Source of the DNA: Acidovorax radicis N35
GTDB lineage: Bacteria > Pseudomonadota > Gammaproteobacteria > Burkholderiales > Burkholderiaceae_C
DNA: 64,000 nucleotides
NCBI RefSeq assembly: GCF_000204195.1
Contig: NZ_AFBG01000016.1
Coordinates: 62,001-126,000 of the forward strand
Reading direction: 5' to 3'
Shown here: positions 1 to 64,000 of the stretch, piece by piece
Position numbering within the stretch: position 1 is the first letter of the stretch
How the letters are laid out: the number at the start of each line of letters is the position of its first letter
The notes under the pieces: generated by a model
Told to the model about the DNA's origin: nothing
The model's database searches: none
What the model saw: only the letters and a program-made list of their open reading frames with translations
Translations under genes and position numbers: made by a program

Positions 1-1235
1 AGACCCAGGGCCATACGCGGCACGGGCAGTTGCCGGGCCAGGCGGTCGCGCAGCGCGCCCAGCAGGCGCTGGGGCAGTTTTTGCGAGCCGTCCATGGCGA
101 TCTGCTGCGTGCGGTGGGCCAGGGCCGGGTTACCGTAGCGGGCCAGCAGGTTGTGGCGGTAGGCCGCCAGGTCCAGGCCGGGCAAGGCAGGCAGGGTGGG
201 TTCAATCTCGTCGCGCATCAGCGCTTCGATGTGCGTGTGCAATGCAGGCTGCGCAATCGCCTCGTCCACGGTCTGCCAGCCGGCCATGGCGCCCAGGTAG
301 GCGAGGCTGGAGTGGGTGCCATTGACCATGCGCAGCTTGAGCCGCTCAAAAGGTTCGGCATCGGGCACAAAACGTGCGCCGCCCAGTGTCCAGTCCGGTC
401 GGTCTGCGGCAAATTCGTCTTCAATGGCCCAGTCAAAAAAAGGCTCGCCCAGCACGGGCCAGGCGTCAACGCAACCCAGCGCAGCACTCACCATTGCACG
501 GTCGCCATCGGTGGTTTTGGGCACGATGCGGTCCACCATAGAGCATGGAAAACGGCACTGGCGCTCTATCCACGTGCGCAAGGTGCTATCAATTTCTTCA
601 GCAAAGCGCAGTACGGCGGCACGCAGCACACGCCCATTGGCCGGCAGGTTGTCCAGTGACATGAGCGTGAGCGGCCCATGGCCTTGGGCGTGGCGCAGCT
701 GCAAGCCGAACACCAGCATGCCAATGGCGGAGCGGGGAACTTGCGGGTGCGCCAGGTCGTGCACGATGTCGGGGTGGTCCAGCCGCAAGGCACCGGTGGC
801 AGGGTCGTGGCAGTAGCCTTTTTCCGTCACCGTCAGGCTCACGATGCGGGTGTCTGCGGCGGCTATCGCCTCCAGCACGGCTTGCGGGTTCTCGGGTGCT
901 ACCAGCAGGTTGCGCACGGCACCAATGACTTGCAGGCGCTGGCGGGGTTGGCCTTGCGCATCCGCATCACGAATCGCCAGTGTGTACAGCCCGTCCTGCG
1001 GCGCCAGGGCATCGCGGGTATCGGCTTGGCGCAGCGACACGCCGGTGATGCCCCAGCGCAGGTCGCCGGCGGCAATGGCGGCCTCGGTGGCAGCGGCCAT
1101 GTGGGCGCGCATGAAGGCCCCTATGCCGAGATGCACGATGCCGTTTTTCAACGCACGGCGGTTGTAGGGCGGGCGCACCACGGCGGCAGGCAATGTACCC
1201 ACCGTGGTGTCGTTCAATCGGTTCATGGCCGCCAT
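1..1235 (-). CDS. uxuB: Mannitol dehydrogenase family / fructuronate reductase-like, 3' end cut by window
   Basis: NAD-dependent polyol/uronate reductase of the long-chain mannitol dehydrogenase family; with ManD beside it the likely reaction is fructuronate to mannonate. Visible landmarks are the Rossmann segment HLGIGAFMRAH near residue 35, SLDNLPANG, MVDRIVPKTTDGDR and the catalytic-region LKLRMVNGTHS. The ATG at 1235 overlaps the manD stop (TGATG), so the two are translationally coupled; a second in-frame ATG lies at 1226. The reading frame is open to base 1, so the C-terminus is outside the window. Mannitol 2-dehydrogenase or tagaturonate reductase remain possible; the choice of fructuronate reductase rests on the neighbours. 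Confidence 0.8.
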   Translation of the reverse strand, partial: MAAMNRLNDTTVGTLPAAVVRPPYNRRALKNGIVHLGIGAFMRAHMAAATEAAIAAGDLRWGITGVSLRQADTRDALAPQDGLYTLAIRDADAQGQPRQRLQVIGAVRNLLVAPENPQAVLEAIAAADTRIVSLTVTEKGYCHDPATGALRLDHPDIVHDLAHPQVPRSAIGMLVFGLQLRHAQGHGPLTLMSLDNLPANGRVLRAAVLRFAEEIDSTLRTWIERQCRFPCSMVDRIVPKTTDGDRAMVSAALGCVDAWPVLGEPFFDWAIEDEFAADRPDWTLGGARFVPDAEPFERLKLRMVNGTHSSLAYLGAMAGWQTVDEAIAQPALHTHIEALMRDEIEPTLPALPGLDLAAYRHNLLARYGNPALAHRTQQIAMDGSQKLPQRLLGALRDRLARQLPVPRMALG

Positions 1236-2446
1236 CACCAGTTGGTCAGCGTACCGTCGTGCTGCAGGCGGTTGACCGGCAGGTAGGCACGTTTGTAGGG
1301 GTACTTGGCGGCCAAGGCCTCGTCGATGGTCACGCCGTGGCCCGGTGCCTCGCCGGGATGCATATAGCCGTCCTTGAAGCTGTAGGCGTGTGGGAACACG
1401 GCGTCGGTCTCGTCGGTGTGGCGCATGTATTCCTGGATGCCAAAGTTGGGCACCCACAGGTCAAAGTTGAGCGCGGCGCCCATACACACGGGCGACAAAT
1501 CGGTGGCGCCATGCGAGCCGGTGCGCACCTGGTAGAGCGCGGCTAGATCCGCAATGCGGCGCAGGTGGGTGATGCCGCCGGCGTGGACCACGGTGGTGCG
1601 GATGTAGTCGATCAGCTGGTTCTCGATCAGGTCCTTGCAGTCCCAGATGGTGTTGAAAATCTCGCCCACGGCCAGCGGCGTGGTGGTGTGCTGTCGGATC
1701 AGGCGGAAGGCCTCCTGGTTTTCGGCAGGCGTGGCGTCTTCCATCCAGAACAGGCGGTAGGGCTCCAGGTCTTTGCCTAAGCGGCCGGCCTCAATGGGGG
1801 TGAGGCGGTGGTGCACATCGTGCAGCAGGTGGATGTCTGGCCCCACGGCCGCGCGCACCTTGTCAAACAGCTCGGGCGTGTGGCGCAGGTATTTCTCGGT
1901 GGACCAGTCGTGCTCGCTGGGCAGGTCGGCATCGGCCGGTTCGTAGAACATGGTGCCGCGGCCCACGCCGTACACCTTCTCCAAACCCGGCACACCGCTT
2001 TGCGCGCGGATGGCCTTGTAGCCCATCTCCTTGTAGCGCAGCACTTCTTCCACGGTCTGCGTGATGTCCTTGCCATTGGCGTGGCCGTAGACCATGACGC
2101 CGGTGCGGCTCTTGCCGCCCAGCAGCTGGTACAGCGGCATGTTGGCGGCCTTGGCCTTGATGTCCCACAGCGCCGTGTCCACCCCGGCAATCGCACTCAT
2201 GGTGACCGGGCCGCGGCGCCAGTAAGCGCCCTTGTAGAGGTACTGCCAAATGTCTTCGATCTGCTGCGGGTCGCGGCCGATCAGGCAGGGAATGACGTGC
2301 TCGGTGAGGTAGCTGGCCACGGCCAACTCGCGGCCGTTCAAGGTGGCGTCGCCGATGCCGGTCAGGCCCTCGTCGGTTTCGATTTTCAGGGTGACAAAGT
2401 TGCGGCTGGGTGCGCAGATGATGACTTTGGCGGAAGTGATTTTCAT
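1235..2446 (-). CDS. manD: D-mannonate dehydratase (enolase superfamily, RspA/ManD type)
   Basis: Dehydrates D-mannonate to 2-keto-3-deoxygluconate in hexuronate catabolism (Mg-dependent enolase-superfamily enzyme, cytoplasmic). The 403-residue protein opens [20 protein letters not shown], carries the family segments [22 protein letters not shown] and [19 protein letters not shown], and ends in the characteristic DGTLTNW. Length is normal for ManD. It lies 22 bp downstream of uxaA and overlaps the following reductase by one base. Some members of this group have very low activity on mannonate or act on gluconate, which sequence alone cannot settle. Confidence 0.93.
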
Positions 2447-2468
2447 GGTCTTGTCGGATGAAGAGGGG

Positions 2469-3992
2469 TTACATCACGGCGCCCAGCGCCCAGGGGACAA
2501 ATTCGTTTTGACCGTAGCCATGCAGCTCGCTTTTGGTCTTGCGGCCCGAGGCTGCGGCCAGCATTTCCAGAAAGATGCGCTCGCCCAGCTGCTCCACGCT
2601 CTCACTGCCGTCGATCACGGTGCCGCAGTTGATGTCCATGTCCTCTTCCTGCTTGGCCCACAGTGCGCTGTTGGTGGCCAGCTTGAGTGAGGGCGAGGGG
2701 GCGCAGCCATAGGCCGAGCCACGGCCGGTGGTAAAGCAGATCAGGTTGGCTCCACCCGCCACCTGGCCCGTGGCCGACACCGGGTCGTAGCCCGGCGTGT
2801 CCATGTAGACAAAACCTTTGGCGGTGATGGGCTGGGCGTATTCGTACACGTCCACCATGGGCGTGGTGCCGCCCTTGGCAATGGCGCCCAGGGATTTTTC
2901 AAGGATGGTGGTCAGGCCGCCGGCCTTGTTGCCGGCGGACGGGTTGTTGTCCATCTCGGCGTGGTGGCGGGCGCAGTAGTCGGTCCACCACTGCAGGCGG
3001 GCCTCGAGCTTGTCGGCCACGGCTTGCGACACGGCGCGCTGCAGCAGCAAATGTTCGCCGCCATAAATCTCGGGGGTTTCGGACAGCACGGCCGTGCCAC
3101 CGTGGCGCACCACCAGGTCCACCGCCGCCCCCAGGGCCGGGTTGGCGCTGATGCCGGAGTAGCCGTCGGAGCCGCCGCATTGCAGGCCCACCACCAGGTG
3201 GCTGGCAGGCACCGGTTCGCGGCGCACGGCATTGGCCTCGGGCAGCAATTGCTTCACCACCTCAATGCCACGCGCCACGCTTTTGGCGGTGCCGCCCGTG
3301 TCCTGGATACTGAAGGTCACCAGCTTGGCACCTTCGCGCAGACCTTCCTGCGCCAGCAGGCCCTGGATCTGGTTGGTCTCGCAGCCCAGGCCCACCACGA
3401 TGACTGCGGCAAAGTTGGCATGGCGGGCGTAGCCTGCGAGTGTGCGGCGCAGTACCTGCAGGCCTTCGCCCTCGCTGTCGGTGGCGCAGCCGGCGCCGTG
3501 GGTCAGGGCCACGATCCCATCCACCTGGGGAAAGGCAGCCAGGGCCTCGGGGTGGATGTCGCGGCGGAAGTGGTCGGCAATGGCGCGCGCCACGGTGGCT
3601 GAGCAGTTCACGCTGGTCAGCACCCCAATGTAGTTGCGCGTGGCCACACGCCCGTCGGGGCGTTTGATGCCGTCGAACGTGGCCGGGGTATCGACATAGG
3701 CCACGGGCCGCACATCGCCGCCCACGGTGTGGCCGCGGTCAAAGTGGCTGAACGCCAGGTTGTGCGTGTGCACATGCTGGCCGGCCGCAATGGGCTGCGT
3801 GGCGGTACCAATGATCTGGTTGTAGCGCCGCACCGGCGCACCGGCCGCAATGGCGCGCACCGCGATCTTGTGGCCTGGCGGCACCAGGCCAGAGACGGTG
3901 ATGCCCTCGGATTCAATGCGGGTGCCGCCCAGCAGTTGCTGCCGGGCGATGACCACATCGTCTTGCGGGTGAATGCGGATCACCGGATTCAC
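2469..3992 (-). CDS. uxaA: Altronate dehydratase (UxaA/GarD family, SAF + catalytic domain)
   Basis: Dehydrates D-altronate (from galacturonate) to 2-keto-3-deoxygluconate; galactarate dehydratase (GarD) is the nearest alternative. The chosen start is the GTG at 3992, which overlaps the TRAP permease stop by four bases (GTGA) and gives 507 residues beginning [13 protein letters not shown], the normal N-terminus. An N-terminal SAF domain (residues about 1-85) is followed by the catalytic domain with [43 protein letters not shown] and [13 protein letters not shown]. An upstream extension to 4082 would run inside the permease gene and is unlikely. With ManD the operon can process both galacturonate and glucuronate branches. 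Confidence 0.9.
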
Positions 3993-5395
3993 TTGACCAA
4001 CCCCATTTGCTGCGGCAACCACAGGGTGAGCGCCGGGATGTAGGTGATGGCGATCAGCGCCAGCATCAGCGGTACCAGCCAAGGCAGGATGGCGACGGTG
4101 GTGCGCTCGACCGAAAGCTTGGAGATGCGTGCCAGCACAAACAGCACCATGCCCAAGGGAGGATGCAGCAGGCCAATCATCAGGTTCAGCGTCATGATCA
4201 GGCCGAACTGGATGGGGTCAATGCCGAGCTTGAGCACGATGGGCAGGAGGATGGGCACCAGGATGGTGATGGCTGCAATCGTGTCGATGAAGCAGCCCAC
4301 AAACAGGATCAGCAGGTTGGCCAGCAGCAGGAACACCCACTTGTTGCTGGTGATGGACAAAATCCAGTCCGCCAGGGCTTGGGCGGCCTGGGTGGTGGTG
4401 AGCAGCCAGGCAAAGATGGACGCCGCGGTCACGATGAACAGCACCGAAGCGGTAGTTTCAATCGTCTCGAACGTGGCCTGGGCCAGCGTGCGAAGGGTCA
4501 TGGAGCGGTAGCGCACCAGGCCCAGAAACAGCGCCCAGATGACCGCTGCCATGGCAGCCTCGGTGGGGGTGAACCAGCCCATGGTCATGCCGCCAATCAG
4601 GATGACGGGCGCCATGAGGGCCAGCACGGCCGAAAAGTTGAAGCGCCAGTCCAGCACCAGCAGGGCCACAAAGGCCAGGCCCGCAGCCACGTTGACCGAC
4701 ATGCCGGCCTTGACCGCCAGCCACACCGTCATGGGAAAGGCCAGCACCACCAGAATCTCCAGCGTGGCACTGCCCAGGCGGGCCCATTGGAAAGCGACGT
4801 CCCCACCCCAGCCATTGCGGTGGGCAAAGTAGGCCACGGTGGCCATCATCAGCACGGTCATGAACAGGCCGGGGATGATGCCCGCCACGAACAGCGCGCC
4901 GATGGACACGTTGGCCATCATCCCGTAGATCACAAAGGGCAGCGAGGGCGGAATGATGGGGCCCAGCGTGGCCGAGGCAGCAGTGACGCCCACGGCAAAT
5001 TCGGTGCTGTAGCCGTGCTCTTTCATGGCCTTGATCTCAATCGCGCCCAAGCCGGCAGCATCCGCAATGGCCGTGCCGGACATGCCCGAGAAGATGACCG
5101 AGCCGATGATGTTGACCTGCCCCAGGCCGCCCTTCATCCAGCCCACCAGCGCCACGGCAAAGTTGTAGATGCGGCTGGTGATGCCGGCAATGTTCATCAG
5201 GTTGCCAGCCAGGATGAAGAAGGGTACGGCCAGCAGCGGGAAAGACTCGATGCCCGCAATCATGCGCTGGGCCAGCACGATGTCGGGCACGCTGCCCGAC
5301 ACCAGGATGTAGACCAGCGAGCCGCCGGCCATGGCCACCGCCACCGGCAGGCCACACAACATCAGCCCCAAAAAGGAAACAATCAGGATCAGCAT
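3989..5395 (-). CDS. dctM: TRAP transporter large permease (DctM family)
   Basis: Large membrane subunit (468 residues, about 12 transmembrane segments) of a sodium-coupled TRAP importer; from the operon the cargo is probably a hexuronate or aldonate. Typical DctM features are visible: MLILIVSFLGLMLCGLPVAVAM at the start, FSGMSGTAIADAAGLGAIEI, LGPIIPPSLPFVIYGMM and GLLHPPLGMVLFVLA. The gene follows dctQ by 14 bp and its stop overlaps the uxaA GTG, so dctPQM and the catabolic genes are one transcription unit. Confidence 0.93.
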   Translation of the reverse strand: MLILIVSFLGLMLCGLPVAVAMAGGSLVYILVSGSVPDIVLAQRMIAGIESFPLLAVPFFILAGNLMNIAGITSRIYNFAVALVGWMKGGLGQVNIIGSVIFSGMSGTAIADAAGLGAIEIKAMKEHGYSTEFAVGVTAASATLGPIIPPSLPFVIYGMMANVSIGALFVAGIIPGLFMTVLMMATVAYFAHRNGWGGDVAFQWARLGSATLEILVVLAFPMTVWLAVKAGMSVNVAAGLAFVALLVLDWRFNFSAVLALMAPVILIGGMTMGWFTPTEAAMAAVIWALFLGLVRYRSMTLRTLAQATFETIETTASVLFIVTAASIFAWLLTTTQAAQALADWILSITSNKWVFLLLANLLILFVGCFIDTIAAITILVPILLPIVLKLGIDPIQFGLIMTLNLMIGLLHPPLGMVLFVLARISKLSVERTTVAILPWLVPLMLALIAITYIPALTLWLPQQMGLVK

Positions 5396-5409
5396 GGTGC
5401 AGGTTCCGT

Positions 5410-6021
5410 TCAGTCGGTGGAGCCGTCAAAGAAGCCAGGGTTTTGCAGTGCCGAGAAGCCGCGCCGCCAGTTTTCGATGGCCACCTGCACGGCCCGCAGG
5501 GCCATGAGGGCAAAACCGGCAAACGCGAGCCAGTACACATGGCTCTTGTTCCAGTCGATGGTGGTCATGGGTTCGTTGTTCACTGCCAGTGCGTAGCGTG
5601 CAACGAGCCAGGCCCCATAGCTGTAGAAGGCAATAGCGGCGATGTCTACCGCCGTCGACAGGGCCCGGCCTGCAGGAACGGGCAGGTAGCGGTAGACCAG
5701 GTTGACCTGGATGTGCCGCACCCGCCGCACACACATGGACGCCCCGATGAACACCACCGGCATCAGGCAGTACACGGCCAACTCTTCAGTCCAGGCAAAC
5801 GAATCGTTCAGCACATAGCGGCTGAAGAACTGCAGAAATACCAAGCCGGCCATGGTCCAGAAAAAGCCCAGGCAAATCCAGTCCTCGACGCCGTAGACGG
5901 AGAGGTCGACTGTGTGCTGGTCGGCCTCTGCGAAGCTGGCCACCAGCGCTTCCGCGCTGGTTTCGACGGGATGCGACTCCGCCGCGCCGCCCGACAGGGG
6001 CAGGGAGCTGTGAAGCGTCAT
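5410..6021 (-). CDS. dctQ: TRAP transporter small permease (DctQ family)
   Basis: Small membrane subunit, 203 residues, four predicted membrane segments. It has the DctQ-typical region FSRYVLNDSFAWTEELAVYCLM followed by a segment resembling GASMCVRRVRHIQVNLV. The N-terminus is about 45 residues longer than usual before the first membrane span (rich in Ser/Glu/Asp); a later start is possible, but the ATG at 6021 sits 9 bp after the dctP stop and fits the operon. Confidence 0.88.
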   Translation of the reverse strand: MTLHSSLPLSGGAAESHPVETSAEALVASFAEADQHTVDLSVYGVEDWICLGFFWTMAGLVFLQFFSRYVLNDSFAWTEELAVYCLMPVVFIGASMCVRRVRHIQVNLVYRYLPVPAGRALSTAVDIAAIAFYSYGAWLVARYALAVNNEPMTTIDWNKSHVYWLAFAGFALMALRAVQVAIENWRRGFSALQNPGFFDGSTD

Positions 6022-6030
6022 GGTGTCGCC

Positions 6031-6999
6031 TTACTTGATGGCCTGGATGCGGTCCCAGTCGGCTTTCTGGTAGCCGTATTGCTCAAACGGCACGTTCTTG
6101 AGCACGGTGTCGCGGAACTCACCGGTGTTCACCTCGGTCACGCTGATGCCCTTGCTGCGGAACACGGCGGCCAGTTCGCTCTCGCGGGCGGCCACTTCCT
6201 TGGAGGCCTTGGCAGCGGCTTCGAGCGCCACTTCCGAGAACATCTTCTTGTCGGCGTCCGACAGTTTTTTCCACAGCCCGCCCGCCACCACGGTGTTCAG
6301 GTGGTCCACGATGTGGCCGGTCAACACGATGTGTTTTTGCACTTCGTAGAACTTCTTGGCCTCAATCGTGGGCAAGGGGTTTTCCTGCGCTTCCACGGTG
6401 CCGTTTTGCAGCGCCAGGTAGACCTCGGCAAACGCGATGGGCGAGGTGTTGGCACCGCAGGCGCGTGGCATGGCCAGGTAGGCCGGCACGTCGGGCACGC
6501 GCATCTTCAGGCCCTTGAGGTCAGCGCACTTGGCAATGGGTTTGTTGCTGGTGGTATGGCGGGTGCCGTAGTAGGTGGTCGCAATGATCTGGTTGCCGCT
6601 TTTCTGTTCGTAGCCGGCGGTCAGCTCTTTGTAGATGTCACTCTTGGTGTAGGCCAGCAGGTGGTCCACGTTGCGGAAGGTGTAGGGGTAATAGGTCACG
6701 CCGATGCGCGGAAAGGCCTTGGCCGCAAAGCTCGAGCCCGAGATGATGATGTCCACCGTGCCCAGGCTCAGGCCCTGGTTGATGTCGTTCTCCTTGCCCA
6801 GTTGCGACGCGGGGTACACATCGATCTGGTAGCGGCCGGCACTGCGCTTCTTGATCTCTTCGGCGGCCCACACCGATGCGGTGTGGAAGGGCTCGCCCGG
6901 CTCGTACACATGGGCCCACTTGAGCTTGGTCTGCGCAAAGGCGGGGGCCGCAACCAAAAGGCTTGCAGCCAGGGCCAGGGTAATCCGTTGGAATGTCAT
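6031..6999 (-). CDS. dctP: TRAP transporter periplasmic solute-binding protein (DctP family)
   Basis: Periplasmic receptor, 322 residues, with a Sec signal peptide MTFQRITLALAASLLVAAPAFA cut before QTKLKWAHVY. The mature protein shows the DctP-type segments FHTASVWAAEEIKKRSAGRYQIDVYPASQLGKENDINQ, LKGLKMRVPDVPAYLAM and NGTVEAQENPLPTIEAKKFYEVQKHIVLTGH (read in overlapping blocks). First transporter gene after the dehydrogenase gene. The substrate is inferred from the uxaA/manD context to be a hexuronate. Confidence 0.9.
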   Translation of the reverse strand: MTFQRITLALAASLLVAAPAFAQTKLKWAHVYEPGEPFHTASVWAAEEIKKRSAGRYQIDVYPASQLGKENDINQGLSLGTVDIIISGSSFAAKAFPRIGVTYYPYTFRNVDHLLAYTKSDIYKELTAGYEQKSGNQIIATTYYGTRHTTSNKPIAKCADLKGLKMRVPDVPAYLAMPRACGANTSPIAFAEVYLALQNGTVEAQENPLPTIEAKKFYEVQKHIVLTGHIVDHLNTVVAGGLWKKLSDADKKMFSEVALEAAAKASKEVAARESELAAVFRSKGISVTEVNTGEFRDTVLKNVPFEQYGYQKADWDRIQAIK

Positions 7000-7052
7000 G
7001 CTCTTTGTCTCCTGTTGTTGTGAATGTTGCGCAGCCGGGTCGTCACCGGGGT

Positions 7053-8066
7053 TTAGCCGGGAACAAGCTGCACCTTGGTACTGCGGCCTCTGTCCAAAGC
7101 CAGATCGAAGGCCGCTTTCGATTGGCTGATCGGCAACTGGGCGCTGATGAGCGGGCGCACATCGGCCCGCCGGCTGCGAATGGCCTGCACGGCCCAGTCG
7201 AATTCGATGTCGGCGCGGAAGGCGCCCACGTAGTCCAGCTCGCGAGACATGATGTCGTTGGCCGGGAAAGGAATTTCGGGCGGCAGCGTGCCCACCTGCA
7301 CCACGCGCCCGCCGCGGCGCACTGCCGCCAGGCAGCTGGCCAGCGCGGCAGGGTGGCCTGCGGCTTCCAGCGCCACATCCGCGCGGCCCTTCCAGGCGCC
7401 GGCGTCAGGCAAGGCTTCGTCAGCGCCCACAGTCAGCGCCATTGCGCGCGCACGCTCGCTGGGGTCGCAGGCAATCACGCGGCCGGCACCGGCCAGGCGC
7501 GCGGCAATGACCGACATGCAGCCGATGGTGCCCGCGCCGGTGACCAGCACGGTGGCGCCCAGAATTTCGCCCGCGCGGCGCACTGCGTGCAGGCCCACCG
7601 ACAGGGGCTCGGCACAGGCAATTTCGCCCAGGCTCACATCCTCGTCAATGGCAGTGAGCTGGGCCTCGTGCATCACAAAGTGCTCGCGGAAGAAACCGGG
7701 GATGTGCGGAAAAATGGCCGCGCTGCCCAGGAACACCATCTTCTCGCACAGGTTGCTGCGCCCGGCGCGGCAGGCGGGGCACACGCCACAGGGGTGGGCA
7801 GGATTGACCGCCACTTTTTGCCCCGGTTGCACCTTGGTCACCCCTTCGCCCACGGCGTCCACCACGCCCGAGGCTTCATGCCCCGGCACAAAGGGCGCGC
7901 GGATGGCGAAGATGCCGGCGCGGCCATGCTGGTAGTAGTGCAGGTCCGACCCGCAGATGCCACCCGCACCCAGGCGCAGGCGCACCTGGCCGGGGCCGGG
8001 CTCCTGAAGGGCAAGTTGTTCCACGCTGAGGTTCAGCGGGCCATTCAGGGTGCAGGCAAGGCTCAT
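7053..8066 (-). CDS. Zinc-dependent medium-chain alcohol dehydrogenase (L-idonate 5-dehydrogenase-like)
   Basis: Zn/NAD(P)-dependent sugar-acid or polyol dehydrogenase, 337 residues. The catalytic zinc region reads GGICGSDLHYYQHGRAG with PGHEASGVV, a structural-zinc loop HPCGVCPACRAGRSNLC follows, and the dinucleotide motif is VTGAGTIGCMSVIAARLAGA. The CGSDLHYYQ stretch is typical of L-idonate 5-dehydrogenase, which oxidises idonate to 5-ketogluconate. It lies between the regulator gene (19 bp upstream) and dctP, so it belongs to the uronate operon. The true substrate could be another aldonate. Confidence 0.85.
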   Translation of the reverse strand: MSLACTLNGPLNLSVEQLALQEPGPGQVRLRLGAGGICGSDLHYYQHGRAGIFAIRAPFVPGHEASGVVDAVGEGVTKVQPGQKVAVNPAHPCGVCPACRAGRSNLCEKMVFLGSAAIFPHIPGFFREHFVMHEAQLTAIDEDVSLGEIACAEPLSVGLHAVRRAGEILGATVLVTGAGTIGCMSVIAARLAGAGRVIACDPSERARAMALTVGADEALPDAGAWKGRADVALEAAGHPAALASCLAAVRRGGRVVQVGTLPPEIPFPANDIMSRELDYVGAFRADIEFDWAVQAIRSRRADVRPLISAQLPISQSKAAFDLALDRGRSTKVQLVPG

Positions 8067-8085
8067 GGTCAGGCGTCCGGTGGGT

Positions 8086-8784
8086 TCACGCGTCGGCGGG
8101 GCTGTTCCAGCCGGCCGAGAAACGTTGGTGCGAGCGGTCCAGGTGACCGCTCATGGCGGCGCGGGCCATGTCGGGGTCTCGGGAGGCAATAGCGGCGACT
8201 ACGGCGCGGTGCTCGTCCACCGCCTCTTTCCAGGTGGCTTCGCGCTCGAAGTGGCCACCCAGCGTGGTGAACAGTGGCCCATTGCGCTCGTCAAATAGCT
8301 GGGTCACCACCGCTTGCAGGGCACTGTTGTCGCTGGCCTGGGCAATGCGGATGTGGAAAGCGCGGTCGCCGCGGATGGGCAGGGTGCGCGCGGCAATGTC
8401 GGCCTCCATGTCGCGCAGGGTCTCCAACAGGTCGGGCACCAGCGTGGGGTCGGTGCTTTTAGCGGCCAGCGCGGCCAGTTCACATTCGATGAGCTGGCGT
8501 GCGCGAATGATTTCCAGCGGGCCGTGCGCGTTGTCCAGCAGGCGCACGCTCTCGCGGCCAATGACCACAATGCCCGAGCCCATGCGCACCTCGATCAGGC
8601 CCTCCACCTCCAGCGCAATCAGCGCTTCCCGCACCGACGGGCGGGACACGCCCATTTTTGCGGCCAGGTCGCGCTCGGCGGGCAGTTTGGATCCCACGGC
8701 AAATTCGCCGCTTTGAATGAGCTGGCGCAGCTGGTCGGCAATCTGGCGGTACAAGCGGCGGGGCTCTATGGGTTGAAAAGGCAT
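8086..8784 (-). CDS. GntR-family (FadR/FCD subfamily) transcriptional regulator
   Basis: Likely repressor of the uronate operon it heads. Residues about 10-75 form the winged helix (LYRQIADQLRQLI, GSKLPAERDLAAKMGVSRPSVREALIALE, GLIEVRMGSGIVV), followed by a helical FCD ligand domain with the metal-site style histidines of this family (RAFHIRIAQAS, VDEHRAVVAAI). At 232 residues it matches UxuR/ExuR relatives. A FadR-type operator lies 22-35 bp upstream of the start codon, which suggests autoregulation. No strong Shine-Dalgarno sequence is visible. Confidence 0.9.
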   Translation of the reverse strand: MPFQPIEPRRLYRQIADQLRQLIQSGEFAVGSKLPAERDLAAKMGVSRPSVREALIALEVEGLIEVRMGSGIVVIGRESVRLLDNAHGPLEIIRARQLIECELAALAAKSTDPTLVPDLLETLRDMEADIAARTLPIRGDRAFHIRIAQASDNSALQAVVTQLFDERNGPLFTTLGGHFEREATWKEAVDEHRAVVAAIASRDPDMARAAMSGHLDRSHQRFSAGWNSPADA

Positions 8785-8805
8785 GCGGAAATTGGCTCAA
8801 AGGTA

Positions 8806-8822
8806 AATTGGTCAGACCAGTT
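8806..8822. promoter_or_regulatory. Candidate GntR/FadR-type operator
   Basis: The sequence aaTTGGTCAGACCAgtt contains TGGT-CAG-ACCA, which fits the FadR-subfamily consensus T-N-GT-N3-AC-N-A exactly, and the flanks extend the dyad imperfectly. It lies just upstream of the GntR gene start at 8784. Confidence 0.65.
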
Positions 8823-8859
8823 GGCCGCATTGTGAACGGATGGAAGCGAGCAAGGTTCA

Positions 8860-8869
8860 GGGTTTTCCC
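8860..8869. promoter_or_regulatory. GGGTTTTCCC motif upstream of the uronate/TRAP operon
   Basis: A GGG-TTTT-CCC element 76 bp upstream of the GntR start. The same or a near-identical motif precedes the other TRAP transcription units in the window (40840, 45402, 46857) and, as GGGTTGTCCC, the cox operon. Function is inferred only from this recurrence. Confidence 0.4.
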
Positions 8870-8910
8870 GACAGGTGGTGGTGCAACACCAAAGCTGCCA
8901 CAAAGGCATT

Positions 8911-8934
8911 TAGCTATTAATTTAGGAGCTATTG
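8911..8934. repeat. Partial family-1 repeat arm
   Basis: tagctattaatttaggagct att: matches the agctat arm and the tcaatttaggag stretch of the copy at 58406. The stem part is missing. Confidence 0.5.
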
Positions 8935-9295
8935 GGATAGACACAGCTTGCGCCAGGTGCCGATAAAAGTGCAAATTCGGCACCGGCAACCGGCGATAAG
9001 TGCAATTTGGTCGGCGTCCGGCGCAGCACCACACAAGCCTTGAGGGGCGAACTCCTCCCGGCCAAAGACTCCATCCAAGACAATCGGAGCGGGGGAGCCA
9101 AGACCTCGGCAACGAGTCGCTTCGTTCCCACAGAGCGAGATACTGCTGACCTCTTGCCGCCGTTTGAGCAAACCGTTCTGACCAAACTGACCCGGCAGTA
9201 CTTCGGGCGTGACCCGCCGCACATCACCCCGACGGCGTTGCTGGGGTGCTGGTCCTCGGCTGCGCCGACCTCACCCGGGCATGACGCCCTCTTGA

Positions 9296-9673
9296 ATGAC
9301 AAACATGAAACTGAGCTACCTGGACTTTGACTACAGCGAGGATGCGGACGGTGTGGGTACTTTTGATGCCATGGCCAGCGTGTCGTCCGCACAGATTCCC
9401 GCGTTGCACGCCGAGATCAGTGCCGTGCTGGCCTGGGCACACCAGCATTTCCCCGATGTCCGGGGCCCCTCGGAAGATGGGGGCGAATGGCAATACGACC
9501 TGCAGGGTGCGCAGGAAGTCAGCACATCGCTGGTGCTGACATTTGATGAGTCCGCCGGGCAGCTGCACGCGGCGGCAGGCAGCCCCGCCCCACCCCGGAC
9601 CACGATCACCCTGACGGTCAGCGGCAATGCGGCCTTTTGCGATGCGCTGCGCGAAGCCTTCGCGGTCGAATAA
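9296..9673 (+). CDS. Conserved hypothetical protein, acidic, 125 residues
   Basis: I do not recognise a family. The protein is small, acidic and soluble, opening MTNMKLSYLDFDYSEDADGVGTF with a histidine/tryptophan-containing middle (VLAWAHQHFPD, GEWQYDLQG) and a beta-rich end TTITLTVSGNAAFCDAL. No signal peptide or membrane span. Its codon use matches the neighbouring genes. A second possible start is the ATG at 9305, giving MKLSYLDF. It stands alone between the uronate regulator and the MBL hydrolase and gives no functional context. Confidence 0.65.
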   Translation: MTNMKLSYLDFDYSEDADGVGTFDAMASVSSAQIPALHAEISAVLAWAHQHFPDVRGPSEDGGEWQYDLQGAQEVSTSLVLTFDESAGQLHAAAGSPAPPRTTITLTVSGNAAFCDALREAFAVE

Positions 9674-9808
9674 GCCTCCGCCAAGGGGTTAACCCCAGTT
9701 ACCCGCAAAAGCCCCACGTTGCACACAGGTTAGCGCATCGGCAAACGGCAAACTCTTGGCACCGCTACAGTTGCGACTCATCAGTTCAACTCATTACCAG
9801 AGAGTTTC

Positions 9809-10777
9809 ATGCTGTCTCGTCGCCACTTCCTGGGTGCAAGCCTCGCCACCACCGTATACGCCGCAGGATCCTTTGTGCCCGTCTGGGCCCAGAACGCGCC
9901 CAACCTCGGCACGCCCACCCTGCCCAGCCCCGCCTTCCGCCGCATGAAGGTGGGCGATGCCGAAGTGATCGCGTTGAACGACGGCATCACACGCCGCCCG
10001 CTGGGCGAGGAGTTTGTGAAAAACGCACCGCTGGCCGAAGTGCGCGCGCTGCTGGCCTCCCAGGGCTTGCCTACGGACTACATCGACGTGCCCTACACGC
10101 CGTTCCTGGTGTTGACGGGCGGACGCAAGATCCTCATCGACACCGGCCTGGGCGAGTTTGGCGGCGCCACCACGGGCAAGCTGCTCGACAGCCTGCGCGC
10201 CGCCGGCTTGCAGGCGGCCGACATCGACACGGTGCTCATCAGCCACTACCACGGGGACCACATCAATGGCATCCGCAACAAGGCCGGTGAGCTGGTGTTC
10301 CCCAAGGCCAAGGTGATGGTGCCCGCGGCCGAACACGCGTTCTGGATGGACGATGCCCGCATGGCTGCAGCGCCCGCAGGCATGAAGGGCGCGTTCGAGA
10401 ACGTGCGGCGCACCTTTGCCACCATTCCCGCCGACACGCTGGTGCAGTTTGTGGCCGATGCGGAAGTGGCGCCAGGCATCAAGTCTGTGGCGGCCTACGG
10501 CCACACGCCAGGACACACGCTGTTTGAGCTGACTTCGTCAGGCCAGAAGTTCTTTTACGTGGCGGACCTGACCAATGTGCCTGCGCTGTTCGCACGCAAC
10601 CCCGACTGGGCCGTGACGTTTGACATGGACGCCGAGGCCGCGCGCAAGGTGCGGCGCGATGTGTTCCAGCGCATTACCACCAGCAACGCCATGCTGGGCG
10701 GTTTCCACTTCCCCTTCCCGGCCTTTGGCCGCGTGGCGGCGTCGGGCAACGGCTATGCCTTCCAGCCTGCCGCTTGA
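9809..10777 (+). CDS. Exported metallo-beta-lactamase-fold hydrolase
   Basis: A 322-residue MBL-fold protein with a Tat-type signal (SRRHFLGASLATTVYAAGSF, Ala-Gln cleavage near residue 29). The metal-binding core is intact: ISHYHGDHINGI (HxHxDH), AAYGHTPGHTLFEL and a C-terminal HFPFPAFGRV. Proteins of this exported MBL group include lactonases and arylsulfatase-like hydrolases; the substrate is unknown. The Tat signal means the metal is probably loaded before export. The next gene begins inside its last 23 bases. Confidence 0.85.
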   Translation: MLSRRHFLGASLATTVYAAGSFVPVWAQNAPNLGTPTLPSPAFRRMKVGDAEVIALNDGITRRPLGEEFVKNAPLAEVRALLASQGLPTDYIDVPYTPFLVLTGGRKILIDTGLGEFGGATTGKLLDSLRAAGLQAADIDTVLISHYHGDHINGIRNKAGELVFPKAKVMVPAAEHAFWMDDARMAAAPAGMKGAFENVRRTFATIPADTLVQFVADAEVAPGIKSVAAYGHTPGHTLFELTSSGQKFFYVADLTNVPALFARNPDWAVTFDMDAEAARKVRRDVFQRITTSNAMLGGFHFPFPAFGRVAASGNGYAFQPAA

Positions 10778-11357
10778 GCCGCACGTTGCCCGCCGTGCGG
10801 TATTGGGCGCCGGGCTGGCCTTTGCCAGCCTGCGCAACTGGGCGGCCCAAGACTCGGACGCCGAGGCTTTGTTGCGCGAGGGTGGTGTGGTGGCAGCCTT
10901 CCGCCACTCGCTGGCCCCTGGCACGTTTGACCCACCCGGGTTTCGCCTGGGTGACTGCAGCACCCAACGCAATCTGAGCGAAGAAGGCCGGGCGCAGGCG
11001 CGGCGCGTGGGCATGTGGTTTCAACAAAGGCAACTGCAGCCGGACAAGGTTTTTTCGAGCCCCTGGTGCCGGTGTGTGGACAGTGCCACCCTTGCCTTTG
11101 GTGCGCCCCAGGTCTGGCCAGCGTTGGGCTCGCCCCACGGCAGCCCCGAGACCACGGGAGCGAGCCATCTGCGGGAACTGCGCGCGGCACTCTCTGCTGC
11201 GTCGCTACGGGCGGGCCGTTTTGAAGTGTGGGTCACCCATATGTTTGTGCTGTCCGATCTGGCAAAGACCAATACCAGTTCGGGTGAAGGGCTGATCCTG
11301 CGAGCAGATCGCAGCGGCAAGACCGAGGTGCTGGCACGCCTTGCGGTACCTGCCTGA
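10755..11357 (+). CDS. Histidine phosphatase superfamily protein
   Basis: About 200 residues from the ATG at 10755, which overlaps the end of the MBL gene. The catalytic motif is AFRHSLAPG (RHxxxxG), with the supporting SSPWCRCVDSATLAFG and a late VTHMFVLSDL histidine, the arrangement of phosphoglycerate-mutase-like phosphatases. The start region ARRAVLGAGLAFASL resembles a Tat or Sec export signal, so the protein may act outside the cytoplasm like its neighbour. The overlap suggests co-translation with the MBL hydrolase. Substrate unknown. Confidence 0.75.
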   Translation: MPSSLPLEPHVARRAVLGAGLAFASLRNWAAQDSDAEALLREGGVVAAFRHSLAPGTFDPPGFRLGDCSTQRNLSEEGRAQARRVGMWFQQRQLQPDKVFSSPWCRCVDSATLAFGAPQVWPALGSPHGSPETTGASHLRELRAALSAASLRAGRFEVWVTHMFVLSDLAKTNTSSGEGLILRADRSGKTEVLARLAVPA

Positions 11358-11504
11358 CGAGGTGACCTGCCGGCGCTCCTGAATGGGTAACGGGCGGGCA
11401 TTGCAGCGGGCCGTTCGCCTACATCGGGCGCGAAAGAAGAGACTATCCTCAAGTCACGCTGCTGTGCCGGATGCCCCGGCATGCAGCGCACGAAGGACAT
11501 GCCC

Positions 11505-12521
11505 ATGGCAAACACCCAAAGCCCTCCCCTGCAGCCAAACAACCGCAACGCTGCCACCTGGCCCGCCCCCTACCCCGCGCCAGCGGCCCCTGCAGCCCAA
11601 CCGAGCCATGACCGCGTGCGCATGGAACTGCAGATTGATCTGAGCTACGAGGTGGACCAGCACGGCGCTGATTTTGTCTTCAACATCCACGCTGCGCAGA
11701 CACCCAACCAGTCTGTGAGCGCGGAGCGCCTGGTCATCAACCAGCCCATTGCCCACCACGTTCATACCGATCCAGCCACGGGCAACCGCTACCTGCGGTT
11801 GCATGGCGAGCCTGGCACGCTGGAGCTAACGTATTCCGCCACGGTGGATATCAACCACTACCGCGTCGACCCCGCCCAACTGCCAGAAGTGCCGGTGAGG
11901 CGTCTGCCACAGGAGGTGATGGGCTACATCTACCCCAGCCGGTATTGCCAGTCCGACCGGCTGCTGCGCCTGGCTACGAATGAGTTTGGGGCCCTGTGGC
12001 AAGGGCACAGCCGGGTGCAGGCGATATGCGACTGGGTGCAGCGGCATGTGGCGTTCACGTCCAACACGTCCAACTCGAACACCTCTGCGGTGGACACGCT
12101 GGTGGAGCAGGTGGGCGTCTGCCGCGACTTCGCCCATCTCATGATTGCGTTGTGCCGCGCCATCAACATCCCGGCCCGCTTCACCACCGGAACCGACTAC
12201 GGCGCTGACCCGGCCCTCGGACCGCCCGATTTTCATGCGTATGTGGAGGTGTACCTGGGCGACCGCTGGTACATCTTTGACCCGTCTGGCACGGCGATCC
12301 CCATGGGCCTGCTGCGTTTTGGCGTGGGGCGGGACGCGGCGGACGTCGCCTTTGCCACCATCTTTGGTGGCGTGTGGGCCAAGCCGCCCGTCATCCGCAC
12401 GACTGCCATCCAAGACGCAGCGCGGGGTTTTGAACTGCCTCGCCACTGCACGCAGGCCCTGTCCACCGACCATGGCGCGGGTGTGGCTGCAGGCGTGGCT
12501 GCAGGTTTTGTCACCCCCTAA
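11505..12521 (+). CDS. Transglutaminase-like cysteine peptidase family protein
   Basis: A 338-residue cytoplasmic protein: a Pro/Asn-rich leader, an N-terminal beta-sandwich region from MELQIDLSYEV, then the transglutaminase core with the Cys-His-Asp triad in GVCRDFAHLMIALCRAINIPARF, DFHAYVEVYLGDRWYIFDPSG. The ATG at 11505 has an AAGGA seven bases upstream; a start at 11493 is also possible. A C-terminal Ala/Val/Gly run (AGVAAGVAAG) follows the core. Such proteins often sit with alpha-E/circularly permuted ATP-grasp genes, which are absent here, so its role stays open. Confidence 0.82.
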   Translation: MANTQSPPLQPNNRNAATWPAPYPAPAAPAAQPSHDRVRMELQIDLSYEVDQHGADFVFNIHAAQTPNQSVSAERLVINQPIAHHVHTDPATGNRYLRLHGEPGTLELTYSATVDINHYRVDPAQLPEVPVRRLPQEVMGYIYPSRYCQSDRLLRLATNEFGALWQGHSRVQAICDWVQRHVAFTSNTSNSNTSAVDTLVEQVGVCRDFAHLMIALCRAINIPARFTTGTDYGADPALGPPDFHAYVEVYLGDRWYIFDPSGTAIPMGLLRFGVGRDAADVAFATIFGGVWAKPPVIRTTAIQDAARGFELPRHCTQALSTDHGAGVAAGVAAGFVTP

Positions 12522-12606
12522 AGGTCCTGCCAAACACCGGTCAAAATCCCGGCGACCCGGCTGTGGCCTAAAATCTCCCTTTTTTCCACCAACTCTGAGA
12601 CCTACC

Positions 12607-12777
12607 ATGGGCAACAAGATCGTCACCGAAGCAGACCGCAAGCGCACTCCCCGCCCTACGCCCGTGCCCGGCTACACCCTGCCAACCGGCGGCCGTGGCC
12701 AACGCGTGAGCCTGGAGCGCGGTGTGGCAACCCGCAGCAAGAAGAACCCTGGCAAGCGCTCCAAGAAGGGCGGCTGA
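12607..12777 (+). CDS. Small basic protein, 56 residues, unknown function
   Basis: An ATG at 12607 opens MGNKIVTEADRKRTPRP and the protein ends in a Lys/Arg-rich tail NPGKRSKKGG, consistent with nucleic-acid or ribosome contact, although I do not recognise a family. Support for a real gene: it is followed closely by a perfect intrinsic terminator (12816), and upstream there is an AT-richer stretch (tttttccacc) suited to a promoter/leader. It is too short for strong statistical support. Confidence 0.6.
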   Translation: MGNKIVTEADRKRTPRPTPVPGYTLPTGGRGQRVSLERGVATRSKKNPGKRSKKGG

Positions 12778-12815
12778 TCGCCAGATCGCCAAGGGCCGAC
12801 TGCGGTGGGTCCTCT

Positions 12816-12849
12816 GCAAAAAGCCCTCGCCAGAGGGCTTTTTGCTTTT
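12816..12849 (+). terminator. Intrinsic terminator after the small basic protein gene
   Basis: A perfect 13-bp stem (gcaaaaagccctc / gagggctttttgc) around a four-base loop gcca, with a T-run inside and after the 3' arm. The stem is symmetrical, so it could act in both directions. Confidence 0.85.
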
Positions 12850-12913
12850 CAGGGCCGTCCTTGCCACCCACAGGTTTGCACCGCGCTCCGGCAAACTGTT
12901 CAAATGTTCACCC

Positions 12914-13603
12914 ATGATCACCGTCCACCACCTTGAAACCTCGCGCTCGCAGCGCGTTCTCTGGCTGCTCGAAGAACTGGGCGTTCCCTACGAGCTCAAG
13001 ATCTACCAACGCGACAAGGCCACCAAGCTGGCCCCGCCCGAGCTCAAGAAGATCCACCCGCTGGGAAAATCCCCGGTGATCACTGACGGCAAGGAGGTCA
13101 TCGCCGAGTCTGGCGCGATCGTCGAATACCTGGTGGAGACCTACGGCGCCCAGGCGGGCGGTGACCTGGTCCATCTGCAACCAGCGCCGCGCACGCCAGA
13201 GTACCGCCAGTGCCGCTTCTGGATGCACTACGCCGAGGGTTCGCTCATGAACTGGCTGGTGATGAAGCTGGTGTTCATGACGATTCCGACCCAGCCCATG
13301 CCCTTTTTCGTCAAGCCCATCGCCAAAGCCCTGTGTGGCAAGGTACAGGAAAAGGTGATTGACCCCAACGTGAACACCGCGCTCGACTTCATGGAGCAAC
13401 ACCTGGGCAACCACCGCTGGTTTGCGGGCGAGCACCTCACCATGGCGGATTTTCAGATGAGCTTTGCGGTGGAGGCCGCCCTCTCGCGCTCCAGCAAGGC
13501 CAGCGCCTGCCCCAACCTGCAGGCCTACAAACAGCGCATGGAGGCGCGCCCCGCCTACCAGCGTGGCATTGCCAAGGGCGGCCCGGTGGTGATGTCGGCC
13601 TGA
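12914..13603 (+). CDS. Glutathione S-transferase family protein
   Basis: 229 residues. The thioredoxin-like N-terminal domain opens MITVHHLETSRSQRVLWLLE, with the glutathione-binding ESGAIVEYLVE and a cis-proline region LGKSPVITD; the all-helical C-terminal domain follows, with HLTMADFQMSF. The serine in TSRSQRVLW is the likely catalytic residue, as in the bacterial beta/theta-like and yeast GTT1-type groups. It precedes the phosphatase gene by 17 bp, so the two may be cotranscribed. Substrate unknown. Confidence 0.88.
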   Translation: MITVHHLETSRSQRVLWLLEELGVPYELKIYQRDKATKLAPPELKKIHPLGKSPVITDGKEVIAESGAIVEYLVETYGAQAGGDLVHLQPAPRTPEYRQCRFWMHYAEGSLMNWLVMKLVFMTIPTQPMPFFVKPIAKALCGKVQEKVIDPNVNTALDFMEQHLGNHRWFAGEHLTMADFQMSFAVEAALSRSSKASACPNLQAYKQRMEARPAYQRGIAKGGPVVMSA

Positions 13604-13620
13604 GAACCTGCGGACAAGAC

Positions 13621-14139
13621 ATGCAAGACGAGCACGCGCCTGCGGCCACCTACTCCGTGCTTTTTGTGTGCATGGGCAACATCTGCCGCAGCCCCACGGC
13701 CCACGGCGTGTTCCGGCACAAGGTGGTTCACAGTGGTTTGGCCGATCAGGTGCGTGTGGACTCGGCGGGCACCCACAATTACCACCCCGGCGAGGCGCCG
13801 GATGACCGCAGCCAGCGGCACGCGGCGCAACGGGGCTACGACCTTTCCAGCCTGCGCGCACGGCAGATGCTGCCCAGGGACTTCGGGCAACACGACCTGA
13901 TCCTGGCCATGGACTGGGACAACCTGGCACTGGCGCAAGAGCGTTGCCCGCCAGAGCACGCCCATAAGCTGCGCCGCATGACCGAGTTCTGCCAACAGTT
14001 CGACAGCCCCGTGGTGCCCGACCCTTACTACGGCGGGGCCGCTGGCTTTGAAGAGGTGCTGGACCTGGTGGAAGACGCCTGTGAAGGGCTGCTGCACCAC
14101 GTGCGGCAGCAGTTGCAGTTGCGGGCCCGGCCCCGTTAG
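13621..14139 (+). CDS. Low-molecular-weight protein-tyrosine phosphatase
   Basis: 172 residues. The P-loop VCMGNICRSPTAHGVF (CX5R) near residue 20 and the DPYYGG general-acid loop near residue 135 identify an LMW-PTP, which removes phosphate from protein tyrosines (in bacteria often of exopolysaccharide kinases). No capsule genes lie nearby. It faces the cox operon tail-to-tail with only 7 bp between stops. Confidence 0.92.
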   Translation: MQDEHAPAATYSVLFVCMGNICRSPTAHGVFRHKVVHSGLADQVRVDSAGTHNYHPGEAPDDRSQRHAAQRGYDLSSLRARQMLPRDFGQHDLILAMDWDNLALAQERCPPEHAHKLRRMTEFCQQFDSPVVPDPYYGGAAGFEEVLDLVEDACEGLLHHVRQQLQLRARPR

Positions 14140-14146
14140 TGCAAAT

Positions 14147-15229
14147 CTAAGCCGCGCGCACCCCACATACCAGCACACCCGGGTCGTTGTGCGCCAGTTC
14201 CCGGTCGTTCTTGGCCTGGGCTACTTCCATGTCGCGCGGCAGGGTCACGCCGTTTTTGACGGCCAGGATTTCGGCCATCACGCTCACCGCAATCTCGGGC
14301 GGCGTCTTGCTGCCGATGTAGATGCCAATCGGCCCACGCAGGCGCGCCAGGCTTTCTTCGGTCTGGTCGAAGTGTTCGATCATGCGGGCATGGCGCGCCT
14401 CGTTGTTGCGGCGCGAGCCGATGCCGCCTACATAAAACGCGTCGGTGTTCAGCGCCTCCAGCAGCGCCAGGTCATCAAGCTTGGGGTCGTGTGTGAGGGC
14501 CACCACACAACTGCGCCGGTCTGGCTTGAAGGCCAGCACCACGTCGTCGGGCATGTCGCTCACCACGGTGGCAGCGGGCACGTTCCAGCTGCCACGGTAT
14601 TCCTCGCGGGGGTCGCACACTGTCACCGCAAAACCATTGAACAACGCCATGGTGGCCAGGTACTCCGCCAGCTGGCCTGCGCCGATCAGCAGCATCCGGT
14701 ACTCGGGGCCAAAGGTGTTGGTCAGCTTCTCGGCATCCACCACCAGCTCGGTCGGCGCTGCCGCAGGCGTCAGCGTGGCCACCCCATCGGCCAGGCGCAC
14801 GCTGCGCTGCATCAGGCGCCCGGCTTCCAGCGCGGTGATCAGTGTTGCCAGGCTATTAGGGTCAGGGTCGTACTCCAGCAGCAACTCCAGCGTGCCGCCA
14901 CAAGGCAGCCCGAAGCGGTGCGCCTCGTCCGCGGTGACGCCGTATTTCACAAATGTCGGCGGGCCACTCGGAATGCAGTGGTCTTTGCCTGCATCCGCCG
15001 TGGGCACGCCCTGCGCATAGGCCCGTGTATGGCGGTCAATCAGGTCGTCCTCAATACATCCGCCCGAGACCGAGCCCACCACAGACCCGTCTTCACACAG
15101 CGCCATGATGGAGCCCACCGGCCGGGGTGAAGAGCCCCAGGTGCGCACCACCGTCGCCAGCAACGCCCGCCGCCCGGCAGCCCGCCAGCCCTGCAGCGTG
15201 CGCAACACCATTACATCCAGATTTTCCAT
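14147..15229 (-). CDS. XdhC/CoxI-family protein (molybdenum hydroxylase maturation)
   Basis: 360 residues from MENLDVMVLRTL, the usual N-terminus; an upstream ATG at 15244 would add five residues. XdhC domains bind molybdopterin cofactor and support its sulfuration and insertion into xanthine-oxidase-family enzymes. Visible features: TWGSSPRPVGSIMAL and GSVSGGCIEDDLI in the N-terminal domain, LIGAGQLAEYLATMA Rossmann fold near residue 185, and GIGSRRNNEARHARM in the C-terminal part. It is the last gene of the cox cluster and therefore the likely chaperone of the CoxL-like subunit. Confidence 0.9.
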   Translation of the reverse strand: MENLDVMVLRTLQGWRAAGRRALLATVVRTWGSSPRPVGSIMALCEDGSVVGSVSGGCIEDDLIDRHTRAYAQGVPTADAGKDHCIPSGPPTFVKYGVTADEAHRFGLPCGGTLELLLEYDPDPNSLATLITALEAGRLMQRSVRLADGVATLTPAAAPTELVVDAEKLTNTFGPEYRMLLIGAGQLAEYLATMALFNGFAVTVCDPREEYRGSWNVPAATVVSDMPDDVVLAFKPDRRSCVVALTHDPKLDDLALLEALNTDAFYVGGIGSRRNNEARHARMIEHFDQTEESLARLRGPIGIYIGSKTPPEIAVSVMAEILAVKNGVTLPRDMEVAQAKNDRELAHNDPGVLVCGVRAA

Positions 15230-15324
15230 CGTTTCATCACCCATTCATTGCCACGGCTCACTCAGAAATCCGCCATCCACACCCGCCGCGTATGAAGCCG
15301 CGCGGCACCCATACCAGCGCCACC

Positions 15325-15394
15325 GTGGATCCGGCTTCGCCGGTCCACCGGAGGCGTCCCCTCGGGGGAAGACGCGAAGCGGCTCAGGGGGAGC
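15325..15394. repeat. Family-3 intergenic repeat, copy a
   Basis: GC-rich element (gtggatccggcttcgccggt ... gaagcggctcaggggg) directly after the coxG stop. It is closely related to 37027-37096 and shares its end with 45612-45650. It contains short hairpins (ccggcttcgccgg; cccctcgggg). Confidence 0.75.
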
Positions 15395-15416
15395 CCAGTC
15401 CCCGGCACAGAGGGAG

Positions 15417-16043
15417 TTAATTGATCGCCCAGGCTACCAGCACCAGCGCCGCCGCGCCCACCACCCACACCCAAACCGGTATGCCGCTGGGGGGAATATC
15501 CTCCCCCGCCGACGCCGCCAGCGCCCCAGGCTCGGTGGGCGCTTCGGAAGAGGCCGCACCATCGTCCGCCGCTGCGCGCGGATGGCGGCGCTGCATCTCG
15601 TTGTCAAAGCGCTTGAAAAAATCCTCGGCCATGCTCTTGGCGGCGCCGTCGATGAGCCGCTGGCCCAGCTGCGCGATCTTGCCGCCCACCGTGGCATGCA
15701 CGGTGTAGTGCAGCTCGCAGCTGGCCTGCCCTGCGGCATCGGCGGGCAAAGGCACCAGTTTGACTTGTGCATTGCCTTTGCCAAATCCAGCCACACCACC
15801 CGACCCGTCAAAGGCAATGGTGTAGCTCTCGGGCGGCACGATCTCCGACAGCGTGATCTTGCCTGCGAACTTGGCAGACACGGGCCCAATCTTGAGCGCC
15901 ATGGCGACGGCGTACTGGTTGTCACCGGTCGCCTCGACCTTGTCGCAGCCAGGGATGCACAGCTTGAGCACTTCAGGATCGTTGAGCGCCTCCCAGGCCT
16001 GCTGCTGGCTCACGGCAAGGGTGCGGCTGGCTTGCATTTCCAT
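15417..16043 (-). CDS. coxG: CoxG-like SRPBCC protein with C-terminal membrane anchor
   Basis: 208 residues: an SRPBCC (START-like) domain over residues 1-145 opening MEMQASRTLAVSQQQAWEAL with LKLCIPGCDKVEATGDNQY, a low-complexity linker, and one C-terminal membrane span IPVWVWVVGAAALVLVAWAI. In Oligotropha-type CO dehydrogenase systems CoxG recruits the enzyme to the cytoplasmic membrane; here it probably tethers the CoxSLM-like enzyme or passes electrons to the membrane. An AGAGGA precedes the ATG at 16043. Confidence 0.9.
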   Translation of the reverse strand: MEMQASRTLAVSQQQAWEALNDPEVLKLCIPGCDKVEATGDNQYAVAMALKIGPVSAKFAGKITLSEIVPPESYTIAFDGSGGVAGFGKGNAQVKLVPLPADAAGQASCELHYTVHATVGGKIAQLGQRLIDGAAKSMAEDFFKRFDNEMQRRHPRAAADDGAASSEAPTEPGALAASAGEDIPPSGIPVWVWVVGAAALVLVAWAIN

Positions 16044-16089
16044 GGTGGATTCCTCTCGGTGTATGGACGATGGTTGTCTCTGAAATCAG

Positions 16090-17328
16090 TCACTGCCGGA
16101 GCACGGCAGCCAGGCTGGCCGCCAGGTCCTGCAGGCGGCTCAGGTTGTGCACGGCCACCATGCCGTGGGCCTGGCGGTGCAGCTCGGCCGCGCCGCGTGC
16201 CGTGGGCGCATAGCCCTCAAATCGCAACAGCGGGTTGAGCCACAGCAACCGGCCACAGTGGCGCCGCAGCCAGCCCAGTTCCTGCGCCAGCACCTCGGGC
16301 GTGCCCGTGTCCAGCCCGTCGCTGATCAGCAGCACCAGGGTGCGCCGCCCCACCAACCGCCGGGCATGCTGCAAACGCAGCTGCGCCAGGCTGTCACCCA
16401 TGCGGGTGCCCCCGGCAAAGTCACTGATCGAATGGCTGGCCACCTGCAGCATCGCGTCGGTGTCGGCCAGGCGAAAGGCCGGCGTGAGGTCAGTCAGCCC
16501 GGTGCCGAACGCGAACACATCCCGGCGCGCGGCGTCACCGGTGTGGCGCGGCGCGGTGGCTGCATGCAAAAAGGCGAGCAGCAGCCGCGCGTAACGCTCC
16601 ATGGAGCCCGACACATCCACCAGCACCAGCAGCGGCAGCGGTTGCTGGCGCCGCTGCAGCAGCGGGATGCGCAGCACCTCGCCCCCATTGCGGGCCGCGT
16701 GGTGCATGGCGCCCGGCCAGTGCGGGCGGCTTCCGCGCACACCGGGGCGGGTGCGGCGGGCGGCGTAGCGCGGCAGGGGCAAGGGCACCTCGCGCGCCAG
16801 GCGCTCCACCAGCAGGTATTCGCTCGCCGAAAGCTGGTTGAAGTCGGCCTGGCGCAGGCGCTGCAGGTCGCTGGCCGTCATGGCCGCATCGAAATCGATC
16901 TTCTCGTCCTCGCGCGGCGGGGGCGCGTTGCGGGCCGCACGCACGGGGGCCAGCGCCTCACTCACGCGCGGGCGGCGCTTGGCGGGCTCGGCCTTGGACT
17001 CCGCGCTGGGCAGCATCTGCGCGAGCAGCTTCTGCGCCACGTTGGGGTTGCGAAAGTACGCGTCGAACAACTCGCGGAACACCAAACGGTCCTGCTCGCG
17101 GCTGACCAGCACGGCCTCCAGCGCGGCGCTGAAATCCTCACGCCGCAGGCCCACCAGCATCACCGCCTGCTGGGCCAGCGCCATGCGGGCGGCGTCCACG
17201 CGCACTCCGGCGCGGCGCAAGGTACGGCCAAAGCCGCTCAGGTTGTCGGCCAGCTTGCCAGTCCGGGCATCGCCCAGTTGGGAAATGGTCTTGCCCTCTG
17301 CCACGGCTGCGCCCTCAGGCATCGACAT
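16090..17328 (-). CDS. coxE: CoxE-like von Willebrand factor A domain protein
   Basis: About 412 residues from the ATG at 17328 inside the end of the MoxR gene (a second ATG at 17322); longer extension would run inside that gene. The C-terminal half is a VWA domain with an intact MIDAS motif LLVLVDVSGSMERY and a later TLVLLISDGLDTG. MoxR ATPases and VWA proteins work as a pair in remodelling or metal insertion; in the cox system CoxD/CoxE are needed for assembling the copper-molybdenum or molybdenum site. The start overlaps moxR, so both are translated together. Confidence 0.87.
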   Translation of the reverse strand: MSMPEGAAVAEGKTISQLGDARTGKLADNLSGFGRTLRRAGVRVDAARMALAQQAVMLVGLRREDFSAALEAVLVSREQDRLVFRELFDAYFRNPNVAQKLLAQMLPSAESKAEPAKRRPRVSEALAPVRAARNAPPPREDEKIDFDAAMTASDLQRLRQADFNQLSASEYLLVERLAREVPLPLPRYAARRTRPGVRGSRPHWPGAMHHAARNGGEVLRIPLLQRRQQPLPLLVLVDVSGSMERYARLLLAFLHAATAPRHTGDAARRDVFAFGTGLTDLTPAFRLADTDAMLQVASHSISDFAGGTRMGDSLAQLRLQHARRLVGRRTLVLLISDGLDTGTPEVLAQELGWLRRHCGRLLWLNPLLRFEGYAPTARGAAELHRQAHGMVAVHNLSRLQDLAASLAAVLRQ

Positions 17329-18343
17329 CAGCGGGCTGCAGCAATTGCACCGCCATGTCGCGCGTGAGCGCCGCCACATCCTCGCGCTGCTTGAACAAAA
17401 TGCCTGCGGTGTCGGACACCACTTCCGGGTCCACCACGATGGTGTCGAGCGCCACCAGCGCCTTGGCCCACTCCACGCTCTCCGCGATGCCCGGCGCGCG
17501 CTGGAAGGCGTTGGCAAATGGCTGGCTGCGCAAACGGCCCACAAAATCCGCCACCTGGATGGCCAAGGCGGCGCTGGCATCCGGCACCTGCGCACGCACG
17601 ATGGCCAGTTCGCGCGCGCGCTCGGGGTAGTCCAGCCAGTGGTACAGGCAGCGGCGCTTGACGGCGTCGTGCAGGTCGCGCGTGCGGTTGCTGGTGAGGA
17701 TGGTGACCGGCGTGGCCGTGGCGCGCACGGTGCCGATCTCGGGGATGCTCACCTGGTACTCGCCCAGGTATTCGAGCAAAAACGCCTCGAAGGGCTCGTC
17801 GGCGCGGTCCACTTCGTCGATGAGCAGCACGGCGCCAGGCGCCGGGGCCTGCAGCGCCTGCAGCAGGGGGCGGCGGATGAGGTAGCGGTCTTGGTAGACC
17901 TCTGCTTCGATATCACGCGCGGCAGTGGCCGTGGGCGCGACCGAGCCGCCGCCGGGCCGCCCCAAGGCGGCGAGCGCCCCCTCGGGGGGCAGCGACGACA
18001 CGTCAGTGCGGAGCGTGGGGGTCAACATTTCAGCCGCCCGCATGTGCAACAGCTGGGCAGCGTAGTTCCATTCGTACAGTGCCTCGCGCTGCTCCAGCCC
18101 GTCGTAACACTGCAGGCGGATCAGGCTGCGTTCCAGCACCTTGGAGAGCGCCTGGGCCAGCGCCGTCTTGCCCACGCCGGGCTCGCCCTCCAGCAGCAGG
18201 GGGCGCTGCAGCTTGAGCGCCAGGAACACGGCCGTGGCCAGCCGCCGGTCGGCAAAGTAGCCCACGCCCTGCAAGGCCAACACCAGGGCGTCGATGGAGG
18301 ACAGCGCGGGGGCGGTCATGGGCGCAGGAGGGGAAACGTTCAT
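17315..18343 (-). CDS. coxD: MoxR-family AAA+ ATPase (CoxD-like) carrying a repeat-encoded insertion
   Basis: 342 residues. Walker A GEPGVGKT (residues 53-60), Walker B VLLIDEVDR, sensor ILTSNRTRDLHDAVKRRCLYHW are all intact, so the ATPase should be functional. Partner of CoxE in maturation of the molybdenum hydroxylase. Odd feature: residues about 107-134 (ending ALAALGRPGGGS) are encoded by a copy of an intergenic repeat (17953-18024) whose other copy lies outside genes at 37929-37998; relatives normally pass directly from MRAAE to the EVYQDRYLIRRP region. The start codon directly follows a family-1 repeat and has no clear Shine-Dalgarno sequence. Confidence 0.9.
   Translation of the reverse strand: MNVSPPAPMTAPALSSIDALVLALQGVGYFADRRLATAVFLALKLQRPLLLEGEPGVGKTALAQALSKVLERSLIRLQCYDGLEQREALYEWNYAAQLLHMRAAEMLTPTLRTDVSSLPPEGALAALGRPGGGSVAPTATAARDIEAEVYQDRYLIRRPLLQALQAPAPGAVLLIDEVDRADEPFEAFLLEYLGEYQVSIPEIGTVRATATPVTILTSNRTRDLHDAVKRRCLYHWLDYPERARELAIVRAQVPDASAALAIQVADFVGRLRSQPFANAFQRAPGIAESVEWAKALVALDTIVVDPEVVSDTAGILFKQREDVAALTRDMAVQLLQPADVDA
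17953..18024. repeat. Family-2 repeat inside the moxR/coxD coding sequence
   Basis: GC-rich element with the core ggggggcagcgacgacacg and the end gagcgtgggggtca, matching 37929-37998. Here it is translated in frame as part of the AAA+ protein without disrupting the reading frame. Confidence 0.8.
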
Positions 18344-18400
18344 TACTATAATTTTTATAGCTGCTAGCGATTTATAGATAAGCGCTAGAGGCCAATTTCA
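18344..18400. repeat. Family-1 palindromic repeat abutting the moxR start
   Basis: On the minus strand it reads tagcgcttatctataaatcgctagcagctat and then an A/T-rich arm that runs straight into the ATG of moxR at 18343. One of eight copies in the window. Confidence 0.8.
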
Positions 18401-18454
18401 TTCATAAATTAACCTTGCATGCCACCCAAGGTGATTGCAACTGGCCTCGCAACC

Positions 18455-18548
18455 CCGTAGGTCGGATTAGCACGCAGGGCGTAAACCGACACCCGCGGAA
18501 AGAGTGGCGCAGCAATGTCGGCTTACGCTGCGCTCACCCGACCTACGG
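18455..18548. repeat. Long imperfect palindrome (ccgtaggtcgg ... ccgacctacgg)
   Basis: Perfect 11-base ends flank an imperfect inverted repeat containing gcgtaaaccgacac and tgtcggcttacgctgcgctc. This resembles a widespread proteobacterial intergenic palindrome of about 90 bp. It lies between coxM and moxR, starting four bases after the coxM stop, and could stop or stabilise the coxSLM transcript. Confidence 0.8.
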
Positions 18549-18551
18549 ATC

Positions 18552-19343
18552 TCAACCCAGCATCTGCGCCACGGCCCTTTGCGTCTGCACGCTGATCAGG
18601 TTGGCGCGATACGCCGCACTCGCATGAATGTCGGCGTTCAGGTCGCTCGCATCAATCTTCACCGCCGCTGCCGATGCGGGCGTAAAGCTCTGATTCAGCG
18701 CTGCTTCCAGCCCCGCATGGCGGAACACGCTGCTGGCCGCGCCCGTGATGGCCACCCGCACGCCGCCATCGGTCTGCGCCACAAACACGCCCACCAGCGA
18801 GAAGCGTGACGCCGCCTGCTTGAACTTGAGGTAGGCCGCGCGCTTCGGAATCGGAAAGCGGATCGCGGTGATGATCTCGCCCTCTTCCAGCGCCGTGGTG
18901 TACATGCCCACGAAGAAGTCGTCGGCTGCGATCTCACGCTGGTTCGTGATGACCGTGGCGCCCAGACCCAGCACCGCGCTGGGGTAGCAGGCGGCCGGGT
19001 CGTTGTTGGCCACCGAACCACCCAGTGTGCCGCGTGCCCGCACCTGGCGGTCGCCAATGTGTGCGGCCAGGTCGGCCAGTGCGGGGATGGCGGCTTTGAC
19101 GTCGGCACTGTTGGCCACATCCATGTGGCGCGTCATGGCGCCAATGAGCAGCGCATTGCCCTCGCGGCGGATGCCCGCCAGCTCGGGAATGCTGTTGAGG
19201 TCAATGATCTTCTCGGGGTTGGCCAGGCGCAGGCGCATCGACGGCAGCAGGCTTTGGCCACCGGCCAGCAGCTTGCCCCCCTGGGCAATAAGTTGTGCTG
19301 CGGCAGCGGTGGAGGAGGGATTTTCAAAGGTGAATGCGTACAT
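18552..19343 (-). CDS. coxM: CoxM-like FAD-binding subunit of molybdenum hydroxylase
   Basis: Medium subunit, 263 residues, transfers electrons from the 2Fe-2S subunit to FAD. The chosen ATG at 19343 is preceded by GAGGAG and gives the standard opening [14 protein letters not shown]-binding motifs are [19 protein letters not shown] and [18 protein letters not shown]. It follows coxL by 11 bp. Gene order S-L-M differs from the M-S-L order of characterised form I CO dehydrogenase operons. Confidence 0.93.
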
Positions 19344-19354
19344 GCTGGTTCTCC

Positions 19355-21742
19355 TCAAGCCTTGGCGTTCTGAATCGCTTCCCACACGCGATGCGGCGAT
19401 GCGGGCATGTCAAATTCCTCCACGCCCAGCGGGCGCAAAGCATCGAGCACGGCATTGATCACCGCCGGTGGTGAGCCAATGGCCCCGGCCTCGCCGCAGC
19501 CCTTGGTGCCCAGCGGGTTGTGCGTGCAGGGGGTGCACACGTGGCCCAGCTTGAACTCTGGGAAGTCGTCGGCGCGTGGCATGGCGTAGTCCATGAAGCT
19601 GCCGGTAAGCAACTGGCCCGTCTCACGGTCATACACGCAGTTTTCCATCAGCGCCTGGCCGATGCCCTGCACCAGGCCGCCGTGCACCTGGCCCTCCACG
19701 ATCATGGGATTGATGATGGTGCCGAAGTCGTCCACGGCCGTGAACTTGTCCACCCGTGTGCTGCCCGTGGCGGGGTCGATTTCGACCTCGCAGATGTAGG
19801 TGCCGGCGGGGAATGTGAAGTTGGTCGGGTCGTAGAACGCGGTTTCGTTGAGGCCCGGCTCCAGCACATCCAGGGGATAGTTGTGCGGCACGTAGGCAGC
19901 CAAAGACACCGATCCGAACGGAATCTTCTTGTCGGTGCCCCGCACGCTGAATTCGCCGTTGGCAAAGTCGATGTCGGCGTCGCTCGCTTCCATCAAATGC
20001 GCCGCGATCTTCTTGGCCTTGGCCTCGATCTTGTCCAGCGCCTTCATGATGGCCGCCCCGCCCACACTGATGGAGCGCGAGCCATACGTGCCCATGCCGA
20101 AGGGCACGCGGCCCGTGTCGCCGTGCACGATGTCCACGTTCTCCACCGGGATGCCCAGGCGCGCGGCCACCACCTGCGCAAAGGTGGTCTCGTGCCCCTG
20201 GCCGTGGCTGTGCGAGCCGGTGAACACCGTCACGCTGCCCGTGGGGTGCACGCGCACCTCGCCGCATTCGAACAGGCCCGCGCGCGCACCCAGGGCGCCT
20301 GCGATGTTAGACGGCGCGATGCCGCAGGCCTCGATGTAGCTGCTGTAGCCGATGCCGCGCTTCAGGCCCTTGGCCTCGCTGGCCGCCTTGCGCGCCGCAA
20401 AGCCCGCCACGTCGGCCAACTCCTGCGCCTGCGTCATGCACGCGTGGTAGTCGCCCACGTCGTACTGCAGCGCCACGGGCGTCTGGTAGGGCCAGCTGGT
20501 GATGAAGTTGCGCTTGCGGATCTCGTCCTGCGGCAGGTTCATCTCCCAGCCACAGCGCGAGACCAGGCGCTCGAGCAGGTAGGTGGCCTCGGGCCGTCCC
20601 GCGCCGCGGTAGGCATCGACCGGCGCGGTGTTGGTGAACCAGGCGTCCACCTCCACATAGATCTGCGGCGTGGTGTACTGACCCGCCAGGAGCGTGGCAT
20701 ACAGGATGGTGGGCACCGCACTGGCAAAGGTGCTGAGGTAGGCGCCCATGTTGGCGTCGGTGTGCACACGCATGGCAAGGAACTTGCCCTGGCTGTCCAT
20801 CGCCATCTCGGCATGGCTCACATGGTCGCGGCCATGCGCGTCCGACACGAAGGACTCGCTGCGGTCGGCCACCCACTTGATGTTGCGGTTGAGCTTCTTG
20901 GCGGCCCAGGTCAGGCACACATCCTCGGCGTACAAGAAGATCTTGGAGCCGAAGCCGCCGCCCACGTCGGGCGCTATCACGCGCACCTTGTGCTCGGGCA
21001 GGCCCATCACGAAGGCCGTCATCAAGAGGCGCTCGACGTGCGGGTTCTGGTTGCTGACGTACAGCGTGTATTCGTCGTTGGCGCGGCTGTACGAGCCAAT
21101 GGCGGCGCGCGGCTCCATCGCGTTGGGGATGAGCCGGTTGTTGACCAGATCCAGCCTGGTCACATGCGCGGCGTTGGCAAAGGCCGCATCCACGGCGCCC
21201 TTGTCGCCAATGGCCCACTTGTAGCAGTGGTTGTCGGGCGCGGCATCGTGCAGGCCTGCGCCGGCTACGGTGCCTGCTGCGGCATCGGCCACACTGACCA
21301 CGGCGGGCAACACGTCGTAATCCACCTCCACCAGCTCGGCCGCGTCGCGCGCTTGCTGCTGCGTGAGGGCCACGACCATGGCCACGTGGTCGCCCACATA
21401 GCGCACCTTGCCCTGGGCCAGGATGGGGTGCGGCGGCTCCTTCATGGGCTGGCCATCGGTGCTGGTGATGAGCCAGCCGCAGGGCAGGCCGTTGATGTTG
21501 TCAGCCGCCACGTCGGCACCGGTGAACACGCCAAGCACGCCGGGTGCGGCCTTGGCGGCATCCACGTTGATGCTGTTGATCTTGGCGTGCGCGTGCGGCG
21601 AACGCACGAACACCGCGTGGCTTTGCGCGGCCAGCACCACGTCGTCGGTGTACTGGCCCGCGCCGGTCAGAAAGCGATAGTCTTCCTTGCGCTTGAGCGA
21701 TTCGCCGATGTGCGGCAGCTTGGAAAAGTCGGATGCACCCAT
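19355..21742 (-). CDS. coxL: CoxL-like molybdopterin-binding large subunit (form II)
   Basis: Catalytic subunit of a xanthine-oxidase-family hydroxylase, 795 residues, with the start at 21742 behind GGAGACAACC. Motifs: DVGGGFGSK (residues about 259-267), the active-site loop AYRGAGR (377-383) and the C-terminal glutamate region [15 protein letters not shown]. Form I CO dehydrogenases carry AYRCSFR with the copper-binding cysteine; AYRGAGR is the form II signature, whose members are mostly uncharacterised aldehyde or N-heterocycle hydroxylases and only doubtfully oxidise CO. Annotation as CO dehydrogenase should therefore be read as family membership. Confidence 0.93.
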
Positions 21743-21881
21743 GGTTGTCTCCTGGTGTGTGAAATTCGGGACGGGACTACCGGGTTTGCATTCAGCCGGA
21801 TAACTAGGCGGGGGGCCGCAGACAGTGCTGTAGCACGGCAAGGCGGCCCAACGACGTTAGCCGGTTGAAGGCAAAGCCGGC

Positions 21882-22352
21882 TTAGGCCGAGGCCATGGCC
21901 TTTTGGCCGACCTGTACTGCGCGAACAATGTTCTGGTAGCCCGTGCAGCGGCAAATGTTGCCTTCGAGCAGCTCGCGGATCTCGCCTTCGCCAGCGTTGG
22001 GGTGGTTCTTGCACAGGTCCACCGCGCTCATCACCATGCCGGGGGTGCAGAAGCCGCACTGCAGGCCGTGGCATTCCTTGAACGCCGCCTGCATGGGGTG
22101 CATGGTGCCGTCAGCGGCTGCCATGCCTTCGATGGTGGTCACCTCGGCCCCGTGGGCCTGCACCGCCAGCATCGCGCAGGATTTGACGGCCCGGCCGTTC
22201 ACATGCACCGTGCACGCCCCGCACTGGCTGGTGTCGCAACCCACATGGGTGCCGGTGAGCAGCAGGTGCTCTCGCAGCGCATGGACAAGCAGGGTATTGG
22301 GGGGTACGTCAACACTGGCAGCGCGCCCGTTGACCGTGAACTGGACTTGCAT
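21882..22352 (-). CDS. coxS: CoxS-like 2Fe-2S subunit
   Basis: Small iron-sulfur subunit, 156 residues from the ATG at 22352 (SD GGAGAC). N-terminal plant-type cluster ligands in [22 protein letters not shown] and C-terminal cluster ligands in [13 protein letters not shown] plus [11 protein letters not shown] are all present. First gene of the cox operon; a CTAGGG/CCCTAG dyad lies 71-86 bp upstream and a divergent regulator follows. Confidence 0.95.
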
Positions 22353-22422
22353 CTGGCTGTCTCCTGGAATGGTTTTGGCTGGATAAGCAGACGAATCTTC
22401 TGCCGCACCCTGCCCTGCATCC

Positions 22423-22438
22423 CTAGGGACAACCCTAG
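22423..22438. promoter_or_regulatory. CTAGGG-N4-CCCTAG dyad between the cox operon and its divergent regulator
   Basis: Perfect six-base inverted repeat with spacer ACAA. Its centre reads GGGTTGTCCC on the minus strand, similar to the GGGTTTTCCC elements upstream of the TRAP genes. Position (71-86 bp from coxS ATG, 92 bp from the regulator ATG) suits an operator. Confidence 0.5.
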
Positions 22439-22529
22439 ATTTCCAGCAGCCATGGCTGGATATTCTCAAAATGAAACATGTTGCAGCGCACACCGGCGCA
22501 TCATGCGCAGCTCAAGGATTCGGTTCACC

Positions 22530-23675
22530 ATGCTGTCCTCCGCGCCCGCCTCCCCCACCCACCGCCATGCGCTCATTGCACAAGCCCGCCAGACCTTGCT
22601 GGCGGACGGCGCAGCGCCCCTGCGCGCAGAGGTGGAGCCTTGGATTGCGCGGTCGTGGCAACGCTGCCTGGCCCAGGGGCTCCATCCCACCCAACGTGTG
22701 GCGTTTGATGCCGTCAGTGCCACGGCGCTTCGCCGCAGCCGGGAGCAGAACCAACACTTGCTGCGCGCGGCACGGCCCGTGCTGCAGCAGCTCACCCGCG
22801 CCATTGCGGGCATGCACTACTTCGCGATGCTGACCGACGCACGCGGCATCGTGGTCGATGTGCAAGGCCATTGCGACCAGGGCGACCCGCGCGCCAGCGC
22901 CATCGGCCGCGTGGGCATCGACCTGTCCGAAGCGGCCGTGGGCACCACCGCCATCGGCGCAGCGCTGGCCGAGCTGCAGCCCGTGTGGCTGCACCGGGGC
23001 GAACATTTTTTTGACGACAACGCCAGCTACAGCTGCGCAGGCGCCCCCCTGTTCGACCCCCAGGGCCAGTGCGTGGGCATGCTGGACCTGACCGGTGTGG
23101 ATGTGCCGGAGCGGCCCGAGCTGCGCCACCTGGTGGCCCGGTCGGCCCGCGCCATGGAAGACGCCTTGCTGCGGCAGTTGCCCCATGCCCTGCTGCTGCG
23201 CGTGAACTGGCCCGGTTGCCCGCTGGGCAGCGAGGGCGACGGCCTGCTGACGCTGGACGGCGATGGGTTTGTGGTGGGCGCCAACAGCATGGCCCGCCAA
23301 CTGGTGCCCCAGCCGCTGCGCACGCCGGGGGCACCCACCCATGCCAGCGACCTGCTGGCCCTGCCATGGGCCATGTTGTTCGATGCTGCCCGGCGGCATC
23401 CGGCGCAGCCGATCGATTTGCCCCTGTGGTCGGGCCTGCGCCTGCAGGCTTTGGCGCAACTGCCAGAACACGCCCGTGGCGCCAGCCCTGTCGCCACCCT
23501 GTCCCCGGTGCTGGCGGGTGCCCCCCCCGCCGCAGCGCCACTGCGCGAGGCCGAAACCGCCCTGATTCGCCAGGCCGTGCAAGACGCCCGTGGCAACGTG
23601 GCAGAAGCCGCCCGCGTGCTCGGCATCAGCCGCGCCACGGTGTACCGCAAACTAGGCCATCCCAAGGGGTTTTGA
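22530..23675 (+). CDS. GAF-domain/Fis-type HTH regulator lacking the sigma54 AAA+ domain (AcoR-like)
   Basis: About 381 residues (alternative start ATG at 22503). Residues 15-200 match the sensory half of AcoR-type activators: RSWQRCLAQGLHP, MHYFAMLTDARGIVVDVQGH, GTTAIGAAL, HFFDDNASYSCAGAPLFDPQG. The C-terminus is a Fis-type helix-turn-helix, GNVAEAARVLGISRATVYRKLG. The central GAFTGA-bearing ATPase that contacts sigma54 is missing; a PAS-like stretch (DGDGFVVGANSMARQL) fills the gap. It therefore cannot activate a sigma54 promoter in the usual way. Divergent from coxS, so it probably regulates the cox operon. Confidence 0.85.
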   Translation: MLSSAPASPTHRHALIAQARQTLLADGAAPLRAEVEPWIARSWQRCLAQGLHPTQRVAFDAVSATALRRSREQNQHLLRAARPVLQQLTRAIAGMHYFAMLTDARGIVVDVQGHCDQGDPRASAIGRVGIDLSEAAVGTTAIGAALAELQPVWLHRGEHFFDDNASYSCAGAPLFDPQGQCVGMLDLTGVDVPERPELRHLVARSARAMEDALLRQLPHALLLRVNWPGCPLGSEGDGLLTLDGDGFVVGANSMARQLVPQPLRTPGAPTHASDLLALPWAMLFDAARRHPAQPIDLPLWSGLRLQALAQLPEHARGASPVATLSPVLAGAPPAAAPLREAETALIRQAVQDARGNVAEAARVLGISRATVYRKLGHPKGF

Positions 23676-23721
23676 TCGGCAGCGGGGACGCTGATCGGCG
23701 GTGCACAGCGCAAAATTTAAG

Positions 23722-23778
23722 CCAAATTTACCCCTAGCGCTTGCTAGAAAATCGCAAGTAGCTATTAAATAAATAGCA
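23722..23778. repeat. Family-1 palindromic repeat
   Basis: Contains ccaaatttacccctagcgctt and agtagctattaaataaatagc. It lies between the convergent AcoR-like and ModE-like genes. Its second stem arm is degraded compared with other copies. Confidence 0.65.
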
Positions 23779-23803
23779 AACCAAGTCAGCGAGAGGTCTG
23801 GCG

Positions 23804-24619
23804 TCAGACCTCGGCCAAGGCCAGTACCACGGCGTTGTCTTCCACCACCAGCACGACCGGGCTGCCCGCGCGCAGGCCACTGCCGGGCGCCGCAAAGCCC
23901 ACCATCTGCAAGCCACCCACCAGTTCGGCAGACACCTCGTCGCCGGATTCGCCCCGCACCACGCGCGTGGCTTTTGCTGGCAGACGATGGGTACCGGGGG
24001 CATTGGCCCCCGCCGCCGCAGACGCCAGGCGCCCTCCCCGCTCCACCCGCACTGCCGTGGCCTTGCACAGCGCCTGCACGGCCAGCCCGGGCTGCAGATC
24101 CAGCAGCTCTGCGCTCTCACGGGTGATGCGGGAGGCCAGCACCGCACCATCTGCACCACCGACACCACCGACACCATCGGCCCCGAGGCGCAGCTGCACC
24201 CCCACGATCTGCCCCTGCACCAACAGCCGCTCGACCACACAGGGCAATTGGTTGCGCATGCTGGTGCGCACCGCCAGCCGCGCCAGCGCCGGGCCCGCGT
24301 GCGGCGTGGCCTGCCAGCGCGAGAGCACGGCCCCCCGCGCCTGCGCCATCGCATCGGCCGCCGCCAGCAGCTGGTGCCCCGCCTCGGTCAGCTGCGCGCC
24401 GCCGCCCCCCGCCCCGCCCACGGCCCGGGCCACCAGCGGCGTGCCCGCCAGGTTGGTGAGCGTGTCCACGGCCTGCCACGCCGCCTTGTAGCTCACGCCC
24501 ACGGCACGCGCGGCCTGCGAGATGGAGCCACAGGCGCCGATCTGGCGCAGGATGTCGATGCGTTTGTCGGCCATGGCATGGCCCAGCGCATCCGTGAGGG
24601 AAAGAGAAACAACAGGCAT
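23804..24619 (-). CDS. modE: ModE-family molybdate-responsive regulator
   Basis: 271 residues from MPVVSLSLTDAL (a GTG at 24649 would add ten). The LysR-like ModE winged helix is clear: RIDILRQIGACGSISQAARAVGVSYKAAWQAVDTL. Two TOBE/Mop molybdate-binding domains follow (from RTSMRNQLP and from THRLPAKATRVV). ModE with oxyanion bound usually represses modABC and can activate molybdoenzyme genes; a matching box lies upstream of modA at 28682. The gene follows the MerR gene on the same strand. A Gly-Val/Ala-rich stretch (DGVGGVGGADGA) interrupts the first TOBE domain. Confidence 0.9.
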   Translation of the reverse strand: MPVVSLSLTDALGHAMADKRIDILRQIGACGSISQAARAVGVSYKAAWQAVDTLTNLAGTPLVARAVGGAGGGGAQLTEAGHQLLAAADAMAQARGAVLSRWQATPHAGPALARLAVRTSMRNQLPCVVERLLVQGQIVGVQLRLGADGVGGVGGADGAVLASRITRESAELLDLQPGLAVQALCKATAVRVERGGRLASAAAGANAPGTHRLPAKATRVVRGESGDEVSAELVGGLQMVGFAAPGSGLRAGSPVVLVVEDNAVVLALAEV

Positions 24620-24658
24620 CCGTGGATGATGCCTGAGCGGCCCCTTCACGCGTTCTCT

Positions 24659-25102
24659 TCACGCAGCCTTGCGGCGCAGCCCCGTGACCGGTTTTGCAAG
24701 CTTCTGCTGGCGCGCCAGCGCGCCGTCCGCAGCAGCCTTCAGCAACCGCTGGAACGAGGGGCATTGCGCGTGGCTCTCCGCCGGGCAGGCCGCCGCGTGC
24801 CGCAGGCCATTGCTCATGGCCTTGAGGCGTTTGACCATGGCATCGAGTTCATCGGCCTTGGCCGAGAGCAGTTGCCTGTCAATGCTGGGCTCGCCGCTGG
24901 GCAAAAACATGGCGCGGATGTCATCCAGCGAGAAACCCGCCGATTGGCCGAGCGCGATCAGCGCCAGCTGGTCCAGCACGCCCGGCGCAAACCGGCGGCG
25001 CTCGCCGGGCTGGCCCACGGAGCGCAGCAACCCTTTTTCCTCGTAGTACCGCAGCGTGGATGCCCGCAGCCCGGAGCGCTTGGCGACTTCCGCAATGTCC
25101 AT
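24659..25102 (-). CDS. MerR-family transcriptional regulator
   Basis: 147 residues from MDIAEVAKRSGLRASTLRYYEEKGLL, the standard MerR N-terminus; a longer start at 25147 would run through the promoter. HTH and wing (GERRRFAPGVLDQLALI) are followed by a dimerisation coil and a C-terminal part with two cysteines (HAAACPAESHAQCPSF), reminiscent of SoxR/MlrA-like or metal/redox sensors, but the spacing does not match known metal sites. Divergent from the DUF2938-flavodoxin-DUF2798 unit and separated from it by a promoter with a 19-bp spacer. Confidence 0.88.
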   Translation of the reverse strand: MDIAEVAKRSGLRASTLRYYEEKGLLRSVGQPGERRRFAPGVLDQLALIALGQSAGFSLDDIRAMFLPSGEPSIDRQLLSAKADELDAMVKRLKAMSNGLRHAAACPAESHAQCPSFQRLLKAAADGALARQQKLAKPVTGLRRKAA

Positions 25103-25112
25103 CAAAAACCCC

Positions 25113-25143
25113 TTGACTTCAAGTTGACTTGAACTTCTATATT
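25113..25143 (+). promoter_or_regulatory. MerR-type promoter with overlong 19-bp spacer and central dyad
   Basis: TTGACT (25113-25118), a 19-bp spacer, then TATATT (25138-25143). A perfect dyad TTCAAGT-TG-ACTTGAA (25118-25133) lies in the spacer. A 19-bp spacer with a dyad between the boxes is the hallmark of promoters that MerR proteins twist into activity. It drives the plus-strand unit starting at 25185. Confidence 0.8.
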
Positions 25144-25184
25144 CCATTCAAAACCTCCTCCCGTCAACTTTCCGAGGTGCTTTG

Positions 25185-25676
25185 ATGACACTCCCACTGC
25201 AAGACATTCCCCTCGCCATGCTGATAGGCATCGGCGCCACCGCCGTCATGGACACGTGGCTTTTGCTGCTCCGGCGCATGGGCGTCCCCACACTCAACTT
25301 CGCGTTCATTGGCCGCTGGGTGGGCCATCTGTTTCGGGGCCAGTTCGCCCACGCAGCCATCGCCAAGGCGGCGCCCATCCGGGGCGAGCTGGCCTGGGGC
25401 TGGCTCACGCACTACGCCGTGGGCGTGGCCTTCGCCACCGTGCTGGTCGGCATCCAGGGCGCCGCCTGGGTACACCACCCAACCCTGCTGCCTGCGCTGG
25501 CCGTAGGCATCTGTACCGTGGCGGCACCGCTGCTGGTGATGCAACCCGCCATGGGCGCGGGCTTTGCCGCATCGCGCACCGCTACGCCGCTCAGGAACTG
25601 CCTGCGCAGCCTGGTCAACCACACCGTGTTTGGCTTTGGCCTGTACCTGTCCGCGCTCGCCATCGCCCTGGTGTGA
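25185..25676 (+). CDS. DUF2938 family membrane protein
   Basis: 163 residues, four predicted membrane segments (PLAMLIGIGATAVMDTWLLL, THYAVGVAFATVLVGI, LLPALAVGICTVAAPLLVM, LVNHTVFGFGLYLSALAIAL). I recognise it as DUF2938. The ATG at 25185 has GAGG upstream. First gene of a small MerR-controlled unit with a flavodoxin-like reductase and a DUF2798 protein; function unknown, possibly a redox or xenobiotic response. Confidence 0.8.
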   Translation: MTLPLQDIPLAMLIGIGATAVMDTWLLLLRRMGVPTLNFAFIGRWVGHLFRGQFAHAAIAKAAPIRGELAWGWLTHYAVGVAFATVLVGIQGAAWVHHPTLLPALAVGICTVAAPLLVMQPAMGAGFAASRTATPLRNCLRSLVNHTVFGFGLYLSALAIALV

Positions 25677-25737
25677 TGTCGCGACGACGCCTCCCCACTC
25701 TTTTCCCCCTCGAAACCACCTGTCTGGAATCCATGCA

Positions 25738-26340
25738 ATGAAAACCATCGCCATCATTTATCACAGCGCCCACGGGCACACCGCCCACATTGCCCGCCAG
25801 GTGCTGGAGGGCGCCCAGGGCGTGCCCGGCATCCGGGTCGATCTGCTCCAGGCCGAAGATCTGGCCCGTACGCCCGATGATCTGCTGCGCTACGACGGCT
25901 TGATCCTAGGCTCGCCCACCTACCTGGGCGGGGTGTCCGGGCCGTTCAAGACGTTCATGGACGCCACCGGGCGTCTGTGGAAAACACAGCAGCTCAAGAA
26001 CAAGCTCGCGGCGGGCTTCACCGTGTCATCACTGCCTGCGGGCGACAAGCAGTCCACGCTGCTGTCGATGTTTGTGTTTGGCATGCAGCACGGCATGGTG
26101 TGGGTGGGCAACCCCATCCTGCCGGAACAGCATGCCGGGGTGCCGTATGACGAAGCGGCCAACCGGCTGGGCTCCTGGTCGGGCCTGATGGCGCAGGCGG
26201 GCCATGGTGCAGCGCCAGACGCATTTGTGCCAGGCGACACCAAGACCGCCCGAATGTTCGGCCGGCATTTCGCAGAGACCCTGCAGCGCCTGGGCGGTGT
26301 GGCAATGGCTGAGCAGCCTGGCGAGCAGGTCGCGGCATGA
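25738..26340 (+). CDS. Flavodoxin-like NAD(P)H-dependent oxidoreductase (WrbA-type fold)
   Basis: 200 residues. FMN-binding phosphate loop YHSAHGHTAHIARQV at the N-terminus, then GLILGSPTYLGGVSGPFKTFMD and a C-terminal flavodoxin-like end (ARMFGRHFAETLQRL). Likely a quinone reductase or similar FMN enzyme that carries out two-electron reductions. Second gene of the MerR-controlled unit; the next gene overlaps its stop (ATGA). Confidence 0.87.
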   Translation: MKTIAIIYHSAHGHTAHIARQVLEGAQGVPGIRVDLLQAEDLARTPDDLLRYDGLILGSPTYLGGVSGPFKTFMDATGRLWKTQQLKNKLAAGFTVSSLPAGDKQSTLLSMFVFGMQHGMVWVGNPILPEQHAGVPYDEAANRLGSWSGLMAQAGHGAAPDAFVPGDTKTARMFGRHFAETLQRLGGVAMAEQPGEQVAA

Positions 26341-26585
26341 TTCCCGCCCGCTACGGCCCCGTGCTGTTCAGCCTGATCCTGTCGGGCGTGATGTCGCTGC
26401 TGGTGTCCGGCATCTCCACGTTTCGTGCCGTGCCGGTGGACCAGGGGTTTCTGGGTCTCTGGGCGGGTGCTTGGCTCACGGGGTGGCTACTTGCCTTTCC
26501 TGCAGTGATGCTGGCGGCGCCGCTGACGCGCAAGCTGGTGACGCTGCTCACGGTCCGGGACCCCAACGGATCAAGACACGGATGA
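26337..26585 (+). CDS. DUF2798 family membrane protein
   Basis: 82 residues with two membrane spans (GPVLFSLILSGVMSLLVSGIS and WAGAWLTGWLLAFPAVMLAAP). Matches DUF2798, a small inner-membrane family of unknown role. ATGA overlap with the flavodoxin gene shows translational coupling. Confidence 0.82.
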   Translation: MIPARYGPVLFSLILSGVMSLLVSGISTFRAVPVDQGFLGLWAGAWLTGWLLAFPAVMLAAPLTRKLVTLLTVRDPNGSRHG

Positions 26586-26660
26586 CGCGTGGTGGCAACA
26601 CCCATCGCTGCAGGGAAACGGCGTTTCGCGCTGTGCAAAAAGCCGGTACGCTGTTGCCCC

Positions 26661-28637
26661 ATGTCCTTGCCCGCGCTGCCCGCCCCACCCGCCCTGCGCC
26701 TGAACCTGCGCACGTGGCTGCTGGGCCTGTCGTTGCTGACCACCCTGCCCCTGCTGGTGTTTGCGCTTTCGGTGGTGTGGGAGTTCAAGGAGTTCCAGCA
26801 GCGCGCCCTGGTGGAGCAGCTGGAACGCCACAGCGATGAACTGGCCCACGCCGTGGCCGAAAAGCTGCACAGCACCCTGGGCACCCTCAACGCGCTGGCC
26901 GAGTCCGACGCCGCCCTGGCGGTGGACGTGCCGAGCCTGTACGCACATGCGAAGCGCATTGTCGCGCGCGACCCCGACATCCGCGCCATCACCTTGGTCA
27001 CCCAGGACCGCATCCTGTTTCTGACGGCCGCGCCCCTGGGCCGCACTGGCATGCCCGTGAACGCCGCCGACCGCGTAGAAGCGGCGCTGCGCACCCAAAG
27101 CCCCAACGTGTCGGGGCCGTTTTCCTCCCCGGTGAGCCCGATCCAGGTCGTGGCACTCACCGTGCCATTGGCACGCGAAGGCGAGGCCACGTACGCCCTG
27201 CGCGGCATCTTGGCCGTGGAATCCCTCAACAGCCTCGTGGCAGCAGAACGCCTGCCCAAAGGCTGGATTGCCGGCATTGCCGACGCCGAAGGCACCGTGG
27301 TTGCGCGCAGCCACGATGCCGCGAGGTACGTGGGCCACCCGGCCAGCGCCTCGTTCCGGCAGGGCATCCTGGCCACAGGAAAACCCACCGCATTCCTGGG
27401 GTCCACACTGGAAGGCACCCCCACCATGAACCTCGTGCGGCCCGTGTTCGGCTTCGACTGGTACCTGGGCATGGCCGTGCCACAGACCATCCTGCACGCC
27501 CCTCTCGCAGAAATGCTGTGGCACATGGCCGGGCTGGGGTTGCTCTGGGTGGGCCTGTCGCTGGTGGCTGCCATGACGTTCTCGCAATACCTGCTGCGCC
27601 AGATGAAAACCGTGGCCCGCGCCATCAATCAAACCAGCGAAGCGCCGCTGCAGTCCAGCACGCCATTGCGAGTATCAGAGCTGGCCGCTCTCGTAGGGAA
27701 GTTCCACGCCACCCAACGCAGCGAAGCCGCCATGCGCGGCGACCGCGACGTGGCCGTGGTCGCGCGCGAGCAGGTGCAGGACCTGTACGACCACGCACCC
27801 TGTGGCTACCACTCGTTGGACCAGGAAGGCCGCGTGCTTCGCATGAACCAGACCGAGCTGCGCTGGCTGGGCCTTCCGCTCGCGCAGGTTCAGGGCCGCG
27901 CCTACGCCGACTTCCTGACACCCACCAGCCAGCAGATCTTTCAGGAGCGCTTTCCCCAGTTCATGCGCGAAGGCCACGTCAAAGACCTGGAGATGGAGCT
28001 CCAAAGCGCCTCAGGCGTGGCCATGCCCATTCTGGTGAGTGCCACCGCGATCCAAGACACCCAGGGAAACTTTGTGGCCAGCCGTTCCACGGTGTTCGAC
28101 CACACCGAAAAGAAGAGGGTGCAGGCCCAGCTGGAACGCATGGCACGCAGCGACGCGCTGACCGAGCTGAGCAACCGGCGCGACTTCTACGACAAGGCCG
28201 AACACGAAATCGCACGCAGCCACCGGTCTGGCCAGCCGTTTTGTGTGCTCATGCTCGACGTGGATTTTTTCAAGAAGGTCAACGACCACTATGGGCATGC
28301 TGGTGGCGACGACGTGCTGCGGCAACTCGCTCGGCTTCTGGTGGCGCAGCTGCGCGTGGTGGACATGCCCGCCCGCTTCGGGGGCGAAGAGTTCGCAGTG
28401 CTCATGCCGGGCACCCCGCTGGCCGAGGCTGCCCACGCAGCCGAGCGACTGCGCATTGCCCTGCAGGCCACGGCGGTCGCCCTGCGCGATGGCCAGGAGG
28501 TCTACATCACCGCCTCCATCGGGCTGGCGCAGTGGTGTGCCGACGACACGGGCATCGACGCCACACTGAAGCGGGCCGATGCGGCCCTCTACCGCGCCAA
28601 GGCGACGGGACGCAACCGGGTGTGCGTCGAAAGCTGA
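26661..28637 (+). CDS. Membrane diguanylate cyclase (Cache-like sensor, PAS, GGDEF)
   Basis: 658 residues from the ATG at 26661. An N-terminal span (TWLLGLSLLTTLPLLVFALSV), a periplasmic sensor of about 250 residues of the PDC/dCACHE type (FSSPVSPIQVVALTVPLA, FGFDWYLGMAVPQ), a second span (GLLWVGLSLVAAMTF), a PAS domain (LYDHAPCGYHSLDQEGRVLRMN) and a GGDEF domain with active-site RFGGEEFAVLMPG. The inhibitory site RVVD lies five residues before GGEEF, so product inhibition is expected. Should make c-di-GMP in response to an external ligand. Confidence 0.9.
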   Translation: MSLPALPAPPALRLNLRTWLLGLSLLTTLPLLVFALSVVWEFKEFQQRALVEQLERHSDELAHAVAEKLHSTLGTLNALAESDAALAVDVPSLYAHAKRIVARDPDIRAITLVTQDRILFLTAAPLGRTGMPVNAADRVEAALRTQSPNVSGPFSSPVSPIQVVALTVPLAREGEATYALRGILAVESLNSLVAAERLPKGWIAGIADAEGTVVARSHDAARYVGHPASASFRQGILATGKPTAFLGSTLEGTPTMNLVRPVFGFDWYLGMAVPQTILHAPLAEMLWHMAGLGLLWVGLSLVAAMTFSQYLLRQMKTVARAINQTSEAPLQSSTPLRVSELAALVGKFHATQRSEAAMRGDRDVAVVAREQVQDLYDHAPCGYHSLDQEGRVLRMNQTELRWLGLPLAQVQGRAYADFLTPTSQQIFQERFPQFMREGHVKDLEMELQSASGVAMPILVSATAIQDTQGNFVASRSTVFDHTEKKRVQAQLERMARSDALTELSNRRDFYDKAEHEIARSHRSGQPFCVLMLDVDFFKKVNDHYGHAGGDDVLRQLARLLVAQLRVVDMPARFGGEEFAVLMPGTPLAEAAHAAERLRIALQATAVALRDGQEVYITASIGLAQWCADDTGIDATLKRADAALYRAKATGRNRVCVES

Positions 28638-28681
28638 GGCCACGCGCAGGAGACTGGCGCCGAAGGGCGCGTCTATACTTT

Positions 28682-29491
<810 letters not shown>

Positions 29492-29648
29492 GGGAGCGCG
29501 ACTACCAAAGCCCTTCTGGCGTGGGTGCCCCGTCTTGCCGTACCTCTGGTACTGTCTGCGCCGGAGCGCCCGGCCAGAGCCGCTTTGCTGAGCTTTGCCC
29601 GCTGCTCAACAGTCAACAAACATCCCCGACAATCCACTCGCTACAACC

Positions 29649-30332
29649 ATGCCCTTTTCCAGCGCCGATCTGGCGGCCATCGGCCTCACGCTGCGGCTGG
29701 CGGGCACCACCATGGTGTTGCTGCTGGTGCTGTGCACGCCGCTGGCCTGGTGGCTGGCGCACACGCCGTCACGCTGGCGCGGCCCGGTGTCGGCCATGGT
29801 GGCGCTGCCGCTGGTGCTGCCGCCCACGGTGATCGGGTTTTACCTGCTGGTCACGCTGGGCCCTAACGGACCCTTGGGGCAGTTCACGCAATGGCTGGGG
29901 CTGGGCACCCTGCCCTTTACGTTCTGGGGGCTGGTGGTGGGCTCGCTCATCTATTCGCTGCCCTTTGCCGTCCAGCCGCTGCAACACGCTTTTGAAGCCA
30001 TTGGCCAGCGCCCGCTCGAAGCGGCGGCCACGCTGGGTGCGGGGCCGCTGGACCGGTTCTTTACGGTGGCGCTGCCGCTGGCGCGTCCGGGATTCATCAC
30101 CGCCGCGATCCTGAGCTTTGCGCACACCGTGGGCGAATTTGGCGTGGTGCTCATGCTGGGCGGCAACATCCCTGGCGTGACGCGTGTGGTGTCGGTGCAG
30201 ATCTATGACCATGTCGAGGCGCTGGAATACACCCAGGCCCACTGGCTGGCCGGGGGCATGGTGCTGTTTTCATTTGTGGTGCTGCTGGGTTTGAACCTCA
30301 CTCGCCGCAAAACATCGTCGATGGTGCAGTGA
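29649..30332 (+). CDS. modB: Molybdate ABC transporter permease
   Basis: 227 residues, five membrane segments, with the ABC-permease EAA loop [22 protein letters not shown]. Start ATG at 29649. It is separated from modA by 157 bp without a recognisable promoter or terminator, and its stop overlaps the modC ATG (TGATG). Confidence 0.94.
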
Positions 30333-31429
30333 TGGAAGCCCCCGCCTCTTCCTCGCAGATCACCGCGCAGCTGAAGCTGGCCCACCCCGGCTTCACGCTG
30401 GACGTAGACCTGCAACTGCCCGGCCGTGGCGTGACCGCTCTCTTCGGTCCCTCAGGCTGCGGCAAGACCACCTGCCTGCGCGCCATTGCCGGGCTTACGC
30501 GCGCACAGCCTGGCCGTGTGGTGGTCAACGGTGATGTGTGGCAGGACGATGCACAGAAAATATGGCGGGCCGCACACGAACGCGGACTGGGTTATGTGTT
30601 CCAGGAGGCCAGCCTGTTCGACCACCTGAGCGTGCGCGGCAACATCGACTATGGCCTCCGGCGCACGCCCCCCCCACGCCGCAAGGTGGCGCTCGAGCAA
30701 GCGGTGGAGCTGCTGGGCATTGGCCCCCTGATGGATCGCAGGCCCCAGGCCCTGTCGGGCGGCGAGCGCCAGCGCGTGGCCATGGCACGCGCGCTGGCCA
30801 CCAGCCCCCGCTTGCTGCTCATGGATGAGCCCCTGGCCGCCCTGGACGCGCAGCGCAAGGCCGAGGTCCTGCCCTATCTGGAACGGCTGCAACGCACCCT
30901 CGACATCCCCATGCTGTATGTGAGCCACGCCATCGACGAGGTGGCCCGGCTGGCAGGGCACATGGCGCTGATGCGAGAGGGCCGCGTGCTGGCCCAGGGC
31001 CGCACCGATGAACTGATCGTACGACTGGACCTGCCCCTGGCCCATGGCGACACCGCCGCTACGGTGATCGAAGGCACCGTGCAACAACACGATGCACACG
31101 ACCACATCACCACCGTGGCATTCGGTGGCGGGCACCTGCTGCTGGTCAGCCCCGCGGCACGCGCCAGGGGTGAGCGCATCCGGCTGCGCGTGCAGGCGCG
31201 CGATGTGAGCCTGGCGCTCACCGCTCCGAGCGACACCAGCATCCTCAACGTCCTGCCAGCCACCGTGGTGGCCCTGGGCGAAGACAGCCCCGGACAGATG
31301 ATGGTGGCACTGGACGCGGGCGCCACACGGCTACTGGCGCGGGTCACCCAGCGTTCCGCCCAGGCGCTGGCGCTGTCCCCAGGGCTGGCCGTTTTCGCGC
31401 AGGTGAAGGGTATTGCCATCGTGAACTGA
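30332..31429 (+). CDS. modC: Molybdate ABC transporter ATP-binding protein
   Basis: 365 residues. Walker A FGPSGCGKTTC, signature LSGGERQRVAMARAL, Walker B LLLMDEPLAALD and switch YVSHAIDEV are present. The C-terminal part (from about residue 290, RIRLRVQARDVSLAL) is a TOBE/Mop oxyanion domain that can trans-inhibit transport. Overlaps modB by one base. Confidence 0.95.
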   Translation: MEAPASSSQITAQLKLAHPGFTLDVDLQLPGRGVTALFGPSGCGKTTCLRAIAGLTRAQPGRVVVNGDVWQDDAQKIWRAAHERGLGYVFQEASLFDHLSVRGNIDYGLRRTPPPRRKVALEQAVELLGIGPLMDRRPQALSGGERQRVAMARALATSPRLLLMDEPLAALDAQRKAEVLPYLERLQRTLDIPMLYVSHAIDEVARLAGHMALMREGRVLAQGRTDELIVRLDLPLAHGDTAATVIEGTVQQHDAHDHITTVAFGGGHLLLVSPAARARGERIRLRVQARDVSLALTAPSDTSILNVLPATVVALGEDSPGQMMVALDAGATRLLARVTQRSAQALALSPGLAVFAQVKGIAIVN

Positions 31430-31543
31430 CTGCGACATCCCAGGACCCTGCCCAAGCGCTCCACGTGCGGCAAGGAAGCCGCGAGCCCCACCCGAGGGTC
31501 GTATGATGACTGCCAATAACAAGGGCGGGAACAAGGGGAGGAA

Positions 31544-33244
31544 ATGGTTGCAAACTGGCATGACGCCACACTGGCGTTTGCGGTGGGATTTCCACCGCTG
31601 CTCCAAAGTCTGCTGTTCTGGATCTTCGCGTCGCTGGTGGTTCATGTGTGCCAGCGCCTGGTCGAACACACGGCTTTTTCAGTCGATCCATCAAGCCGTC
31701 GCATCAGCGCGTCGCAGGCCGCCCTGTGCATTGGCTGCATTGTCTGGGCCTTGGATGTGGTGGGCCTGTTGATGTATGCCGAGCTGGCGCACCATGTGCT
31801 GGAACTGGTGCCCGCGCTCAGCGGTCTGCTCATCATGGCCGTGAGTGCGCGCTTGACCATCCCCACACTCAGCACGAGCTCCAGCAAGGCACGCATCGTG
31901 TGGGCAGGGGCATGGCTGGCGGCCGGCATGCTGGCCGCGCACTTCACCATCACCTGGGGCCATGTGCAGAGCTTCTCGCAGGTGAACGGGCTGGCCATTG
32001 CGCTGTCGATGGCAACCGCCGTGGGCATTGCCGCCTACACGTCCATTCGCCACCGCTCAGCCAAACTGAGTGTGCTCACGCCCCATTACCGCACGCAAAC
32101 CTGGGAAGACAAGGTATCGTGCGGCGCCGCCATCCTGGTGCTGCACTGGATGCTGGTCAACACCTTCGCACCACATTCGGGCGACCCGCATGGCGAGTCC
32201 GACGGCATCGCCCTGTTGGTCATCGTGCTGGTGTTTGCCATCGCGGTCGCCATGGAGCAAATGAGCAATATGCGCTGGGACGCAGGCCGCCAGCAGCTCT
32301 TGCGGCGCGGGCTGTCGATGATGCGGTCATCGGCCAGTGCACAAGATGCCCAGCGCGACATGCAGCTGTCGCTCATTGCAGACCATCTGCACAGGCTTCT
32401 GCACCCGGAAAACCTGGCGCTGCACTTTCAGCCCATCGTTGATTTTCAGCAGCATGGGGTGCAGTTCGAGGCCCTGCTGCGCATGACCGACAAGACCCTG
32501 GGCGCCATCAACCCCGAAACCTTCCTTTTGGTGTGCGAGCTGCAGGGCAAGACGGCTGAGGTGGATCGCATGATCCTTCGCAATGCACTCGACAGCGCAA
32601 AGGCGTGGCAAGCCCGGGGCCTGGCCGACATCGCCATCAGCGTGAACGTGGCCCCCATCACACTGCTGGACGAACGCTTTGCCCACTGGCTGCGCGAAGA
32701 ACTGGCCCAGCGTTCCCTGCCGCCAACCACCCTCAAGCTCGAAATGACCGAACACGCCATCATTGCGCTGGGCTCGGAGATGGTGACCGCCATCCAAGAC
32801 CTGAGCACCATGGGTATTGCCGTGTGGATGGACGACTTTGGCGCGGGCTACTCGTCGCTGGGCATGCTGGCCGACCTGCCGATTGCAGGCATCAAATGCG
32901 ACCGCCTCTTCGTGCGAAAGCTGCCGCAGGACAGCCGACGCCAGAGGCTGCTGCGGCACATCAGCGCATTGGCCGGGGAGTTCGGCCTGTCGGTAGTGGT
33001 GGAAGGTGTGGAGACCGTGGAGGAGCTGCAGACACTGGCCGCCATCGGGCTGCACTGCATCCAGGGCTATGTGTTCAGCAAGCCCATTCCGGCAGCCAAC
33101 GTGCCCGACTGGTACCACACCCACATGCTGCCCCAGCGCGCCGTGCTGCAGGCCTCGCTGCACCCGGCCGGTTCGGCCACGGCAGTGGTATACACACCGT
33201 TTTCAGCACCCCGAGCGGCCCTGGCACCGTCGTCCACCCACTGA
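31544..33244 (+). CDS. Membrane-bound EAL-domain c-di-GMP phosphodiesterase
   Basis: 566 residues. The N-terminal 230 residues form about seven membrane segments, arranged like an MHYT-type sensor but without clear MHYT motifs. The EAL domain (residues about 285-525) has FEALLRM, NVAPITLL, EMTEHAI, DDFGAGYSSLGMLADLPI, KCDRLFV and EGVETVEEL, i.e. the metal and catalytic residues look intact. Strong ribosome site GGGGAGGAA. Together with the GGDEF protein on the other side of modABC it forms a make-and-break pair for c-di-GMP. Confidence 0.88.
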   Translation: MVANWHDATLAFAVGFPPLLQSLLFWIFASLVVHVCQRLVEHTAFSVDPSSRRISASQAALCIGCIVWALDVVGLLMYAELAHHVLELVPALSGLLIMAVSARLTIPTLSTSSSKARIVWAGAWLAAGMLAAHFTITWGHVQSFSQVNGLAIALSMATAVGIAAYTSIRHRSAKLSVLTPHYRTQTWEDKVSCGAAILVLHWMLVNTFAPHSGDPHGESDGIALLVIVLVFAIAVAMEQMSNMRWDAGRQQLLRRGLSMMRSSASAQDAQRDMQLSLIADHLHRLLHPENLALHFQPIVDFQQHGVQFEALLRMTDKTLGAINPETFLLVCELQGKTAEVDRMILRNALDSAKAWQARGLADIAISVNVAPITLLDERFAHWLREELAQRSLPPTTLKLEMTEHAIIALGSEMVTAIQDLSTMGIAVWMDDFGAGYSSLGMLADLPIAGIKCDRLFVRKLPQDSRRQRLLRHISALAGEFGLSVVVEGVETVEELQTLAAIGLHCIQGYVFSKPIPAANVPDWYHTHMLPQRAVLQASLHPAGSATAVVYTPFSAPRAALAPSSTH

Positions 33245-33247
33245 TCC

Positions 33248-34384
33248 ATGGCAACACTCAAAACGCTGGTCCTGGGCGGCTACGGCAACTTTGGCGCACG
33301 CATCTGCCGCGCGCTGGTGGACGACGCGGCCACGCGCCACCACATTGCCTTGCTGGTGGCAGGCCGCGATGCATCCCGTGCCCAAGCCTTGGCGAACACG
33401 CTGGGCCACGGCGCCCGGGGTGTCGCCCTCGACCACCAGGCCCCGGGTCTGGCAGCCACCTTGCGCCAGTGGAGGGTGGGCCTCGTCATCCATACCGCAG
33501 GGCCTTTCCAGGCGCAGGGCTACAGCGTGGCCCAGGCTGCCGCCGAGGCGGGCGCGCACTACATTGACCTGGCCGATGGCCGCCGCTTCGTGTGCGACTT
33601 TCCAGCCGCGATGCAGGCCGCGTTTGCTGCTGCCGGGCGCACAGCCATCGCTGGCGCCAGCACCGTGCCCGCGCTGTCCTCGGCCGTCATCGACCACCTG
33701 TGCGCCGGCTGGCAGCACATCGACAGCATCGATATCTGCATCGCCCCCGCGCAGCGTGCGCCGCGCGGCCAGGCCACGCTGGCGGCGGTGCTGAGCTACT
33801 GCGGCCTGCCCATTGATGTGTGGGCCGGCGGCCGCTGGCACCCCCAGCGGGGCTGGGCGCATCCCGAGCCCGTGCCGTTTCACCGGCTGCAGCCGCGCCT
33901 GGGGGCGGTCTGCGACATCCCGGACCTGGAGATCTTCCCGGACCACTACCAGGCCCGCGACCGCGTTACCTTTCGCGCCGCGCTGGAGGTGGGCCTGGCC
34001 CAGCGCAGCTTTGCCGCCATCGCGGCGCTGCGCCACTGGGGCGTGCTGCGCCAGCCCGAGAAGCTGGCCTGGCTGATGCACCACACCGGCGGTGTGCTGG
34101 ACTTCCTGGGCACACCCCTGGGCGGCATGGTGGTGCGCGTGGCAGGCAACGATGCACAAGGCCAGCAGTGCCGCCGCGCATGGCATATCGCAGCCGACCA
34201 CGACCACGGCCCCGAAATCCCCTGCATGGCCGCCATCCTGCTGGCCCGCCAGCTGGCGGCCGGACAACCCCTGCCGAACGGTGCACACACCAGCACCAGC
34301 CTGCTGCCGCTAGCGGCCTTTGCGCCGGAGTTTGCAAAGTGGGGCATGGTGACGGATGTGGTGGATGAACCGGTAACACCATGA
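33248..34384 (+). CDS. Saccharopine dehydrogenase-like NAD(P)-binding protein
   Basis: 378 residues. N-terminal Rossmann motif LVLGGYGNFGARICRAL, VAGRDASRAQALA, and HTAGPFQAQGYSVAQAAAEAGAHYIDLADG in overlapping blocks, typical of the saccharopine dehydrogenase/trans-acting enoyl reductase-like family. Lysine biosynthesis is unlikely given the absence of partner genes. It overlaps the following DoxX-like gene (ATGA), so the three genes 33248-35252 form one unit. Reaction unknown. Confidence 0.83.
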   Translation: MATLKTLVLGGYGNFGARICRALVDDAATRHHIALLVAGRDASRAQALANTLGHGARGVALDHQAPGLAATLRQWRVGLVIHTAGPFQAQGYSVAQAAAEAGAHYIDLADGRRFVCDFPAAMQAAFAAAGRTAIAGASTVPALSSAVIDHLCAGWQHIDSIDICIAPAQRAPRGQATLAAVLSYCGLPIDVWAGGRWHPQRGWAHPEPVPFHRLQPRLGAVCDIPDLEIFPDHYQARDRVTFRAALEVGLAQRSFAAIAALRHWGVLRQPEKLAWLMHHTGGVLDFLGTPLGGMVVRVAGNDAQGQQCRRAWHIAADHDHGPEIPCMAAILLARQLAAGQPLPNGAHTSTSLLPLAAFAPEFAKWGMVTDVVDEPVTP

Positions 34385-34779
34385 GCCTTGCACAACACAA
34401 GCTGCTGCGCTACAGCCTGGTGGCCATCTGGCTGGCCACCGCCCTGGTCAGCGTATGGGAACTCCACGGCCAAAGCCGCGAACTGCTGGCGGGCCTGCCC
34501 TCTGCGTGGACGGAAGGCCGCGCACCGTGGCTGCCCACAGCCATCATCCTGGCCGGGGCGGCTGCCGATGCCGCGCTGGGGCTGTGGCTGGCGTTCCGAC
34601 CCGGACGCAGCGCATATTGGGCAGCGCTGCTACTGATGGCCGCGATGACATTGTTGGCCACGCTCATCCACCCCGCGTGGTGGTTGCACCCCTTCGGGCC
34701 GCTCACCAAGAACCTGCCCATCGCCGCCATCCTGTGGGTGCTGCTGCAGGACACCACCACCTCGCCGCCCCATCCATGA
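34381..34779 (+). CDS. DoxX-like membrane protein
   Basis: 132 residues, four membrane spans (YSLVAIWLATALVSVW, LPTAIILAGAAADAALGLWL, YWAALLLMAAMTLLATLIHP, NLPIAAILWVLL). Resembles the DoxX_3/DoxX-like family. Overlapping starts and stops on both sides (ATGA) indicate a tightly coupled unit with the saccharopine-dehydrogenase-like and DUF2269 proteins, which often occur together. Confidence 0.75.
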   Translation: MSLAQHKLLRYSLVAIWLATALVSVWELHGQSRELLAGLPSAWTEGRAPWLPTAIILAGAAADAALGLWLAFRPGRSAYWAALLLMAAMTLLATLIHPAWWLHPFGPLTKNLPIAAILWVLLQDTTTSPPHP

Positions 34780-35252
34780 GCCTGTACCTCACCCTCAAGT
34801 GGCTGCACATCATCTCCAGCGTGCTGCTGGTGGGCACCGGGCTGGGCTCGGCGTTCTACATGTTCTTCACCAACCGCAGCGGCAACGTGCAGGCCCAGGC
34901 GGTGGTCAGCCGCCTGGTAGTGCGCGCGGACTGGTGGTTCACAACCCCTACGGTGTTCATCCAGCCCGCCACGGGGCTGGGCATGGCGGCCATGGCCGGG
35001 CTGCCCTGGAGCACGCCGTGGCTGGCCGTGTCCATCGCTCTGTACCTGGTGGCCGGTGCCTGCTGGTTGCCCGTGGTGTGGCTGCAGCTGCGCATGCGCG
35101 ACATCGCGGCGCAGGCGGCACACGGCGATGGCGTACTGCCCCCGCAGTACTGGCGCTACACGCGATGGTGGGAGGCGCTGGGCTACCCGGCCTTTGTGGC
35201 GATGGCCGTGGTGTTCTACCTGATGGTGAACAAGCCCAGCCTGGGGTTCTGA
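34776..35252 (+). CDS. DUF2269 family membrane protein
   Basis: 158 residues, four membrane spans. MSLYLTLKWLHIISSVLLVG and FFTNRSGN with a late WEALGYPAFVAMAVVFYLM fit DUF2269. Histidines in the first span (KWLHIISS) could bind heme as in related small membrane proteins, but this is inference. The start overlaps the DoxX-like stop. Confidence 0.82.
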   Translation: MSLYLTLKWLHIISSVLLVGTGLGSAFYMFFTNRSGNVQAQAVVSRLVVRADWWFTTPTVFIQPATGLGMAAMAGLPWSTPWLAVSIALYLVAGACWLPVVWLQLRMRDIAAQAAHGDGVLPPQYWRYTRWWEALGYPAFVAMAVVFYLMVNKPSLGF

Positions 35253-35268
35253 GAACTATCATCGCCCC

Positions 35269-36966
35269 ATGCTGATCGAGACGCTGGACACCGCCCGCGA
35301 CCTGGGGCGCCTCAAGGAAATTCTGGGCGTGATGGTGCGCCATGGGTTTGGCGACACCGTGCGCCGCCTGGGCCTGGCCGACCGGCTGGAACGTGCAGGC
35401 CAGGCCCTCAACTGGACCCACGCGGCCGACCTGGCCCGTGTCGAGCCCCCCGTGCAGGTGCGACTGGCGCTCGAAGAGCTGGGCCCGGCGTTCGTGAAGT
35501 TCGGCCAGATCCTGGCGGGCCGGGCCGACCTGTTCGGACCCGAGTGGATCGCCGAATTCGAAAAGCTGCACAGCCAGGTGCCCTCGGTTCCCATTGACGC
35601 CTTGCGTCCGCAGCTGCGCGAAGACCTGGGTGCCGAGCCAGAAGCTGTGTTTGCCTGGTTTGACACCACACCGCTGGCTGCAGCCTCCATTGCACAGGTG
35701 CACCGTGCCCGGCTGCAGGATGGCACCGAGGTCATCGTCAAGATCCGCCGCCCTGGCATTGCCGACACCATCCACGCCGACCTGCGCCTTCTGCTGCGCC
35801 TGGCCGCGCTGGCCGAGGCCGAACTGCCCGCGCTCAAGCCCTACCGGCCCCAGCAACTGGTGCGCGAGTTCGCACGTTCGCTGCGCCGCGAACTGGATCT
35901 GGCGGGAGAGTGCCGCCAGGCCGAGCGCATTGCGGCCCACATGGCCAAGCTCCCGCACATCGTGATCCCACGCGTGCACTGGGCCCACACCCGTGAACGC
36001 ATCAATGTGCAGGACTTCATTGACGGCACCCCTGGCGGTGCGCTGACTGCGCTGACGCCCGAGGCCGGGTTTGACCGCGCGGTACTGGCGCGACGGGGTG
36101 CACAGGCGGTGCTCAAAATGATCGTGCAGGACGGCCTGTTCCATGCCGACCCACACCCCGGCAACGTGTTTTACCTGCCGGGCAACCGCATTGCTTTCAT
36201 CGACTTTGGCATGGTGGGCCGCCTGTCCCAGCGCCGGCGTGACGAACTGCTGCAACTGCTGCTGGGCATGGTGGAACACCAACCCCAGGCAGTGGCCGAT
36301 GTGCTGCTGGACTGGACCAGCGACGGGCCAGGCGTGAACCTGGGCCAGCTGGAAACCGAGGTGGAGGCCTTCGTGGACCAATACCACGGCGTGCCGCTGG
36401 CCCAGCTGAGCCTGGGCCAGATGCTGGCCGACGTGAGTGCCATCCTGCGCGAGCACCACCTGGGCTTGCCGCCGGATCTGGCACTGCTGATCAAGGCCTT
36501 CATTTCACTCGAAGGCATGGGCCGCAACCTCGACCCCCAATTCCACATGGCCACCGAGGCCCTGCCACTGCTCAAGCAAGTGGTGCACGAGCGCTACCAG
36601 CCCCAGGCGCTGGCCGGACGTGCCTGGAGCACCTTGCGGCGCGCGCTGGCCACCGTGGAACAACTGCCGGACGACCTGGGACGGCTGCTGCGCAATGCGC
36701 GGCGCGGGCACCTGCAAGTGGGCATTGAGCTGGCCCATCTCAAACGTGTGGGCGACCAGATCGACCGGTCGGCCAACCGGCTCGCGATGGCGCTGGTGAT
36801 TGCGGCGCTGATCATCGGCTCGTCCATCGTGATGACCGTCAAGGGCGGGCCCACGCTGTTTGGCCTGCCTGCCTTTGGCTTCCTGGGGTTTTTTGGCGCC
36901 GTGGTGGGTGGCCTGTGGCTGGTACGGGCGATCTGGCGCAGCAGCCACCACCGTGATGACGACTGA
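35269..36966 (+). CDS. UbiB/ABC1 (AarF) family atypical kinase
   Basis: 565 residues. Family motifs: KxGQ helix FVKFGQILAGRADLF, Ala-rich nucleotide loop LAAASIAQVHRARL, VKIRRPGI, catalytic HADPHPGNVF and metal-site FIDFGMVG. Two C-terminal membrane spans (MALVIAALIIGSSIVMTV and FGFLGFFGAVVGGLWLV) anchor it. UbiB-type ATPases support ubiquinone biosynthesis. No ubi genes are nearby, so this could be the housekeeping ubiB or a second paralogue. Confidence 0.88.
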   Translation: MLIETLDTARDLGRLKEILGVMVRHGFGDTVRRLGLADRLERAGQALNWTHAADLARVEPPVQVRLALEELGPAFVKFGQILAGRADLFGPEWIAEFEKLHSQVPSVPIDALRPQLREDLGAEPEAVFAWFDTTPLAAASIAQVHRARLQDGTEVIVKIRRPGIADTIHADLRLLLRLAALAEAELPALKPYRPQQLVREFARSLRRELDLAGECRQAERIAAHMAKLPHIVIPRVHWAHTRERINVQDFIDGTPGGALTALTPEAGFDRAVLARRGAQAVLKMIVQDGLFHADPHPGNVFYLPGNRIAFIDFGMVGRLSQRRRDELLQLLLGMVEHQPQAVADVLLDWTSDGPGVNLGQLETEVEAFVDQYHGVPLAQLSLGQMLADVSAILREHHLGLPPDLALLIKAFISLEGMGRNLDPQFHMATEALPLLKQVVHERYQPQALAGRAWSTLRRALATVEQLPDDLGRLLRNARRGHLQVGIELAHLKRVGDQIDRSANRLAMALVIAALIIGSSIVMTVKGGPTLFGLPAFGFLGFFGAVVGGLWLVRAIWRSSHHRDDD

Positions 36967-37026
36967 CGTGGCAGCCCACACAGCTTCCCCCGGCTAGAAA
37001 CTGGGGCGACCCAAGCCAGTGCCACT

Positions 37027-37096
37027 GTGGAACCGGCTCTGCCGGGCCACCGGTGGCGTTCCCCTACGGAGGAGGGCCCGGAGCGACTCAGGGGGA
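37027..37096. repeat. Family-3 intergenic repeat, copy b
   Basis: gtggaaccggctctgccggg ... ggagcgactcaggggg, directly beyond the tupA stop at 37098, in the same position and orientation relative to its gene as copy a has to coxG. Confidence 0.75.
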
Positions 37097-37097
37097 T

Positions 37098-37925
37098 TTA
37101 CTTGCCCGCGTTCGGGAAAAACAGCTGCTCGCCCCCAATCTTGTAGCCCGCGATAGCCTGCTGGCCGGCGGGCGACACCACCCAGTCCACAAACTTCTGC
37201 GCGTCTTGCGCCTTCACGTGCGGGTGCTTGGCGGGGTTGACGACCATCACGCCATACTGGTTGAAGAGCTTGGTGTCGCCCTCGACCAGGATGGCCAGGT
37301 CGGCGCGGTTCTTGAAATTGAGCCAGGTGCCTCGGTCGGCCAGCACGTAGGCGCCGCTGGATGCCGCGATGTTGAGCGCGGGGCCCATGCCGCAGCCACA
37401 CTCCTTGTAGCCGCTGCCCTTGGCGGCGTCGGCGCCCGCAAGCTTCCAGTAGCGCAGCTCGGCCGCATGGGTGCCGCTTTTGTCGCCGCGCGAGATGAAG
37501 TTGCCGTTGGCAGCGGCCAGTGTCTGCAGGGCCTGCACGATGTCCTTGCCCTTGGCGCTCACCGGGTCGTTCTTGGGGCCCACCAGGATGAAGTCGTTGT
37601 ACATCACGGCATAGCGCTTCACGCCCCAGCCATCCGCCACAAACTTCTCTTCGGCCACCTGGTCGTGCACGAAGAGCACATCCGCATCGCCCCGGCGCGC
37701 CATGTCCAGGGCCTGCCCGGTGCCCAGCGCCACCACCTTGGTGTCGAGCCCGCTGGCCTTCTTGAACTCGGGCAGCAGGTAGCCGAACAGGCCCGATTGT
37801 TCGGTGGACGTGGTGGATGCCATGGTGATGCTCTGTGCGAAGGCAGACCCACTTGCTACAAAAATAATAGCTGCCAGCGCTTTATAAAAAAGCGCTGGGG
37901 CACAAAAAGACTTGAAACTTTTCAT
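37098..37925 (-). CDS. tupA: Tungstate ABC transporter substrate-binding protein with repeat-encoded signal peptide
   Basis: 275 residues. The mature protein starts near QSITMASTTSTEQSGLFGYL, a TupA hallmark, with GTGQALDMARRGDADVLFVHD, DFILVGPKNDP and FISRGDKSGTHAAELRYW. Binds tungstate (or molybdate) in the periplasm for TupBC. Odd: signal-peptide residues about 5-23 (within APALFYKALAAIIFVAS) are encoded by a complete family-1 palindromic repeat (37857-37912). Upstream, a family-2 repeat brings a terminator-like hairpin between tupC and tupA. Confidence 0.92.
   Translation of the reverse strand: MKSFKSFCAPALFYKALAAIIFVASGSAFAQSITMASTTSTEQSGLFGYLLPEFKKASGLDTKVVALGTGQALDMARRGDADVLFVHDQVAEEKFVADGWGVKRYAVMYNDFILVGPKNDPVSAKGKDIVQALQTLAAANGNFISRGDKSGTHAAELRYWKLAGADAAKGSGYKECGCGMGPALNIAASSGAYVLADRGTWLNFKNRADLAILVEGDTKLFNQYGVMVVNPAKHPHVKAQDAQKFVDWVVSPAGQQAIAGYKIGGEQLFFPNAGK
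37857..37912. repeat. Family-1 palindromic repeat inside the tupA signal-peptide coding region
   Basis: Minus-strand text ccagcgcttttttataaagc followed by gctggcagctattatttttg, matching the intergenic copies at 51726 and 55103. Here it is in frame within tupA. Confidence 0.85.
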
Positions 37926-37928
37926 CGC

Positions 37929-37998
37929 GGAGCCGCCCCAAGATGAAAAAGCCCCCCTGGGGGGCAGCGACCACACGAAGTGGGGAGCGTGGGGGTCA
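37929..37998. repeat. Family-2 repeat between tupC and tupA, with terminator-like hairpin
   Basis: Shares the core ggggggcagcga and the end gagcgtgggggtca with 17953-18024. On the minus strand it contains GCCCCCC-A-GGGGGGC followed by TTTTT (37946-37965), an intrinsic-terminator-like structure 21 bp before the tupA ATG. Confidence 0.75.
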
Positions 37999-38005
37999 AT
38001 TCTCG

Positions 38006-38734
38006 TCATACCAGTTCTCCTTTGACAAACAGACGGGCGGCCTCGGGCAAGGGGCCATTGAAAAAATCGTGCACCGGCAGGTCGGCCACCAGGCGACCGT
38101 GTTCCAGGTAGATCACGCGGCTGGCCAGGCGCTTGACCTGGCCCAGGTTGTGGCTGCTGAACACCATGGTCACCGGGTGCGCCGGGCCTGCCGCGCTGTG
38201 GCTGGCGGCAAAGTCGGCCATCAACGCCTCGACCTCGCGCTTGGCATGGGGGTCGAGGCTGGCGGTGGGTTCGTCCAGCAGCAGCACATCGGGCCGCAGC
38301 GCCCAGGCACGGGCCAGCGCCACACGCTGCTGCTGGCCACCCGACAGGGTGCGTGCGTTCTGCGCGGCAATGTCCTGCAGCCCCACACGCTGCAAGGCGG
38401 CAATGGCCTGCAGCCGCGCATCGCGCCACCGCGTGCCACGCAGCCACAGGGCAAGTGCCACGTTGTTCTGCGCACTCGTGCGCAGCATGTGCGGGCGCTG
38501 GAACAGCATGGCCTGGCGGAAGGCCGCGTTGCATTGAAAGCCGCCGCCGCTGGCGTCGGCCAGGCCGTTGAGCACGCGCAGCAGTGTGCTTTTGCCACTG
38601 CCATTGGCGCCCACCAGTGCCACGTGCTCGCCGGGCGCGATGCGCAGCGTGACCTGGTCCAGCGCCTGCACGCGGCCATAGCGCACCGTCACCTGGCGCA
38701 GATCGACCCAGGGGTTTGCCAAAGGCCCGCTCAT
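38006..38734 (-). CDS. tupC: Tungstate ABC transporter ATP-binding protein
   Basis: 242 residues from the ATG at 38734, which overlaps the tupB stop (ATGA). Walker A LVGANGSGKSTLLRVLNGL, signature LSGGQQQRVALARA, Walker B VLLLDEPTASLD, switch FSSHNLGQV. Energises uptake through TupB. Confidence 0.92.
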   Translation of the reverse strand: MSGPLANPWVDLRQVTVRYGRVQALDQVTLRIAPGEHVALVGANGSGKSTLLRVLNGLADASGGGFQCNAAFRQAMLFQRPHMLRTSAQNNVALALWLRGTRWRDARLQAIAALQRVGLQDIAAQNARTLSGGQQQRVALARAWALRPDVLLLDEPTASLDPHAKREVEALMADFAASHSAAGPAHPVTMVFSSHNLGQVKRLASRVIYLEHGRLVADLPVHDFFNGPLPEAARLFVKGELV

Positions 38735-39468
38735 GCCGCCACCCCCACGGGCGTGCTGGACGCAGAGCCATCCACGCGTTCGCGCCAGCGCCGCACCAGC
38801 GCGATCAGCACATTGAGCGCCAGCACCACGGTCAGCAGGATGATGCCCAGCGCCAGCGCCAGGGGCAGGTCGCCCTTGCTGGTCTCCAGCGCGATGGCGG
38901 TGGTCATCACGCGCGTGAAGCCGTCGATGTTGCCGCCCACGATCATCACCGCGCCCACCTCGGAGATCGCGCGGCCAAACGATGCCAGCAGCACCGTGAG
39001 CAAGGCATAGCGTTCGTCCCAGGCCAGCAGCAGGCTGCGCAGCAACGGGCCAGCGCCCATGGAGCGCAGCTGTTCGCCATGCGCGCGTTCGGCGTCTTCC
39101 ACCACCTGGCGCGTGAGCGCCGTGACCACCGGCAAGACCAAGATGGCCTGCGCCAGCACCATGGCCTTGAAACTGAACAACCACCCCAGCGAGCCGAGCG
39201 GCCCGCTGCGCGAGAGCACCAGGTACACCACCAGCCCCACCACCACCGACGGCACCGCCAGCAAAGTGTTGAGCACCGCCAGCGCGGCTCCCCGCCCGGC
39301 AAAGCGGGCGACCCCGAGCCAGGCGCCCAGCACCAGGCCCACACCGCAGGCAATCAGGCAGGCAGTGGCGCTGACAGACAGGGAACGGCCCACGATGGTC
39401 CAGAGGACGGGGTCGGACGAGAGGGTGAGTTGCAGCGCTGTGCTCGCGCTTTCCGAGAGAGTGGACAT
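38731..39468 (-). CDS. tupB: Tungstate ABC transporter permease
   Basis: 245 residues, about six membrane spans, from MSTLSESASTALQLTLSSDP. TupB/YvrB-type features include AVPSVVVGLVVYLVLSRSGP, EQLRSMGAGPLLRSLLLAWDE and FGRAISEVGAVMIVGGNIDG. First gene of the tupB-C-A operon and divergent from the HTH regulator 50 bp away. Confidence 0.92.
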   Translation of the reverse strand: MSTLSESASTALQLTLSSDPVLWTIVGRSLSVSATACLIACGVGLVLGAWLGVARFAGRGAALAVLNTLLAVPSVVVGLVVYLVLSRSGPLGSLGWLFSFKAMVLAQAILVLPVVTALTRQVVEDAERAHGEQLRSMGAGPLLRSLLLAWDERYALLTVLLASFGRAISEVGAVMIVGGNIDGFTRVMTTAIALETSKGDLPLALALGIILLTVVLALNVLIALVRRWRERVDGSASSTPVGVAA

Positions 39469-39518
39469 GGGTTCGGCTATCGTAGGCACCCAAGCAATGT
39501 CCAGCGATATGAACTCCC

Positions 39519-40640
39519 GTGCATAGGGTCCAACTTCACTACACACTCAGCCGCGATGCAGGCAACGCCCTGATCCGCAACCCGCTGCCCGAACTGCTGC
39601 AGGCGGTGGCAGAACAAGGCTCCATCTCGGGTGCTGCACGGGGGCTGGACCTGTCGTACCGCCATGTCTGGGGCGCGCTCAAGCGCTGGGAGGAGCAACT
39701 GGGCGGCGAGCTGATCATCTGGGGCAAGGGCCAGTCGGCCCAGCTCAGCGAGTTCGGAGCGAAGCTGCTGTGGGCCGAGCGCCAGGCCCAGGCGCGGCTG
39801 GCACCACAGATTGCCGCACTGCACGCCGACCTGGAGCGCGCGTTTGCCGTGGCCTTCGACCCCAACGCCCATGTACTCACCATGTACGCCAGCCATGACG
39901 ATGCCCTGGTGGCGTTGCGCACCCATGCCGCCGCACAGGCCGATGCGGGCGCGCTGCACATCGATATCCGCTTCACCGGCAGCGTGGACGCGATCCGCGC
40001 GCTGAACGAGGGCCGATGCACGCTCGCGGGCTTTCACACGGTGGAGCAGCCTGCCGCCGATTCATTGACCGCACGCACCTACAAGCCTCTGCTGCAGCCC
40101 GGGCTGCACAAGATCATCGGCTTTGCCCAGCGCACACAGGGCCTCATCGTGGCACCGGGCAACCCGCTCGGGCTGGGCAGCCTGGCCGACGTGGCGCGCA
40201 CCGGCGCCCGTTTTCTCAACCGGCCGCTGGGCACGGGCACCCGCGTGCTGCTCGACGACCTGCTCGCCCAGGCGGGCCTTTCTGCCTCGGCCATCCAGGG
40301 CTACGCGCTCAACGAACCGTCGCACACCGCCATCGCCCAGGCCGTGGCAGCGGGAGCAGCCGATGTGGGCATGGGCATCGAAGTGGCCGCCCGGGCTCGC
40401 GGGCTGGATTTTGTGCCGCTGGTGCACGAGTGCTACCACCTGGCCTGCCTGAAATCCAGCCTGGACCAGCCCGCCACACTGGCACTGCGCACCTTGCTGC
40501 AGACCCCAGAATGGCTGGCCCAGATGGCCACCCTGCCGGGCTACGCCCCCTGGCACTGCGGCGAGGTGCAGGCCATGAACACGGTGCTGCCGTGGTGGCG
40601 CTTCACACGCCCCAAGCTCGCCCCGCGCGCACGGGCTTGA
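39519..40640 (+). CDS. ModE-type HTH regulator fused to a periplasmic-binding-like domain (tungstate/molybdate sensor)
   Basis: 373 residues. The only available start is the GTG at 39519; an in-frame stop lies just upstream. Residues 1-95 are a ModE-like winged helix (LLQAVAEQGSISGAARGLDLSYRHVWGALKRWEEQLGG). The rest is a substrate-binding-like fold (TMYASHDDALVALR, TQGLIVAPGNPLGLGSLADV, MGIEVAARARGLDFVPLVHE), which probably senses a metal oxyanion or molybdopterin-related ligand in the cytoplasm. Divergent from tupBCA and the evident regulator of it. Half-sites CTATCG and CGATAT flank the 39477-39510 gap. Confidence 0.87.
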   Translation: MHRVQLHYTLSRDAGNALIRNPLPELLQAVAEQGSISGAARGLDLSYRHVWGALKRWEEQLGGELIIWGKGQSAQLSEFGAKLLWAERQAQARLAPQIAALHADLERAFAVAFDPNAHVLTMYASHDDALVALRTHAAAQADAGALHIDIRFTGSVDAIRALNEGRCTLAGFHTVEQPAADSLTARTYKPLLQPGLHKIIGFAQRTQGLIVAPGNPLGLGSLADVARTGARFLNRPLGTGTRVLLDDLLAQAGLSASAIQGYALNEPSHTAIAQAVAAGAADVGMGIEVAARARGLDFVPLVHECYHLACLKSSLDQPATLALRTLLQTPEWLAQMATLPGYAPWHCGEVQAMNTVLPWWRFTRPKLAPRARA

Positions 40641-40973
40641 AGGCTGGCGGACCTCCGCCCAGCGCAACCCCGACATCTGTCATAGCAAAAGAGATGCCGT
40701 CGGCAGTCCCTCAGAGGCTTTGCGGGCCTATCTCGGGTGCAAAACCCTTGCAGGCTGGAAACAGAGGATGGGGGGTTGCGCCAACGACGGGAAGGTCTGG
40801 TGAGAGGGGCTGTGGGGGAAGACGGCACAACCCCACCTAAGGAAAACCCCAGGTTTCCGCGTCAGGCTTTCTTCAGCGGCAAAGGGGTAGTATCCGCGTA
40901 ACTTCCAGACACCAGCAGACCCAACAGCGCATTGGGCCTGCATCACCGTTTTTATACTCGCAGGAGACACCAA
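40641..40973. other. Gene-free leader upstream of the plus-strand TRAP dctQM
   Basis: 333 bp without a credible gene. It contains the GGAAAACCC motif at 40840-40850 (reverse complement of the TRAP-associated element) and ends with an AGGAGA ribosome site for the GTG-started dctQ. Confidence 0.5.
40840..40850. promoter_or_regulatory. Shared TRAP motif (AGGAAAACCCC)
   Basis: Reverse complement GGGGTTTTCCT; it starts 134 bp and ends 124 bp upstream of the dctQ start. Comparable to 45402 and 46857, which lie 114-134 bp upstream of their binding-protein genes. Confidence 0.4.
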
Positions 40974-41513
40974 GTGTCAGCACTACTCAAATTGGCCCTG
41001 GGCATGGACTGGATTTCCAGCCAACTCAGCAAGATTGCAACCTGGACCGTCCTCGCCGCGGCGCTCATATCGGCAGGCAACGCCTTCATCCGTTACGGGC
41101 TGGACCTCAGCTCCAACGCATGGCTCGAAATCCAGTGGTACCTGTTTGCCGCCACCGTGATGCTGGGCGCCCCCTTTGTGCTGTACATGAACGAGCATGT
41201 GCGCGTGGACATCATCTACGGCAAGCTGCGTGGCAACAAACAGGTGTATGTCGACATTGCAGGGCTGGTCGTCTTTCTGCTGCCGGCCATGGCACTGATC
41301 GCCTACCTGAGCTGGCCGCTGTTCACCCGCGCACTTTTCTCTGGCGAGATGTCGAACAACGCCGGGGGCCTGATCCGCTGGCCCGCCATCATGCTCATGC
41401 CAGTTGGCTTTTCACTGATGTTCCTGCAGGGCCTGGCAGAGATCACCAAGCGCGTGGCTTACCTGCGCGGCATCTACGAGATGAACACCCACTACGAGAA
41501 ACCGGTTCAGTAA
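40974..41513 (+). CDS. dctQ: TRAP transporter small permease (DctQ/TakQ-like)
   Basis: 179 residues from a GTG start at 40974 preceded by AGGAGACACCAA. Four membrane segments; the DctQ region reads NAFIRYGLDLSSNAWLEIQWYLF followed by APFVLYMNEHVRVDIIYGKL. Goes with the large permease 96 bp downstream. Given the TakP-like receptors encoded opposite, the cargo is probably a 2-oxo acid. Confidence 0.88.
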   Translation: MSALLKLALGMDWISSQLSKIATWTVLAAALISAGNAFIRYGLDLSSNAWLEIQWYLFAATVMLGAPFVLYMNEHVRVDIIYGKLRGNKQVYVDIAGLVVFLLPAMALIAYLSWPLFTRALFSGEMSNNAGGLIRWPAIMLMPVGFSLMFLQGLAEITKRVAYLRGIYEMNTHYEKPVQ

Positions 41514-41609
41514 TCAGGCCCATCGCGCCCAACCATGAACCTGCGTTGCCGCTGAGCTGCCAAGCCACCCGCACCGCGATCTCAATTCCGGATTTTCAGG
41601 AACAACAAA

Positions 41610-43130
41610 ATGCAAATGGAAAACTTTGCCCCGATCATGTTCGCGGGCTTGGTGGTGGTGATGCTGATCGGCTTCCCCGTCGCCTTCTCGCTGGCCGCGC
41701 TGGGGCTGGCCTCGGGCTTTTTCGCCATCGAGATGGGCTGGTTCCCGGCCGTCTTCATGGCCAACCTGCCCATCAACATCTTCGGGATTCTGAGCAACGA
41801 GCTGCTGCTGGCGATCCCGTTCTTCACCTTCATGGGCGCCATCCTGGAGAAGTGCGGCCTGGCTGAAGACATGCTCGACTCCATGGGCCAGCTCTTTGGC
41901 ACCGTGCGCGGCGGCCTGGGTTACTCGGTGATCATCGTGGGCTTCATCCTCGGCGCCATCACCGGCACCGTGGCTGGCCAGGTGATTGCCATGGCGCTGA
42001 TCTCGCTGCCCGTGATGATCCGCTACGGCTACAACATGCGCTACGCCACGGGCGTGCTGGCGGCCTCGGGCACCATCACGCAGCTGGTGCCGCCCTCGCT
42101 GGTGCTGATCGTCATGGCCGACCAACTCGGCCGTTCCGTAGGCGACATGTACCGCGGCGCCTGGGGCCCTTCGATCCTGCAAGTGCTGATCTTTGCGGGC
42201 TACACCTTCATGCTGGGTGTGTTCAAGCCCCAGCACGTGCCGGGCATCCCGAAGGAAGCGCGCACCATGTCGGGGGCCAAGCTCTGGCTCAAGTGCCTGC
42301 GCGGCATCATCCCCTCGGCCCTGCTGATCTTTGCCGTGCTCGGCTCCATGGGTGGCTTGCCCGGCATCGACACCGCCATCGCGACCCCCACCGAAGCCGG
42401 TGCCATGGGCGTCGTGGGCGCCATGATCCTGGCTGCCATCCACAAGCGCCTGACCTTGTCGCTGATGTGGGAGGCCATGCAAGGCACGATGCGCCTGACG
42501 GCCATGGTGGTGTTCATCCTGATCGGTGCTCGCGTGTTCTCGATGGTGTTCCAGGGCGTGGATGGCGCCAAGTGGGTCGAGCATCTGCTGTCGGGCCTGC
42601 CCGGCGGGCAGATCGGCTTCCTGATCGTCGTGAACCTGTTCATCTTCTTCCTGGCGTTCTTCCTCGACTTCTTCGAAATCGCCTTCATCATCTTGCCGAT
42701 GCTGGGCCCGGTCGCGGACAAGCTGGGCATCGACCTGATCTGGTTCGGTGTGCTGCTGTGCGTGAACATGCAAACGAGCTTCATGCACCCGCCCTTTGGC
42801 TTCGCGCTGTTCTACCTGCGCGGTATCGCCAACACGCTGTTCAAGGAAGGACGTATTCCCAAACCCGTGCTCTCCAGCGACATCTACATGGGTGCGATCC
42901 CCTGGGTGATCATGCAACTGCTGCTGGTGACCATCGTGATCTTTGTGCCGCAGACGGTGACCATGTTCCTGCCCAAGCAGGAGATCATCGATACCGACAA
43001 GGTCCAGATCGACGTACCCGCCGATGACCTGATGCGCTCGGAAGGCACGCCCAATGCAGGCGGAGAAACCGCTGGCGAGAACCCATTCGGCAACGCCCCG
43101 GCTGAAGCAGCTTCGGAACCCGCAAAGTGA
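41610..43130 (+). CDS. dctM: TRAP transporter large permease (DctM/TakM-like)
   Basis: 506 residues, about 12 membrane segments, with GAITGTVAGQVIAMALISLPVM, SGTITQLVPPSLVLIVMADQ and MQTSFMHPPFGFALFYLRG. A soluble C-terminal tail of about 45 acidic and Ala-rich residues (from EIIDTDKVQIDVPADDL) is longer than in the uronate DctM of this window. No receptor gene is on the same strand; the two TakP-like receptors lie 1.1 and 2.5 kb downstream on the other strand. Confidence 0.92.
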   Translation: MQMENFAPIMFAGLVVVMLIGFPVAFSLAALGLASGFFAIEMGWFPAVFMANLPINIFGILSNELLLAIPFFTFMGAILEKCGLAEDMLDSMGQLFGTVRGGLGYSVIIVGFILGAITGTVAGQVIAMALISLPVMIRYGYNMRYATGVLAASGTITQLVPPSLVLIVMADQLGRSVGDMYRGAWGPSILQVLIFAGYTFMLGVFKPQHVPGIPKEARTMSGAKLWLKCLRGIIPSALLIFAVLGSMGGLPGIDTAIATPTEAGAMGVVGAMILAAIHKRLTLSLMWEAMQGTMRLTAMVVFILIGARVFSMVFQGVDGAKWVEHLLSGLPGGQIGFLIVVNLFIFFLAFFLDFFEIAFIILPMLGPVADKLGIDLIWFGVLLCVNMQTSFMHPPFGFALFYLRGIANTLFKEGRIPKPVLSSDIYMGAIPWVIMQLLLVTIVIFVPQTVTMFLPKQEIIDTDKVQIDVPADDLMRSEGTPNAGGETAGENPFGNAPAEAASEPAK

Positions 43131-43161
43131 TGCACAGGCCCTCTCCAGCCCCCTCATTGCC

Positions 43162-43650
43162 ATGCTGAACTTCACGCCATTGCCCCTGCCCGAGCCCTTT
43201 CGATTTGCACCAGAGGGCGGCACGGTCGTGGGACCCGCGTTTTCGCGCTCCTTCCGGCTCCTGGCCACCGTGATCGTGGGTGGATGCGCCCTGTGGTTCG
43301 CCCAGTTGTGGACGCGGGGCGCACTGGGCACTTCAGTGGGCACCGGCACCGGGTGGTTCATTGCGGGGCTTGCACTGATGGCCTGGACCTGGTGGAGCAT
43401 CATGGTGAGCACCACACGCCTGGACCAGCGAGGCCTGCACCAGCGCTGGGTGTGGGACAAGGAAATGGCCTACGACGACCTGGCTTACGTGCGGCTGATC
43501 CGGGTCCGTGGATTCAGCTGGCTCATCGCGCCGCGTCTGTATGTGCGCACCCTGGCGGGCAAATTCACCGTGTTCTATGGCGCTACACCGGCCTTGATCC
43601 AGGAGTTTGAACGCATGAGGACAGAGCTCAGCACCTTTCGGCAGTTCTGA
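43162..43650 (+). CDS. Hypothetical membrane protein, 162 residues
   Basis: No recognised family. Two membrane spans (FRLLATVIVGGCALWFAQLW and GWFIAGLALMAWTWWSIMV) followed by a soluble beta-rich part (DQRGLHQRWVWDKEMAYDDL, FSWLIAPRLYVRTLAG). The layout resembles small PH-like membrane proteins. The ATG at 43162 is 31 bp after dctM, so it may be the last gene of that unit; a strong terminator follows. Confidence 0.7.
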   Translation: MLNFTPLPLPEPFRFAPEGGTVVGPAFSRSFRLLATVIVGGCALWFAQLWTRGALGTSVGTGTGWFIAGLALMAWTWWSIMVSTTRLDQRGLHQRWVWDKEMAYDDLAYVRLIRVRGFSWLIAPRLYVRTLAGKFTVFYGATPALIQEFERMRTELSTFRQF

Positions 43651-43670
43651 GCTGCCACGGTTCGCAGCAA

Positions 43671-43704
43671 GGCGGGCATCCCAAAAGGGATGCCCGCCTT
43701 TTTT
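43671..43704 (+). terminator. Intrinsic terminator after the TRAP unit
   Basis: 12-bp perfect stem ggcgggcatccc / gggatgcccgcc with loop aaaa, then six T. Confidence 0.92.
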
Positions 43705-44155
43705 CATGGACCTTCGCAGGGCAGGCGAGCGTTCCATGCGGCCCCAAGGCCTCGTGAAGACCCTCCTGCATTCCTGCATGCCTTCGCCAGCTGAAGGCCT
43801 CTTTCGGAGCCTGCTGCACTGCCCTCTTTCAAGAACTCAAGGTGCTCCTTCACCTATCCGCAGTGCCACGCTAGAAGCACCTGCCGCTGCAGCAGAAACC
43901 AACTGACCTGGACCTGCCGACAAAGGGGATGGAGCCCCCTATGAGCACTATAAGCACTATGAGCAGTGAAAAGGCCTGCTCTGTGTATGCTCCCGGCCCC
44001 ACCCAGGAAGGCTGGCCAGCACTGCCTGTCTGGCCATTTCTGCCACGCCCATGTGGGTGCCTGAGACCCCGGCCCAGCCCCTTCGCCCGATCGCGGCGCT
44101 CTCTCCGCAAGATAGCCTGGAAGACCCACTCGCCACACGCTCCAACGGCGCCCAT

Positions 44156-44183
44156 AAAAAAACCGCGCCGAAGCGCGGTTTTT
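44156..44183 (-). terminator. Intrinsic terminator of the first TakP-like receptor gene
   Basis: On the minus strand aaaaaccgcgc-TTCG-gcgcggttttttt: an 11-bp stem with a stable TTCG tetraloop and seven T, 24 bp past the stop of the gene ending at 44207. Confidence 0.92.
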
Positions 44184-44206
44184 GTGTCGTGGTGATTAAC
44201 CCGGAC

Positions 44207-45289
44207 TCAGAGCTTGACGGTCTGCATGTAGCTGTCGAAGCGGCCTTCGGCCACGCGGAACCATGCCACCTGGTCGCGCTGGAAGTTGCGGAAGTCCGCA
44301 TAGATCTTCTTCCACTCCGGGCTCTTGGCATCGTTCTCGGCATACACCTCTTGGGAAGCCTTGAACGAGGCGTCCAGCACATCCTTGGTGAAGGGCAGGA
44401 GCTTGATCTTGGCGCCAATCAGTTGCTTCAAGGCGACGGGGTTGCGGGCATCGTACTTGGCCAGCATGTCCACGGCGGCGTGCGACGAAGCGGCCTGGAT
44501 GATGGCCTTGTTTTCGGGGGACAGTGCGTCAAATGCCTTCTGGTTGATGAAGAAGTCCACCTCGGGACCACCTTCCCACCAGCCGGGGTAGTAGTAGTGA
44601 GGCGCCACCTTGTTGAAGCCCAGCTTCTGGTCGTCATAAGGGCCGACCCATTCCGCCGCATCGATGGTGCCCTTTTCCAGAGCTTGGTAAATTTCGCCAC
44701 CGGGCAGGCTCTGGGGCACCACGCCCATCTTCTGCATCACTTCACCCACCAGGCCGCCGCCCAGGCGCATCTTCAGGCCCTTAAGGTCAGCGACCGACTT
44801 GATTTCCTTGCGGTACCAGCCACCCATCTGCGTGCCGGTGTTGCCACCTGCGAAGCTCAGCATGCCGTAGCCTGCATAGAACTCGTCCATGAGCTTGCGG
44901 CCGTTGCCGTGCATCATCCACGCGTTCATCTGGCGCGAGTTCATGCCGAACGGAATGGCCGAGCCCAGCGCGAAGGCGGGGTTCTTGCCGTAGAAATAGT
45001 ACGGCACGGTGTGGCACATTTCCACCGAGCCCTGCTGCACGCCGTCAGCCACACCCATGGCAGGCATCAGTTCGCCGCCAGCGTGCACCGAAATTTCGAA
45101 CTTGCCGCCCGACATGGCTTTCACCGCATTGGCAAACACCTCGGCACCGCCGTAGATGGTGTCAAGGGGCTTGGGGAAGCTCGATGCAAGGCGCCAGCGC
45201 ACAGCAGCCTGTGCGTGAACAGCAGGCGCCACCCCGGCGGCCAGCACGCCAGCAATGCCCGCATGCTTGATGATTGAACGACGATCCAT
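44207..45289 (-). CDS. TRAP solute-binding protein, TakP-like (2-oxo acid receptor), copy 1
   Basis: 360 residues. Tat-like signal MDRRSIIKHAGIAGVLAAG ending at AVHAQA. Strong resemblance to Rhodobacter TakP: WRLASSFPKPLDTIYGGAEV, EMCHTVPYYFYGKNPAFAL, GGNTGTQMGGWYRKEI, DAAEWVGPYDDQKLGFNKVA and YYYPGWWEGGPEVDFF. TakP binds pyruvate and related 2-oxo acids with sodium. SD GGAGAT upstream of the ATG at 45289. Monocistronic with its own terminator. Confidence 0.9.
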   Translation of the reverse strand: MDRRSIIKHAGIAGVLAAGVAPAVHAQAAVRWRLASSFPKPLDTIYGGAEVFANAVKAMSGGKFEISVHAGGELMPAMGVADGVQQGSVEMCHTVPYYFYGKNPAFALGSAIPFGMNSRQMNAWMMHGNGRKLMDEFYAGYGMLSFAGGNTGTQMGGWYRKEIKSVADLKGLKMRLGGGLVGEVMQKMGVVPQSLPGGEIYQALEKGTIDAAEWVGPYDDQKLGFNKVAPHYYYPGWWEGGPEVDFFINQKAFDALSPENKAIIQAASSHAAVDMLAKYDARNPVALKQLIGAKIKLLPFTKDVLDASFKASQEVYAENDAKSPEWKKIYADFRNFQRDQVAWFRVAEGRFDSYMQTVKL

Positions 45290-45401
45290 GTGGTTATCTC
45301 CGAAAACTCGATTGCACAACTTGGCGCGCAGGGCGGTAACCCTTGGCCCAAGAACTTTCTTACCGGAATCGATTGTAGGAACATGCCCTGTGCAGGATTT
45401 G

Positions 45402-45413
45402 CGGGTTTTCCCG
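45402..45413. promoter_or_regulatory. CGGGTTTTCCCG motif upstream of TakP-like copy 1
   Basis: Perfect CGGG/CCCG dyad around TTTT, 113-124 bp before the ATG at 45289. Member of the TRAP-associated motif set. Confidence 0.45.
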
Positions 45414-45611
45414 TGAAATCCCGGCCATCGCCGAAGGGCTTCAGGGTTCTGCAAGCATCGGCCCCGATGAGTCAACAAAGGCTGTTGAGTGCACGGCGCG
45501 CAAGCGCCACCGCAGACCGGCGAAACTGGCACACCCCATGCAAAAGCAGCCGAGCAAGGGCCGCCCCGCCGCATTGGCTGCACGCCCCTTCCCGAATAGC
45601 GCAGCAATTCG

Positions 45612-45650
45612 AGAGAAGGGGGAAGGCACGAAGCGCATCAGGGGGTGCCC
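45612..45650. repeat. Family-3 intergenic repeat, partial copy c
   Basis: Only the end gaaggcacgaagcgcatcag plus gggg matches copies a and b. Like them it abuts the 3' end of a minus-strand gene (stop at 45651). Confidence 0.55.
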
Positions 45651-46733
45651 CTATATCTTCTGCGCCGACATGAAGGTGTCGTATCGCGCTTCGGCAAAAC
45701 GAAACCACAGGATCTGGTCGCGCTGAAAGTTGCGCATGTCTCCGTAGATCCTTTTCCACTCGGGGCTTTTGGAGTCGTTGTGCGCGAAGACTTCCATCGA
45801 TGCCTTGAATGCGGCGTCCATGACACTTTGCGAGAACGGCAGCACCTTGGTCTTGGCCGCCACCAGTTGCTTGAGGGCGGTGGGGTTCAGGGCATCGTAC
45901 TTGGCCAGCATGTCCGTGTGTGCGATGGCAGCGGCCGCCTCGACAATGAGCTTGTTGTCGGCCGACAGGCTGTCAAATGCCTTGCGATGGATGAAGAAGT
46001 CGATCTCCGGCCCCCCCTCCCACCAGCCGGGGTAGTAGTAGTAAGGGGCCACCTTGTTGAAACCGAGCTTCTGGTCGTCGTAGGGCCCCACCCATTCGGC
46101 CGCATCGATCGTGCCTTTTTGCAGGGCCTGGTAAATCTCGCCCCCCGGAATGCTTTGCGGAATGGCACCGAGCCGGGACATCACATCGCCCACCAGACCG
46201 CCGCCCAGGCGCATCTTCATGCCCTTGAAGTCGCTGGGGCTCTTGATCTCCCGCAGGTACCAGCCCCCCATCTGTGTGCCCGTGTTGCCGCCTGCGAAGC
46301 TGACCATGTTGAAGCCCGCATAAAACTCGTCCATGAGCTTGCGGCCATTGCCATGGAGCATCCAGGCGCTCATCTGGCGGGCGTTGAAGCCAAATGGAAT
46401 GGCCGAGCCCAGCGCAAAGGCCGGGCTCTTGCCATAGAAGTAGTACGGCACGGTGTGGCACATCTCGACCGCACCGCCCTGCACAGCATCCACCACACCA
46501 AACGCCGGCATCAACTCGCCCCCGGCGTGAACGGAGATTTCGAAGCGGCCGTTTGTCATGATTTTCACGGCCCTGGCAAACACCTCGGCGGCGCCATAGA
46601 TGGTGTCCAGCGACTTGGGGAAGCTGGAAGCGAGCCGCCACCGGATGGATGCCTGCGCAAACACCGCCGGCGCCGCACCGGTGGCCAGCACCCCTGCGAT
46701 ACCTGCGTGTCTGATGAGAGAACGGCGATCCAT
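45651..46733 (-). CDS. TRAP solute-binding protein, TakP-like, copy 2 (tandem paralogue)
   Basis: 360 residues, the same length as copy 1 and clearly a tandem duplicate: MDRRSLIRHAGIAGVLATG signal, WRLASSFPKSLDTIYGAAEV, YYFYGKSPAFALGSAIPFG, DDQKLGFNKVAPYYYYPGWW. Differences cluster in the signal and in loops (QGGAVEMCHT, LREIKSPSDFKGMKMRLGG). Both copies keep the WVGPYDD ligand/sodium region, so both probably bind 2-oxo acids, perhaps with different preference. No cognate permease on this strand; dctQM at 40974-43130 is the nearest partner. Confidence 0.9.
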   Translation of the reverse strand: MDRRSLIRHAGIAGVLATGAAPAVFAQASIRWRLASSFPKSLDTIYGAAEVFARAVKIMTNGRFEISVHAGGELMPAFGVVDAVQGGAVEMCHTVPYYFYGKSPAFALGSAIPFGFNARQMSAWMLHGNGRKLMDEFYAGFNMVSFAGGNTGTQMGGWYLREIKSPSDFKGMKMRLGGGLVGDVMSRLGAIPQSIPGGEIYQALQKGTIDAAEWVGPYDDQKLGFNKVAPYYYYPGWWEGGPEIDFFIHRKAFDSLSADNKLIVEAAAAIAHTDMLAKYDALNPTALKQLVAAKTKVLPFSQSVMDAAFKASMEVFAHNDSKSPEWKRIYGDMRNFQRDQILWFRFAEARYDTFMSAQKI

Positions 46734-47061
46734 AAAACTTGTCTCCAGGGGTGTTGTTGACAGGCAGGAACGCATGGTGCCATTGCGACGCCACGCAGGC
46801 CGGGGCCTGTTGCCTTTTGTCGCAATTGTAGAAGTAGGGAGGGCGGCAGCCCCTCTAGGTTTTCCCCTGCACAGCCGCCGCCACGCACAGCCACCGTGTG
46901 CAGCCACAGAGGTCACCCACAGGAAGGGCTGGCCAAAAAGGGAGACCACGGGAACGCGAAACAAGCGCGGCCACCCCGTACAGCGTCACAGGCAAAAACA
47001 ACGCTCCCAGGCCACCCCTTCGCCTGAGGGCAGGCCGCCGCCAAAGCCGCTGGAGAGCGCG
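46734..47061. other. Gene-free interval between dxs and TakP-like copy 2
   Basis: About 330 bp. Contains the leader of copy 2 (motif at 46857) and the region past the dxs stop. No gene, and no clear intrinsic terminator for dxs. Confidence 0.5.
46857..46867. promoter_or_regulatory. AGGTTTTCCCC motif upstream of TakP-like copy 2
   Basis: One mismatch from GGGTTTTCCC, 124-134 bp before the ATG at 46733, almost the same distance as for copy 1. Confidence 0.4.
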
Positions 47062-48945
47062 CTAAGCCTGCAGAAAACGCTGCGCTATCGCGCGCTGGAT
47101 GCCTGCGGCATCCAGACCCTGCAGCGCAAGCAGTTTGGCAGGGTCGCCATGTTCGATGAACACGTCCGGCAGGCCCAGTTGCAGCACCGGGCGCACGATG
47201 CCCAGGGTGTTGAGCGCTTCGGTTACGGCACTGCCCGCGCCGCCCATGATCGCGCCCTCTTCCAGCGTGACCAGCGCATCGTGGCGCTCGGCCACTTCAC
47301 GCAGCAGCGCCGCATCGATGGGCTTGGCCCAGCGCATGTTGACCACCGTGGCGTCCAGCGCCTCGGCCGCTTCGAGCGCGGGGTACAACAGCGTGCCAAA
47401 CGACAGGATCGCAATGCGCGGCGCCTTGGCGTCGGTGCCCTGGCGCTCGCGGCGGATCTCGCCCTTGCCAAAGGGCAGGCTGTCCAGCCCCGCCAGCGGC
47501 GCCACACCGGCACCGCTGCCACGCGGGTAGCGCACGGCCACGGGGTGGTCCTGCTCGAAGGCGGTGCTGAGCAACTGTCGGCATTCGCGCTCGTCGGCCG
47601 GGCACGCCATGCTCATGTTCGGGATGCAGCGCACAAACGGGATGTCATACGCCCCGGCATGCGTCGCGCCGTCCGCCCCCACCAGGCCGGCGCGGTCCAG
47701 CGCAAACACCACGGGCAGGTTCTGCAAGGCCACGTCGTGGATCAGCTGGTCGTAGCCACGCTGCAAAAAGGTGGAGTAGATCGCCACCACGGGCTTGACA
47801 CCCTCGCAGGCCATGCCGGCAGCGAACGTGACGGCGTGCTGCTCGGCGATGCCCACGTCGTAGTAGCGGTCGGGGAAGCGTTTTTCAAACTCGACCATGC
47901 CCGAGCCTTCGCGCATGGCGGGCGTGATGCCCACCAGGCGCGTGTCGTGCGCAGCCATGTCGCACAGCCACTGGCCGAACACCTGGGTGAACGTGGGCTT
48001 GGGCGGCGTGGCGGGCTTGGTCAGGCCCACGCTGGGGTCGAATTTGCCCGGGCCGTGGTAGGCCACGGGGTCGGCCTCGGCCAGCTTGTAGCCCTGGCCC
48101 TTCTTGGTGACCACGTGCAGGAACTGCGGGCCCTTGAGGCTCTTGATGTTCTCCAGCGTGGGGATCAGCGAATCAAGGTCGTGCCCATCGATGGGGCCGA
48201 TGTAGTTGAAGCCGAATTTCTCAAACAGCGTGGCGGGCACCACCATGCCCTTGGCATGCTGTTCGAAACGCTTGGCGAACTCCAGCAGCGGCGGCACGGG
48301 GCGCAGCACGGTCTTGCCCACGTTTTTGGCGGCAGCGTAAAACTGCCCGCTCATGAGCTGGGCGAGGTAGCGGTTGAGCGCCCCCACGGGCGGGCTGATG
48401 CTCATGTCGTTGTCGTTCAGCACCACGAGCAGGTTGGCATCGGCCACGCCACCATTGTTGAGCGCCTCGAACGCCATGCCGGCGCTCATGGCGCCGTCAC
48501 CGATGATGGCCACGGCATGGCGATTTTCGCCCTTGCGTTTGGCGGCCAGCGCCATGCCCAGGGCGGCGGAGATGCTGGTGCTCGAATGCGCGGTGCCGAA
48601 TGTGTCGTACGCGCTCTCGGCCCGCTGCGGAAAGCCCGAGATCCCGCCCAGCTGGCGCAGCGTGTGCATGCGGTCGCGGCGGCCCGTCAGGATCTTGTGC
48701 GGATAGGTCTGGTGGCCCACGTCCCACACCAGGCGGTCTTCGGGGGTGTTGAAGACGTGGTGCAACGCCACCGTCAGCTCCACGGTGCCCAGGTTGGAGC
48801 TCAAATGCCCGCCCGTCTGCGCGACACTTTCGATCACGAACCCGCGCAGTTCGGTGGCCAGGGCCTTGAGGTCTGCGCGCGAAAGCTTGCGCAGATCTGC
48901 CGGGTCATTGATGGTCTGCAGCAGGGGAAAGGACGTAGTTGACAT
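47062..48945 (-). CDS. dxs: 1-deoxy-D-xylulose-5-phosphate synthase
   Basis: First enzyme of the MEP isoprenoid pathway: pyruvate plus glyceraldehyde 3-phosphate to DXP, thiamine-diphosphate dependent. 627 residues, normal length. Hallmarks: [38 protein letters not shown], the TPP motif [15 protein letters not shown], and [17 protein letters not shown]. Downstream of xseB-ispA in the common order. A family-1 repeat lies directly before the ATG, so the leader lacks a usual Shine-Dalgarno sequence. Confidence 0.96.
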
Positions 48946-49001
48946 TAGCTATTCTTTTTATAGCTGCCATCGCTTTACAGTCAAGCGCTAGCGGCCAATT
49001 T
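48946..49001. repeat. Family-1 palindromic repeat abutting the dxs start
   Basis: Minus-strand text ggccgctagcgcttgactgt and gcgatggcagctataaaaag, ending at the dxs ATG (48945). It fills the gap between ispA and dxs. Confidence 0.8.
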
Positions 49002-49060
49002 TGCATTGATTTCACTGCATGGGGCATGAACAGGGTGCAGCACGGATCATCGGGCCTGGC

Positions 49061-49999
49061 TCAATGCGAGCGGCGCACCACCATGTCCGCCAGCGCGCCC
49101 AGCGCACGGGTGTCGGGCAGGCCGCTGTGGGCCAGGGCCGCATGCGCCTCGGCCAGCAGTTCCTGGGCGTAGGCCTGCGCCCGCGCGAGCCCCAGCAAAG
49201 ACACGTAGGTGGGCTTGTCGGCTGCAGCATCCTTGCCAGCGGTCTTGCCCAGCGTGGCGGAATCGGCCACCACATCCAGAATGTCATCGACCACCTGGAA
49301 CGCAAGGCCCATGGCCGCGCCGTAGTCGGACAGCGCCTGGTAGGCCGCGCCCACGGCGTGGCCACATACCGCCCCCATGAGCACACTGCCCTGCAGCAAC
49401 GCGCCGGTCTTGAGGCGGTGCATCTGGCGCAACTGCGCTTCGGTCAGCGCAACCCCCACGCTGGCCAGATCGATCGCCTGCCCGCCCGCCATGCCGGCCG
49501 AGCCCGCGGCCCGCGCCAGCAGCCTGCACAGCGTGGCCTGGGTGGCCGCGGGGATGAGGGTGTTGTCGGGCGTGAGCAGTTCAAACGCAAAGGCCTGCAG
49601 GGCGTCGCCCGCCAGCAGCGCCTGGGCTTCGCCAAACTGCACGTGCACGGTGGGCTTGCCACGGCGCAGCACATCGTTGTCCATGCAGGGCATGTCGTCG
49701 TGCACCAGCGAGTAGGCGTGGATCAACTCCACCGCACAGGCCGCGCGCAGCGCGGCATCTTCATACACCGCAGAGGCCGATGCGCCACTGCAGACCGCCT
49801 CGTAGGCTGCCAGCACCAGCAGGGGCCGCAGCCGCTTGCCGCCATCGAGCACCGCGTAGCGCATGGCGTCGCCCAGCCCGGCGGGTGCGCCATCGCCCAC
49901 CCATTGCGACAGGGCCTGCTCCACGCGGGCCAGGTGGTTCTGGCTCCAGAGATTTATATCCAGGGGCTGGCTCGCAGAAGTCATTGGCACCGCGCTCAT
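49061..49999 (-). CDS. ispA: Polyprenyl (farnesyl) diphosphate synthase
   Basis: Condenses DMAPP/GPP with IPP to farnesyl diphosphate. 312 residues from the ATG at 49999, which overlaps the xseB stop (ATGA). First Asp-rich motif [25 protein letters not shown] and second Asp-rich motif [11 protein letters not shown] are intact. Part of the xseB-ispA-dxs operon typical of proteobacteria. Confidence 0.94.
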
Positions 50000-50238
50000 T
50001 CCTGGTTCCATGGTTGCAGTTGCCCTTCGTCCAGCACCTTGATCTGGTCCTGCACGGCATCCAGCCGCTTGCGGCAAAACGCCAGCAGCGTGGCGCCGCG
50101 CTGGTAGCCAGCCAGCATCTGGTCCAGCGGCAACTGGCCCGACTCGATGCGGGCCACGAGTTGCTCCAGCTCTTCCAGGGCTGCCTCGTAGCTGGCAGGT
50201 TCGGCGGGAGGAGCGGGGGTTGCAGGGGCCTTGGGCAT
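49996..50238 (-). CDS. xseB: Exodeoxyribonuclease VII small subunit
   Basis: 80 residues from [20 protein letters not shown]; core [21 protein letters not shown] and [16 protein letters not shown] are typical of XseB, which binds XseA in a single-strand exonuclease. The longer frame to 50286 has no better start. First gene of the isoprenoid operon. Confidence 0.92.
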
Positions 50239-50393
50239 GGAGGGGGCGGCAGAGCGCGGGTGAAAAACCGGTGATTTTAGGCGCACCGGTACACCATCCG
50301 TGTCAGATGCGGTCCGATCCGTGACGCCGCTCTATTTTCAGAAAGCGATGTTTTCTATTCACGTAGCAGGGGTGCGGGAATAACCCCACCGCC

Positions 50394-50448
50394 TATAATC
50401 CCATTCCAGTCGAGCCGGCTAGCCCCCCTAGCCGGTTTCCTTTTTTCC
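50394..50448 (+). promoter_or_regulatory. Promoter -10 element followed at once by a terminator-like leader hairpin
   Basis: TATAAT at 50394-50399, then an eight-base perfect stem ccggctag/ctagccgg (50415-50422 / 50428-50435) with loop of five C and a pyrimidine tract tttccttttttcc. The hairpin lies within about 10 nt of the expected transcript start, 70-100 nt before the Rieske gene ATG. Either a protective 5' stem-loop or an attenuator. No good -35 box is visible. Confidence 0.5.
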
Positions 50449-50515
50449 AGATGCGCATTCCCAGGCGCACCTCCCGCACTTTCCCCCTGTGGGGAGTCTT
50501 TAGGTCAGGTCACCC

Positions 50516-51670
50516 ATGTCTGATTTAAGTCTTCAACTGCAGCAGGCCGCAAGCCAACTACCAGTTTCAAGCTACTTTGACGATGCGCTGTTCCAGCGCG
50601 AGCTGGATTCCATCTTCCAGCGCGGGCCCCGCTACGTGGGGCACCAATTGGCAGTGCCCAATACGGGCGACTACTACGCCCTGCCCCAGGAGGGCGAGGG
50701 CCGTGCCCTGGTGCGCAACGCCCAGGGTGGCGTCGAGCTGGTCTCCAACGTCTGCCGCCACCGCCAGGCCGTCATGCTCAAGGGCAAAGGGTCGCTGAAC
50801 ACCCAGCAAAAGGGCAGCGCGGGCGGCAACATCGTGTGCCCCTTGCACCGCTGGACGTACAACCCCCAGGGCGAACTGCTGGGCGCACCCCACTTCGCGC
50901 ACGACCCGTGCCTGAACCTCAACAACTACAAGCTGCGCGAGTGGAACGGCCTGCTGTTTGAAGACAATGGCTACGACGTGGCCGCCGACCTGGCCCAAAT
51001 GGGCCCGCGCGCCGACCTCGACTTTGGCGGTTACGTGCTCGACCACGTGGAGCTGCACGAGTGCAACTACAACTGGAAGACCTTCATCGAGGTCTACCTG
51101 GAGGACTACCACGTCGGTCCCTTCCACCCCGGCCTGGGCAGCTTTGTGACCTGCGACGACCTGCGCTGGGAGTTCGGCAAGAACTACTCGGTGCAGACCG
51201 TGGGCGTGGCCAACCGCCTGGGCAAGGCCGGCAGCCCCGTGTACGAACGCTGGCACGAAGCCCTGCTGGCCTACCGCGAAGGCAAGCCGCCCAAATATGG
51301 CGCCATCTGGCTCACGCTGTACCCGCACATCATGGTGGAGTGGTACCCGCATGTGCTCACGGTGTCCACGCTGCACCCCATCAGCCCCACCAAGACGCTG
51401 AACATGGTGGAGTTCTATTACCCCGAAGAGATCGCGGCGTTCGAGCGCGAATTCGTCGAGGCACAGAAGGCCGCCTACATGGAGACCTGCATCGAGGACG
51501 ACGAAATCGGCGAGCGCATGGACGCAGGCCGCAAGGCGCTGCTGGCGCGCGGCGACAACGAGGTCGGCCCCTACCAAAGCCCCATGGAAGACGGCATGCA
51601 GCACTTCCACGAGTGGTACCGTGAGGCGATGGGCTCGGACACCATCGACCCGGCCACGCCAAAACGCTGA
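50516..51670 (+). CDS. Rieske-type aromatic ring-hydroxylating oxygenase, alpha subunit
   Basis: 384 residues. The Rieske 2Fe-2S ligands are in NVCRHRQAVMLKGKG and CPLHRWTYNPQGELLG (CxH ... CxxH). The C-terminal catalytic domain has the iron-site region IEVYLEDYHVGPFHPGLG. No beta subunit, ferredoxin or reductase gene is adjacent, so electron supply must come from elsewhere. Substrate unknown; the closest style is of single-component-alpha oxygenases acting on small aromatics or choline/betaine-like compounds. Confidence 0.88.
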   Translation: MSDLSLQLQQAASQLPVSSYFDDALFQRELDSIFQRGPRYVGHQLAVPNTGDYYALPQEGEGRALVRNAQGGVELVSNVCRHRQAVMLKGKGSLNTQQKGSAGGNIVCPLHRWTYNPQGELLGAPHFAHDPCLNLNNYKLREWNGLLFEDNGYDVAADLAQMGPRADLDFGGYVLDHVELHECNYNWKTFIEVYLEDYHVGPFHPGLGSFVTCDDLRWEFGKNYSVQTVGVANRLGKAGSPVYERWHEALLAYREGKPPKYGAIWLTLYPHIMVEWYPHVLTVSTLHPISPTKTLNMVEFYYPEEIAAFEREFVEAQKAAYMETCIEDDEIGERMDAGRKALLARGDNEVGPYQSPMEDGMQHFHEWYREAMGSDTIDPATPKR

Positions 51671-51725
51671 ATACGGCGGCAAAACCCCGCCAATCTGCAG
51701 GCCCGCCGTGGTCTGCTCTCATTAC

Positions 51726-51770
51726 AATAGCTGCCAGTGCTTAAAAAAATAAGCGCTGGCAGCTATTTTC
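51726..51770. repeat. Family-1 palindromic repeat, near-perfect copy
   Basis: aatagctgccagtgcttaaa followed by aaaataagcgctggcagctatttt: almost perfect inverted repeat of about 20 bp arms. Lies in the leader of the EamA gene. Confidence 0.85.
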
Positions 51771-51811
51771 ATTTCTGCGCCCCACGGCGCGCTTCAAGAG
51801 ATCACAACCCG

Positions 51812-52723
51812 ATGCAAGCCCTCTGGATGGTGTTGGCCGCGTTCCTGTTTGCCAGCATGGGCGTGTGCGTCAAGATCGCATCGGACTTCTTCAACTCGGC
51901 CGAGCTGGTGTGCTACCGGGGCCTTATCGGCATGTTCATCCTGTGGCTGCTGGCGCGCTCGCAAAAGGTGCGGCTTGCCACGCAATACCCTGGCATGCAC
52001 GCCTGGCGCAGCCTGGTGGGTGTGACATCGCTCGGTGCCTGGTTCTTTGCCATTGCCCACCTGCCACTGGCCACGGCCATGACGCTCAACTACATGAGCA
52101 GCGTGTGGATCGCCGCCTTCCTGATCGGGGGCACGCTGCTGGCCTGGCGCCCCTCGCCAGCCACCCCGCGCCCTGCCCTGCAAGGCCCGCTGGTGCTGAC
52201 CGTGCTGGTCGGTTTTGTGGGCGTGGTGCTGATGCTGCGCCCCAGCCTGGACCAGAACCAGGCCTTTGCCGGACTGATCGGGCTGATGTCCGGCCTGACG
52301 GCTGCGTTTGCCTATATGCAGGTGGTGGCGCTGTCGCGCCTGGGCGAACCCGAATCGCGCACCGTCTTCTACTTCGCCGTAGGCTCTGCGGTGGCGGGCG
52401 GCGTGGGCATGCTGTTCACCGGCACCTCGGACTGGCCGGGCTGGCAGGCGTTGTGGCTGCTGCCCATCGGGGTTCTGGCAGCGGGCGGCCAACTGTGCAT
52501 GACCAAGGCCTACGCCAGCGCCAAGACCCAGCGCGGCACCCTGGTGGTGGCCAATCTGCAGTATTCGGGGATCGTGTTTGCCGCTGTCTACAGCGTGCTG
52601 CTGTTTGGCGACAAGATTCCGCCCATCGGCTGGATCGGCATGGCACTCATCGTGGGCAGCGGCATTGTGGCCACCATCCTGCGTGCGCGGGCTGCGCCCG
52701 GGGCACCTGCCGAAGAACACTGA
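51812..52723 (+). CDS. EamA/DMT-family membrane exporter
   Basis: 303 residues from MQALWMVLAAFLFASMGVCVK, ten membrane segments in two EamA repeats (ELVCYRGLIGMFILWLL; GTLVVANLQYSGIVFAAVYS). Drug/metabolite transporter of the RhaT/YdcZ type; cargo unknown. A family-1 repeat lies in its 5' leader. Confidence 0.88.
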   Translation: MQALWMVLAAFLFASMGVCVKIASDFFNSAELVCYRGLIGMFILWLLARSQKVRLATQYPGMHAWRSLVGVTSLGAWFFAIAHLPLATAMTLNYMSSVWIAAFLIGGTLLAWRPSPATPRPALQGPLVLTVLVGFVGVVLMLRPSLDQNQAFAGLIGLMSGLTAAFAYMQVVALSRLGEPESRTVFYFAVGSAVAGGVGMLFTGTSDWPGWQALWLLPIGVLAAGGQLCMTKAYASAKTQRGTLVVANLQYSGIVFAAVYSVLLFGDKIPPIGWIGMALIVGSGIVATILRARAAPGAPAEEH

Positions 52724-52813
52724 TGGATACGAAGTGACGAGCACACCGCGTACCAAGATGGCCACAATGGAACCCCTTTCGACGCACTCCGTCACTTTGC
52801 CCATTTTCTGCCG

Positions 52814-53716
52814 ATGACCCCCTACACCACGCTCATCTCCGCCCCCGACCTGCAAGCCCTCATCGCCAGCGGTGCGCCGCTGATGGTGTTTGACTGCAGC
52901 TTCGACCTGATGCAACCCACGGCAGGCGCGCAGCAATATGCGCAAGCCCATATTCCCGGCGCCGTGTACGCCGACCTGAACAACGACCTCAGCGCCAAGC
53001 ACGGTGCACCCGGCGCCACCGGCACGCTCACGGCACAAGAGGCCGACCAGCCCGCATCCGGCGGCCGCCACCCGCTGCCCAGCCGCGAACGTTTTGCCAT
53101 GTGGCTGTCCAGCGTGGGTTTTGCCAACGGCATGCAGGCCGTGGTGTACGACCGCCAGGGCGCCAACTACTGTGGCCGCCTGTGGTGGATGCTCAAGTGG
53201 GTGGGCCATGACGCGGTGGCAGCGCTCGACGGTGGGCTGCAGGCCTGGCAGGCCAACGGGGGTGCCGTGAACAGCGGCGACGAGCCCGCGCACTTCCAGT
53301 CCAACTTCCAGCTGGGCGAACCCCTGCGCCAGCTGGCCACGGCCAGCGACGTGCTCGCGCGCCTGCAGCAGCCCGGCCAGACCGTGATCGACGCCCGCGC
53401 TGGCGCCCGCTACCGGGGCGAAGTGGAGCCGCTGGACCCCGTGGCGGGCCACATTCCAGGCGCGCTCAACCGCCCCTTTGCCGAGAACATCGGCACCGAC
53501 GGCCGCTTCAAGCCTGCCGCCGTGCTGCGCGCAGAGTTCGACGCCCTGCTGGCCGGCCGCAACCCCGCCACCGTGGTGCACCAGTGCGGCAGCGGCGTGA
53601 GTGCCGTGCCCAATCTGCTCGCGATGGAGGTTGCAGGCCTGGGCACGACCGCACTCTTTGCGGGCAGCTGGAGCGAGTGGTGCAGCGACCCCACGCGGCC
53701 CGTCGAAAAGGGCTGA
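52814..53716 (+). CDS. Sulfurtransferase (two-domain rhodanese / 3-mercaptopyruvate sulfurtransferase)
   Basis: 300 residues with two rhodanese domains. The active-site cysteine is in VVHQCGSGVSAVPNLLAM; CGSGVSA is the 3-mercaptopyruvate sulfurtransferase (SseA) type loop rather than thiosulfate rhodanese CRKGVT. Also MVFDCSFDLMQPTAG, RLWWMLKWVGHDAVAALDGG and VIDARAGARYRGEVEPLDP. Transfers sulfur in the cytoplasm. Confidence 0.9.
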   Translation: MTPYTTLISAPDLQALIASGAPLMVFDCSFDLMQPTAGAQQYAQAHIPGAVYADLNNDLSAKHGAPGATGTLTAQEADQPASGGRHPLPSRERFAMWLSSVGFANGMQAVVYDRQGANYCGRLWWMLKWVGHDAVAALDGGLQAWQANGGAVNSGDEPAHFQSNFQLGEPLRQLATASDVLARLQQPGQTVIDARAGARYRGEVEPLDPVAGHIPGALNRPFAENIGTDGRFKPAAVLRAEFDALLAGRNPATVVHQCGSGVSAVPNLLAMEVAGLGTTALFAGSWSEWCSDPTRPVEKG

Positions 53717-54156
53717 GAGCGACCCCAAAAAACTTCAGGCGCCGTGGCTGCGTCTTGCCGCACCACGCGCACTGCCTTGCGACACAACGCCTGGCCAAAA
53801 CCGCCTCGCTGGGTTCTTTTGCGGCTCTGAACGGGGGGGTGCCGGTCCGTATCAGGCGGCAAGGGTTGCAAAAGCGCAAAAAAGATGGTTTTGCAGGCGC
53901 TATCAAAACCATGAGCAGATCCCGCACACACGGGCCCGAGGCCGCAGCAAGCCACACCCTGTGAAATGCCGGACGGTGCCTGATCGGCTTGTAGGGCAAA
54001 TTCCTACATGACCCACCGCGAAACCAGACACGCGGCACAGCCAAACCCCGACTTAATTTCTGATTGGGGCGGTTTCACAATCCATTTCAACGGATCACGC
54101 AAAACCTGCAATCAGCAGAAAACGCAAGACCCGGTACTGGAAAAAAGGAAGCTGCC
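53717..54156. other. Long gene-free leader upstream of flhDC
   Basis: 440 bp with no supportable gene. Contains a TGTAGG-N7-CCTACA dyad (53990-54008). Length fits the multi-input promoter region usual for the flagellar master operon. Confidence 0.55.
53990..54008. promoter_or_regulatory. Dyad TGTAGG-N7-CCTACA upstream of flhD
   Basis: Six-base perfect arms separated by GCAAATT, about 150 bp upstream of the flhD ATG. Candidate binding site for a dimeric regulator; no regulator identified. Confidence 0.4.
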
Positions 54157-54483
54157 ATGACCAACGAACAACTCCTCGCTGAAATCCGCGAAGCCAACCT
54201 CACCTACCTGATGTTGGCCCAGACCCTGATTCGCCAGGACAAGGCCGAAGCCGTGTTCCGCTTGGGCATGAACGAAGAGTCTGCCGATATTCTGGCATCT
54301 CTGTCGGCAGCGCAAGTGATGAAACTGGCCTCCCGCAACACGCTTCTTTGCAGCTTCCGCGTGGACGACAACCTGGTGTGGAGCTTGCTCACCAACCACT
54401 CTGCCAAGAAGGTGGGCAACGAAGCCACCAACACGCTGCACGCCAACATCCTGATGGCCAGCCGCGTGTCGGAAGTGCTCTGA
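54157..54483 (+). CDS. flhD: Flagellar transcriptional activator FlhD
   Basis: 108 residues from MTNEQLLAEIREANLTYLML behind AAGGAAG. Typical FlhD with a dimer/HTH body (LIRQDKAEAVFRLGMNEESADIL, LASRNTLLCSFR). Forms the D4C2 complex that activates class 2 flagellar genes. The flhC gene follows after 48 bp. Confidence 0.95.
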   Translation: MTNEQLLAEIREANLTYLMLAQTLIRQDKAEAVFRLGMNEESADILASLSAAQVMKLASRNTLLCSFRVDDNLVWSLLTNHSAKKVGNEATNTLHANILMASRVSEVL

Positions 54484-54531
54484 AGCATTTGCCCACGGCC
54501 TTCTTCTCCCAGTCTCCACCGAAAGCCCGCC

Positions 54532-55092
54532 ATGTCCACCAACGCCCCCGCTGCCAAAGCCCCCGCCAAGAGCGTGCTGAACGAATCCAAACAGATCGAA
54601 CGCGCGGCCATGCTGATCCAGATGGGTGCCCGCATGCAGGTGCTCGAATCGGAAACCACGCTGTCGTATGAGCGCCTGATCCGGCTGTACAAGGAGATCG
54701 CGGGCAAGTCACCGTCGAAGGGCCAGTTGCCCTTCTCCACCGACTGGTTCCTGACCTGGCAAGAGAACATCCACAGCTCGCTGTTCTTGAACATCTACGA
54801 ATACCTGTCCAAGGGCGTGGACCTGGATTCGGTGGAGCTGCTGACCAAGGCCTACCGCCTGTACAACGAACAGGTCGCCACGGCCGAGATCGAACCCCTG
54901 CTGTCGTTCACCCGCGCCTGGCGCCTGGTGAAGTTTGTGGATGCCGGCATGTTGACGCGCACCAAGTGCAGCCAGTGCAGTGGCCAGTTTGTGACCGAGC
55001 TGTACGAGAACCGCCACTTCACCTGCGGCCTGTGCAACCCACCCGCCCGCGCTGGCAAGAGCAAGACAGCCGGTGCACTGATGCTGCATTGA
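54532..55092 (+). CDS. flhC: Flagellar transcriptional activator FlhC
   Basis: 186 residues with the zinc-binding cysteines CSQC and CGLC (residues about 145-168: TKCSQCSGQFVTELY ... HFTCGLCNPP). Partner of FlhD. No other flagellar structural genes are in the window, but a FlgO-like lipoprotein gene lies just downstream. Confidence 0.95.
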   Translation: MSTNAPAAKAPAKSVLNESKQIERAAMLIQMGARMQVLESETTLSYERLIRLYKEIAGKSPSKGQLPFSTDWFLTWQENIHSSLFLNIYEYLSKGVDLDSVELLTKAYRLYNEQVATAEIEPLLSFTRAWRLVKFVDAGMLTRTKCSQCSGQFVTELYENRHFTCGLCNPPARAGKSKTAGALMLH

Positions 55093-55102
55093 GAAATTGA
55101 TG

Positions 55103-55160
55103 GAAAATCGCCTCTAGCGCTTTATTCACAAGCGCTAACAGCTATATTTTTTATAGCAAA
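55103..55160. repeat. Family-1 palindromic repeat after flhC
   Basis: gcctctagcgctttattcac then aagcgctaacagctatattt: clear stem ctagcgctt/aagcgctag-like plus the agctat arm. Confidence 0.82.
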
Positions 55161-55168
55161 AAAGAAAC

Positions 55169-55190
55169 AGCCCCTCAAAGGGGCTTTCCT
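55169..55190. terminator. Hairpin between flhC and the convergent lipoprotein gene
   Basis: AGCCCC-TCAAA-GGGGCT followed by TTCCT; on the minus side preceded by a run of T (complement of aaaaaag). Probable bidirectional terminator with a short stem. Confidence 0.55.
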
Positions 55191-55222
55191 GCATGTGGCA
55201 TGCAGTCCTCCATGCTCACCGC

Positions 55223-55831
55223 TCAACGCCCGGCCAGCAGCGCCCGCACGTTTTCATCCATCGGCACCGCATAGTTGTGCGCAGCCACCACGGTGTTGCC
55301 CACCGGGTTCACCAGCTTGAGGCTGATGTACACCACCGACGTGGACACCGCATACGTGCCCACCACCACGGCCTGCGCGTCCTGCGCCTGGCTCACCTCG
55401 CGCACCTCGCGCGAGAGCAGCAGCTCGCCCTGGTCGCGCTGCAGCAACAGGTTCTCGCGCAGTTTCACCTCGGTCACCTTCAGGCCCCGGTGCACCATGC
55501 GGCCCGCGATCTGCTCGGAGAAGATACGGCCCAGCCGCGATGACTCAGTGAGCCGGTCCACACTGACCAGCGTGGCCACCAGCACGGGCTGGTTGGCGTC
55601 CAGCGGTGCGTATTGCAGCAACGCATCGGTGGCGCGGTCGTTCAGCTCGATGAGGTTGCTGCGCGATATTCCGCCCGCCCGGTCACCGTAGTAGTAGCTG
55701 TGCATCGGGTTGGTCACGCAGCCCTGCAGCAGGCCCATTGCCACGAATGCCACCAACGAGAACGCCACAGCGGGCGCCCAGGTCGGCGCCCGGGTCGGCA
55801 CCCTGTCGCAGAAGGATGGCCGGGCCGTCAT
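55223..55831 (-). CDS. FlgO-like outer-membrane lipoprotein
   Basis: 202 residues. A lipobox-like LLQGC near residue 38 follows a hydrophobic stretch (AVAFSLVAFVAMGLLQGC), longer than a usual lipoprotein leader, so the true start may be internal. The body (NLIELNDRATDALLQ, VLVATLVSVDRLTESSRLGRIFSEQIAGRM, VVVGTYAVSTSVVYISLKLV) fits the FlgO domain. FlgO-type lipoproteins support outer-membrane integrity around the flagellum, in keeping with flhDC nearby. Its start overlaps the stop of the upstream gene (ATGA). Confidence 0.8.
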   Translation of the reverse strand: MTARPSFCDRVPTRAPTWAPAVAFSLVAFVAMGLLQGCVTNPMHSYYYGDRAGGISRSNLIELNDRATDALLQYAPLDANQPVLVATLVSVDRLTESSRLGRIFSEQIAGRMVHRGLKVTEVKLRENLLLQRDQGELLLSREVREVSQAQDAQAVVVGTYAVSTSVVYISLKLVNPVGNTVVAAHNYAVPMDENVRALLAGR

Positions 55832-56586
55832 GGTGCAACCACCCGCCAGGTTTTCACGGGCGTGGGCGGCGGGGGTGCGGGCGGGGGCGGTGGGGGCATC
55901 TCGGGCGCCTTGGTCTTGTAGAGCACCGAATCCTCCTGCTCGATGTAGTACACATCGGCGGTGCGCGCCAGATAGCGGTCCCCGCCCTCCAGCGACGTGG
56001 TGATCAGCACCTCGGTGCGCGTGGGGCCGCCTGCGGCCGGCCCGCTGATGGCGTACTGCGTGAGGTCGGTCACCAGGCCCAGGGCCGTGACACCGGCCAG
56101 CATCGAGCCCGCGCTCTGGTGGTACAGGTACCAGTCGCGCGCCACGCCCACGCCCAGCGCCAGGCGCGTCCAGGGCAAGGGGCCCATGCTGTTGACCCGC
56201 GCCTCGTGCTGCACCAGCTGCGTCTCGAACGTCATGGTGACCGCCGTAGGCTGGGTGGACAACGTCACGCCCTTGTCCAGCAGCCGCGTGATCAGCAGCT
56301 TGCGAAACCCGTTGTTGAAGCTCGTATCGCCCGCGGACGGCGCCACATAGATGGGGTACTCACCCGCAGGCCAGGCGCTGATCTTGCCGGCCACGCGGCT
56401 GGCCACGTCGTCGGCCAGCACATCCCAGTGGTGCACGGCGCGCGCCTTTTTCTGGTCGCTGACGGGGTAGTTGTCGGCACGCGGCACGTCCAGGGACGAG
56501 CAGCCCCCCAGCAGCAGCACGGCCGCCACGGCGGCGGTGGCAGCCGCCCAGAACGGCACCCGGGCGAGGGATCGGTGGTGTTTCAT
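55828..56586 (-). CDS. Lipoprotein of unknown function, partner of the FlgO-like protein
   Basis: 252 residues with lipoprotein signal ATAAVAAVLLLGGCSSLDVP (lipobox LLGGC). Mature part contains GEYPIYVAPSAGDTSFNNGF and TRLLDKGVTLSTQPTAVTMT, then a Pro-rich segment PPPPPPAPPPPTPVK near the C-terminus. No family recognised. Tightly coupled upstream of the FlgO-like gene and therefore probably part of the same envelope function. Confidence 0.78.
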   Translation of the reverse strand: MKHHRSLARVPFWAAATAAVAAVLLLGGCSSLDVPRADNYPVSDQKKARAVHHWDVLADDVASRVAGKISAWPAGEYPIYVAPSAGDTSFNNGFRKLLITRLLDKGVTLSTQPTAVTMTFETQLVQHEARVNSMGPLPWTRLALGVGVARDWYLYHQSAGSMLAGVTALGLVTDLTQYAISGPAAGGPTRTEVLITTSLEGGDRYLARTADVYYIEQEDSVLYKTKAPEMPPPPPPAPPPPTPVKTWRVVAP

Positions 56587-56790
56587 GCGCACGAGCCCCT
56601 GGTAGTGGTGGTATTGAAGGTGACGGCGAAAAGGTGCATGCGGTCCAATGGCATTGCGCCATCCTAGTGGGGGGAGGCAGCGGCCATCGGCCAATAAGCG
56701 CCGGATTTGCATCGCACTTTGGCGGCGCCCCCTGCACAGCAGGGGTGGGCACCTACACAACCCCGGCAACACCTGCCGCACAATCCGCGC

Positions 56791-58200
56791 ATGACCGCGC
56801 CCGCCGCCCCCCCGTTGCCGCCCAACTCATCCCCCGCCCCGCTCGCGGCCGAGCCCGCACCGGAGGCCACGCCGGCAACCAGCAGCCCCGGCGCAGGCAC
56901 GCCGCACCCACCGGCGCCACCATCGCTGGCCCCCACGGCCCAGCCCGCCCCTCCCCCACCAGCCACACCCGAAACCACGGCAACCGCCACCGGGGCCACC
57001 ACTGCCCAGGCGCCCGCGCAGGCTACCGCCGCGCCCACCCCCCACCCCGATGCGGCCGCCACCGCATCCACCCCCGCCAGCGCATTCCTCCCCGGCCCGC
57101 TCATGCTCCACATGCCCGTGGACGTGCGCAACCTCTCGCTCGCGCTGCTGGCGCTGTTTGCCAGCGTGGCCCTGCTCCACTGGGCCAGCGCCGTGTTCAT
57201 CCCCATCATGCTCAGCCTGCTGCTCACCACCGCCCTGCGGCCCGTGGTGGAAGTCTTGCGGCGCTGTTATGTGCCCCGCTGGCTGGGGGCGGGTGTGTTG
57301 CTGATCGCCATCGTGTTTGGCTTGGCCAGCGCCGCCTGGTCGCTGAGCGACGGCGCCGCGCAACTGGTGGACTCGCTGCCCGTGGCCGCCAAGAAGGTGC
57401 GCGACAGCATCAAGGCGCGCAGCGGCGCCAGCAGCCCGCTCGACACCATGCAAAAGGCCGCCACGCAGATCGAACAGGCCGCCAACGAAAACAGCGCCGC
57501 CGCCAGCCCACCCCGGCGCGGCGTGCAGCGCGTGGTGGTAGAGCGCCCCCCCTTCAACATCCGCGACTACCTGTGGAGCGGCACCATGGGGCTCATGTCT
57601 GCGCTGGGGCAGCTCACGGTGGTGGTGTTTCTCACCTTCTTTGCGCTGGCCTCAGGCAACCTGTTTCGCAGCAAGCTGCTGCGCATCGCGGGCACCAGCC
57701 TGGAGCGGCGCAAGGTCACCATCCACGTGCTGGAAGACATCACCAACCAGATCCAGCGCTACCTGATGGTGCAGGTGTTCACCAGCGTGCTGGTGGGTGT
57801 GGCCACCGGCCTTGCCTACTGGGCCCTGGGCCTGGAGAACGCCGCCGTGTGGGGCGTGGTGGCCGGGGTGCTCAACCTCGCACCCTACATCGGCTCGGCC
57901 CTGGTCACGGGCGCATCGGCCCTGGTGGCCTTCCTGCAGTTCGGCACCCTGGACATGGCCCTGGCCATCGGCGGCGCATCCATGGTCATCCACACGCTGG
58001 TGGGCAACCTGCTCACCCCCTGGCTCACCAGCCGCACCAGCAGCATGAGCCCCGTGGCCGTGTTCGTCAGCGTGCTCGCCTGGGGCTGGCTGTGGGGCCT
58101 GTGGGGCCTGCTGCTGGGCATCCCGGTGATGATGGCCGTGAAGGCCGTCTGCGACCGGGTGGAGGATTTGAAGGCGGTGGGGGAGTTGCTGGGGGATTGA
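56791..58200 (+). CDS. AI-2E family permease (PerM-like) with long Pro/Ala-rich N-terminus
   Basis: 469 residues. The first 105 or so are a disordered Pro/Ala/Thr tail; membrane segments begin at MPVDVRNLSLALLALFASV. The family body shows ADHRPA-free but typical segments such as VVVFLTFFALASGNLF, TIHVLEDITNQIQRYLMVQVF, WGVVAGVLNLAPYIGSAL, NLLTPWLTSRTSSMSPVAVF and LGIPVMMAVKAV. Family members export AI-2-like signals or act as Na/H antiporters. An internal start near 57100 would remove the tail, but the tail keeps coding bias. Confidence 0.85.
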   Translation: MTAPAAPPLPPNSSPAPLAAEPAPEATPATSSPGAGTPHPPAPPSLAPTAQPAPPPPATPETTATATGATTAQAPAQATAAPTPHPDAAATASTPASAFLPGPLMLHMPVDVRNLSLALLALFASVALLHWASAVFIPIMLSLLLTTALRPVVEVLRRCYVPRWLGAGVLLIAIVFGLASAAWSLSDGAAQLVDSLPVAAKKVRDSIKARSGASSPLDTMQKAATQIEQAANENSAAASPPRRGVQRVVVERPPFNIRDYLWSGTMGLMSALGQLTVVVFLTFFALASGNLFRSKLLRIAGTSLERRKVTIHVLEDITNQIQRYLMVQVFTSVLVGVATGLAYWALGLENAAVWGVVAGVLNLAPYIGSALVTGASALVAFLQFGTLDMALAIGGASMVIHTLVGNLLTPWLTSRTSSMSPVAVFVSVLAWGWLWGLWGLLLGIPVMMAVKAVCDRVEDLKAVGELLGD

Positions 58201-58405
58201 GGGGCCGGGTGGGCGGTCAGGCTGTCGCCCAGTGGGCGGCTGTGTTCTACCGTGATGCTGCGGTTGCTGGTCCATTTCACCAAGGCAACCAATGCAAGGC
58301 CGGGCAACGCTGGGGACGCTGGCGTGTGACTTGTAATCTGGCCCCGGCAAAGACGAGGACCAAGGCCAGCAGGGTGTGGAGCCTGCTGGCCTTGCCGGGT
58401 TTGGA

Positions 58406-58466
58406 GCCAAATTGGCCGCTAGCGCTTGATAGACAGGCGCTACCAGCTATCAATTTAGGAGTTTTC
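58406..58466. repeat. Family-1 palindromic repeat
   Basis: ccaaattggccgctagcgct ... caggcgctaccagctatcaa, followed by a second tagctgcc. Carries the ccaaattggcc flank also seen at 23722 and 48946. Confidence 0.8.
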
Positions 58467-58510
58467 AATAGCTGCCAACCAAACCCCGGTGGGGAGTGTT
58501 GCGCGGTTGA

Positions 58511-58600
58511 GGCAAAAGGCAAGACCTGACCCTAATAAGTAACTGTGCCACGGCCACGGGACAGGGTGCTCTACCAGGTGGGCGCGCACCCTGTTCAGCT
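58511..58600. mobile_element. Mosaic remnant of the REP-associated transposase element
   Basis: 58511-58532 repeats the outer end of the transposase element (ggcaaaaggcaagacctgac and cc). 58544-58600 is about 57 bp nearly identical to 61007-61063 inside the transposase gene (tctaccaggtgggcgcgcac). The order end-then-fragment is the reverse of the intact element, so this is a rearranged relic. Confidence 0.75.
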
Positions 58601-58628
58601 CCTTGAGAATGCAATAGGTGTCACGGAT

Positions 58629-58856
58629 TCAGTCTGAGTTTGGCCCCTTCTTTGTCCCCACTTCCTCAGACTCTTTCGAGCTAGAGTTGACTCCTTGCGC
58701 CAAGACTAATGCGGCCAACACGCACAGTCCACTTAAGATCAGCAATGTGACATCAACCCACATCGGGGCTACTGCTGTGAACACTCTTTGCATTATCAGG
58801 AGTACTGCGCCAACCAATAGAAAAAGCAGTCCAGCTATTTGTCGAGGAGTTTTCAT
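58629..58856 (-). CDS. Small two-span membrane protein, candidate immunity protein
   Basis: 75 residues from the ATG at 58856, overlapping the stop of the orphan Rhs tip (ATGA). Two membrane spans (IAGLLFLLVGAVLLIMQRV and WVDVTLLILSGLCVLAALVL) and a charged tail SSSKESEEVGTKKGP. No family recognised. Position immediately after an Rhs tip is where cognate immunity genes lie; a membrane-embedded immunity protein would fit a membrane-acting toxin. Confidence 0.6.
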   Translation of the reverse strand: MKTPRQIAGLLFLLVGAVLLIMQRVFTAVAPMWVDVTLLILSGLCVLAALVLAQGVNSSSKESEEVGTKKGPNSD

Positions 58857-59428
58857 TTGGCCTCGCAAACCGGAGGTTTGATCTCGCAATGCTCAAGCAA
58901 TGGACCGATTGCATAACCAAGTGAACTAACGGCAGTAACTGGGTTGGTGAAAACGGAAACACCGCGCACAATCCAACTCATGGCTCGCGCCCCTGCGCCC
59001 AATTGCAGCGCAACTTTAGGTACTTGATTAGCAACCGTATTGCCAGCGACGGCGCCACCGCCCTTCACCACAACACCTACACCCAAGATGCACGCAGTGC
59101 TGTAGGTCTTTGTTTCGCTGAAGTATGGACCAGGCAAACCAGCAGCAGCCAAACCAGCCGCACACATGGGATCCGTCGAACCATCACAAATACCTCGCTT
59201 GGTAATAGTGAAGTTTGGGTCGTATTTATCACCGTCTCGGCCATAGGGTATCCCTGCAACACGGTCCGCCATCGCACTGATGCCATCAAGGCCCTGCGGA
59301 TCAATCATGCTCAGCGGATTGCCCCCCACATAGGTAAACGGATTCCACCCCCCATCCAACCCAATGGGATCCCCCTGCGTATACCGCCCCGTCCTGCTGT
59401 CATAGCTGCGGTGGTAGTTGTAGTGCAC
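58853..59428 (-). CDS. Orphan Rhs C-terminal tip with variable toxin-like domain
   Basis: About 190 residues from a GTG at 59428; the frame stays open upstream to about 59480, directly after the Sel1 gene stop. Begins within the Rhs core end: VHYNYHRSYDSRTGRYTQGD, PIGLDGGWNPFTYVGGNPLS, DPQGL. The following 145 residues are unrelated to the main Rhs tip and include Gly/Ala/Val-rich hydrophobic stretches (ACILGVGVVVKGGGAVAG; VFTNPVTAVSSLGYAIGPLL). No upstream core, so it cannot act alone; it is a displaced cassette available for recombination. Toxin activity is unknown. Confidence 0.72.
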   Translation of the reverse strand: MHYNYHRSYDSRTGRYTQGDPIGLDGGWNPFTYVGGNPLSMIDPQGLDGISAMADRVAGIPYGRDGDKYDPNFTITKRGICDGSTDPMCAAGLAAAGLPGPYFSETKTYSTACILGVGVVVKGGGAVAGNTVANQVPKVALQLGAGARAMSWIVRGVSVFTNPVTAVSSLGYAIGPLLEHCEIKPPVCEAK

Positions 59429-59480
59429 ATTCGTCTCGCTGTCGCACTGGGCAGTTCCGTCAGTCGTCTTGTTTGCATTC

Positions 59481-60092
59481 CTATGGGTTGGAGTTGAGAT
59501 ATTCTTCCGCTTGCCAACACCCGAGTTGAGATGATTTTCTCATCATTTCTTTTACATGCCGTCGCGATTCCGCCGCATCGGAAGTATTCTCCAGAAATAA
59601 CGCCGCATAGTAAATGGCCAGCGGCCATTCTGCCTTAACGGCCTCGTTTAACCAGTACAGTTCTAAATCAGAATCTCGTTTTTGCCCGCAGTCTCCGTGG
59701 GCGAATATCCGCGACAAATGAAATTGAGCCTCTGCGCATCCTTCCTCGGCCAACTGCAAGAACAGGGAAAAAGCACGAGAATTATCAACGGGCGCCCCGT
59801 CACCAAATTGCAATAAATAGGCCAATTTAAGTCTATATTCTGCAATTCCAGCGGTCGCCCTGGATTCAATTATCTGGACATATCGTCGCTTGTACCGAAC
59901 TGCCGCGAGCTCATCTTTTTCAACCCCATCGCCGTCCCGAAAAATTAGTGACAGGTAGAGAAATGCCTCCTCACAATCGCTTTTGGCCAACTCTAAAAAT
60001 TGCGTCAAAGCAATAGACATTCTGTCAGTCTCGTAGCTGTCGACTGCAGCACGAAGTAATTCCGCTTGGCTTGCTGGGTCTTCGTTAGTCAT
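59481..60092 (-). CDS. Sel1/TPR-repeat protein, candidate immunity protein
   Basis: 203 residues from MTNEDPASQAELL (ATGA overlap with the upstream toxin-fragment gene). Helical repeats resembling Sel1: CEEAFLYLSLIFRDGDGVEKD, AEYRLKLAYLLQFGDGAPVD, CAEAQFHLSRIFAHGDCG and WPLAIYYAALFLE. Cytoplasmic, acidic. Sel1-like proteins are known as immunity partners of polymorphic toxins, and coupling to the preceding toxin-like gene supports that role here. AT-richer than the housekeeping genes, suggesting transfer. Confidence 0.75.
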   Translation of the reverse strand: MTNEDPASQAELLRAAVDSYETDRMSIALTQFLELAKSDCEEAFLYLSLIFRDGDGVEKDELAAVRYKRRYVQIIESRATAGIAEYRLKLAYLLQFGDGAPVDNSRAFSLFLQLAEEGCAEAQFHLSRIFAHGDCGQKRDSDLELYWLNEAVKAEWPLAIYYAALFLENTSDAAESRRHVKEMMRKSSQLGCWQAEEYLNSNP

Positions 60093-60475
60093 TCGCACAC
60101 ATCGCCGAGGTTATTCAGGAAATCTGCATTACACGTCTCTTCATAGCTATTCGACATGAGAGCGCCAAATAGTGTGCCACCCAGGGTCAAATACCGAGCT
60201 CTAATTCTTGGAAGTCGTTCAGGACGGTGATGAAAAACTTCTCTGGCAGCCTTGGAGAGGTACTTCGTTTCGTTAGGATTCAAACTTTTGCAGACCTTGA
60301 GTTCCTTCTTAGTGAAATTACCCTCTGGATCAAGCGCCTTATTGTTCGTGACATCCCAACGTTTATTCGGATCATCATTTATGTGTACATGATATGCCGT
60401 TTTCCCATCTACTTGGGTCGTGTGCTCACCGTAGTTGGTGCCGCCTTTTGGCATAGGGTTAGCATGAAATTCCAC
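60089..60475 (-). pseudogene. Displaced Rhs toxin-tip fragment, 5' side cut at the transposase element
   Basis: About 128 residues from a GTG at 60475, starting VEFHANPMPKGGTNYGEH with TAYHVHINDDPNKRWDVTNN and ALDPEGNFTKKELKVCKSLN. In frame just upstream lies YKKDG and then a TGA that coincides with the edge of the transposase element (60499). The His-rich N-terminal part looks like a nuclease-type polymorphic toxin domain, but I cannot name the family. It has lost its Rhs core and is probably silent unless rejoined by recombination. Followed by the Sel1-like gene (ATGA overlap). Confidence 0.65.
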
Positions 60476-60498
60476 ACCGTCCTTTTTGTACGGTCAAA

Positions 60499-60521
60499 GG
60501 GGTCAGGTCTTGCCTTTTGCC
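60499..60521. repeat. Left inverted repeat of the REP-associated transposase element
   Basis: 23 bp beginning GGGGTCAGGTCTTGCC; perfect inverse of 61486-61508. Confidence 0.9.
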
Positions 60522-60541
60522 CCAACCCCTTCAGATAAGCA

Positions 60542-61423
60542 CTACTCAGAACCAGCCAATATCGCAGCCCGATGTGCCGACACGATACGGCTGACACGCG
60601 ACACGGACAAGCCCAATTGGCGCGCGATCTCTGACAGGCTGATTTGTGACGCGTAGTGCGCCTGCACCAAGGCCCGATCCCGCGTGGGGCACTCGGCAAG
60701 CCAGTCTTGCAGGCTCTTGGGGCTGGCACGCTGTTGTTTGGGGATTTCTTTGGCGCTCACGGCGCGGTCACTGGCCAGCGCCTGCATGCGCAGCACGAAG
60801 TCTTCATTGCCCAGATACATTTGCTGGCGCAAGCCCTGGGCCCAAAGTTGAACCCCCTGCCCCGCTTGCACCAACGCGACATAAGCCTGGGCCGCCTGAG
60901 CCCTTGCCTGTGCATCCTGTGCATCGCGCCCCAGCAGATAGCCCCACACGGCCTGGGCATCCAGCCAATCAGGCGCAGGGCTCAGACCCGCCAGCGCGTG
61001 GTAACTGCACCACGGCCACTGGGCAGGATGCTCTACCAGGTGGGCGCGCACCCTGTTCAGCTCCACATAGCGGCACACCTCCAGAAGGTAGGCATCCCGG
61101 TCCACCAGGATGGCTTTGAACCGCCCTTGAAAAAGATGCCCCACCTTGCCGTGGCGCCGATTAAAGCGCTGGGTATAGACACCATTGATATGGCGCATCA
61201 AAAGCGACAAGTTCGGTTGCCGGGTGTGCAGCACAAAGTGGTAGTGGTTGTCCATAAAGCACCAAGCCACTGCACATGCATCAAAGCGATGCAGCGCTTG
61301 GTCCAAAACGCTCAACAGGTCTTCACGGTCAACGTCACCCACAAAGATGGGTTCACGCCGGTCTCCCCGCGAAGTCACGTGATACACCGCACCTGGAAAC
61401 TCGATTCGCAGGGGTCTTGCCAT
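60542..61423 (-). CDS. REP-associated tyrosine transposase (Y1 HUH) with C-terminal helix-turn-helix
   Basis: 293 residues from MARPLRIEFPGAVYHVTSRG. HUH motif NHYHFVLH (H60, H62), catalytic tyrosine Y83 in HINGVYTQRFNRRHGKVGHL, LFQGRFKAILVDRDAYLLEV. The C-terminus has an HTH, SLSEIARQLGLSVSRVSRIV, that may bind the repeat ends. The gene is intact. RAYTs mobilise or process REP-type palindromes, and this genome region is rich in palindromic repeats. No strong Shine-Dalgarno sequence. Confidence 0.92.
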   Translation of the reverse strand: MARPLRIEFPGAVYHVTSRGDRREPIFVGDVDREDLLSVLDQALHRFDACAVAWCFMDNHYHFVLHTRQPNLSLLMRHINGVYTQRFNRRHGKVGHLFQGRFKAILVDRDAYLLEVCRYVELNRVRAHLVEHPAQWPWCSYHALAGLSPAPDWLDAQAVWGYLLGRDAQDAQARAQAAQAYVALVQAGQGVQLWAQGLRQQMYLGNEDFVLRMQALASDRAVSAKEIPKQQRASPKSLQDWLAECPTRDRALVQAHYASQISLSEIARQLGLSVSRVSRIVSAHRAAILAGSE

Positions 61424-61485
61424 GTTCAAGCCTTTGGAAACTCACTGATCAATCTGATGGTGCGAGAGAGTTTCTATGGGTTGAT

Positions 61486-61508
61486 GGCAAAAGGCAAGAC
61501 CTGACCCC
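61486..61508. repeat. Right inverted repeat of the RAYT element
   Basis: 23 bp ending AAGACCTGACCCC; perfect inverse of 60499-60521. Confidence 0.9.
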
Positions 61509-61561
61509 ACCGACCCCTTGACCCCACCGACCCCTTCAATCCCATTGGCATCTACCATGCA

Positions 61562-61879
61562 TCATCGAAGACCAAGCAAATTTACGACCTCTTTTGGATT
61601 AACATAATAGCAGCGCACCATGTGATTGCAATAATCTGCGATTGTATTAATAACAAGCGCGCCGCTATTTATTTCAGTCGTGATTTTTCGATTGGCAACA
61701 TCTCGGATGTCATCGTTTAATTGATCAAACTCACTGCGCAAAAAATCAGAAACTCGTGCGGATTGGAAATCGCTCGCGAAATTCATGTCTGGCCTAATCT
61801 CTTCAATTGCCAAGCCAAAAATTTCCGCAATTCTCGCTCGAGCGTGCAAACAAATAACTTCTTCAGACACGGGGGGCAT
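61562..61879 (-). CDS. Acyl-carrier-protein-like small protein, candidate Rhs immunity protein
   Basis: 105 residues from the ATG at 61879, eight bases after the Rhs stop, with GAGG upstream. The pattern HARARIAEIFGLAIEEIRPDM, NFASDFQSARVSDFLRSEFD and ITTEINSGALVINTIADYCN follows the helix layout of acyl carrier proteins (helix I, the loop that carries DSL in true ACPs, and the end TI/V.DYI). The DSL serine motif is altered to SDFQSAR, so phosphopantetheine attachment is doubtful. Its location makes it the likely immunity protein for the main Rhs tip. AT-rich compared with the core genome. Confidence 0.62.
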   Translation of the reverse strand: MPPVSEEVICLHARARIAEIFGLAIEEIRPDMNFASDFQSARVSDFLRSEFDQLNDDIRDVANRKITTEINSGALVINTIADYCNHMVRCYYVNPKEVVNLLGLR

Positions 61880-61887
61880 TGATACCT

Positions 61888-64000
61888 CTATCGCTGGCAA
61901 CTGCAGTTTTCTGGGGAGTGAGCCTGTTCCAGCGCCTGTGCAATGATGGTCCAATCGTAGAAGCCTTCGAAGACCACTGCGCCCGTAGCAGCAGCTCCAG
62001 CGGCCATACCTGCGCCTGTTCTTCCCCACTCACGAAGAGCTCTGCTGCCGACACGGCCAGACCATCTGCTTAGCTGACTTGTGTAAGGGTTAAGTTGAGA
62101 TTTCGGAACCCCAAGCCCACGAAGCTCACCCGGGGTTTTTGGCATCGTGCCGACTGCGAAGTCAGCACTAAGCGTCGCCAGAACAACGTACAAGTCAAGC
62201 CTGTTTTCCCGGATGTAATCTGCAAATTTGTCAAAGCTAAAACAGCGGGAGACGGGAGGGGTCATCCATTTGATTGCCCCCGAATTGGCTAGTCCCAGTG
62301 GGTCTGCGTAAATCAACGGATTTGCATCTACATAGGCAAACCGATTCCACCCCCCATCCAACCCAATAGGATCGGCTTGGGTATACCGCCCCGTGCTCGG
62401 CGCGTACGTGCGGAAGTAGTTGTAGTGCAGCTTCGTCTCTTTGTCGAAGTACTGCCCCGGATACCGCAGGTTGAACGTGACTTCCGGGATGCTGGTGGCG
62501 CCCGTGGTCGGTGTGGTGGTCTCGCTGGTGAATCGCTTGGCCCCGATGGTGGGCTGTTCGTCTCCAAACGCACTGTACGCCCATTGCCATGCCACCTGGC
62601 CGTCGGGCTGGGTGAGTTTGCGGGGGGTGTTCAGGTGGTCGCTGTGGACGGCGTAGGCGGTTCCCTTGATCACTGCCGCTATCGGCATAGGGCCGCTGGC
62701 GGTGGGCAGGTAGAGGTATTGCGCGGTGCCTGAGCTGTTGGTGCCGCCCGAGCCGTATTCGCCCAGCAGGCTGCCGTCTTCTGCATACACGTAGCTGTAG
62801 CCCAGTTTCTCGGCATCGCTGGTGCTGGGGCTCCAGAGCTTGCTCCAGAAGTTCAGGAGCTGCTGGATGAGGCCGGGTTGTTCTGCACCGGGGTGGTCGC
62901 TTTCTTCGTCGTCGGCCAGCAGGTTGTTCAGGTTCTTGTTGCTGCCTTGCTTGGCTGCGCTGCTGTACAGCGGCTCGGTCTTGAACACGCGCTGGCCCAG
63001 GGCGTTGTGGGCGTATTTCGTGGTGGGGGCGTCTTCACCTTCTCCGGTGCTGGCGCTCTCCAGGCGGCCTTCGCTGTCGTAGCGGTAGGTGGTCAGGCCG
63101 TCGCCCAGCAGGTCGCCTGCGCTGTTGTATTGGTAGGTGACGCTGGTGTTGGCGGTGTTGCTGCCTTCCGTGGTGGTTTGCGTAAAGCCCAGCAGGCGGT
63201 TGTGGCTGGCGTCGCCGCCGTAGGTGCGGCTGGTGCTGGTGGCGGCCACGTCGCGGGTGCTGGCCGTGCGGTTGCCGTTGGCGTCGTACTGGAAGGTGGC
63301 GGTGTCCACGGGGGCGTTGGTCGCCGTGTTCTTGGTGAAGCCGGTGATGCGGCCTGCCGGGCTGTATTGCACCGTCCAGGTGCTGGTGACCTGGCTGATG
63401 GTGCTGGCCTGGGGGTTGGTGCTGGTCGGGCGCCAGAGTTTTTGCGTGAGGGTCTGGATGCGCCCTGCCGTGTCGTACTGGTAGCTGCTGAAGTCGGTGG
63501 CGGTGAGCTGGCCTGCGGTGTTGTAGCTGCGGGTGGCGGGGATGGCGGCCATGCCACCGGGCAGGCTCCAGCTCCAGCCGGTGGGCTGGCCCAGGGGGTT
63601 CCAGGTGATGCCGGTGACCAGCGGTTGGCCCGCCCAGGTCAGGCCGGTGATCTGGCCGGTGGTGTTGTAGACGTTTTGCAGCACCTGCCCGCCGGGGTAG
63701 CTGGTGCTGGCCAGCAGGCCCTGGGCGTTGTAGGCGTAGCTGACGCTGCGGGTGTCGCCGTTGATCAGGGCCTGGGTTTTGGTGGTGATGCGGCCGTGGG
63801 TGTCGCGCTGGTAGGTGGTGGTGCCGCTGGCGTCCACGATCTCGCCCAGGAACCCTTTACCCGTGGCCGTGAGGTCGTAGCGCAGGCTGGTGATGCGCCC
63901 GCCCGCATGGGTGATGAGGGTGGGCCGCCCGAGCAGGTCGCGTTCGATGGTGGTGGCCTGGCCCAGGGCGTCGGTGATGGTGCTGGGCAGGCCCAGGGCG
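61888..64000 (-). CDS. Rhs/YD-repeat protein, N-terminus beyond window, with variable C-terminal tip
   Basis: At least 703 residues; the frame is open to the window end. YD repeats throughout (YQYNSAGDLLGDGLTTYRYDSEGRLES, LTATDFSSYQYDTAGRIQTL), then the conserved core end YAVHSDHLNTPRKLTQPDG, LHYNYFRTYAPSTGRYTQAD, PIGLDGGWNRFAYVDANPLI, DPLGL. The last 115 or so residues after DPLGL are the variable tip, including a Gly/Ala-rich segment (GMAAGAAATGAVVFEGF). Rhs proteins form cocoons that deliver the tip, usually by type VI secretion. Tip activity unknown. GC falls sharply in the tip. Confidence 0.92.
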   Translation of the reverse strand, partial: ALGLPSTITDALGQATTIERDLLGRPTLITHAGGRITSLRYDLTATGKGFLGEIVDASGTTTYQRDTHGRITTKTQALINGDTRSVSYAYNAQGLLASTSYPGGQVLQNVYNTTGQITGLTWAGQPLVTGITWNPLGQPTGWSWSLPGGMAAIPATRSYNTAGQLTATDFSSYQYDTAGRIQTLTQKLWRPTSTNPQASTISQVTSTWTVQYSPAGRITGFTKNTATNAPVDTATFQYDANGNRTASTRDVAATSTSRTYGGDASHNRLLGFTQTTTEGSNTANTSVTYQYNSAGDLLGDGLTTYRYDSEGRLESASTGEGEDAPTTKYAHNALGQRVFKTEPLYSSAAKQGSNKNLNNLLADDEESDHPGAEQPGLIQQLLNFWSKLWSPSTSDAEKLGYSYVYAEDGSLLGEYGSGGTNSSGTAQYLYLPTASGPMPIAAVIKGTAYAVHSDHLNTPRKLTQPDGQVAWQWAYSAFGDEQPTIGAKRFTSETTTPTTGATSIPEVTFNLRYPGQYFDKETKLHYNYFRTYAPSTGRYTQADPIGLDGGWNRFAYVDANPLIYADPLGLANSGAIKWMTPPVSRCFSFDKFADYIRENRLDLYVVLATLSADFAVGTMPKTPGELRGLGVPKSQLNPYTSQLSRWSGRVGSRALREWGRTGAGMAAGAAATGAVVFEGFYDWTIIAQALEQAHSPENCSCQR

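What the first reader, a model, noticed from the sequence alone, without database searches (positions are those of the whole stretch)
37857..37912. A palindromic repeat encodes the core of the TupA signal peptide
The family-1 repeat found outside genes at 51726, 55103 and elsewhere lies here in frame inside tupA and supplies residues about 5-23 of the export signal (APALFYKALAAIIFVAS). The A/T-rich arm reads as Ala-Ile-Ile-Phe, i.e. a hydrophobic core. A mobile or amplifying non-coding repeat has become an export signal.
Basis: seen in the sequence. Interest (0 to 1): 0.75.

Follow-up and report, generated by a model that had tools for sequence, protein, structure and literature searches.

The report
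Export signal written in repeat DNA
The DNA that spells the predicted export tag of a likely tungstate-binding protein is itself a copy of a short hairpin repeat found hundreds of times in this bacterium's genome; related bacteria share it, so the borrowing likely happened long ago, and further copies lie inside other genes.

Summary
Confirmed and extended. Window 37852-37911 (minus strand) is a copy of a ~60-bp palindromic repeat (7 copies in the window; core pattern 422 times on the forward strand of the genome). It is read in frame as residues ~5-25 of TupA's predicted 30-residue Sec signal.

It is old: the repeat is recognisable in the tupA signal of 38 of 80 named loci from several Comamonadaceae genera, at the same distance from the mature protein in 64 of 68 matches. 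Synonymous-codon controls exclude protein-level convergence.

It is not alone: I judged 15 of 122 examined copies to lie in frame in genes; 7 of them form predicted signal peptides (TupA, TctC, TPM, DsbD, LolA, DUF2147, a cupredoxin); others lie in CobD, CobS, CbiX, DapF, RlmD, RsmB, EarP and an FAD oxidase.

Unexpectedly, Rhodoferax tupA and dapF carry the Rhodoferax form of the repeat, most Acidovorax copies the Acidovorax form, with unchanged register. I infer that coding copies evolve in concert with dispersed ones, probably by recombination; one Acidovorax clade breaks the pattern.

The repeat core is in print as an unexplained intergenic motif (PMC5217627); coding palindromes and one repeat-made signal are known from Rickettsia and Yersinia. 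Export itself is untested.

The parts
37098..37925 (-). tupA, 275 codons plus stop: predicted tungstate-binding protein
   Evidence: NCBIfam TupA E 6e-70, 235.6 bits, below its 400-bit cut-off; Pfam PBP_like_2 E 2.8e-38; PDB 3lr1 tungstate-binding protein E 1e-72
37836..37925 (-). codons 1-30, predicted Sec signal MKSFKSFCAPALFYKALAAIIFVASGSAFA before Gln31
   Evidence: translation; solved relatives align from residue 30-31; hydropathy peak 2.35
37852..37911 (-). copy of the ~60-bp palindromic repeat, model positions 3-62, residues about 5-25
   Evidence: nhmmer hit 37901-37853, 50.5 bits, E 7.5e-15, model built without tupA; coordinates extended to the model register
37874..37898 (-). hairpin: arms CCAGCGCTTT (37874-37883) and AAAGCGCTGG (37889-37898)
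   Evidence: read from the sequence; the stem core is near invariant in 34 aligned copies
37855..37871 (-). A/T-rich arm, TAGC..GCTA ends, encodes the hydrophobic core (AIIFVA)
   Evidence: read from the sequence
37926..38000 (-). a second, GC-rich repeat directly upstream of the tupA start
   Evidence: part of direct-repeat family D8; its peptide is found upstream of tupA in 9 of 30 genus loci
38006..38734 (-). ABC transporter ATPase gene upstream of tupA
   Evidence: open frame read; best NCBIfam models are ABC transporter ATPases, none above cut-off
38731..39546 (-). tungstate-type permease gene (TupB-like)
   Evidence: NCBIfam ABC_perm1 225.1 bits above cut-off; TupB model 173.3 bits, below its 320-bit cut-off
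18343..18402 (-). dispersed copy of the repeat
   Evidence: 52.8 bits
23721..23779 (+). dispersed copy of the repeat
   Evidence: 35.1 bits
48946..49002 (-). dispersed copy of the repeat
   Evidence: 45.2 bits
51713..51773 (-). dispersed copy of the repeat
   Evidence: 40.5 bits
55103..55159 (+). dispersed copy of the repeat
   Evidence: 47.1 bits
58405..58463 (+). dispersed copy of the repeat
   Evidence: 47.1 bits

Best explanation
The DNA encoding residues about 5-25 of TupA's predicted export signal is one copy of a ~60-bp palindromic repeat present hundreds of times in this genome, likely recruited once in an ancestor of these Comamonadaceae and likely kept matching each lineage's own repeats by recombination between copies. 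Shown: DNA identity, reading frame, constant register across genera, AT-rich third positions kept in GC-rich genomes, the lineage-specific match in Rhodoferax, in-frame copies in other genes. Inferred: how it works. One frame of the palindrome reads about NWPLALIHKALAAIIFVA (a basic residue, then a hydrophobic stretch); an antisense frame reads about ATKIIAASALWISASGQF (a hydrophobic stretch ending in small residues). A copy landing near a gene start would need little more than a start codon and a cleavage site to act as a Sec signal, so such copies would be tolerated or favoured there. Also inferred: occasional conversion by dispersed copies rewrites the coding copy, and selection keeps versions that still export.
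For: tupA matches a model built without it at E 7.5e-15. Sense, in-signal matches at E<=0.05 in 30 of 30 genus loci and 38 of 80 named loci, the distance from model position 60 to the mature start being 15 nt in 64 of 68. With amino acids fixed, 0 of 5000 codon redraws by gene usage reach the observed score in 20 of 20 loci tested; with uniform usage 0 of 5000 in 19 and 1 of 5000 in one. GC3 0.39 in repeat codons against 0.88 in the mature gene, with third positions at least as conserved, 0.81 against 0.76. Lineage form: Rhodoferax-clade tupA 7 of 7, other distinct tupA 36 of 44 Acidovorax-like. Check on copies not picked by similarity to tupA: the best copy found by a model of Acidovorax copies leans the same way as tupA in 14 of 15 genomes, and 6 incidental copies in flanks of Rhodoferax loci all lean Rhodoferax. 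dapF shows the same split, 4 of 5 Rhodoferax. Repeat-rich genomes have it in tupA (15 of 18), repeat-poor ones mostly not (1 of 9).
Against: No export test. One Acidovorax clade (L047, L053, L055, L057, named NB1, GW101-3H11, HMWF029) has Rhodoferax-leaning tupA while dapF, rlmD and one intergenic copy in three of these genomes lean Acidovorax. Within the Acidovorax-type genera tupA of Diaphorobacter, Simplicispira and Ottowia does not fit its own genome's copies better than the window genome's set (small sets of 20, 4 and 10). G073 disagrees. Shuffling synonymous codons within the signal is a harder control and is reached in 0 to 36 of 2000 shuffles. Over all 39 repeat-bearing loci third positions are no more conserved than elsewhere (0.69 both). 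Presence or absence needs 11 changes on a quick tree with many weak branches, so repeated gain is not excluded.
Confidence: 0.7

Rival explanations
1. Independent insertions: Rhodoferax-type and Acidovorax-type repeats entered the tupA signal separately, which would explain the lineage match without recombination.
For: The lineage forms differ clearly: leave-one-out scoring separates 102 of 102 and 29 of 29 copies; 11 changes of presence on the tree.
Against: Same start-codon spacing in 9 of 9 loci printed and the same 15-nt distance to the mature start in all 7 Rhodoferax-clade loci as in nearly all Acidovorax; dapF shows the same split at one shared site.
Confidence: 0.15
2. DNA-level selection: the repeat is a target of a protein or an RNA-level hairpin, and coding and dispersed copies change together because the partner changed in the Rhodoferax lineage.
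For: AT-rich third positions are kept against genome bias; the stem core is near invariant; in print, copies of the core motif lie close to gene ends, often between convergent genes (PMC5217627, passages).
Against: No partner known; GC-rich Acidovorax and Limnohabitans live without the repeat.
Confidence: 0.2
3. Protein-level convergence: any hydrophobic signal core spelled with rare AT-rich codons would look like the repeat.
For: Signal peptides often use non-optimal codons (recalled, not looked up).
Against: Codon redraws; repeat-lacking Limnohabitans and GC-rich Acidovorax tupA have GC3 0.68-0.80 in the same codons.
Confidence: 0.02
4. Reverse origin: the repeat family arose from a signal-peptide or membrane-gene segment.
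For: Two open frames resemble signal peptides; Delihas raised this for enterobacterial repeats (PMC2759123, passages).
Against: Of 28 copies taken without regard to frame only 3 are coding by homology; a palindrome is not expected of a signal gene.
Confidence: 0.05

Closest known systems
Spaced motif GCTTAT(N)5AAGCG of Acidovorax ebreus TPSY (PMC5217627; passages seen)
   Same: It equals the core of this repeat (GCTTAT CCATA AAGCG). 114 copies, 107 intergenic, 5 in genes, reported as a potential novel motif. Rhodoferax ferrireducens T118 had the most motif pairs there (140), and a Polaromonas motif (ATAGCT(N)22CAAAAG, 125 copies, 18 in genes) may be related (my inference).
   Different: The passages seen do not describe the full 60-bp unit, coding copies, signal peptides, other genera or lineage forms; its supplements were not read.
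Rickettsia palindromic elements (RPE; Ogata 2000, 2002 recalled; described in passages of PMC2229807 and PMC10969869)
   Same: A palindromic repeat family with in-frame copies inside unrelated conserved genes.
   Different: About 60 bp instead of 105-146 bp; free-living betaproteobacteria; many coding copies here form signal peptides.
YAPL/RU-2 repeat in Yersinia YPO1552 (Delihas 2007, PMC2759123 and PMC2229807, passages)
   Different: There, one 144-aa putative exported protein in Y. pestis and Y. pseudotuberculosis; here a conserved transporter subunit across genera plus six more genes.
GTAG/CGTC REP elements (PMC3733652, passages)
   Same: Short palindromes in high copy number, some inside ORFs.
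   Different: No conserved GTAG tag beside the stem here; no dedicated transposase identified; that main text has no hit for Acidovorax, Delftia, Polaromonas, Comamonas or Burkholderiales.

Membership tests
Rickettsia palindromic elements | In-frame copies inside unrelated conserved genes | tested here: met
   15 of 122 examined copies judged coding
Rickettsia palindromic elements | Unit of 105-146 bp | tested here: not met
   63-position model
Rickettsia palindromic elements | Sequence relationship to RPE families | not tested
   RPE sequences were not fetched
GTAG REP elements | Conserved GTAG tetranucleotide next to the palindrome | tested here: not met
   End of the unit is GTAGC or ATAGC, variable and away from the stem
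GTAG REP elements | Associated tyrosine transposase (RAYT) flanked by the repeat | tested here: inconclusive
   A Y1_Tnp gene lies at window 60542-61429 beside other inverted repeats; genome not searched for RAYTs
Repeat-made signal peptide (as in YPO1552) | Repeat codons form part of an N-terminal signal | tested here: met
   Residues about 5-25 of TupA
Repeat-made signal peptide (as in YPO1552) | Signal called by a predictor or shown by experiment | not testable with these tools
   No SignalP or proteomics; only hydropathy and small residues before Gln31
TupA (NCBIfam NF041772) | Score above the curated 400-bit cut-off | tested here: not met
   235.6 bits; so the name rests on E-value, neighbours and PDB 3lr1
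Motif GCTTAT(N)5AAGCG of A. ebreus | Core sequence identity | tested here: met
   Consensus GCGCTTATCCATnAAGCGC against the motif as printed

The most novel reading that the evidence does not exclude
Protein-coding and non-coding copies of one dispersed palindrome evolve in concert: a genome-wide repeat keeps rewriting TupA's export signal and a segment of DapF, so that part of a protein's sequence is set by the repeat family of its lineage.
Probability: 0.45. Interest if true: 0.87.

Novelty: new variant of a known kind. Interest (0 to 1): 0.72.

Why it matters
It would show how an export signal can be obtained in one step: a repeat whose two open frames already resemble signal peptides is spread through the genome and can be captured by a gene whose start it enters. 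If coding copies are rewritten by dispersed ones, non-coding repeats shape protein sequence over long times, a link that can be tested directly by strain-level sequencing. It also warns that some signal peptides and inserts of Comamonadaceae proteins are not ordinary protein evolution.

Tried and rejected
Recent insertion in this genome: rejected, shared across genera in one register. Convergence: rejected by codon redraws. Start after the repeat: rejected from the sequence. Rfam at gathering thresholds: no match in the window. Two-mismatch pattern scan of 31 named genomes had a high control background; I replaced it by sequence model R1, which scores at most 150 candidates per genome, so 150 is a lower bound. 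RNA covariation was uninformative because the stem hardly varies. My codon-score gene caller placed no gene over any of 28 copies (7 in the window, 21 in contig order): it prefers starts after the AT-rich repeat, cut off the tupA signal itself and missed RsmB, so I did not use it; by homology 3 of the 28 are coding (tupA, TPM, RsmB). The 122-copy set is biased to open frames. Of 27 rows flagged I judged 15 coding; 12 lie just upstream of likely starts or are unclear. The LolA copy is weak (29 bits); a match at its signal at E<=1e-3 is seen in 8 of 18 genus relatives (ungapped hits only). The Acidovorax lineage set of 102 copies contained 14 in-gene copies, and the Rhodoferax set of 29 was picked by similarity to Rhodoferax tupA; because of this circularity I ran (88 copies without in-gene ones; copies found by other means). 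A finer lineage match within Acidovorax-type genera was looked for and not found. One search failed and was rerun.

Papers: search listings; passages only of PMC2229807, PMC10969869, PMC3733652, PMC2759123, PMC5217627 and PMC2267715. Ogata 2000 and 2002 were not read. I had first held the repeat to be undescribed; one search showed its core in print, and I changed that. That coding or signal use of it is not in print rests on these searches and passages alone.

Full report
WHAT IS THERE. Window 37852-37911, minus strand, is a copy of a palindromic repeat of about 60 bp. A profile made from own-genome copies with tupA left out scores it 50.5 bits (E 7.5e-15) and finds six more copies in the window. 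In the genome the hairpin core occurs 422 times forward and 417 times reverse with at most one mismatch, against 8 and 4 for the reversed control. The repeat lies in frame in tupA, whose ATG is at 37925-37923. TupA begins MKSFKSFCAPALFYKALAAIIFVASGSAFA before Gln31; solved relatives align from residue 30-31. The name TupA rests on homology: E 6e-70 but below the curated NCBIfam cut-off, PDB 3lr1, and a permease and an ATPase gene next door. The host is Acidovorax-like, inferred from the nearest named tupA loci.

HOW IT READS AS PROTEIN. In the sense frame the consensus reads about NWPLALIHKALAAIIFVA, in one antisense frame about ATKIIAASALWISASGQF, with 11-residue hydropathy peaks of 2.05 and 2.00.

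IT IS OLD. TupA loci came from the genus (45 of 47 genomes had a match, 30 loci fetched) and from named genomes (80 kept of a capped list). Sense matches inside the signal at E<=0.05 occur in 30 of 30 and 38 of 80; at E<=1e-4 in 28 of 30 and 28 of 80 (several genomes are in both sets). They include Acidovorax, Paracidovorax, Simplicispira, Diaphorobacter, Rhodoferax, Curvibacter, Ottowia and Polaromonas. The distance to the mature start is 15 nt in 64 of 68, 18 in three and 3 in one, the Polaromonas locus. The Limnohabitans, Hylemonella, Ramlibacter, Caenimonas and Azoarcus loci and four GC-rich Acidovorax lack it. On a quick tree of 81 TupA proteins (42 without, 39 with) presence needs 11 changes, so an old origin with losses is likely and repeated gain is not excluded.

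IT IS DNA IDENTITY. Keeping the amino acids and redrawing codons, 0 of 5000 draws by gene usage reach the observed score in 20 of 20 loci tested (20 of the 51 distinct windows); with uniform usage 0 of 5000 in 19 loci and 1 in one; shuffling codons within the signal reaches it in 0 to 36 of 2000. In the 30 genus loci GC3 is 0.39 in the repeat codons and 0.88 in the mature gene, yet third positions at codons for the same residue are as conserved or more (0.81 against 0.76), while the five codons between repeat and cleavage site are not (0.41). In the Rhodoferax clade the figures are 0.77 and 0.67; over all 39 repeat-bearing loci 0.69 and 0.69.

COPIES IN OTHER GENES. Of 122 distinct own-genome copies examined I judged 15 coding. 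Predicted signal peptides: TupA, a TctC-type receptor, a TPM-domain protein whose ATG lies in the repeat, DsbD and a cupredoxin (antisense frame), LolA (antisense, weak), and a DUF2147 protein whose ATG lies in the loop. Membrane segments: CobD, CobS. N-terminus: CbiX. Internal: DapF, RlmD, RsmB, EarP, an FAD-oxidase/iron-sulphur protein. In the genus DapF carries it at E<=1e-5 in 14 of 18 loci and RlmD in 15 of 18; in other families of the order 0 of 12 and 0 of 11. RlmD of the genus is at least 8 residues longer there than 10 of 11 outgroup sequences; two relatives (G016, G008) keep the extra residues without a repeat match, as expected of an eroded insertion.

LINEAGE MATCH. Copies of one Rhodoferax genome form a variant: GCCCTCGTnCAATATGCGCAAGC where Acidovorax has GCGCTTATCCATnAAGCGCTAGC. 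Leave-one-out scoring separates the sets 102 of 102 and 29 of 29. All 7 repeat-bearing tupA that I assigned to Rhodoferax and its nearest MAGs fit the Rhodoferax form, L108 only by 1.7 bits; of 44 other distinct tupA, 36 fit the Acidovorax form and 8 lean to Rhodoferax. dapF fits the Rhodoferax form in 4 of 5 Rhodoferax genomes; the fifth, G073, is repeat-poor with no dapF match. Both lineage sets were partly picked by similarity to tupA, so I checked with copies found otherwise: the best copy per genome found by model R1 (made of Acidovorax copies) leans the same way as tupA in 14 of 15 genomes, G073 disagreeing (Fisher p 0.002, kinship not removed), and 6 incidental copies in flanks of Rhodoferax loci all lean Rhodoferax, a seventh hit being a picked copy itself. 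Because register and junctions do not change, I read this as concerted evolution, probably by recombination. The clade of NB1, GW101-3H11 and HMWF029 contradicts it: its tupA leans Rhodoferax while its dapF, rlmD and one intergenic copy lean Acidovorax. Independent insertion and DNA-level selection remain open.

REPEAT-RICH AND REPEAT-POOR GENOMES. Of 30 genomes searched with R1, 27 had a tupA locus at hand. Of 18 with 26 or more hits, 15 carry the repeat in tupA (G076, G077, G079 do not at E<=0.05); of 9 with 10 or fewer, 1 does (G073). Fisher p 0.0006, kinship not removed. Left out: G008 (no tupA found), G016 and G020 (tupA locus not fetched); all three are repeat-poor (4, 6, 7 hits).

WHAT IS KNOWN. 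The core is in print as GCTTAT(N)5AAGCG, a potential novel motif of A. ebreus with 114 copies, 107 intergenic and 5 in genes, often between convergent genes (PMC5217627, passages). In-frame palindromes are known from Rickettsia, a repeat-made signal peptide from Yersinia YPO1552, REPs inside ORFs from several genomes (passages). What I did not find in the searches is this repeat as coding sequence, as a conserved signal peptide, or coding copies that follow lineage forms. Hence: a new variant of a known kind.

Noticed in passing
window 37926-38000 (also 17950-17988): A second, GC-rich repeat sits between the ATPase gene stop and the tupA ATG; its peptide is found upstream of tupA in 9 of 30 genus loci. 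In many loci without it the tupA ATG overlaps the upstream stop codon, so the start site was apparently displaced.
   Followed up: partly
window 60542-61429 (-): A Y1_Tnp (IS200-like) transposase of the kind called RAYT (recalled label), near inverted repeats at 58505, 60500 and 61486 that differ from the repeat studied here.
   Followed up: partly
L259:2761-2819 and other genus relatives, gene downstream of lolA: An in-frame copy lies inside a MgsA/RarA-type AAA+ ATPase gene and is seen in several Acidovorax relatives.
   Followed up: partly
window 44225-46541: Two blocks 1444 bases apart, 72-81% alike, suggesting a tandem gene duplication.
   Followed up: no
G008, G016, G020, G063 (GC-rich Acidovorax): These genomes have almost lost the repeat (4-7 hits against 150 or more in other Acidovorax); why is unknown.
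   Followed up: no
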